IMG/VR virus record: IMGVR_UViG_3300049739_000416 | Location: 1-25,070 of that record | Length of the DNA: 25,070 bases | DNA from: a virus | Reading direction: 5' to 3' (one strand) | Shown here: positions 1 to 25,070 of the stretch, one piece after another | Numbering within the stretch: the first letter of the stretch is position 1 | How the letters are laid out: every line of letters begins with the position of its first letter | Notes under the pieces: generated by a model | Databases searched by the model: none | Seen by the model: only the letters and a program-made list of their open reading frames with translations | Told to the model about the DNA's origin: nothing | Translations under genes and position numbers: made by a program

Positions 1-142
1 CAAGTTCTTTGGCAATTGCAGCAATAACAATCGATTTACCGAAAGCAGTTGGTGCTACGATAATCGATGGTTTCATTTTTGGAGTTCGTAAAAACTCAAC
101 TCCAATTGCTACTGGTTCTATTTGATTCTTTCTTAATTTCAA
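1..142 (-). CDS. DNA/RNA helicase, SF2 (DEAD/DEAH-like), N-terminal part only
   Basis: Partial gene running off the left edge; 47 N-terminal residues are visible. They contain a Q-motif-like start (LRKNQIEPV) and then a Walker A motif, APTAFGKS, followed by a helix typical of superfamily 2 helicases. Phages of this type carry UvsW- or RecG-like helicases for recombination and replication restart, but the fragment is too short to say which. No ATG precedes the Q-motif; the best start is a TTG at 142-140 that overlaps the TGA stop of the upstream flavoprotein, so the two would be translationally coupled. An internal ATG at 78 would remove the Q-motif and is unlikely. The SF2 assignment is good; the exact family is open. 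Confidence 0.7.
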   Translation of the reverse strand, partial: MKLRKNQIEPVAIGVEFLRTPKMKPSIIVAPTAFGKSIVIAAIAKEL

Positions 143-723
143 AGTCCTAAATCTTTTCTAATATCTTCTTTTACTACTCGTAAGTATTTTGCTCTTTTCT
201 TTGCATCTACAAATGGTACAGACCAAAATTGTTTTGTTTTAAACCACCTCGATGGTTTCCATCCAAATACAAATGTATATACTCCCATTACTAATCTTAA
301 CTTAACTGAATTAAGATATAAAGTAATGACGGGTAACATTGGTGCTCCATGTGTTATATATGTTCTAACTTTCTTATCACTAAGAAATGGTTTTGGATAA
401 GCATACTTACCAAACAGAGGTACAAACTTATATGCAAATCCTGGTGTAAGAACTTCATCAAAGAATGTTTCCATCTTTGGTGTCATTCTAAACCACCACA
501 CTGGTGATACAAAGTAAATATGAGTTGACCAAGTAACCAATCTCTTATATTCTTTTATTAAATCTTCTCGGTTTCTATGTAGTTTATCATCATATACATC
601 AATAACCTCAAACACTTCTTTGTGTCTTTTCATTTGTCTTACAATAGTTTTAAATATACCATTGTAACAAAATGATTTTTGGTCAGGATGTCCTATTACT
701 ACTAAATGTTTTTTTGTGCTCAA
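139..723 (-). CDS. Flavodoxin-fold NAD(P)H:quinone oxidoreductase-like protein
   Basis: A 194-aa protein resembling the Flavodoxin_2 family (NQO1/MdaB/KefF type), which reduces quinones with NAD(P)H through FMN or FAD. Near the N terminus GHPDQKSFC matches the family's flavin-phosphate loop pattern (GHPxxxSxn). SPVWWFRMTPKMETFFDEV, followed by TPGFAY, matches the conserved active-site segment (P-x-W-W/Y-x-x-x-P-x-x-x-K-x-x-x-D-x-v-x-x-x-G-f-A-Y). Length fits the family. It starts 1 nt after the preceding gene's stop and overlaps the helicase start. This is an unusual auxiliary gene for a phage; a role in redox balance of infected cells is inference. Confidence 0.8.
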   Translation of the reverse strand: MSTKKHLVVIGHPDQKSFCYNGIFKTIVRQMKRHKEVFEVIDVYDDKLHRNREDLIKEYKRLVTWSTHIYFVSPVWWFRMTPKMETFFDEVLTPGFAYKFVPLFGKYAYPKPFLSDKKVRTYITHGAPMLPVITLYLNSVKLRLVMGVYTFVFGWKPSRWFKTKQFWSVPFVDAKKRAKYLRVVKEDIRKDLGL

Positions 724-724
724 T

Positions 725-943
725 TTACTTTAATTTATATTTCTTTTTATATCGTTCTACAAAAGAAATTCCTACTCCTATATCAAGTATTTCATTTTCT
801 TTTGGTATAAGTGGTTTTCTTTTTGTGGTAGTAATGATATCATCAACTCGTGTGTTCTCAAATACTTCCATTATAACTTTTGAGTTTTTACGAGGGCCCT
901 TATGAACCACTACTATTTCTAATATTTTATTTGTATTAGCCAT
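725..943 (-). CDS. Hypothetical phage protein, 72 aa
   Basis: No family recognised. The protein is basic, with a beta-rich start (ILEIVVVHKG), a Lys/Arg/Thr segment in the middle (TTTKRKP) and a Lys-rich end. It overlaps the preceding membrane-protein gene by 8 nt and ends 1 nt before the flavoprotein gene, so it sits inside the uvsE-led operon. Close packing and continuous reading on the operon strand support it as a real gene. Confidence 0.6.
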   Translation of the reverse strand: MANTNKILEIVVVHKGPRKNSKVIMEVFENTRVDDIITTTKRKPLIPKENEILDIGVGISFVERYKKKYKLK

Positions 944-1193
944 TAGTTATTAGACCATATATAATCATAGAAATTAAAATACCACCCAAACCTAAACATC
1001 CATATGTCATTACTTTCAAATTGTCTGAATATTGTTTATCACTTCTACCCTGCCTACTTCTATACTGTCTTTCTTTTTTTGGTTCAAGTTCATCAATTAA
1101 AAATCCTATTCTCTCTTTTGCAATGTATGGAGAATCTTCTTCTAATAATTGTTTAATCTGTTTTAAATTTTTTTTGATATATTCCTTTTCCAT
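936..1193 (-). CDS. Small protein with C-terminal membrane segment, 85 aa
   Basis: The open frame extends upstream to 1265, but the ATG at 1193 is preferred: it lies 1 nt after the stop of the neighbouring 54-aa gene (1195-1197), matching the packing elsewhere in the operon, and the longer version would overlap that gene by 71 nt. The 85-aa product starts MEKEYIKKNLKQIKQLLEE, a charged amphipathic helix. It continues through an Arg/Gln/Ser-rich stretch to a single hydrophobic segment (about residues 64-82, GCLGLGGILISMIIYGLI). It looks like a tail-anchored inner-membrane peptide. Function unknown. Confidence 0.6.
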   Translation of the reverse strand: MEKEYIKKNLKQIKQLLEEDSPYIAKERIGFLIDELEPKKERQYRSRQGRSDKQYSDNLKVMTYGCLGLGGILISMIIYGLITNG

Positions 1194-1194
1194 A

Positions 1195-1359
1195 TTATAG
1201 TTTGTTATCGTGATGTCTTTGTTTAATCTTTTTATATTTCTTTTTAAGATTCTTAACATCAGCATTTTTTCTCTTTTCTATCGTATCAACAACTTCTTTT
1301 GTTTTACTTCGTTTCTCTCTTGCCGATTCTGATTTTTGTAATCGTTTTCCTCTATCCAT
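1195..1359 (-). CDS. Small highly basic protein, 54 aa
   Basis: Short gene with ATG at 1359 and TAA at 1195-1197. The product begins MDRGKRLQKSESAREKRSK and is about one-third Lys/Arg, mostly helical, ending in a KNLKKKYKKIKQRHH-type tail. Charge suggests nucleic-acid or membrane-phospholipid binding, but no family is recognised. The gene starts 2 nt after the upstream stop and ends 1 nt before the next ATG; this tiling is the main evidence. Confidence 0.55.
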   Translation of the reverse strand: MDRGKRLQKSESAREKRSKTKEVVDTIEKRKNADVKNLKKKYKKIKQRHHDNKL

Positions 1360-1361
1360 AA

Positions 1362-1538
1362 TTAAATAAATTTATTAATATTAATTTTCTTTTCAATATC
1401 TTTTAATTTTTCTTTCATGTAATATTTTGCATACTCTTTCATTAGTGTATCCAACATTGTGTAATGAGAAAAAGCATCCGATTCTATCGGTTTGTTTTCC
1501 CATTCATTTTCATCCAACCAATCTTTGGGTTCTAACAT
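1362..1538 (-). CDS. Small acidic hypothetical protein, 58 aa
   Basis: ATG at 1538 overlaps the TAG of the membrane-protein gene (ATGTTAG arrangement), and TAA lies at 1362-1364. The product starts MLEPKDWLDENEWENKPIE, then has a helical segment (HYTMLDTLMKEYAKYYMKEKL). It fills what would otherwise be a gap of about 170 nt between two genes on the same strand. Acidic and Trp-containing at the N terminus, basic at the C terminus. No family recognised. Confidence 0.6.
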   Translation of the reverse strand: MLEPKDWLDENEWENKPIESDAFSHYTMLDTLMKEYAKYYMKEKLKDIEKKININKFI

Positions 1539-1846
1539 AACTCACATTCTGGCATAAACCAAACGATTAGTATGATTACAATAATAGCAATTATTGTTAC
1601 TAATACTCTAACTGGTCTTGATTGTTGTTCTTTCCAAGCTTTCACTTTTAATCCCCACTTTGTACCAACTCTACCAGCCCAATCAAATCCTCTACCAACT
1701 AAATCAAATGGTGGTACTTTTAAAATGGTTAAAAAGAAAATAAGGAATCCTTCGAATCCATATCCTTCTTGAAACATCATCCATATAGATGCTACTAAAA
1801 AATACCATCCTATGTATTTTTGTAAGTGTTGTTTTATTTTATTCAT
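1532..1846 (-). CDS. Small membrane protein, 104 aa
   Basis: Hydrophobic segments lie at about residues 11-24 (YIGWYFLVASIWMMF), 31-43 (FEGFLIFFLTILK) and 80-98 (VRVLVTIIAIIVIILIVWF). A basic Trp-containing loop, WAGRVGTKWGLKVKAWKEQQ, separates the second and third. The C terminus carries two Cys (CELC). The ATG overlaps the 3' end of uvsE by 8 nt. It could be holin-like in size and topology, but nothing specific supports that. No family recognised. Confidence 0.6.
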   Translation of the reverse strand: MNKIKQHLQKYIGWYFLVASIWMMFQEGYGFEGFLIFFLTILKVPPFDLVGRGFDWAGRVGTKWGLKVKAWKEQQSRPVRVLVTIIAIIVIILIVWFMPECELC

Positions 1847-2786
1847 AACTCGATGTACTTAATAATCCACTATACTCACATTTATTAGAATTAATATATG
1901 GAAGTATAGATAATTCTTTTGCCTTAGCCTCTACCATAACATCTACATTGTTACCATATAAATCAGGTAACTCATTGATGTAATCAGAATGAGCCTGTGG
2001 TTTTAGTTTATCATTACCTTCGTGTAATTGTTTTGATTCTGAATAATGAACCATTGGTGTAATACCTTTAGGCCAGGTTGATATTGCCAACTCTAAAGCT
2101 TCTTGTTCTGATAAATCACCTGTGTTGAATTTGTGGTGATGATAATCAAATACAATAGGAATACCAATACGTTCATGTATGTACATTAAATCTTTTACTG
2201 AGTACATAGATGCTTTATCATCATTCTCTACTGTTAATCTTGTTTGTACTGATTCTGGTAATCTCTGAAAGTTCTTACAGAATCTATCCATAGCAGATAT
2301 CTTATCACCATACACACCATTACAATGTATATTAAGTTTGTTATATGGAGTACGAGATAATCCCAACATATCAAATACTTTACCATGTAATGATAAATCA
2401 GTAATAGTATTTTCTACAACGTGCTCACGAGGAGATACTAGTACATTGAAAGGACCAGGATGTGATGTAATACGAATACCATTATCGGTAGCATATTTAC
2501 CACAAGCTTGTAGTATTGTTTCGATACGTTTATAGTATGGAGAATTTTCAATACCATATTCAGAAGCCCAAGGAAATATATCCGAGGATAATCTGAAACA
2601 TTTAATGTTGTGTTTATTGTTCCATTCTAAGATAGTGAATAAATCTCTAGCATTTTGTAAAGATAATTCACCAGCATAATCAATACCTTTCTCTAAGAAG
2701 GTACGTTTAATCATTGAACGATTGGTAGTAACTTTTGGTTTCTGTTTACCAAGAGTCATGTTGATACAGGCATAACCTAAATTCAT
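1839..2786 (-). CDS. uvsE: UV damage endonuclease UvsE/UVDE
   Basis: A 315-aa UVDE-family TIM-barrel endonuclease, which cuts DNA immediately 5' of UV photoproducts in a Mn-dependent alternative excision repair. Family signatures appear in order: LGYACIN (3-9), RLSSDIFPW (65-73), HPGPFNVL (109-116), NIHCNGVYGDK (152-162), VENDDK (186-191), FDYHHH (213-218), VHYSE (246-250), AHSDY (265-269) and VMVEAKAKE (283-291). The His, Glu and Asp metal ligands expected in the family are present and the length is normal, so it looks intact. First gene after an early-type promoter, with a leader of about 20 nt. Likely protects or repairs phage DNA in sunlit water. Confidence 0.93.
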   Translation of the reverse strand: MNLGYACINMTLGKQKPKVTTNRSMIKRTFLEKGIDYAGELSLQNARDLFTILEWNNKHNIKCFRLSSDIFPWASEYGIENSPYYKRIETILQACGKYATDNGIRITSHPGPFNVLVSPREHVVENTITDLSLHGKVFDMLGLSRTPYNKLNIHCNGVYGDKISAMDRFCKNFQRLPESVQTRLTVENDDKASMYSVKDLMYIHERIGIPIVFDYHHHKFNTGDLSEQEALELAISTWPKGITPMVHYSESKQLHEGNDKLKPQAHSDYINELPDLYGNNVDVMVEAKAKELSILPYINSNKCEYSGLLSTSSYE

Positions 2787-2805
2787 AATATATAGTTTTA
2801 CGTTT

Positions 2806-2848
2806 TATTTACAAAGTAAATATACGAAAAATATTTGATATATCCAAA
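2806..2848 (-). promoter_or_regulatory. Early-type promoter P1 with dyad operator (uvsE unit)
   Basis: On the minus strand: TTTG, 20 nt, then TATATTTAC (-7 box at 2824-2816). A 17-bp inverted repeat (arms TATTTAC and GTAAATA, 3-nt centre) spans 2806-2822 and overlaps the -7 box. Spacer bases are shared with four other copies in the window. The pattern is close to the Bacteroidota primary-sigma promoter (TTTG ... TAnnTTTG). The uvsE ATG lies about 20 nt downstream. Confidence 0.8.
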
Positions 2849-2851
2849 TTT

Positions 2852-4189
2852 TTAGTAAGTTTTTTTTGTAAAATCGTCTGGATACTTACTTTTTATTTCA
2901 TTAAGAGCAGCAGGATTGCCTCCTCTGTAATTTAACCAATAGTTTATTGCCTCTCTATCGTTAATCCATCTTTCTCGAATATTCCAATCAAACCAAGGAT
3001 GTAAGTAATATGGTTTACCATCGTGGTTATGTTTCCAATTACCCATATCATATGCTTTTCTTTTTTCTTCTTCGGTAATTATACCATCTTTATTTATATC
3101 TTCATCAATCACATCATCAGAAACCATATCGTTAAGAACCACATCCAATGCGTGTGATTCATCGAATTCATCTTGTATCTTTTGAAACTGATTGAAAGAT
3201 TGTTCTTTATCATTTGTCATTCCAGCAACTGTAAATAGTTCATCACTATCATCACTTTCATATGAATCTTGTCTTTCTAAGAAATCTTTTACATCAGGTT
3301 CGTTAGCCCATTCCTCTTCTTCGTCATCTAATTCATCTTCTTCAGGTACTTCATCATATAACTCTCTCTTACGAATTACTTTATCTTTTTTAACAATTCC
3401 CCTATCAACCAATACTGCGTTGTTAAAAGCAATTACAAGTGCAACGGCCAATGGGTCAAATACAAAAATAATAATTAGAATAAACCAGTTGATAATCTGG
3501 TCCATTGGTTTGTTAAGTAATCCACTAAGATATTCTAATGGGCCTAATTCAGATGATACACCTTCCATAGATTCTAAATCTAATATCTTTAACTGAATAG
3601 ATTGTAATGAATCCGATGCTACTTCTCTTTTCGCTTGAACACCTTTACGATTTTCTTCTTCAACTTCGATACGTTTAGCTGCCATCCTAAGTTCGGAAGT
3701 AGAGATGGTTGTTCTAACGCCCCCAACCACCGAGGTGTCTCGTACTTGGATTGATTGAGATTTCGCATTAGAAAGAGTACTAATGTTACCACTAATTCTT
3801 TTAAGTTCTTCATCATACCTTGATACATCATCACCCCAAAATTGTTCTTTTTGTTGTAAGAATGCTAATTGTTTTTCTTTTACACTATACTGATTAAATG
3901 TATCTTGAAATGCTGATGTTAGAAATCCATAGATACCTAATGATGTTATAAGAATTAGGATAACTACTGCAATACTTAGATAGATTCTAAATGATTTGTT
4001 TATCCTTTCCCAATAGTTGTAAAGATAACCAGCTGTAATTAGTTTTGCTAGTTCCAATGAACTTGCCATTATTATTACAGAAAAAGATGCTCCAGCAAAT
4101 AGTTTAGATAAACCACTAACTGAAAAGAATGCAGCATTGAACGCTACGAACAATGCGGATAATCCTAATAATAAAGTTCTAAATTTCAT
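2852..4189 (-). CDS. Polytopic membrane protein with coiled coil, acidic tail and EF-hand-like loop
   Basis: A 445-aa protein. Membrane segments lie near residues 6-25, 30-55 and 69-92. A charged heptad-like region follows (about 95-215, including LAFLQQKEQFW, RISGNISTLSNAKSQ and a KRIEVEEENRKGVQ stretch), then a fourth membrane segment (about 232-260, INWFILIIIFVFDPLAVALV). The long acidic tail includes a DELDDEEEEW stretch. At residues 364-375, DINKDGIITEEE fits a canonical 12-residue EF-hand loop (D1, N3, D5, G6, I8, E12), suggesting Ca2+ binding. The Trp/Tyr-rich C terminus is a separate small domain. The overall plan resembles DUF4407-like phage membrane proteins, but that match is not certain. 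Second gene of a unit led by the 59-aa gene at 4194-4373. Confidence 0.75.
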   Translation of the reverse strand: MKFRTLLLGLSALFVAFNAAFFSVSGLSKLFAGASFSVIIMASSLELAKLITAGYLYNYWERINKSFRIYLSIAVVILILITSLGIYGFLTSAFQDTFNQYSVKEKQLAFLQQKEQFWGDDVSRYDEELKRISGNISTLSNAKSQSIQVRDTSVVGGVRTTISTSELRMAAKRIEVEEENRKGVQAKREVASDSLQSIQLKILDLESMEGVSSELGPLEYLSGLLNKPMDQIINWFILIIIFVFDPLAVALVIAFNNAVLVDRGIVKKDKVIRKRELYDEVPEEDELDDEEEEWANEPDVKDFLERQDSYESDDSDELFTVAGMTNDKEQSFNQFQKIQDEFDESHALDVVLNDMVSDDVIDEDINKDGIITEEEKRKAYDMGNWKHNHDGKPYYLHPWFDWNIRERWINDREAINYWLNYRGGNPAALNEIKSKYPDDFTKKTY

Positions 4190-4193
4190 AAGG

Positions 4194-4373
4194 CTATCCC
4201 CTTAATACTACTTCCCTTACTTCGTGTAGTGATTTAAGTACTTCTCTCAAGTAAACATCAGCTTGTTTAGAATCAGCTGGTCTTTCACCTGTAACCATTT
4301 CTTTTACAATCTTAACTCGTGTTTCCATCGATTCGATTGTATCATCTATTTTTGATTTGTAGATATCTTTCAT
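4194..4373 (-). CDS. Small helical hypothetical protein, 59 aa
   Basis: ATG at 4373, TAG at 4194-4196, 4 nt before the membrane-protein ATG. The product starts MKDIYKSKIDDTIESMETRV, contains GERPADSKQADVYLREVLK and is predicted helical throughout. It occupies the space between the hsp20 terminator and the membrane-protein gene, about 23 nt downstream of a TATTTATA box. No family recognised. Confidence 0.6.
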   Translation of the reverse strand: MKDIYKSKIDDTIESMETRVKIVKEMVTGERPADSKQADVYLREVLKSLHEVREVVLRG

Positions 4374-4395
4374 TTGATATAGTTTATTGTGTAAG

Positions 4396-4403
4396 TATAA
4401 ATA
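4396..4403 (-). promoter_or_regulatory. Candidate late-type promoter box TATTTATA (4373 unit)
   Basis: TATTTATA read on the gene strand, 23 nt before the 4373 ATG and directly after the hsp20 terminator, where a new transcript must start. The same 8-mer lies 20 and 19 nt before the ATGs at 12983 and 15114. No TTTG element at the usual distance is seen, so this resembles the single-box late promoters of T4-like phages (T4 uses TATAAATA). The assignment is inference. Confidence 0.35.
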
Positions 4404-4410
4404 TTAAGAT

Positions 4411-4440
4411 ATAAAAAAAGGGGAAATTAATCCCCTTTTC
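4411..4440 (-). terminator. Rho-independent terminator of hsp20
   Basis: A perfect 9-bp inverted repeat (arms AAAAGGGGA at 4416-4424 and TCCCCTTTT at 4431-4439) with a 6-nt loop. Read on the minus strand it is followed by a run of seven T (4419-4413). It lies 21 nt after the hsp20 stop. Confidence 0.9.
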
Positions 4441-4460
4441 TTAAGTTTGATTATCTGAGT

Positions 4461-4832
4461 TTAATAAGAAATCTTTAAAGACTTTGCCTTCTTGTTTACT
4501 TTCTTATCAATAAGGAGAGTGAGTAACCCATTATCAAATTTAGCAGTTGTTTTTGTACCATCGTAATCAGTACCAACTGTTAAAACTAAATCAATATCTT
4601 TAACAAATGAAGATGCATCTTCTCCTTTTTTAGATTTGATTGTAATTTCTTCATCAGTAACATCTACTGTAATATCTTTTGGATTATGTCCAATAGTGTT
4701 AACTGTAACTTTTTGTTTACCATCTTCTAATGTTGTTGCTTCAAATTGTGAATTCAATCTATTAGTTGGTTTTGTTGTGTAGATATCCTTAAAGAAGTTA
4801 TCTACGAAATTTTCATTAATTGTGTAAAACAT
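4461..4832 (-). CDS. Small heat-shock protein (Hsp20/alpha-crystallin)
   Basis: A 123-aa Hsp20-family chaperone, a class common in marine T4-like phages, where it is thought to protect proteins during virion assembly. The alpha-crystallin beta-strand pattern is visible: QKVTVNTIGHNPKDITVDV (40-58), EEITIKSKKGED (61-72), and the hallmark GLLTLLI (102-108, family G-x-L-x-I/V). A short tail ends LKISY; a clear I-x-I/V tail motif is lacking. The N-terminal arm is short, as in other phage forms. The leader has A-rich sequence with AAGGAAA about 7 nt before the ATG. It has its own terminator and an upstream tandem repeat, so it is a single-gene unit. Confidence 0.88.
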   Translation of the reverse strand: MFYTINENFVDNFFKDIYTTKPTNRLNSQFEATTLEDGKQKVTVNTIGHNPKDITVDVTDEEITIKSKKGEDASSFVKDIDLVLTVGTDYDGTKTTAKFDNGLLTLLIDKKVNKKAKSLKISY

Positions 4833-4893
4833 AATTTTCCTTTTTTTTTAGTTAAACATTTACATATTATATTACCAAATCTATACCAATCTA

Positions 4894-4956
4894 TTTTGTC
4901 AACGTATAGTATGACATTTTGTCAGTTTTGTCAAGGTATAACATGACAAAGTGTCA
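4894..4956. repeat. Two tandem 31-bp repeats with TGACA/TGTCA dyads upstream of hsp20
   Basis: Copy 1 is 4894-4924 and copy 2 is 4926-4956, a 32-bp period; they agree at 25 of 31 positions. Each begins TTTTGTCAA and holds a TGACA-N3-TGTCA inverted repeat (4912-4924 and 4944-4956). The copies lie between the hsp20 start and the upstream gene, overlapping that gene's stop codon. A 32-bp spacing is about three helical turns, as expected for a regulator bound twice on one DNA face. Likely operators for hsp20; the regulator is unknown. Confidence 0.7.
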
Positions 4957-5283
4957 TTCTATATCAATATTGGTTAGTGAGCGATATAAAACTTCCAATT
5001 CTTCTTCGGTTTTACAAACCCCCAATCCAAAGAAATCTGCAATCTCAATATAGTATTCTCCTTTTTTTAATCCAAGTTCTTCCCACTCATCATCAGCTGA
5101 GGATATTAGTACAGGACAATTTTCATCAGGATTATCTTTTGGTAGAGGTAATACCCAATAGGTATAAGTAAGCTGTTCTTCTTCACTTCCACCATCCTCT
5201 TCGGTTACCTTTTCCCAACCCTGTCTTTCAAACGTATCTTGTGTTATTGGCAAGAAGGGAAACTCTACGAACTTTGTTTTCAT
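4954..5283 (-). CDS. Acidic hypothetical protein, 109 aa
   Basis: No family recognised. Very acidic (EEDGGSEEEQ, DDEWEELG, KTEEELEVLYRSL), with Trp and aromatic positions suggesting a folded domain. Its ATG overlaps the stop of the preceding lipoprotein gene (4-nt overlap), so it is the last gene of the P2 unit. The TGA stop lies within the second repeat upstream of hsp20. Confidence 0.65.
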   Translation of the reverse strand: MKTKFVEFPFLPITQDTFERQGWEKVTEEDGGSEEEQLTYTYWVLPLPKDNPDENCPVLISSADDEWEELGLKKGEYYIEIADFFGLGVCKTEEELEVLYRSLTNIDIE

Positions 5284-5699
5284 TCTAAAACGATTTTTAT
5301 AGTATCTGAAGTTAGGTGTTCTCTAATTATACCTGTAACTATTAATGTATCTCCAACCATTGTGTTGATAGGAGCTATAACATTCATCACACTACCATCA
5401 ATAGAATATGAAGATTGGTTTGTAACCTCAACTAACTCATCTTGATATACCCAATCTAAGTTACTACTCCATTCTACTTTTAGTGGATTGTACAATTCGT
5501 AATTATCAATCGTACCACTAATAGTGTGAATAGTTTGATTGGTATCTTGGTTTAACTCTAAGTGATAATATCCATTATCATCTATTGGTAACCTACCATC
5601 TATTTCTAAAGTTGGTTCTTGTAATACTAATACATCATCTGCTATCGAACAAGATGATAATAGTATTCCTATAATAAATAATCTAATATACTTTCCCAT
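5280..5699 (-). CDS. Small lipoprotein, 139 aa
   Basis: Begins MGKYIRLFIIGILLSSCSIADD: a short basic start, a hydrophobic stretch and a lipobox LSSC, so Cys17 should be lipidated after signal peptidase II cleavage. The residues after Cys (SIADD) are acidic, which in Bacteroidota can direct lipoproteins to the cell surface. The remainder is Thr/Asn-rich and predicted beta (GTIDNYELYNPLKVEWSS, VTGIIREHLTSDTIKIVLE), like a single immunoglobulin-type domain. The gene overlaps the nucleotidase gene by 31 nt. A role at the host surface, such as blocking superinfection, is only a guess. Confidence 0.7.
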   Translation of the reverse strand: MGKYIRLFIIGILLSSCSIADDVLVLQEPTLEIDGRLPIDDNGYYHLELNQDTNQTIHTISGTIDNYELYNPLKVEWSSNLDWVYQDELVEVTNQSSYSIDGSVMNVIAPINTMVGDTLIVTGIIREHLTSDTIKIVLE

Positions 5700-6187
5700 G
5701 TTGGAAATTCATTTGGTTTGTTATCGTTTTCCCAATCGTTACCGAATCTTAATAGTTTACCACTAAACTCACCAGCACCATTCTTTAATCTATCATCGAT
5801 TAAGTAATCACCCATCAATAAATCTTTTCTGTGAGTGATGAACATTTTTTTGTGGAAGATATCACCGAAGTAATCTTCTATCCAAAATCTTTTATCAGTA
5901 TTACTTTGTGGGTTACCCCATGGAGCTGAAGTAGCTATGAACAATTCATACTTACCACTATCGTGTAGTTTCTTTACAGCTTCGATGGCTCCTTTCATTG
6001 GTGGAGCTATTCTGAATAATCCTTGGATGTGGTCAGGAAAAGTTTCATACCTCCCCTTTAAATGTGGATGATTAGCAAACCAATCTTCAATTGCTTTACC
6101 AAAATCAACTAATACTCCATCCATATCGATGTAAACTATCTTTTTTTTCAATACCTTTTGTTTTTTAATGTTATTATTATCACTCAT
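5669..6187 (-). CDS. HAD-family 5'(3')-deoxyribonucleotidase-like phosphatase
   Basis: A 172-aa protein with haloacid-dehalogenase motifs of the NT5C family. Motif I is YIDMDGVLVDF (19-29; nucleophile D21 and acid/base D23), motif II is ATSAPW (85-90), and motif III/IV is K121-D with LIDDR (129-133; D131, D132). NT5C enzymes remove the phosphate from deoxynucleoside monophosphates, consistent with phage control of nucleotide pools alongside the dCMP deaminase here. The ATG is inside the promoter dyad, giving an almost leaderless mRNA; a TTG just before the KKKIVYIDMDG segment is an alternative start that would give a normal leader. Confidence 0.8.
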   Translation of the reverse strand: MSDNNNIKKQKVLKKKIVYIDMDGVLVDFGKAIEDWFANHPHLKGRYETFPDHIQGLFRIAPPMKGAIEAVKKLHDSGKYELFIATSAPWGNPQSNTDKRFWIEDYFGDIFHKKMFITHRKDLLMGDYLIDDRLKNGAGEFSGKLLRFGNDWENDNKPNEFPTWESILDYLL

Positions 6188-6227
6188 TTACTATGTAAAT
6201 ATACGAAAAATATTTGGATTTACCAAA
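6185..6227 (-). promoter_or_regulatory. Early-type promoter P2 with dyad (nucleotidase unit)
   Basis: Same layout as P1: TTTG, 20 nt, TATATTTAC (6203-6195). The dyad arms are ATTTAC and GTAAAT around a 3-nt centre (6186-6200). The ATG of the nucleotidase gene (6187-6185) overlaps the distal dyad arm, so the predicted transcription start lies only a few nucleotides before it. Confidence 0.75.
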
Positions 6228-6244
6228 CTTTTTAGTGTTTATTT

Positions 6245-7429
6245 TTAATATTTTAATTTAAATTTTTTATTTATAACAAACCCACTATCAGTATTTTCCC
6301 ACCAAAACATAGGGCCATATTCGTTATTTTCTCTTGGAGTATTTAATTGTGATTCAGAATAAAATGGATAGTACATATCATCATCACCATCTCCATCTAT
6401 ATCAGTAATATAAACTTGTAACTCTCCCATAAGAGTATGGTCTGTTTCAATAAAGTTTTCTAGGTAAGTATAACTTCCATTATTGTTTTGGAAATATCTT
6501 TGAGTAAAATACGATTTATTATTTTCTACAAGAAACCCACCAATTACCAAATCCCAATCACCATCGTTATCTCCATCTATTATTGCAAATCTTTCTGCAG
6601 ACCATTCAGATGGTGTTCCTGATACATCGTATTTGAAATCCCAACCTGTATTTTCAAACGGAGTAGATATCACACCTACACTACTAGATACTGTAAGTGT
6701 TTTATTATGTGGTCCTAAGTTTACAAAATCTAAATTACCATCTATATCCCAATCAAACTTAATATATAATTCAGATATGAATTGTGGTTCTAATGTGGTG
6801 AGTATAAATGATTCGTTGTTTATGTTTTTAAAATACTCTCCATCCTGCATTGCTTTATGTAAAATATCAACATATCCATCTTTATCAAAATCAAACATAT
6901 GAATACCAAATGAATTATAACTTGGGTCATCAAACATTTCTATAACATCATATTCTAAGTTATCGTTTGATATTAAAAGGTATGTGTTAATACCATAGAA
7001 ATTTGGGTCTGCATTTTGAGTTTCCCATTCACCGAGATATTGTAAAACAAAATCCAAATTACCATCGTTATTAATATCGTGATAATCGAAGTATATATTA
7101 TTTAAAGAATCTCGAATACTTGGATTGTATTCTTTAATATCAAACTCCCATATATCAGAACCTAAATAATCTTTTATATAAAAAATAGGAGGGGATGTTG
7201 TTTGGTTGTTAATTCGTTCCCATGTAATAATATCAGGAATATCATCTTTGTTTATATCATATGGTTCTTGCTTAGATTTAACTACATCATTCCAATTGAT
7301 ATTAAACTTTTCTTTATTAACAGATAAGAGTGTTGGTATTTCTGATGTAATTTCATTTTCAATATACATCTCTTCCGTTTCACATCCTAAAAGAAGGAAT
7401 GTGAGGAGAACAATAAGTAGGTACTTCAT
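6245..7429 (-). CDS. FG-GAP/VCBS-repeat lipoprotein
   Basis: A 394-aa protein beginning MKYLLIVLLTFLLLGCETEE: signal peptide with lipobox LLGC (Cys16), followed by acidic residues typical of exported Bacteroidota lipoproteins. At least six calcium-binding-type FG-GAP/VCBS motifs of the D-x-[DN]-x-D-G/D pattern follow: DINKDDIPD, DINNDGNLDF, DFDKDGYVDI, DWDIDGNLDF, DGDNDGDWDL and DIDGDGDDDM. This spacing suggests a seven-bladed beta-propeller filling most of the protein. Such repeats occur in adhesins and integrin-like surface proteins. Starts 5 nt after the 59-aa gene's stop. A cell-surface role in the infected host is inferred; acquisition from a host genome is plausible. Confidence 0.82.
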   Translation of the reverse strand: MKYLLIVLLTFLLLGCETEEMYIENEITSEIPTLLSVNKEKFNINWNDVVKSKQEPYDINKDDIPDIITWERINNQTTSPPIFYIKDYLGSDIWEFDIKEYNPSIRDSLNNIYFDYHDINNDGNLDFVLQYLGEWETQNADPNFYGINTYLLISNDNLEYDVIEMFDDPSYNSFGIHMFDFDKDGYVDILHKAMQDGEYFKNINNESFILTTLEPQFISELYIKFDWDIDGNLDFVNLGPHNKTLTVSSSVGVISTPFENTGWDFKYDVSGTPSEWSAERFAIIDGDNDGDWDLVIGGFLVENNKSYFTQRYFQNNNGSYTYLENFIETDHTLMGELQVYITDIDGDGDDDMYYPFYSESQLNTPRENNEYGPMFWWENTDSGFVINKKFKLKY

Positions 7430-7433
7430 TGGG

Positions 7434-7613
7434 TTATATTAAATCTTCTTTTATATGAGACCTAAACCCCATTACAGGTATATGACCAGTAATTTCGATT
7501 TCTCTTTTCTTAATAAATTGTTTGGATACTTTTAGGGTTTCTAAATCAGTTTCATTCATTACCCAATCTTTGAATAGGTAAGTTAATAGTTTACTTTTAA
7601 TTGCTTTAATCAT
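7434..7613 (-). CDS. Small basic hypothetical protein, 59 aa
   Basis: ATG at 7613 and TAA at 7434-7436. The product starts MIKAIKSKLLTYLFKDWVMN and ends in a segment containing TGHIPVMGFRSHIKEDLI. It lies between promoter P3 (25 nt leader) and the FG-GAP lipoprotein gene (4 nt gap), so it is the first gene of a two-gene unit. No family recognised. Confidence 0.6.
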   Translation of the reverse strand: MIKAIKSKLLTYLFKDWVMNETDLETLKVSKQFIKKREIEITGHIPVMGFRSHIKEDLI

Positions 7614-7637
7614 AATTTTTATTTTAATGTTTTAACT

Positions 7638-7680
7638 TATTTACTATGTAAATATACGAAAAAATTATGATATATCCAAA
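7638..7680 (-). promoter_or_regulatory. Early-type promoter P3 with dyad
   Basis: TTTG, 20 nt, TATATTTAC on the minus strand, with a perfect 17-bp dyad (arms TATTTAC and GTAAATA, 7638-7654) over the -7 box. It leads the 59-aa gene and the FG-GAP lipoprotein. Confidence 0.8.
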
Positions 7681-7698
7681 TAAAAAGTGAATTATTTT

Positions 7699-8724
7699 TT
7701 AAATTATTTCTTTTTTTAACGTAATCTTATCATTGAAAGAATGAGTTACGTTTGGTTTTCCATGTACCTTGTTTAGCTCTTCTAAGAATTGTGAGTATTC
7801 TGAATGAGATGAGTTATGTATTTCTTGTTCTTTAAAATTATTTTGTTGTTCAAATTCTCCCCACTCCACAATAGGATTAAAAAATATAGTAAATTTTTTA
7901 TCACTTCCTTTCATTATAGATTGTATAAGGTTGTAAAAGTTTTTCATATCTTTATAATTTCTTTGTTGTACTACAAAGGAAAATTGTATGGATTTTATTG
8001 TTGGTATAGTTAACACAAAATTAATATTGTTCATTAACTTATTCCAATCACCACCCAATCTTACGATATTATAAACTTCTTGTGTACCAGCATCCATAGA
8101 TATTTCACAAGTGCTAATATACTTATGAACTGGAGTTATTGCCTTCCATGCATTTTCATTCCACAAAGTTCCATTTGTATGAAGGTGAATTTTTTTAAGT
8201 TTAGGAAATTTACTTGCATCAAACTCTCTCATAAATCTCATCATTGTTTTAGAAAAGAAAGGTTCTGCTCCACCACAAATAGAAAGACCTACTAATTCAG
8301 AACCAAGTTGTTCTATTACATTATCCATTATTTTATCCATTTGGATTCTTTGTTCCCCAACAAAGTTTATAAACTCACTTCTACAAGATGGACATCCAAG
8401 ATTACAAGATAAATCAAAACCAAATGTTAACCAATTTAATTTTGGGTTTTTAAATATAGGGTGTGTTTTTGGTTTAAAAGCAGATGGTATGTTTCCTTTT
8501 TTAAATGAAGATAGGTGAGGACAAAGATTTTCTTTACAAAATTTATAAGAACCATCTAATATAGATTCTCTTATTTCATTTGATTTATTACTATTAAAAT
8601 TATCTTTAAAATTATCAGAATCTTTTACATCGGTAGGTAACCAACCAGGACAACAAAGATATTGACCATCGTTTGTTATCTCAGAATATGAGAACGGAGC
8701 GGTACATGCATATTCTTTGTTCAT
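7699..8724 (-). CDS. Radical SAM protein with N-terminal twitch/SPASM-like cysteine domain
   Basis: A 341-aa protein. The radical SAM cluster motif C-N-L-G-C-P-S-C (Cys107, 111, 114) binds the 4Fe-4S cluster that cleaves S-adenosylmethionine. GGAEPF (151-156) is the SAM-binding GGE-like motif. The first 70 residues hold CTAPFSYSEITNDGQYLCC (7-25) plus Cys63 and Cys68. This is the pattern of the auxiliary-cluster (twitch/SPASM) domain, placed before the barrel rather than after it, as in twitch-domain radical SAM proteins of marine phages. Substrate unknown; such proteins modify peptides, sugars or cofactors. The ATG overlaps the preceding oxygenase-like gene by 4 nt. Last gene of the 12983-7699 set. 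Confidence 0.85.
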   Translation of the reverse strand: MNKEYACTAPFSYSEITNDGQYLCCPGWLPTDVKDSDNFKDNFNSNKSNEIRESILDGSYKFCKENLCPHLSSFKKGNIPSAFKPKTHPIFKNPKLNWLTFGFDLSCNLGCPSCRSEFINFVGEQRIQMDKIMDNVIEQLGSELVGLSICGGAEPFFSKTMMRFMREFDASKFPKLKKIHLHTNGTLWNENAWKAITPVHKYISTCEISMDAGTQEVYNIVRLGGDWNKLMNNINFVLTIPTIKSIQFSFVVQQRNYKDMKNFYNLIQSIMKGSDKKFTIFFNPIVEWGEFEQQNNFKEQEIHNSSHSEYSQFLEELNKVHGKPNVTHSFNDKITLKKEII

Positions 8725-9197
8725 ATTAATGTTGTTTCTTTATTTATTTTTTTATACCCAAGATATAATCCATATAGGTAATCCGATTTCATTGGAGGTC
8801 TTTCGTGTTCAATAGTACCCCCTTCAAAAAAATACCCATCACCTACATCTAAAACTATTTCCGTTGGAATATCGTTGTAATAAATAAATAGTGGATTTGG
8901 TTGGTTATCTGATTGTCCTAACATAATACTAAAAGCAACATCTGCTTTACCATCCCAATGTTTATCTAATACATTTCCTCTTACATACTTTCTAATCCAT
9001 GCCTGATGTGGTTCTAGTTTATAATCTATATTTGATTCAAGTAATGGTCTTAACTTGTAACATAAATTCATGGCTACTTCTGAATTGTGTATTATATTAG
9101 AACCTACTACTTGCTTATCTTTGTAGTTATAATTCGAATCGAAGTAATCAATGAATTCAGTACACTCCACTTTTGATAAAATATTTAATAACCTCAT
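8721..9197 (-). CDS. 2OG-Fe(II) oxygenase-like protein, 158 aa
   Basis: A short dioxygenase-type jelly-roll core. WIRKYVRGNVLDKHWDGKAD provides an H-x-D pair (His80, Asp82). A strand (VAFSIMLGQ) and NPLFIYYND follow, then DVGDGYFFEGGTIEHERPP supplies the distal His131. The 2-oxoglutarate-binding Arg/Lys expected about ten residues after the distal His is not obvious (Lys137 or Tyr positions follow), so activity is less certain than for the other oxygenases in this window. Gap of 6 nt from the 452-aa gene and 4-nt overlap with the radical SAM gene, suggesting joint action on one substrate. Confidence 0.65.
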   Translation of the reverse strand: MRLLNILSKVECTEFIDYFDSNYNYKDKQVVGSNIIHNSEVAMNLCYKLRPLLESNIDYKLEPHQAWIRKYVRGNVLDKHWDGKADVAFSIMLGQSDNQPNPLFIYYNDIPTEIVLDVGDGYFFEGGTIEHERPPMKSDYLYGLYLGYKKINKETTLI

Positions 9198-9203
9198 ACT
9201 TCT

Positions 9204-10562
9204 TTATATAAAATGTTTACTAGGTTTCATTGTTTCATCGTTATACATTTTATTAAATGTACATGATACGATAGATTTTTTTATTACATCTTCCATATCA
9301 TCATAGTGTAGTTGTGTTCCTATTTTATTCAACTCATCTTTTATATTATTAGTATCATTACTCAACGAATCATATAGAGAGTTTATCTTATCAAACATAT
9401 CCAATTGTAATATATTTTTATTATTAGGCACTTCTAACAACTTAAGTATATAACCAAATGTATCATGTAGTTGGTTATACTTCGCTCCATAATCCCATTC
9501 CATTTCATCAATATTATCAATTGATGATAGTGGTAGTTTTATAGATTTCATATCAACCAGTGGTATATCATATAATTCCCACCCTTTAGATATCATAAAG
9601 GTTTCAAATAAATGTACTATTGGTACATCGGTCCACTTTAAAAAAGAAAGAGGAGGTTTATCCTTTAGGGATTTTATTTTAATTATATCAGTACTAGTAG
9701 ATACTGTATGGTCAGCAAACCTAATAGAAGCATAAATATCATCTGGATTATCTGTTTCTGTTTTCTTGGGGTGTTTTAATTCTACAAGTGTAGATTCAGG
9801 ATGTGAGGCTCCTTGCCAATCTAAATTCAACCCCATATCCCATGTTCCACTAGAGTGTTCAATATCATGAGAATTTCTATCCAATATATACTCAAATACA
9901 TCTTCACGAGTAAACTTGAGCAAACACTTTGGTCTACATAAAAATTGTCTTAGAGCAATTGTTCTAATAAACAACTCTGATTCATTTGTTAAATTAGAAA
10001 TATCCGTATTTAGATTTATTGTTTCGTTTGATTCGGAAGATATTCCCCATGTGTTTTGTGGAAAGTATAGTGGAAGTTTTTCATAATGCTGATAACGTAT
10101 TATACTATCCATTAACGAACCACGTTTCCATATAAAATAATTAGAAGATACAAATATACAAAAATCACTATCTGTTGATTCGATTATATTATTGTACATA
10201 CAACTTGATAATAGTTTCCAATGATAGGTATGGTCTTTATGATAATGATGTTTTCCGTTTACATAACTTACAGAATTAAAGATATTATGTTTTTTAAATT
10301 CCAATGAAGATATATCATATGATAATCCTGTTCCATATTGTTTTTTAGAATATGGGTAATCTACATTTGAATAATTATCCCAACAGTTCTTAAATGCTTC
10401 ATATGATTCATATGGATTTATATTCATAAAAACTAAGTTAATAGAATATTTAGTTAAATCAAAATCACCAAGAGAATATATTATATTTTTCGTACAGGCA
10501 TCTAATTTACTCTGAGTTAATATACAGAAATTAGTAGGTACTATTATCTTAATTACAATCAT
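9204..10562 (-). CDS. Unknown 452-aa protein, possible glycosyltransferase-like fold
   Basis: Not firmly recognised. The N terminus (IKIIVPTNFCILTQSKLDAC) and a segment near residue 133 (STDSDFCIFVSSNYFIWKRG) resemble the first strand and the DxD-bearing strand of GT-A glycosyltransferases. A central region is His/Trp-rich (GKHHYHKDHTYHWK), and TWDMGLNLDWQG and the second half (KGWELYDIPLVDMK) look like a separate domain. The last 90 residues are charged helices. It lies between two SGNH genes and an oxygenase-like gene, with a 4-nt overlap upstream, so it is probably part of a glycan or surface-modification set; that is inference from position. Confidence 0.45.
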   Translation of the reverse strand: MIVIKIIVPTNFCILTQSKLDACTKNIIYSLGDFDLTKYSINLVFMNINPYESYEAFKNCWDNYSNVDYPYSKKQYGTGLSYDISSLEFKKHNIFNSVSYVNGKHHYHKDHTYHWKLLSSCMYNNIIESTDSDFCIFVSSNYFIWKRGSLMDSIIRYQHYEKLPLYFPQNTWGISSESNETINLNTDISNLTNESELFIRTIALRQFLCRPKCLLKFTREDVFEYILDRNSHDIEHSSGTWDMGLNLDWQGASHPESTLVELKHPKKTETDNPDDIYASIRFADHTVSTSTDIIKIKSLKDKPPLSFLKWTDVPIVHLFETFMISKGWELYDIPLVDMKSIKLPLSSIDNIDEMEWDYGAKYNQLHDTFGYILKLLEVPNNKNILQLDMFDKINSLYDSLSNDTNNIKDELNKIGTQLHYDDMEDVIKKSIVSCTFNKMYNDETMKPSKHFI

Positions 10563-11176
10563 AACAACTTACTTGGATTATCTATTCTATTGATTATTAT
10601 TTCTGCTTTTCGTTTATGTGCACTCCACGAATAATGTCCATCTATAAGTTTTCCATTTGTATCCGATGATATCGTTTCTAGTTTAAAAGAAGGAGACCAA
10701 AAATCAGTATGTTTCCAAAATAACGTATTTATCTTTTTATGTTTTAGAAACTCTAGTAAAGATATGTACATTTTTTGATAATACATTTCATACTCTTTTT
10801 CATTTGGTATAATTTCATCAACAATATAATTTAAAATAGATTCATTGGTTCCTTTTGTATATCCATTTAATGAATCACTTATTGTGTTTCTAACTTCACC
10901 TTGTTCAAAGTTCATTACTCTACATGGCCTTGTATCACCAACAATAACCCAATCACCTTCTTTGTAGTTAATTAGATTACATATAAGTTCATGTAGTATG
11001 TGTTGGTTTGAGTTTCCACCCCAAGCACAATTCTTTTCAATTCCATTTAAGTGTTCTGACACAATTTCAGTCCATCGTTTACATCCATCTATGTATGTCA
11101 TCTCATAATACTCATCTCCCCCATGACAACTATCACCACGAGTAAAGGAATCCCCAAAGAACCAACAAGTTTTCAT
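10559..11176 (-). CDS. SGNH/GDSL-like hydrolase, 205 aa
   Basis: Contains the nucleophile block FFGDSFTRG (Ser10), a GGNSNQHIL segment (53-61) that corresponds to a G-x-S-N/D-x-x-I motif shared by all three SGNH proteins in this window, and an IVGDTRPCR strand (78-86). IDGHYSWSAHKR near the C terminus supplies the D-x-H pair (Asp179, His181). SGNH enzymes hydrolyse or transfer esters, often acetyl groups on glycans. Overlaps both neighbours by 4 nt, next to a second SGNH gene. It could remove or add acyl groups on capsule or virion sugars; the substrate is unknown. Confidence 0.72.
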   Translation of the reverse strand: MKTCWFFGDSFTRGDSCHGGDEYYEMTYIDGCKRWTEIVSEHLNGIEKNCAWGGNSNQHILHELICNLINYKEGDWVIVGDTRPCRVMNFEQGEVRNTISDSLNGYTKGTNESILNYIVDEIIPNEKEYEMYYQKMYISLLEFLKHKKINTLFWKHTDFWSPSFKLETISSDTNGKLIDGHYSWSAHKRKAEIIINRIDNPSKLL

Positions 11177-11796
11177 AATAAATTTGTTTTAATTGGTTGA
11201 GGTGTTTCATCACCTAACTTATTTAAAAGTATTTTATAAATATCGTAACATCCTTTTTTACCAGGATGCCAATCTCCAATTGCTTCACCATCTCCGCTTT
11301 CATCTTGTAAAGTAGAAACTTGAATCAAATCAGTAAAAGATTTTGTATGATGATAAAAAGAATTATTCCAAGTAACAAATATAGGTGAATAATTAAACAA
11401 CAATTCTTTTAGTTTTTTTATAAACTTAATTTCATTATCCAATCCATTTTTTTCCCAACCAATAGTTCTATCTACTTTCATCTTTTCTAAAGTAGGTATT
11501 CTATCCTTTTCAAGTACATGGGAATAATCCCACCATCTACCGTTTTTCAATGGGTTCTGCTTTCCTTTATAAAGTTTTTGTATTCGAGATGGGTGTGACC
11601 AATACATTATTATCCTATCACCATCTTTATATTGTGGTAAGTTTCCTAGCTGAAATATTATTGATATATTATCAGAACCTCGTTCTCCGAGTATTGTTAC
11701 ATCATAGTGTTCTTTTAAATAATCAGTCCAATGGTATGTAGGAATATCCCAATCCACAAAAGAATCACCACATATAAATAATCTTGATTTAGGCAT
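11173..11796 (-). CDS. SGNH/GDSL-like hydrolase, 207 aa
   Basis: Block I is FICGDSFVDW (nucleophile Ser12). GERGSDNISI (37-46) is the conserved glycine block, MYWSHPSRI (64-72) the third strand with a conserved Arg, and GDWHPGKKG (174-182) the C-terminal catalytic D-x-H (Asp175, His177). The gene overlaps phoH by 8 nt and the next SGNH gene by 4 nt. The two adjacent SGNH proteins are similar in length and motif order, so they may be diverged duplicates or subunits working on the same substrate. Confidence 0.78.
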   Translation of the reverse strand: MPKSRLFICGDSFVDWDIPTYHWTDYLKEHYDVTILGERGSDNISIIFQLGNLPQYKDGDRIIMYWSHPSRIQKLYKGKQNPLKNGRWWDYSHVLEKDRIPTLEKMKVDRTIGWEKNGLDNEIKFIKKLKELLFNYSPIFVTWNNSFYHHTKSFTDLIQVSTLQDESGDGEAIGDWHPGKKGCYDIYKILLNKLGDETPQPIKTNLL

Positions 11797-12454
11797 AATT
11801 TTGTAATAACCTTAGTATCTCATCCAATGATTCATGTCTGTGATTATCTAATAAGTTAACTGAGTAAACATATTTAGATTCTTTAACCTTTGGTACTTCG
11901 TGTATAGCGGAATCATTAGCAAACTTCAAATCAATCTGTTGAGGGTCTCCACAAAGAACCATAGTTGAACCTTTACCCAATCTACCCAATACCATTCCAA
12001 GTTGTTGTTTAGTTAAGTTTTGAAACTCATCTACAATGACACAAGCATTATCAAATGTTCTACCTCTAAAGTGAGATAAAGATACCAACTCAATCTTTTC
12101 ATCAGATTCCATCTTTTCTAAAATAGCAGGTTTGTTATAAACCTTTCTCATATTAGAACGAATTGGTACTAACCAAGGTTCCATCTTTTCATCAAGTGAA
12201 CCTGGTAGATATCCATTATCTTCGTTTGATACTGTTGGTCTTGTTATGATAATTTGGTTTATCTTTCGTTGAAAGTACATATCTAATCCAATTTGTACTG
12301 CAAGTAATGTTTTTCCACTACCAGCCTTACCTAAAATAAAATTATAGGGATGATATAAGATATTTGTCTTAGCCATCTTTTGTTCTTCTGATAATGTTAT
12401 GGAAAATCTTACTTTTCCTTTTGGTGGGTTTTTACTAATGTTCTGTGTTGCCAT
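11789..12454 (-). CDS. phoH: PhoH-like ATPase
   Basis: A 221-aa P-loop protein with the PhoH-family pattern: Walker A GKAGSGKT (42-49), TRPTVSNEDNGYLPGSLDEK (71-90; family RPxV...G-x-LPG), RGRTFDNACVIVDEFQN (130-146; Walker B DE), and GDPQQID (169-175). PhoH is among the most frequent auxiliary genes of marine phages; proposed roles are RNA metabolism or helicase-like activity, with a link to phosphate stress in some hosts. The length and motifs are intact. Overlaps the GNAT-like gene by 20 nt and the SGNH gene by 8 nt, so it is co-translated with the modification genes. Confidence 0.95.
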   Translation of the reverse strand: MATQNISKNPPKGKVRFSITLSEEQKMAKTNILYHPYNFILGKAGSGKTLLAVQIGLDMYFQRKINQIIITRPTVSNEDNGYLPGSLDEKMEPWLVPIRSNMRKVYNKPAILEKMESDEKIELVSLSHFRGRTFDNACVIVDEFQNLTKQQLGMVLGRLGKGSTMVLCGDPQQIDLKFANDSAIHEVPKVKESKYVYSVNLLDNHRHESLDEILRLLQNYA

Positions 12455-12983
12455 TATTCTCCTTTATAAAATTATAATTTTTAAAACCATTTTTATAACT
12501 CATGATTGAAGATACTCTATTCCAATTATCAGAATATTGTAATATACAATCATTATTCATTTCGTTTAACCAATAATCAAATGTTAAATTATAAAACACA
12601 ACTCCTGAGTTAGGAGGTCTTTCTACTCTACGAGATAAAAATGCACCTCCACCATATATTTCACCTTCTGATAATTCTTGTATCGATTCTTCCCATAGGG
12701 GTGCTACATTATAATTAGACCACGCCCATCCAATGGGTGAATCGTTATAATTCCAAAATAAGCAATGTGAGTTGTGTTCGAATCTTTTGTGAAGAGTTTC
12801 TTCGGTGGGGATTCCTTCCCACTTAAAATCCAACTTCATTAAATTGGATACTCTTAACAAGTCAGGAAGGTATTGTTCGTAGTTTGATTTATCTACAAAT
12901 AAGGTAGTATAGTTTTCTAAGAAAATAAGTTTCTTGAAATCTTCTTTTAATAACCTTAATTGAATTATTTTAGTTGTATCCAT
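12435..12983 (-). CDS. GNAT-like acetyltransferase (tentative)
   Basis: A 182-aa protein. The central strands FWNYNDSPIGWAWSNYNV and a GEIYGGGAFLSR segment, followed by NLTFDYWLNEMNND and NRVSSIMSYKNGFKNYNFI, resemble the order of the GNAT fold: substrate strand, acyl-CoA strand, and the late asparagine/GF motif of many N-acetyltransferases (N-x-x-S-x-x-x-Y-x-x-G-F). A standard CoA pyrophosphate loop (Q/RxxGxG/A) is not clear. First gene of the set that continues through phoH to the radical SAM gene, 20 nt downstream of a TATTTATA box. Confidence 0.5.
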   Translation of the reverse strand: MDTTKIIQLRLLKEDFKKLIFLENYTTLFVDKSNYEQYLPDLLRVSNLMKLDFKWEGIPTEETLHKRFEHNSHCLFWNYNDSPIGWAWSNYNVAPLWEESIQELSEGEIYGGGAFLSRRVERPPNSGVVFYNLTFDYWLNEMNNDCILQYSDNWNRVSSIMSYKNGFKNYNFIKENNGNTEH

Positions 12984-13002
12984 AAAGTAACATCTTTATG
13001 AA

Positions 13003-13010
13003 TATAAATA
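13003..13010 (-). promoter_or_regulatory. Candidate late-type promoter box TATTTATA (12983 unit)
   Basis: TATTTATA on the gene strand, 20 nt before the 12983 ATG. It lies in the short gap between that gene and the 53-aa gene upstream and matches the box before 4373 and 15114. Confidence 0.35.
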
Positions 13011-13017
13011 TGAAATA

Positions 13018-13179
13018 TTATGAATGTTTGGCTAAAACGTACCCTAATAATTCAGATACTACATTATCCATGAATTCTTTTTCAGATTCATCTGGTTGTC
13101 TAAGATTAGAAACATGAGTAGTTCCTGTTTCATGTTTTCTATATATTAGATTTTCTACTTGTGATTTAGTAATTGCCAT
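13018..13179 (-). CDS. Small hypothetical protein, 53 aa
   Basis: ATG at 13179, TAA at 13018-13020. The product starts MAITKSQVENLIYRKHETGT and ends VVSELLGYVLAKHS; it contains SNLRQPDESEKEFMDN in the middle. It fills the interval between the Hint-domain protein and the GNAT-like gene and has an AAAGGATA stretch upstream. Mixed helical character; no family recognised. Confidence 0.6.
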   Translation of the reverse strand: MAITKSQVENLIYRKHETGTTHVSNLRQPDESEKEFMDNVVSELLGYVLAKHS

Positions 13180-13212
13180 TTTATATTATCCTTTTTTATT
13201 CGTACCCTGTTA

Positions 13213-15114
13213 CTAGGTAAAGTTTTTATTATGTACTACTATTCCATTTGCAATATATGAGTGTAGTTTTTCAACAGTAATATTATAAACTCTTTCTTCT
13301 GAATCTGACCTTACAATTCCTATTGTATTAATCTCTTCCCAATTACCATCTCTTAGAATAGAATCACCAACACTCAGAACTTTAGGTTCTTGTATTGATT
13401 TATATGGTTCATCATTAGGATTTGGTACCAGTGATTTCCAACCATCTTTTGTAAGGAATGGATGTTCTGGTGTAAACTCAATACCAGTATCGTTGATTGT
13501 GTATAGTGATGGCTCATCTCCTAAAGTTTTACAAGCATCACCATGACCTCCAACAGTATGTCTGTGGTCTATTGCACTAACAACAGATGATTCAATTGAA
13601 TTACCATCCCAACCCAATACCTCATCTCCTACTACAATATCTTCAATGTTTTTTGTATCACCATTAGCTAATGATATTTGTGTTCCTGCTGCGAAACAGG
13701 TTATGTTGTGTAGTATGAATCCCAATCCACCAATTGTAGAACCATCAGTTACTAAGATATCCGCGGTTTCAACGTTTACGTTATATGTACTACCTGTTGC
13801 AGTGCTGAGGAAAATCATATATGATTCATCTATTGATATAAGACTACCAGTAGCTGATACTAAATAATCAGAAGAGTTTTTTACTTGAGTAGCTGGTTTA
13901 AATTTGGTTGTATCCGAACCTGAATCATATACAAGTAATTTAGCACTTGTTGGAATATATCGATACTCATCATCACCTGTTACTTTTATTTGAACTAATT
14001 CATTTGAAGCCATAGAGAATGTTGCAAATGATTCGATTACAGATGAGGTTGGTTCTGAACCACTAGCAAATGAATATCCACTTTGTTCCCATCCCATAAA
14101 ATCATTTAATTCACCTGTATCAGGTAATCCGTTTATATAGTACGATTGTACTAAACTACCAGTTTCTAAATCATCCATCGAGATAGGGTCTCCACTGGAT
14201 GAAATAATTCTTTCTGTTTCAAACAAATCACCTTGAAGATGTTGTTCCTTTTTTATAGTTGTAGAAAATTCGTAAAAATGCTTTTGGTTAACCGCATCAG
14301 CATTAGTGAATTGAGTATCATTTATCTCAATAGATGATGGCAAACTTAACATAGCTTGTGTATTATATGTACCAATGTTTATCGTAGATAATGTTCCACC
14401 ATAAACTATACTATAATGTTTTACACTTTGAGCTACACCATCAGTTATAGAATCATTGTGTATTTCAAAATTAGTAACAATTCTATCGGTACTCTCTGAT
14501 AAAAGTAGGTTTACCTTTTCTTCATCAGTTGAACCATTTTTTAATTTTAAGAAAGCTACACTAGATTGTTGTGCAGTTGATTTCATTACTAAATCAGGAA
14601 GGTTACTTGAATTAGTTTCTCTATTTAAAGAATCTATAAATACATCTTCTCCATCTATTGAACTTGAGAACCAAAAAGGAATTGCATTAGATGAAGTGTT
14701 TTCATTAAACAATCTAAGTGAAGATAAGTTGTTTTTAGCATATATGGAATCTAATATAGCATTTTCATCATAAGCTAATCTAAGTATAAATTTACTTTCA
14801 TCATCATCAGGTGATGTTGGATATATTGCATCGAGTGTTTCTTCGTGTTTTACGAAAGAAGTTATTGATGATACATTATCACTTATTGATTGAGATAAAG
14901 CTTCAACAAAATCCGAATGGATTAGTGGCTTATAAACTACTTCAAATGTATCAATTGTAGTTGTATGTTCATCTATTATAGTATGTAGTGGAGATAAATC
15001 TAAATAATTTTCTATAAAATCTTTAGACATACCAGCATCGGTATTTATTTCTAAAAATTTATATCCACCAGATGAATCCTTTACAAAATCAGTTGATATT
15101 AATGTACCTTTCAT
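13213..15114 (-). CDS. Virion structural protein with C-terminal Hint (intein-like) domain
   Basis: A 633-aa protein. Residues 1-472 are Ser/Thr/Asp-rich and beta-like, starting MKGTLISTDFVKDSSGGYKF and LEINTDAG, a start seen in structural proteins of marine T4-like phages. Residues 473-633 form a Hint domain: Cys473 begins CFAAGTQISL (block A), TPEHPFLT holds the block B His, and VYNITVEKLHSYIANGIVVHN forms blocks F/G, ending His628-Asn629. Only KNFT follows, and position +1 is Lys, not Cys/Ser/Thr. Splicing is therefore unlikely; N-S shift with cleavage before Cys473 and Asn cyclisation, as in bacterial intein-like domains, is expected. AAAGGAAA precedes the ATG. Confidence 0.82.
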   Translation of the reverse strand: MKGTLISTDFVKDSSGGYKFLEINTDAGMSKDFIENYLDLSPLHTIIDEHTTTIDTFEVVYKPLIHSDFVEALSQSISDNVSSITSFVKHEETLDAIYPTSPDDDESKFILRLAYDENAILDSIYAKNNLSSLRLFNENTSSNAIPFWFSSSIDGEDVFIDSLNRETNSSNLPDLVMKSTAQQSSVAFLKLKNGSTDEEKVNLLLSESTDRIVTNFEIHNDSITDGVAQSVKHYSIVYGGTLSTINIGTYNTQAMLSLPSSIEINDTQFTNADAVNQKHFYEFSTTIKKEQHLQGDLFETERIISSSGDPISMDDLETGSLVQSYYINGLPDTGELNDFMGWEQSGYSFASGSEPTSSVIESFATFSMASNELVQIKVTGDDEYRYIPTSAKLLVYDSGSDTTKFKPATQVKNSSDYLVSATGSLISIDESYMIFLSTATGSTYNVNVETADILVTDGSTIGGLGFILHNITCFAAGTQISLANGDTKNIEDIVVGDEVLGWDGNSIESSVVSAIDHRHTVGGHGDACKTLGDEPSLYTINDTGIEFTPEHPFLTKDGWKSLVPNPNDEPYKSIQEPKVLSVGDSILRDGNWEEINTIGIVRSDSEERVYNITVEKLHSYIANGIVVHNKNFT

Positions 15115-15132
15115 TTTGTTTCCTTTGTTTTA

Positions 15133-15140
15133 TATAAATA
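15133..15140 (-). promoter_or_regulatory. Candidate late-type promoter box TATTTATA (structural gene 15114)
   Basis: TATTTATA on the gene strand, 19 nt before the 15114 ATG of a probable structural, hence late, gene. Same box and distance class as at 13003 and 4396. Confidence 0.38.
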
Positions 15141-15142
15141 TA

Positions 15143-15496
15143 TTAAATCAAACTTTTGAGTGTTTGAGGCTGTTTTAATTTCTTTTTTATTAGGTTTTCT
15201 TTATAACCTTTTATCTTAGAACACATTCTGTAATCTTCGTTTTTTAAAAACCATTTCATAGCTATATCATAAACTTCATTAAAATCGTTTTTAGAAATTG
15301 ATATTACATTTCCAGCATTAGGATGTATAAGTAAAACTATTTTTGTTTGATTGTTTCTATTAGCTCTATTTATGTTTTCACATATCTGATTAAATACATC
15401 ATTTCCACGAGATTCTAAAAATGTTTTTATTCTAGGACTATCTGAGTTATCAAGATACTTTCTCCAATCCACTGTGTTAAATACTCTAGCCTTCAT
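15143..15496 (-). CDS. Hypothetical protein, 117 aa
   Basis: The ATG at 15496 lies in the end of the upstream gene (ATGAAGGCTAG arrangement); a TTG two codons earlier is less likely. The product starts MKARVFNTVDWRKYLDNSD, with a central hydrophobic strand (TKIVLLIHPNAGNVISI) and a basic C terminus (YKENLIKKKLKQPQ). Placed between two likely virion genes, so it could be a small structural or assembly protein, but no family is recognised. Confidence 0.65.
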   Translation of the reverse strand: MKARVFNTVDWRKYLDNSDSPRIKTFLESRGNDVFNQICENINRANRNNQTKIVLLIHPNAGNVISISKNDFNEVYDIAMKWFLKNEDYRMCSKIKGYKENLIKKKLKQPQTLKSLI

Positions 15497-16502
15497 ATCC
15501 AATTCCTATCTTTACTTTGTTATATTTATCAAGTAACCTTTTTCCATTATACAAATCAAATACTAAATAAGAAAAATAAGTACCTATCCAATTTGTAAAC
15601 CTACCCTTACTCGTTGGGGCTTTAACAACACCCATTTTATATCCCATATATTCTGTCCATGGTTTAAATAACCAATATGCTAGTTTTGTATGTTTAGGAT
15701 TTTTTCTCATAAATTTAACAACCTTTCGTGCCCACATCTGATATCCAATTACCAACTTAGGGTCTGATTCAAACATTAGTTCACCATACCTTTCATCAGC
15801 ATCCCATAGTTCTTCAGATAAAAACCCTTGTCTATATAATTCATTACAAATAATCTTTCTTCCACCACCATCTCCACTTGAATTGAAAAGTGGTGTTGTA
15901 AATGGTGGGTAGTTTATTGTATCTATTGGTTGCTGTGGATTAGTATCTGATGTTGTAAAGTATGATAAATCAGGTATAGGTTTATCTACAATAGTTGTAG
16001 TAACGGGTGGTGATGTTGATTCAACAGGAGGTTTTGGAATATCTTTTTCAGGTCTGTTTCGTATTGAATCAAATAACCCACCACCTCTAGGCTTACCAAC
16101 ACCCTTTGAAGGTGGTTGTGTAGCAGGTGCTTCAATAGATGGAGGAGCGGATTCAAGAGTACTTGTAATTTCTTTTGTTTCCAAAGTCCAACTTCCTAAA
16201 CTACCTGCGGATAAAACAGATTCATCACCAGAAGCTGGAGTAGATAAATAATCCATAAAACTTCTAAATTCAGCATCTTGGTTTATGTTATCATTTACTC
16301 GAACTTGAGCATACTCTTCAGCATCTGTAAATTGTTTATTTCTCCAATATCCATCTACTGCTTTTTTTAAATTTTCTAATATCTGTGGATGTCTTTGTGA
16401 TGGTGAACCTGCCTGTATAGTAATAGACGATGGAAACTTTTTAGCGGTTTCCACCTCTAGGTTTTTTCTTAACTCATCATAATCTTTTTTCTTAACTGCC
16501 AT
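15486..16502 (-). CDS. Probable phage tail/virion protein with proline-rich linker and conserved C-terminal domain
   Basis: A 338-aa protein in three parts: a charged N-terminal region (about 1-95); a low-complexity Pro/Ser/Thr/Gly linker (about 96-215, with PATQPPSKGVGKPRGGG and PPVTTT); and a compact C-terminal domain (about 217-338) with KIICNELYRQGFLSEELWDAD, DPKLVIGYQMWARKVVKFM and WTEYMGYKMGV. This last domain (I-C-x-E-L-x-R-Q-G, then G-Y-x-x-W-A, then P-W-x-E-x-M) recurs at the C termini of phage structural proteins; its role is not known to me. The gene precedes the 117-aa and Hint-protein genes. A near-match TATTTATT lies just before the ATG. Confidence 0.65.
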   Translation of the reverse strand: MAVKKKDYDELRKNLEVETAKKFPSSITIQAGSPSQRHPQILENLKKAVDGYWRNKQFTDAEEYAQVRVNDNINQDAEFRSFMDYLSTPASGDESVLSAGSLGSWTLETKEITSTLESAPPSIEAPATQPPSKGVGKPRGGGLFDSIRNRPEKDIPKPPVESTSPPVTTTIVDKPIPDLSYFTTSDTNPQQPIDTINYPPFTTPLFNSSGDGGGRKIICNELYRQGFLSEELWDADERYGELMFESDPKLVIGYQMWARKVVKFMRKNPKHTKLAYWLFKPWTEYMGYKMGVVKAPTSKGRFTNWIGTYFSYLVFDLYNGKRLLDKYNKVKIGIGYEG

Positions 16503-16542
16503 ACTATAATAAATATACAGTATTGAAAATTACTATTTAGAA

Positions 16543-16704
16543 TTACTTGGTCAATTGATAGAAGGCTTTTTCAATAGAACCATCAAATGATAATGTTCTA
16601 TCATCATCTCTTAACTTTTTAGATAAATCAAATACCTCATGAAAGATACCAAGAGAGTGGGATTCATATAAAAGTCCTTCTGTAAATTTAGATGTTGTTG
16701 ACAT
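16543..16704 (-). CDS. Small hypothetical protein, 53 aa
   Basis: ATG at 16704, TAA at 16543-16545. The product starts MSTTSKFTEGLLYESHSLGI and ends with a DGSIEKAFYQLTK segment. It fills the interval between the deaminase gene and the structural gene on the operon strand. HSLGIFHEVFDLSKKL is a plausible amphipathic helix. No family recognised. Confidence 0.58.
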   Translation of the reverse strand: MSTTSKFTEGLLYESHSLGIFHEVFDLSKKLRDDDRTLSFDGSIEKAFYQLTK

Positions 16705-16732
16705 GATTAAGGTGTATTTGTATTAATAAGTA

Positions 16733-17191
16733 TTACAACCCACCATATTCATCATCATAAAACTGAATATTTATTCCAGCTTCTTCTAACATTGAGAAAC
16801 TTCTGTGATAGTTTTCTTCCCAATGGTCTCCTTTAGTAGTAACACCTCTTTCACAAAAGATTCTTGTGATACCAGCATTTATGATTCCTCTTGCACAATC
16901 TGAACAAGGGATTCCACAACTAAGATACATAGTAGTTCCTTTGGTAGATACTCCTATTCTTGCTGCGTTGTAGATAGCATTTCTTTCAGCGTGTTCAAAC
17001 CAATAATACTTCTCTGGTCTTTCTTGTCTTTCTTTTAGATTATCTTGTAATCCTCTTGGGAATGAATTGTAACCAGTAGATACAATTTCTTTATCCTTAC
17101 CAACAATGATTGCACCAATCTGTGTACTTTCATCTTTGGATTTAAGTTTGACTGTGTGAGCCAGTGTTCTAAAGTATTCTACCCATCTCAT
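16733..17191 (-). CDS. Deoxycytidylate (dCMP) deaminase
   Basis: A 152-aa zinc-dependent deaminase that converts dCMP to dUMP for thymidylate synthesis. The catalytic H-A-E motif is FEHAERNAIYNAA (His67, Glu69) and the second zinc motif is GIPCSDCARGI (Cys96, Cys99). YNSFPRG (41-47) is the substrate-loop motif of the dCMP deaminase/ComEB family, and the N-terminal MRWVEYFRTLAHTVKLKSKD also fits. The length is normal. Overlaps the oxygenase gene upstream by 4 nt. It complements the nucleotidase at 5669-6187 in shaping the nucleotide pool of an AT-rich phage. Confidence 0.92.
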   Translation of the reverse strand: MRWVEYFRTLAHTVKLKSKDESTQIGAIIVGKDKEIVSTGYNSFPRGLQDNLKERQERPEKYYWFEHAERNAIYNAARIGVSTKGTTMYLSCGIPCSDCARGIINAGITRIFCERGVTTKGDHWEENYHRSFSMLEEAGINIQFYDDEYGGL

Positions 17192-17724
17192 AATATATAA
17201 GTATTATCTTTAAGGTTTTTAGCATACAACCATATTACCAAACTATATCGTGTACCTTTTGTTATTTCCAATACTTCATGAGGTTTGGTTGAATCTATTA
17301 GAATTACATTACCAAGTTCTTTACTACAAATAGTAGGCTCATTATTGGAGTAGGTTACCAATTCACCACCATCGTATTCATGTGCATCTGATAATTGTAT
17401 CATTATGGTTAATGTTCTTTCACTCTTACTACTACCATCTATGTGTTTTTTAAAATAAGAACCCTTTTCGTATTTTATTATTACACAATCGTTTTCAGGA
17501 AAACTTTTAACGTTTAGTTTTTGTAATGGTTTTTTTAAAAGTTCAAATACACGAGAACCACTAACATAACAATCTTTTGTTTTTTTGGTACTTTGAACTT
17601 TCGTCTTACTATGTGAATTAGAATTCCAATAAAGAGAAGATGGATGAAATGAAAATCTTCGTGATATCAAACTTAATACTTTATTACAATCTTGCTTAGT
17701 AAGTAACTTTTCTTGTTTAAACAT
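17188..17724 (-). CDS. 2OG-Fe(II) oxygenase, prolyl-4-hydroxylase type
   Basis: A 178-aa protein with the complete facial triad and cosubstrate residue: KKHIDG (His94, Asp96), DGGELVTY (118-125), TKPHEVLEI (distal His149) and GTRYSLVIWL (Arg159). The spacing is typical of the P4H-like family. Phage members are widespread in marine myoviruses, but their substrates (virion proteins, host proteins or modified bases) are not established. Overlaps the 67-aa gene by 8 nt and the deaminase by 4 nt. One of four oxygenase-like genes in this window. Confidence 0.88.
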   Translation of the reverse strand: MFKQEKLLTKQDCNKVLSLISRRFSFHPSSLYWNSNSHSKTKVQSTKKTKDCYVSGSRVFELLKKPLQKLNVKSFPENDCVIIKYEKGSYFKKHIDGSSKSERTLTIMIQLSDAHEYDGGELVTYSNNEPTICSKELGNVILIDSTKPHEVLEITKGTRYSLVIWLYAKNLKDNTYIL

Positions 17725-17920
17725 TTTCCCACTCTATTTCTTCTACTAATTCACAAAACCAATATGTTCCTTCTCTTTGAACTTTAAATGCAGTATCAAC
17801 TCCTAACCATTCTTTAATCAAAGGAGCACTTTTAACTCTATCAATTGGTATTACTGCGTGAATAATATAAAGGTTATCATTAATATATCTTGCTTTTCTT
17901 CTATGAGAGGGAAATATCAT
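17717..17920 (-). CDS. Hypothetical protein, 67 aa
   Basis: Starts MIFPSHRRKARYINDNLYII, then VIPIDRVKSAPLIKEWLGVD, and ends in an acidic segment (CELVEEIEWENV). Predicted alpha/beta. It directly follows the tRNA-Gln gene (13 nt between the mature 3' end and the ATG) and overlaps the oxygenase gene by 8 nt. No family recognised. Confidence 0.6.
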   Translation of the reverse strand: MIFPSHRRKARYINDNLYIIHAVIPIDRVKSAPLIKEWLGVDTAFKVQREGTYWFCELVEEIEWENV

Positions 17921-17932
17921 AATTTGTTTTTG

Positions 17933-18005
17933 TTGTCCCGACAGGTCTCGAACCTATACTCTTCTGGACCAAAACCAGACGTGTTACCAATTACACCACA
18001 GGACA
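17933..18005 (-). tRNA. tRNA-Gln (TTG)
   Basis: A 73-nt cloverleaf. Acceptor TGTCCTG pairs with CGGGACA; the anticodon stem/loop TCTGG-TTTTGGT-CCAGA gives anticodon TTG; GGTTCGAGACC is the T arm. U1-A72 is typical of tRNA-Gln. CCA is not encoded (A then CAA). Confidence 0.93.
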
Positions 18006-18010
18006 TTTTG

Positions 18011-18084
18011 TGGAGGATATCGGATTCGAACCGATGACCCCTACGGTGCAAGCGTAGTGCTCTAGCCAACTGAGCTAATCCCCC
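18011..18084 (-). tRNA. tRNA-Ala (TGC)
   Basis: A 74-nt cloverleaf. GGGGGAT pairs with ATCCTCC (one G-U), D arm GCTCAGTTGGCTAGAGC, anticodon arm CTACG-CTTGCAC-CGTAG with anticodon TGC, T arm CGGTTCGAATCCG. CCA is not encoded. The G3-U70 pair identifying tRNA-Ala is present (third acceptor pair is G-U). Confidence 0.95.
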
Positions 18085-18088
18085 TTTT

Positions 18089-18174
<86 letters not shown>

Positions 18175-18179
18175 TATGT

Positions 18180-18560
18180 TCATAATTTTAGTAATTGTTT
18201 AACTTCTTGTTTCTCAATAGAACCTATCTTATTACCAACTGTTAGGAAAATTGTTCTACTACTATCCCAATCATATTTGTCTAATGTATAGTTTTCTGTA
18301 ACAATAATTCCTTTAGATTTTTTATTCAGTTTTTTTATATTTGATTTAAAGGATGTGTTAAATTCTTTTTTAGATATAACTAATCGTAAGTATGATTTAG
18401 TAAGTACCCCTCCGATATAACTACCCTCTGAGTTTCCATCTTCAAATAAAAATACTACGTTATCACTATCCGCTGATAACTTAAACTTCTCCCCTACAAA
18501 GTTTTGTGAACTGAGTAAAGAAGAAGTTAATAGTAGTATAAATAAAAATACCTTATTCAT
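18180..18560 (-). CDS. Exported hypothetical protein, 126 aa
   Basis: Begins [20 protein letters not shown], a clear Sec signal peptide with probable cleavage near SSQ-N (no lipobox Cys). The mature part is small, basic and beta-rich ([16 protein letters not shown], then [17 protein letters not shown]) with a Lys-rich helical region ([12 protein letters not shown]). The ATG overlaps the stop of the DUF805-like gene by 1 nt. The stop lies 6 nt before the tRNA-Ser 5' end, so mRNA and tRNA share a transcript. No family recognised; periplasmic location is inferred. Confidence 0.68.
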
Positions 18561-19039
18561 TATCCAATATGTTTTTCAACTTTTGAATTACCAAATAGTA
18601 AATAAAAACTCCATACTAATGATACTAATAAACATACTATGTAGATAGGACTATCAAGTGGACTTACAATTGGTAATGTATTCTCTAAATCGAAATTACC
18701 TCCACCATTAGGATTTAATCCCTCTACTACAAATGAGAATAAAAATGTTAGTACAGTTAGTAATGTTGCTTTGTTAGGAAAGAATGCATTTATTCTTTTA
18801 TATGTTGTTGCTAGTGAAAACCAAATCATTGGTATCGTAAGTAACCCTCCTAATAAAATAAGAATACCAGCTAATAGTGAATTTCCTCCTGCAGCAATTA
18901 TCCCTACTCCTACTCCAATAAAGATTGCCATTGGAATAACAAATAGTAACATTGCTAATCCTCTTAGGAAATAATCTGTTCCATTGATGGTATTTTTGAA
19001 TTGAAAGTATTTACCAAACTTCTCTTTTAATTTAATCAT
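18560..19039 (-). CDS. DUF805-like membrane protein, 159 aa
   Basis: Four hydrophobic segments: about 27-50 (RGLAMLLFVIPMAIFIGVG), 55-77 (LLAGILILLGGLLTIPMIWF), 91-108 (ATLLTVLTFLFSFVVEGL) and 131-150 (PIYIVCLLVSLVWSFYLLFG). An N-terminal KFGKYFQFKNTINGTDYFLR and LATTYKRINAFFPNK after the second helix resemble the DUF805 family, where an Arg-rich motif follows the second helix. Function unknown. Sits between tRNA-Thr and the exported protein. Confidence 0.65.
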   Translation of the reverse strand: MIKLKEKFGKYFQFKNTINGTDYFLRGLAMLLFVIPMAIFIGVGVGIIAAGGNSLLAGILILLGGLLTIPMIWFSLATTYKRINAFFPNKATLLTVLTFLFSFVVEGLNPNGGGNFDLENTLPIVSPLDSPIYIVCLLVSLVWSFYLLFGNSKVEKHIG

Positions 19040-19060
19040 AATTGTGTTTTAAAAAATTAG

Positions 19061-19134
19061 AGCCTTTAGAGGGACTCGAACCCACGACCTGTTGATTACA
19101 AATCAACTGCTCTAGCCAACTGAGCTATAAAGGC
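19061..19134 (-). tRNA. tRNA-Thr (TGT)
   Basis: A 74-nt cloverleaf. GCCTTTA pairs with TAAAGGC, D arm GCTCAGTTGGCTAGAGC, anticodon arm GTTGA-TTTGTAA-TCAAC with anticodon TGT, T arm GTGGGTTCGAGTCCCTC (one mismatch allowed). CCA is not encoded. Confidence 0.94.
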
Positions 19135-19157
19135 AAACTATTGTTCAATTTAATATC

Positions 19158-19520
19158 TTACATATTCATTCTTAATCTGTAAGATTCTTCTTCTATTTTC
19201 TCGATTCGTTTCATCAACTCTTCGTTGGTAGGTGGAATCATACCTGTTAATTTAGATTCTAATTTATCTAACCTCGAATCTAATTGTCTTTGTAGTGATT
19301 GGTCGATACCAACCATATTTGAATTTATATCTTCAACATCACTATCAATTCTTTGATGTAAATCTCTATCGAGTTTATATACCATTCGTTCAGTATCCTC
19401 CACAAAGGATTCTACATAATTTAACTTTTTTTTTCCATTAAATACACCACTCACCGAATACCCCAAAAGGAATATTAAGATTGATGAGAATGCACCTATT
19501 ACAATATAAAGTGTTTCCAT
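19158..19520 (-). CDS. Membrane-anchored coiled-coil protein A, 120 aa
   Basis: Begins METLYIVIGAFSSILIFLLG, one N-terminal membrane segment, then a charged coiled-coil-like body (VEDTERMVYKLDRDLHQRID, DSRLDKLESKLTGM, EELMKRIEKIEEESYR). The layout is shared with the neighbouring 103-aa protein (both start MET[LF]YI, both have an RID[ST]-[DE]V stretch), so the pair probably arose by duplication. An i-spanin has this plan, but so do many phage membrane proteins; no specific motif decides. Confidence 0.65.
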   Translation of the reverse strand: METLYIVIGAFSSILIFLLGYSVSGVFNGKKKLNYVESFVEDTERMVYKLDRDLHQRIDSDVEDINSNMVGIDQSLQRQLDSRLDKLESKLTGMIPPTNEELMKRIEKIEEESYRLRMNM

Positions 19521-19537
19521 AATTTTATTTTTTTTAA

Positions 19538-19849
19538 TTAATTTTTAGTTTTTCGAAGTTTACTGATAGTATCTTCGAGTTCGTTGATTTTGTTTTCGGT
19601 AATATTCATAATGTTATTAAAGTTTCCATTAGCTGCATTAACTTCAGTATCAATTCTATTTTTGATTTTTTGTAATTCAGCTTCAAGTGTTCCTTCTAAT
19701 GAACTAACCTCACCTTGTAAATCTTCAAACTCACCAAGTACTTCATCATTCTTCTTTTTTAAATTTGAAATAACAAATACACTATAAATTACAGCAGCAA
19801 CTACAAGTGTAAATAATACCCCAAATCCGAATATATAAAATGTTTCCAT
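19538..19849 (-). CDS. Membrane-anchored coiled-coil protein B, 103 aa
   Basis: Begins METFYIFGFGVLFTLVVAAV, a single membrane segment to about residue 29, followed by a continuous charged helix (NLKKKNDEVLGEFEDLQGEV, LEAELQKIKNRIDTEV, ITENKINELEDTISKLRK). Probable paralogue of the adjacent 120-aa gene, 17 nt downstream. The predicted topology is short cytoplasmic start, one helix, long coiled coil. Could form a hetero-oligomer with its neighbour. Confidence 0.65.
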   Translation of the reverse strand: METFYIFGFGVLFTLVVAAVIYSVFVISNLKKKNDEVLGEFEDLQGEVSSLEGTLEAELQKIKNRIDTEVNAANGNFNNIMNITENKINELEDTISKLRKTKN

Positions 19850-19895
19850 ATTTTTATTTTTTTAAATTAAACAATATTTCAAAGAACAATAGTTG

Positions 19896-19967
19896 TAGCC
19901 CCTAGGAGAATCGAACTCCTCTTTCTAGGATGAAAACCTAACGTCCTAACCGATAGACGAAGGGGCC
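19896..19967 (-). tRNA. tRNA-Glu (TTC)
   Basis: A 72-nt cloverleaf. GGCCCCT pairs with AGGGGCT (G1-U72 wobble), D arm TCGTCTATCGGTTAGGACG, anticodon arm TTAGG-TTTTCAT-CCTAG giving TTC, T arm GAGGAGTTCGATTCTCC. CCA is not encoded. Closely resembles Bacteroidota tRNA-Glu. Confidence 0.94.
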
Positions 19968-20001
19968 GTTGTATGTGAATATATATATAAGTATATATAA
20001 A

Positions 20002-20751
20002 TTAAATTATAGGTTGCTTATATTGAATCGTTGGTATATTTAAATGTTTACATATTTCTTTCATAATAGCAATATGTCCATCAACTGTAAGATGTGTATC
20101 TTGTTGTTGTGTTAGTTTGTTTTTTATTGACCATTTTAACATAGAGTATTCTCCATCAATTGAAAGAAAATTATTGTTTAAAAACAACGAATCATCATAA
20201 CTAATATCAGGCCAGTATAAATAAAGAATATCATTACCACTATCCTTTACCTGTTTTGTTAATTCATTTATTTTGTGAGTAAGTTCATGAAAAGTATTTT
20301 CTTCATCATAAAGATGTGTTAGGTAAAATTCATACCACTTAACTAGTTCATCCATTTCTTCTTTATCTAATCCACTATCCCACCATCTTTGTGCACCATA
20401 CACACTAACTGAACCTATTTCATGGGTTTGAATTTCAAATGAAACTTTATCATCTTTAATATTTGGTTCTATGTTAACTATTGCTGGTTGGAAATCTAAC
20501 CACTTTTTATTAAGAGTACAATAATGAGATACTCTATGTAAGTGGGTTAGTTGACATATAAATAAAGTATCACTTATACCACCTCTTATTTGTTCTTTTA
20601 CATTTCTGATAATGGTATCATTCGATTGACCTGGCCAAGCTAGATTGGAAACTTTAAGATTAGGTGAACTACCAAGCATATTAGGATATGCTTCTTTGAC
20701 TCCAGATATCTGAGAATAAGAACAACCTGTAACTATTATGTTAGTCATCAT
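20002..20751 (-). CDS. SGNH-like hydrolase with GCS nucleophile motif, 249 aa
   Basis: Starts at the ATG at 20751 (or the adjacent ATG at 20748), giving MMTNIIVTGCSYSQISG. The frame extends to 20859, but that part only shadows the neighbouring small gene. The nucleophile motif is GCS rather than GDS, with the Ser kept. AWPGQSNDTIIRNV is the G-x-S-N/D-x-x-I motif seen in the other two SGNH proteins here, CQLTHLHRVSHY is the third strand with the conserved Arg, and DTHLTVDGHIAIMKEI carries the D-x-H pair. Longer than the other two by a central helical insert (KEEMDELVKWYEFYLTHL). Substrate unknown. Confidence 0.72.
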   Translation of the reverse strand: MMTNIIVTGCSYSQISGVKEAYPNMLGSSPNLKVSNLAWPGQSNDTIIRNVKEQIRGGISDTLFICQLTHLHRVSHYCTLNKKWLDFQPAIVNIEPNIKDDKVSFEIQTHEIGSVSVYGAQRWWDSGLDKEEMDELVKWYEFYLTHLYDEENTFHELTHKINELTKQVKDSGNDILYLYWPDISYDDSLFLNNNFLSIDGEYSMLKWSIKNKLTQQQDTHLTVDGHIAIMKEICKHLNIPTIQYKQPII

Positions 20752-20923
20752 CGTAGTGATTCCAATTTTTTTTATGTTTACCTTTTCGAGAATATTCTTT
20801 ACTAGATTTGTGAACTTTTTCAGTAGTCTTTTTACCAATATGATGAGAGGCCTCACCATAGCTCATATCATCCCAACTCAACTTCTCTTGATATGGTTTC
20901 TTTTTCTTCTGTTGTTTCATCAC
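20741..20923 (-). CDS. Small highly charged protein, up to 60 aa
   Basis: Lys/His-rich product ending GKHKKNWNHYDDD. The start is uncertain. ATGs at 20923/20920 give a KKKKPYQEKLSWDDMSYGE start that overlaps the 62-aa gene by about 55 nt. The ATG at 20866, 1 nt after that gene's stop, gives a 41-aa version starting MSYGEASHHIGKK and fits the tiling of the other genes. The SWDDMSYGEA segment looks protein-like, so the longer form is kept. Overlaps the SGNH gene start by 11 nt. No family recognised. Confidence 0.5.
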   Translation of the reverse strand: MMKQQKKKKPYQEKLSWDDMSYGEASHHIGKKTTEKVHKSSKEYSRKGKHKKNWNHYDDD

Positions 20924-21056
20924 TAATTAATTCCATTGTTAATGGGCCTCTGTTTCGAGAGTATTGTTCCTTAGTCCATTCGATAGTTCTATCTGTTATG
21001 AACTCTATTTGTTTAGAAGAATCTCCTTCATCTATTTTGAATATAAATTTTCTCAT
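20868..21056 (-). CDS. Small hypothetical protein, 62 aa
   Basis: Starts MRKFIFKIDEGDSSKQIEFI and continues TDRTIEWTKEQYSRNRGPLT, ending acidic (TTEEKETISREVELG). The ATG overlaps the end of the nucleotidyltransferase gene by 4 nt. A beta-hairpin then helix is predicted by pattern. No family recognised. Confidence 0.6.
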   Translation of the reverse strand: MRKFIFKIDEGDSSKQIEFITDRTIEWTKEQYSRNRGPLTMELISDETTEEKETISREVELG

Positions 21057-21481
21057 TTGAAATCTTTATTTTGTTTTATGGTTTGTCTTGTAATTAAATC
21101 TTTTATTTTAGTTGTTGACCAATCATGTGAACGAGTAGTGTATATAATCTTTATAGGTAAATCTTTACCTGTAAATTCTTCTCCTATATAATCTTCACCT
21201 AAAATTCTAACATCAGGTTTAAAGAATTCTATTAATTTTAATAATTCTTCTTCTGTTTGGTAGGTATAAACTTCATCAATATATCTGATAGCCATCAATG
21301 TTTTATATCTTTCGTGCAAAGATATAACTGGTTTGTATTTTGATTTCCTATGAAGCGATGGGTCTTTCTGCAGGAACACTATAAATTTATCACAATGTTT
21401 TTTTGCTTCTTCAAATGTATAAATGTAACCTGGATGTAACAAATCAAAGTTACCTGCAGTAAACCCTATCTTCTCTTTCAT
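21053..21481 (-). CDS. Cytidylyltransferase-family (TagD/RfaE-like) nucleotidyltransferase
   Basis: A 142-aa enzyme of the HxGH nucleotidyltransferase superfamily. GFTAGNFDLLHPGYI (6-20) is the G-x-F-D-x-x-H-x-G-H nucleotide-binding motif, here H-P-G-Y. HERYKTLMAIRYIDEV (56-71), ILGEDYIGEEFTGK (93-106) and RSHDWSTTKI (117-126; ISTT-like motif) follow in family order. The length and motifs fit glycerol-3-phosphate cytidylyltransferase or sugar-phosphate adenylyl/cytidylyltransferases. A product such as CDP-glycerol or a nucleotide-sugar would feed surface or virion glycan synthesis; the substrate cannot be read from sequence alone. ATGA overlaps with the 58-aa gene upstream. Confidence 0.82.
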   Translation of the reverse strand: MKEKIGFTAGNFDLLHPGYIYTFEEAKKHCDKFIVFLQKDPSLHRKSKYKPVISLHERYKTLMAIRYIDEVYTYQTEEELLKLIEFFKPDVRILGEDYIGEEFTGKDLPIKIIYTTRSHDWSTTKIKDLITRQTIKQNKDFK

Positions 21482-21654
21482 ATTTGTTTATTCAGAACTT
21501 CTCTTAAGTTTAGCTCTTTCGTAAGTTCATTAACTGCTGAAATCAAATGCATGATGTTATGTTTTAACAAACTATCTGATATATCTTTATCTCCATATGT
21601 TTGTAAACTATTGTGTGCAATTGATACACTTCCTTTTACTCCTTCAATATCCAT
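21478..21654 (-). CDS. Small helical hypothetical protein, 58 aa
   Basis: ATG at 21654, TGA at 21478-21480. The product starts MDIEGVKGSVSIAHNSLQTY and ends ELTKELNLREVLNKQI, largely helical. The start has GAAGGAG-type sequence nearby, but within the coding region. The stop overlaps the nucleotidyltransferase start (ATGA), and the ATG lies 3 nt after the upstream gene's stop. The tiling supports it. No family recognised. Confidence 0.6.
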   Translation of the reverse strand: MDIEGVKGSVSIAHNSLQTYGDKDISDSLLKHNIMHLISAVNELTKELNLREVLNKQI

Positions 21655-21657
21655 ATC

Positions 21658-21861
21658 TTATTCTTCTATTAGTTCAGGCCACTCAGTATCCTCTAATACT
21701 TTATCTCTTACCAAATCAAAATCATCCACCACCTCATCGTGAACTTCATCTTGTAGGTCATCATCCCCACTTTTCCATCTCTTAACTTGGTCCTCTGTTA
21801 ATTCTTCTGTATCTTCCCAACGAACTGTTGTGATAATTACTTTTCTTCTTAATTTTGCCAT
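21658..21861 (-). CDS. Small acidic hypothetical protein, 67 aa
   Basis: Starts basic (MAKLRRKVIITTVRWEDTEE) and becomes strongly acidic (GDDDLQDEVHDEVVDDFD, ending EWPELIEE). The ELTEDQVKRWKSGDDD stretch looks like a helix with a turn. Ends 3 nt before the 58-aa gene and begins 3 nt after the 126-aa gene. No family recognised; a DNA-mimic role is possible for such an acidic protein, but only by charge. Confidence 0.6.
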   Translation of the reverse strand: MAKLRRKVIITTVRWEDTEELTEDQVKRWKSGDDDLQDEVHDEVVDDFDLVRDKVLEDTEWPELIEE

Positions 21862-21864
21862 ATC

Positions 21865-22245
21865 TTACCAATCATTATTATCTTTTAAAGATTCGAATCC
21901 ACCTGTCTTTCTATACTCTTCGTTTAGATGTCCAAGTTCAACCCAATCTTCGCAACCCTTCTCTCTTGAATCAGAATAAACTTTTTTATCGTGATACCCA
22001 TCTTCTAATAAAAGATTTTGTAATTCATCTTCACCATAAACTTCTTTATTAGTTTCAATGAACTCATCTTGGTTATCCCAATCGTAAATATTCTCTTCCA
22101 AGTACTCCCAAAGTTCTTGTGTTGTACTTCCCTCATAAGGAGGTTCACATTTTCTTAGTTTGTCAACATCAACCTCAATAGGTTCTTCTGTTGCTTCCCA
22201 AATGGTGTATCTTTCACACTTTCTTACATATAGTTTTTCACTCAT
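21865..22245 (-). CDS. Acidic hypothetical protein, 126 aa
   Basis: First gene of the P4 unit, with a 17-nt leader after the promoter dyad. Starts MSEKLYVRKCERYTIWEATE; the middle is acidic and aromatic (LWEYLEENIYDWDNQDEF, NLLLEDGYHDKKVYSD), followed by KGCEDWVELGHLNEEYRKTG. Position directly after an early-type promoter suggests early expression, where phages often place host-takeover proteins, but no family is recognised. Confidence 0.65.
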   Translation of the reverse strand: MSEKLYVRKCERYTIWEATEEPIEVDVDKLRKCEPPYEGSTTQELWEYLEENIYDWDNQDEFIETNKEVYGEDELQNLLLEDGYHDKKVYSDSREKGCEDWVELGHLNEEYRKTGGFESLKDNNDW

Positions 22246-22261
22246 TATTTTAAATTTAAAT

Positions 22262-22305
22262 TATTTGTATTTACAAATATACGAAATTATTTTCATATAT
22301 CCAAA
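22262..22305 (-). promoter_or_regulatory. Early-type promoter P4 with variant dyad
   Basis: TTTG, 20 nt, TATATTTGT on the minus strand, an exact match to the Bacteroidota -7 consensus TAnnTTTG. The dyad (22262-22279) has arms TATTTGT and ACAAATA around a 4-nt centre, so both arms differ from the other four copies in a matching way. Confidence 0.8.
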
Positions 22306-22309
22306 TTTT

Positions 22310-22906
22310 TTATTGGAAATCTATATTCCAACTTATTGATATTCTTTTTTTCTCTGTATCATTGTATTGTAAACTACCATGTTTTAACCATGATGGAAAT
22401 GATATTATTAAACCTTCCTTTGGTTGTACATCTATTTGTGGTGCTAACAAATCATTTTCTGATTCAGGTAATAGTTTAGCTAAAGTATCTATTGGTGATT
22501 GCATAATAAACTCACCTCCATTTTCTAAATTAGATGAAACATATAGTACACCAGAAAATCCATTGGTAGGACTTCCTGCACCAAGATGGTCGTGTAATTC
22601 TTGATAAGCTCCTTTTCCTCCAACAGTCAACCAACAATCATCAATCAAAAACCCTTTAGCTATAAAATTAGATTCTACCATATATCGTGATGTGTGTTCA
22701 ACTATCAGTTCCTTTAAGTAATCAGGAAAGAATTTTCTATCAGTATCACAGAATATATTTGTTTCTGTATTACATTTCCATTCGTTGGTTTTGAATAAAT
22801 CTGAGTTTTCTTTTATATACTCTGATACATCCTTTTGTAATTTAGAGTGTATTTTCTCATCAATTTGATTAAAGTATATTGGAGTAGAGAATAAATGATT
22901 TACCAT
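22310..22906 (-). CDS. Putative 2OG-Fe(II) oxygenase (2OG-FeII_Oxy_5 type)
   Basis: A 198-aa protein matching the pattern of the putative 2OG-Fe(II) oxygenase family found in cyanophages and marine bacteria: LFSTPIYFNQID near the N terminus, QELHDHLGAG (102-111; His105 and His107 as metal ligands), GFSGVLYVSS (116-125), NGGEFIMQSP (129-138), QPKEGLIISFPSWLKHGS (161-178; distal His176) and KRISISWNID (187-196; Arg188). The metal site uses an H-x-H pair as in that family. Adjacent to a P4H-type oxygenase gene (3-nt gap). Stops 5 nt before the P4 promoter. Substrate unknown. Confidence 0.82.
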   Translation of the reverse strand: MVNHLFSTPIYFNQIDEKIHSKLQKDVSEYIKENSDLFKTNEWKCNTETNIFCDTDRKFFPDYLKELIVEHTSRYMVESNFIAKGFLIDDCWLTVGGKGAYQELHDHLGAGSPTNGFSGVLYVSSNLENGGEFIMQSPIDTLAKLLPESENDLLAPQIDVQPKEGLIISFPSWLKHGSLQYNDTEKKRISISWNIDFQ

Positions 22907-22909
22907 GAT

Positions 22910-23407
22910 TTATATTATTTTAGTTTGAGGTTTAAAAAAGATAACTAATGCCTTTCGTATTCCTCTTGTTATTTTAGTAACTTCGTGTCTGTGTTTACGT
23001 CCATCTAACATTACATACTCACCTAGGTTGAATAACCCAATATCGGCATCTTCTATTAAAAAATTACCTCCATCAAAATCATCGGTTAGTAATATAATAG
23101 TAACATTTCTTAAGAAATCTTTATGTTTTGCTGAAAAATCTCCTTCTCCATATTCCATTGTATATAAAGATTCAACTATATTGTTTTTCGAAAACTTATT
23201 GGATAACCAGTTATTAAGTATTTCGTTTTCTGTATTATATACTTGAAAAAGAGTTGGGTTCAAACCACTTCCATTATTTAAAATATATGGATGAGTATCT
23301 TTCCATTCTTCTTGTGCTTCTTCAAATGTAAGTATTTTAGTTTGATTAAGTTGTTCTAATAAAAAACTTAATTCTTCTTTTGATAATATATCTTTAGTGT
23401 AGTTCAT
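22910..23407 (-). CDS. 2OG-Fe(II) oxygenase, prolyl-4-hydroxylase type
   Basis: A 165-aa protein with MEYGEGDFSAKHKDF (His95, Asp97), DDFDGGNFLIED (109-120), HRHEVTKI (distal His141) and TRGIRKALVIFF (Arg151 or Lys152). Length and spacing fit the P4H-like family and resemble the protein at 17188-17724, so the two may be paralogues. The start MNYTKDILSKEELSFLLEQL is the usual helical lead-in. Lies between the Smr-domain gene and a second oxygenase, with gaps of 3 nt on each side. Confidence 0.86.
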   Translation of the reverse strand: MNYTKDILSKEELSFLLEQLNQTKILTFEEAQEEWKDTHPYILNNGSGLNPTLFQVYNTENEILNNWLSNKFSKNNIVESLYTMEYGEGDFSAKHKDFLRNVTIILLTDDFDGGNFLIEDADIGLFNLGEYVMLDGRKHRHEVTKITRGIRKALVIFFKPQTKII

Positions 23408-23410
23408 GTA

Positions 23411-23629
23411 TTAGTTTGAAACAATTATTTCACCAGTATTCCAACTTGGTATATACCATCTGAAATTATGTTCTTTTAACATATCGATTATTTTAACTTG
23501 CATCTTCATTGAATTACCTGTAATTACTCTACATTCAAATAATTCATTGTGTGATTCCATCAATACAAAATCTTCAGCTCTATCAACTGCAACATCATGT
23601 GTTAATCCATGTAAATCTAATTCATTCAT
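23411..23629 (-). CDS. Smr-domain protein, 72 aa
   Basis: A stand-alone Smr (MutS2 C-terminal-like) domain. LDLHGLTHDVAVDRA (4-18) matches the LDLHG signature and VITGNSMKMQVKIIDML (35-51) matches the TGxG region; GNS replaces the more common GKG. Smr domains cut branched DNA or RNA; in bacteria SmrB cleaves mRNA at collided ribosomes. The domain is minimal but complete, without a MutS2 ATPase part. A phage copy might act in DNA branch or RNA turnover; that is inference. Confidence 0.8.
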   Translation of the reverse strand: MNELDLHGLTHDVAVDRAEDFVLMESHNELFECRVITGNSMKMQVKIIDMLKEHNFRWYIPSWNTGEIIVSN

Positions 23630-23631
23630 TT

Positions 23632-24009
23632 TTAATTAATTGATTCTTTCCAAAAAACTTGAATACACATAATCATAATACATAATCCAATTTGAACCCA
23701 AACCTTAGAAGTCATTGGTTGATTAAAGAAGTATTGTGTTAGAATAGCATATACGATTATACCAACGGAGAATCCCAAGAATCGATTTGCCCATAATGAG
23801 TTACCGAACCCCTCAACACCAAGTTGAGTTGATTTGAGAAACAACCAAGTGATTGGTAAAGCGGCTACATACCAACCCCACCACTCAGGTCCTAACTTTG
23901 GATATTTAAATTGTAGATTGTGTTGTAACCAAGCACCACCTTGTGCGAGGATAAACAAAAAGGATGCCATAAAAACGTACATCCATTTAATTGTATTTGT
24001 TACTTCCAT
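23632..24009 (-). CDS. Four-helix membrane protein, 125 aa
   Basis: Hydrophobic segments near residues 8-24 (KWMYVFMASFLFILAQGG), 43-60 (WWGWYVAALPITWLFLK), 73-93 (NRFLGFSVGIIVYAILTQYF) and 101-119 (KVWVQIGLCIMIMCIQVFW). The first loop has Trp and Gly (GPEWWGW). The plan is like small DMT-type or EmrE-like transporters, but without a decisive motif. Overlaps the start of the preceding gene by 1 nt. Function unknown. Confidence 0.65.
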   Translation of the reverse strand: MEVTNTIKWMYVFMASFLFILAQGGAWLQHNLQFKYPKLGPEWWGWYVAALPITWLFLKSTQLGVEGFGNSLWANRFLGFSVGIIVYAILTQYFFNQPMTSKVWVQIGLCIMIMCIQVFWKESIN

Positions 24010-24293
24010 TATATAGTTTTTATTACTGATTCAACAGCTTCTTTATATTGATTTAATTGTTCGAACTTAGTACCACTTAATACTATTTCAGTTTTTTCAG
24101 TATAGTTACCATCATCATCAGTTACATCAATTGGAACCTTACCATCATATTCCCAATGAGGAGTGGCTAAAACAATTGGGAATTTATCTTCTTTCATATA
24201 CCAAGCTATGGTACCACTCATAGTATCTTCTTCAACCTTCCATTTACCGATTGATTTAATTTGAAGTATATCTTCGTTATTTATATATTCCAT
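24009..24293 (-). CDS. Hypothetical protein, 94 aa
   Basis: Starts MEYINNEDILQIKSIGKWKV, with a beta-rich middle (GTIAWYMKEDKFPIVLATP, DVTDDDGNYTEKTEIVLSG) and a short C-terminal helix. Looks like a small beta-sandwich. Overlaps both neighbours by 1 nt (ATG/TAA sharing), so it is translationally coupled to the 102-aa and membrane-protein genes. No family recognised. Confidence 0.62.
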   Translation of the reverse strand: MEYINNEDILQIKSIGKWKVEEDTMSGTIAWYMKEDKFPIVLATPHWEYDGKVPIDVTDDDGNYTEKTEIVLSGTKFEQLNQYKEAVESVIKTI

Positions 24294-24601
24294 TATATTA
24301 AATATTTAGGTCCATAAAATTCCCACTTATCCGAACCATCGAAAATATTACCTCTCGAATGTTTAGCAGGAGTAGAGTATGAAGCAGGTTTTAATAAATC
24401 ACCTTTACAAACCAATGTTCCTTTGAACACACCTTCCCACATAGAAACGAATCCCCATACGGTAGTACCATCAAGTATCTTTATATACTTCTGTCCTTTT
24501 TTCGTTTGGAGGGGTTCGTAAGGTTTATAGGAATAGTTCTCATCCCAATATTGTTTTCTTTTTTCATTTACCTCATCTAGCCAAATCTCAAATTTACTCA
24601 T
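24293..24601 (-). CDS. Hypothetical protein, 102 aa
   Basis: First gene of the P5 unit with a leader of about 26 nt. Starts MSKFEIWLDEVNEKRKQYWD; the central part (TKKGQKYIKILDGTTVWGFV) looks like a small OB- or SH3-type barrel, and KPASYSTPAKHSRGNIFDGS is a polar loop before the WEFYGPKYLI end. Early position after the promoter; no family recognised. Confidence 0.65.
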   Translation of the reverse strand: MSKFEIWLDEVNEKRKQYWDENYSYKPYEPLQTKKGQKYIKILDGTTVWGFVSMWEGVFKGTLVCKGDLLKPASYSTPAKHSRGNIFDGSDKWEFYGPKYLI

Positions 24602-24626
24602 AGTTTTATCTTTTAGTATTATTAAT

Positions 24627-24669
24627 TATTTACATAGTAAATATACGAAAAATATTTCATATATCCAAG
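24627..24669 (-). promoter_or_regulatory. Early-type promoter P5 with dyad
   Basis: CTTG in place of TTTG, 20 nt, TATATTTAC on the minus strand. A perfect 17-bp dyad (arms TATTTAC and GTAAATA, 24627-24643) overlaps the -7 box. Leads the genes from 24601 leftward. Confidence 0.78.
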
Positions 24670-24680
24670 TCTTTTCTCAT

Positions 24681-24974
24681 TTATTTTGCAGAGAGTATTT
24701 CCTTACGAGGTTTTCATCTCTTTTATCAGATTGTCAATAACTTGTTAAAAACTTTTTATTATGGTTTCAAAAATCCGCTATAGTTATAGCTGCAGACAGA
24801 CTTAAAAAAAAGTATATAACCTACTACTTAAACACTGCAATAGTATAGCACTAAGATAGTGTCGGTCTTTTAAAATTTTTTTTCGGTCGTTCCTAAGAAA
24901 TTTTTTCCCCTTCTTTTTATTGATAGTTTATCTCAGCAGATTCCCATTCCACGTCTAATCCCTTTAATCTTAGC
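24681..24974. other. Gene-free region with inverted repeats
   Basis: About 290 nt with no supportable gene on either strand. It holds a 14-nt inverted repeat GCTATAGTTATAGC (24777-24790), a CACTA-N3-TAGTG hairpin (within about 24849-24863), a repeated GACCGA word on the minus strand, and several A/T homopolymer runs. It could be the 3' region of the partial gene at the right edge, a non-coding RNA, or a regulatory spacer before P5. No clear terminator stem with a T run is seen. Confidence 0.4.
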
Positions 24975-25070
24975 TTATTCTCTTATCTCTCCAGCTGCCA
25001 ATCTTAATTCAGCGGGGTTTAAATCGAGGTTTATATAAATATTAGTTGGAGTGTAGAGTTCTTTTCGGTA
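24975..25070 (-). CDS. Possible C-terminal end of a gene cut by the right edge
   Basis: An open frame enters from the right edge and ends with TAA at 24975-24977. The 31 visible residues (YRKELYTPTNIYINLDLNPA, then ELRLAAGEIRE) look protein-like, but the stretch is too short for assignment. A TATTTATA word at 25034-25041 lies inside this frame, so the region may instead be promoter sequence. Confidence 0.4.
   Translation of the reverse strand, partial: YRKELYTPTNIYINLDLNPAELRLAAGEIRE

Follow-up and report, generated by a model that had tools for sequence, protein, structure and literature searches.

The window, i.e. the whole stretch of 25,070 nucleotides analyzed here, derives from a tailed phage of aquatic origin that has not been cultured; among sequenced isolates the nearest, though distant, is Flavobacterium phage Immuto. 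Between positions 7699 and 12983, seven open reading frames follow each other on the minus strand. In order of transcription, they encode a GNAT-like protein (12435–12983), PhoH (11789–12454), two SGNH-like proteins of 207 and 205 residues (SGNH1, 11173–11796; SGNH2, 10559–11176), an orphan protein of 452 residues (U452, 9204–10562), a 2OG-Fe(II) oxygenase-like protein of 158 residues (8721–9197) and a twitch-like radical SAM protein of 341 residues (7699–8724). The successive junctions are overlaps of 20, 8, 4 and 4 nt, a gap of 6 nt and a final overlap of 4 nt, just as the initial annotation had described (overlaps of 4–20 nt and one 6-nt gap). That these overlaps exceed chance follows from the recurrence of the same junctions in related loci: the 20-nt GNAT/PhoH overlap is kept in L005, L006 and L011, and L002 contains counterparts of SGNH1, SGNH2, the 2OG protein and the radical SAM protein at 70–82% identity, with −4 nt junctions.

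The proposal that all seven genes form one unit did not hold. Some 20 related viral contigs share a conserved backbone of which GNAT and PhoH are part, and the genes that vary together are the last five alone. The synteny reads HINT-GNAT-PhoH, a slot, and then g7434-HAD-g5280-g4954-hsp20-g2852-UVE. PhoH, the identity of which is certain (PF02562, 6.3e-49; 166.7 bits for a cut-off of 27), is more than 80% identical in many contigs and marks the upstream edge of the slot, while the downstream edge is given by a conserved protein of 59 residues (7434..7613, minus strand) present in 19 related loci. The GNAT-like gene precedes PhoH in about 15 relatives and is a fast-evolving member of the backbone; although its label is weak, the family lends it support, PF00583 being weakly matched by 4 of 13 relatives (best E 0.016), and a PDB match to a diamine N-acetyltransferase (E 0.0065) is likewise weak.

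The variable unit thus consists of the five genes between 7699 and 11796. The slot which they occupy is nearly empty in L005 and L006, carries GT25 and GT2 glycosyltransferase genes in L003, and in other relatives holds glycosyltransferases, sulfotransferases, methyltransferases, PhyH or other radical SAM proteins; RmlD-like, sulfotransferase-like and methyltransferase genes were found in further relatives. With these five genes, the window carries one form of a modular cassette of enzymes, the cargo of which is replaced wholesale between relatives. Modification enzymes, as originally proposed, are indeed what the slot holds across these phages. The SGNH, 2OG and radical SAM genes remain together in relatives, but the 452-residue gene and PhoH do not stay with them. 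L002 possesses a cassette without the 452-residue gene, in which the SGNH2 and 2OG genes overlap directly.

Among the cargo, the radical SAM protein is assigned to its superfamily with certainty (PF04055, 6.4e-7, above the cut-off), with an invariant CxxxCxxC motif (C107/C111/C114; alignment A1). Cysteines 7, 24, 25, 63 and 68 in its N-terminal part are invariant in the four sequences of A1 and may ligate a predicted auxiliary Fe-S cluster. We call the protein ‘twitch-like’ only, because its score against the twitch model NF033640 (70.6 bits, 1e-19) lies below the curated cut-off of 170; it is 80% identical to its L002 counterpart. The 2OG-Fe protein exhibits an invariant metal triad (H80-x-D82...H131; alignment A6) and matches phrog_2954 (3e-15), and its relatives match PF13640. 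The two SGNH-like proteins were assigned by family profile. In the family alignment (A2, with SGNH1 also in A5), Ser, Arg and His are invariant and Gly, Asn and Asp nearly so: S12 of block I and H177 of block V are invariant, D175 is near-invariant, and a conserved Asn (N43) is located just past the Gly of block II. Since the Asn of block III (GxND) is missing, with an invariant R71 in that region, these proteins are named SGNH-like rather than members of the family, some relatives giving Pfam GDSL matches. When cultured phages were searched with tblastn, no match was obtained for the radical SAM protein, SGNH1 or SGNH2, and the sole match to the 2OG protein was in cyanophage S-RIM50. PADLOC did not identify a defence system among the seven genes; a single weak homing-endonuclease match falls into the Hint domain of a neighbouring protein.

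Searches of viral contigs, GTDB genomes, INPHARED phages, 50 related records and all loci collected here gave no relative of the orphan U452, nor did it match Pfam, PHROGs, NCBIfam or PDB sequences. Comparison by hhalign with every family of these islands, including the glycosyltransferase profiles, yielded probabilities of at most 0.5%, so that the initial reading of it as glycosyltransferase-like is unsupported. An AF2 model from the one sequence was uninformative (pLDDT 31.6). U452 represents an insertion (or a loss) between SGNH2 and the 2OG gene, and its position and C-terminus (see below) suggest that it may belong to the same pathway.

The association of these enzymes extends well beyond the window. 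Within three genes of 45 independent radical SAM loci, we found 2OG genes at 25, SGNH genes at 18 and sulfotransferase genes at 14, whereas in background contigs from other lineages 2OG genes make up 0.3% of all genes, and SGNH and sulfotransferase genes are absent (0/610). A reciprocal scan seeded with SGNH1 recovered the same neighbours, the 2OG gene being adjacent or one gene away in all 16 true loci. Radical SAM, 2OG-Fe, SGNH-like and sulfotransferase-like genes co-recur, with −1/−4 nt coupling, in many independent phage contigs, and in L109, L112 and L115 runs of radical SAM genes precede those for the tail sheath.

The cassette enzymes, although drawn from five unrelated families, share a C-terminal tail of the type K-K-[KTSN]-[LI]-[LI]-COOH. 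We defined the set by a polar residue and two of ILVMF at the very C-terminus, with K, N or R just before. All five cargo proteins end in this manner, i.e. SGNH1 (IKTNLL), SGNH2 (NPSKLL), U452 (KPSKHFI), the 2OG protein (KETTLI) and the radical SAM protein (LKKEII), while PhoH, GNAT and the Hint protein described below do not. Elsewhere in the window, and also on the minus strand, related ends are found on a second 2OG-Fe(II) oxygenase (17188..17724; PF13640, 1.4e-14; NTYIL), on a third SGNH-like protein assigned to the SGNH1/SGNH2 family by iterative profile (20002..20859; YKQPII), and on a third 2OG-Fe(II) oxygenase-like protein recognized by the 2OG family profile (22910..23407; PQTKII). 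The terminal hydrophobic pair is present in 84% of 243 cargo proteins but in just 13% of other genes of the same contigs, and drops within the cargo proteins to 5% one residue inward and to below 3% two to five residues inward. The loci on which the tail was tested are largely those in which it had first been spotted, and the rows are related, with only identical ends taken out.

Three other origins of the tail were considered and rejected. (i) It is not an artefact of ATGA overlaps, since its codons match genomic usage and cargo genes without a downstream overlap retain the pair (103/124, as against 83/615 other genes; Fisher 2e-52, uncorrected for kinship). (ii) AT-rich composition is not sufficient in view of the 13% in the same contigs. 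(iii) It is not a general phage feature: the pair occurs at 6% in other phage lineages, and the tail is present neither in the glycan cluster of Immuto nor in the 2OG proteins of S-RIM50. Among bacterial radical SAM homologues, the full tail was found in 0/66 and the pair in 1/66. Searching by the tail alone recovered a Trp halogenase, Methyltransf_24, GT25 and a B12-radical SAM protein; carbamoyltransferases in the same loci are devoid of it. The initial suggestion of a pathway of modification enzymes thus stands insofar as the coupled set recurs in other phages and shares a tail, but not with PhoH and GNAT as its members.

Upstream of the slot lies the gene for a protein of 633 residues with ATP-grasp-like/Hint/Hint architecture (13213..15114, minus strand), directly followed by a conserved ORF of 53 residues (13018..13179, minus strand) with counterparts of 45–52 residues, ending in (A/N)KHS/L, in most relatives. 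The protein matches Pfam Hint and intein models (AF2 pLDDT 74.6). Its residues 470–633 align with BIL2 (VIA-align Z 20.7), and a second, degenerate Hint fold spans 296–466. Of the residues typical of a Hint fold with a terminal His-Asn, H469-N470 are invariant and C473 is near-invariant. Foldseek relates its N-terminus to glutathione synthetases and YjfC (E 0.004–0.017), and the ATP-grasp assignment is correspondingly weak. The protein is encoded in 17 of 19 radical SAM records of at least 75 kb, as against 0 of 6 large records from other lineages, and of the 14 tagged genes in record G056 (145 kb), 8 cluster with the Hint gene in a single island of 11 kb that surrounds it. The Hint protein is a candidate hub or substrate of the cassette.

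A common tail on hundreds of otherwise unrelated island enzymes suggests that these are gathered onto one shared target. The reading to which we give somewhat better than even weight is that a swappable cassette occupies a hypervariable slot, and that its tail serves as a docking or sorting signal. The tail would be read by one common predicted partner, so that the enzymes would act in series on one target: the 2OG step might hydroxylate it, the radical SAM step might perform C–H chemistry, the SGNH-like proteins might attach or remove acyl groups, and in relatives sulfotransferases, methyltransferases and glycosyltransferases might decorate it further. More tentatively, this target may be a phage-encoded protein or peptide rather than DNA, with the Hint protein as its best candidate.

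Glycan genes of marine myophages are usually taken to remodel surface glycans, and the cassette of an infecting phage could accordingly change the envelope polysaccharide of the host, so as to mask receptors or exclude superinfection. SGNH-type proteins often work on glycan acyl groups, and both the GT25, GT2, RmlD-like, sulfotransferase-like and methyltransferase genes of the relatives and the glycan gene cluster of Immuto would fit. We nevertheless give this perhaps one chance in a few, as the window lacks a sugar-nucleotide pathway, Trp halogenase, B12-radical SAM and twitch radical SAM proteins are unusual for glycans, and the glycan genes of Immuto do not carry the tail. A RiPP-like maturation, in which the Hint fold frees a C-terminal peptide after the invariant His-Asn and tagged enzymes modify that peptide, appears rather unlikely. 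Twitch radical SAM proteins, halogenases, 2OG enzymes and sulfotransferases are known peptide modifiers, and in other lineages Cys- and aromatic-rich tails of 25–40 residues follow the His-Asn. In the window, however, only KNFT follows the last Hint domain, and the Cys-rich tails could simply serve to bind metal. Equally doubtful is the related scenario in which the tail recruits the many superfamilies and orphans to the Hint protein, whose C-terminal peptide would be modified before Hint release.

The tail could also be a degron limiting the lifetime of the cassette enzymes, which would then share timing and not substrate. Its basic residues and hydrophobic C-terminus resemble the ClpX signal of MuA (RRKKAI), but it would remain unexplained why, of the many variable genes, only those for modification enzymes carry it, and we regard this as improbable. 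Much the same low standing is accorded to a tolerant hotspot at which unrelated useful genes pile up: fast cargo turnover and the insertion (or loss) of U452 speak for it, recurrent family combinations in unrelated backbones and the common tail against it. A DNA hypermodification pathway, for which one could cite the use of 2OG and radical SAM enzymes by phages in base modification and the 7-deazaguanine pathway of Immuto, is very improbable given that the cargo is exchanged within one slot, differs between close relatives and lacks Pfam or PHROGs matches to TET/JBP or other DNA-modifying enzymes, the sole exception being a weak match of the 2OG protein to a ‘DNA endonuclease’ PHROG.

Short C-terminal signals common to unrelated proteins are familiar from the MuA-like motif of ClpX, encapsulin cargo peptides and PTS1, and the tail resembles these in comprising only a few residues, but is confined to phage modification enzymes. 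The neighbouring protein shares its Hint fold with BIL and pretoxin Hint domains and differs in its ATP-grasp-like N-terminus, its second, degenerate Hint and the Lys after the final His-Asn, with which splicing is not expected. The radical SAM superfamily of the cassette is that of the NF033640 twitch proteins, albeit below their cut-off, and of the 12 radical SAM proteins encoded by a T4-like marine genome, which were linked to Fe-S metabolism rather than to tagged modification cassettes (PMC5332604); the runs of radical SAM genes in L109, L112 and L115 are a further resemblance. Hypervariable islands of marine cyanophages and pelagiphages likewise exchange variable sets of genes for 2OG-Fe oxygenases and of glycan genes such as glycosyltransferases (PMC9599517), but the present cassettes differ in their twitch-like radical SAM, SGNH-like, sulfotransferase-like and halogenase genes and in their common tail. 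We found no description of phage radical SAM/sulfotransferase/2OG cassettes or of the tail in the open-access literature.

Variable enzyme islands of marine phages are usually reported as lists of single auxiliary metabolic genes that lack a common logic. The tail provides a way to tell the members of the system, having led unaided to a tryptophan halogenase and to a B12-radical SAM protein; from it one would also expect a single receptor or scaffold. Should the target prove to be a virion protein or a peptide, these cassettes would constitute a phage system for post-translational modification with an enzyme diversity like that of bacterial natural-product clusters.

The window is AT-rich, and almost all real genes of this 25,070-base IMG/VR record lie on the minus strand. 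From 12983 down to 7699 on that strand, the seven ORFs (GNAT, PhoH, SGNH1, SGNH2, the 452-residue orphan U452, 2OG-Fe oxygenase (2OG) and a twitch-like radical SAM protein) were found exactly where the initial annotation had placed them, with junctions of -20, -8, -4, -4, +6 and -4 nt. Pfam identifies PhoH and radical SAM clearly; it recognises none of the other five genes singly, so these called for family-level evidence. The proposal that all seven form one coupled unit has to be narrowed: when every window gene was placed on 80 fetched PhoH-bearing viral contigs, GNAT and PhoH fell in a conserved backbone, present in about 20 of them, and the real unit is smaller. Backbone genes (g-numbers give window coordinates) are dCMP deaminase, g15143, a 633-residue 'Hint protein' (13213-15114, minus strand), GNAT and PhoH on one side, and g7434, HAD, g5280, g4954, Hsp20, g2852 and a UV endonuclease on the other.

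The slot between PhoH and g7434 differs in content from contig to contig (L-numbers denote viral contigs or loci fetched for comparison). It holds SGNH1-SGNH2-U452-2OG-radical SAM in the window; the same genes without U452, at 70-82% identity, in L002; GT2, GT25 and sulfotransferase-like genes in L003; PhyH and a methyltransferase in L004; a methyltransferase in L011; one sulfotransferase-like gene each in L012, L014 and L036; and radical SAM, 35% identical, in L017 and L018. In L005 and L006 it is nearly empty. The slot of L020 encodes (8340-9518) a 392-residue protein with HIGH- and KMSSSKGN-type motifs, resembling class I aminoacyl-tRNA synthetases. The stretch separating g7434 from HAD is a second variable site and encodes an FG-GAP repeat lipoprotein (6245-7429, minus strand). 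Elsewhere in the window, an 88-residue ORF (17917-18183, minus strand) was rejected as a protein, being a tRNA array (Gln, Ala, Ser), beyond which lie tRNA-Thr and tRNA-Glu (19060-19967). In L002, SGNH2 and 2OG overlap directly by 4 nt, and U452 is therefore a clean insertion or loss between two coupled genes. Its suggested resemblance to glycosyltransferases is unsupported, as is a structural role: no relative was found in any collection searched, and the predicted model was unusable.

What does stand is the SGNH/2OG/radical SAM combination, which recurs in other phages across independent loci and in both scan directions. Searching with four aligned radical SAM proteins brought in 80 more loci, of which 45 were left once near-duplicates had been taken out. 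In these, radical SAM genes on several phage backbones are joined to genes for 2OG, SGNH-like and sulfotransferase-like proteins by junctions of -1 or -4 nt; no more than three genes from a radical SAM lay 2OG at 25 of the 45 loci, SGNH at 18 and sulfotransferase at 14. Of the 610 genes that surround PhoH in phages of other lineages, two were of the OG family and none belonged to the other families. Reciprocally, SGNH1 as only seed yielded 16 true loci in about seven independent contexts; 2OG adjoins the SGNH1-family gene or sits one gene off in all 16, and radical SAM lies no more than a few genes away in most. Paralogous radical SAM runs of four to six genes, mostly 400-460 residues, occur in L109, L112, L115, L119, L120, L127, L157 and L158; those of L109, L112, L115 and L127 directly precede tail sheath and tube genes. 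Cyanophage S-RIM50 gp201 (L087:5878-6450) is labelled ferrochelatase, yet has the 2OG HxD...H triad and aligns to the window 2OG; phrog_2954 is labelled likewise, and the 2OG-ferrochelatase pairing reported in pelagiphages (PMC9599517) may in part be a product of this label.

The cassette enzymes also share a C-terminal tail, K-K-[KTSN]-[LI]-[LI]-COOH, first spotted in the SGNH alignment, where very dissimilar proteins end alike (window: radical SAM LKKEII, 2OG KETTLI, SGNH1 KTNLL, SGNH2 PSKLL, U452 PSKHFI). Among 243 non-redundant slot-type enzymes of five unrelated families from all loci, the final residue is I in 57% and L in 24%, the penultimate L in 55% and I in 22%, preceded by K/T/S/N and then lysines; the hydrophobic pair occupies the extreme C-terminus in 84%, one residue inward in 5% and two to five inward in <3%, figures that ignore kinship and come from the data in which the motif was discovered. 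The pair ends 103 of 124 such genes without overlap versus 83 of 615 other genes (related rows, uncorrected for phylogeny), and codon choice in the tail agrees with that of the genome (Ile ATT 0.44/ATA 0.55 versus 0.44/0.44); hence, selection acts on the amino acids. The pair is present in 6% on contigs of other lineages; among 66 bacterial radical SAM homologues taken from GTDB genomes, none has the full tail and one has the pair. The tail is largely or wholly missing from the Hint protein (0/25), GNAT (2/18) and carbamoyltransferases (0/9).

The tail predicts function. Clusters chosen solely by it include tryptophan halogenase (PF04820, 5e-94), methyltransferase, GT25, B12-binding radical SAM, RmlD-like reductase and a sulfotransferase-like protein, together with one PAP2 and one zinc-ribbon protein. 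It marks 16 of 158 genes in a 128-kb record, about half inside enzyme islands, and 14 of 145 in a 145-kb record (G056), eight within a single island of 11 kb that surrounds the Hint gene; tagged genes outside islands look like background in rate. These clusters, the bacterial homologues and the parts of G056 outside its island come nearest to independent checks.

The Hint protein, whose gene lies upstream of the slot, is unusual. In an AF2 model built with 24 relatives it combines (i) an N-terminal domain with a weak likeness to ATP-grasp of the glutathione-synthetase type, (ii) a degenerate Hint fold (296-466), seen in structure and missed by sequence searches, and (iii) a canonical Hint (470-632), which matches a BIL domain at Z 20.7. 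Of the 19 radical SAM-bearing records that reach 75 kb, 17 contain the N-terminal part of this protein, versus 0 of 6 large other-lineage records. The His-Asn ending the first Hint is kept in all members, and what follows varies: further Hint domains (window), short tails, or Cys-/aromatic-rich peptides of 25-40 residues (Cys-rich in L272, L274, L275, L276 and L277). Directly after the Hint gene, a small ORF (13018-13179, minus strand; 45-53 residues, AKHS-like end), conserved in most relatives, matched no known family. In L026-L049, PhoH contigs of another lineage, a Hint domain near 18.4-20.6 kb precedes long collagen-like GAQGPKG repeats.

The modular cassette thus has recurrent partners and a shared tail. 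Its chemical repertoire (hydroxylation, radical C-H chemistry, sulfation, methylation, halogenation, glycosylation, acyl transfer or hydrolysis) would fit a protein or peptide no less well than a glycan. That the target is a glycan appears unlikely; a peptide released by Hint seems a shade less probable still, and the tail as a degron is equally doubtful, these readings overlapping with one another and with the one we prefer. The nearest isolate, Flavobacterium phage Immuto (48% identity in two proteins), makes a Bacteroidota host plausible. On balance we lean towards a tagged modular cassette whose tail would be read by a single partner, for which the modelled Hint protein is a candidate hub; with one partner reading the tail, the enzymes would therefore share a common target.
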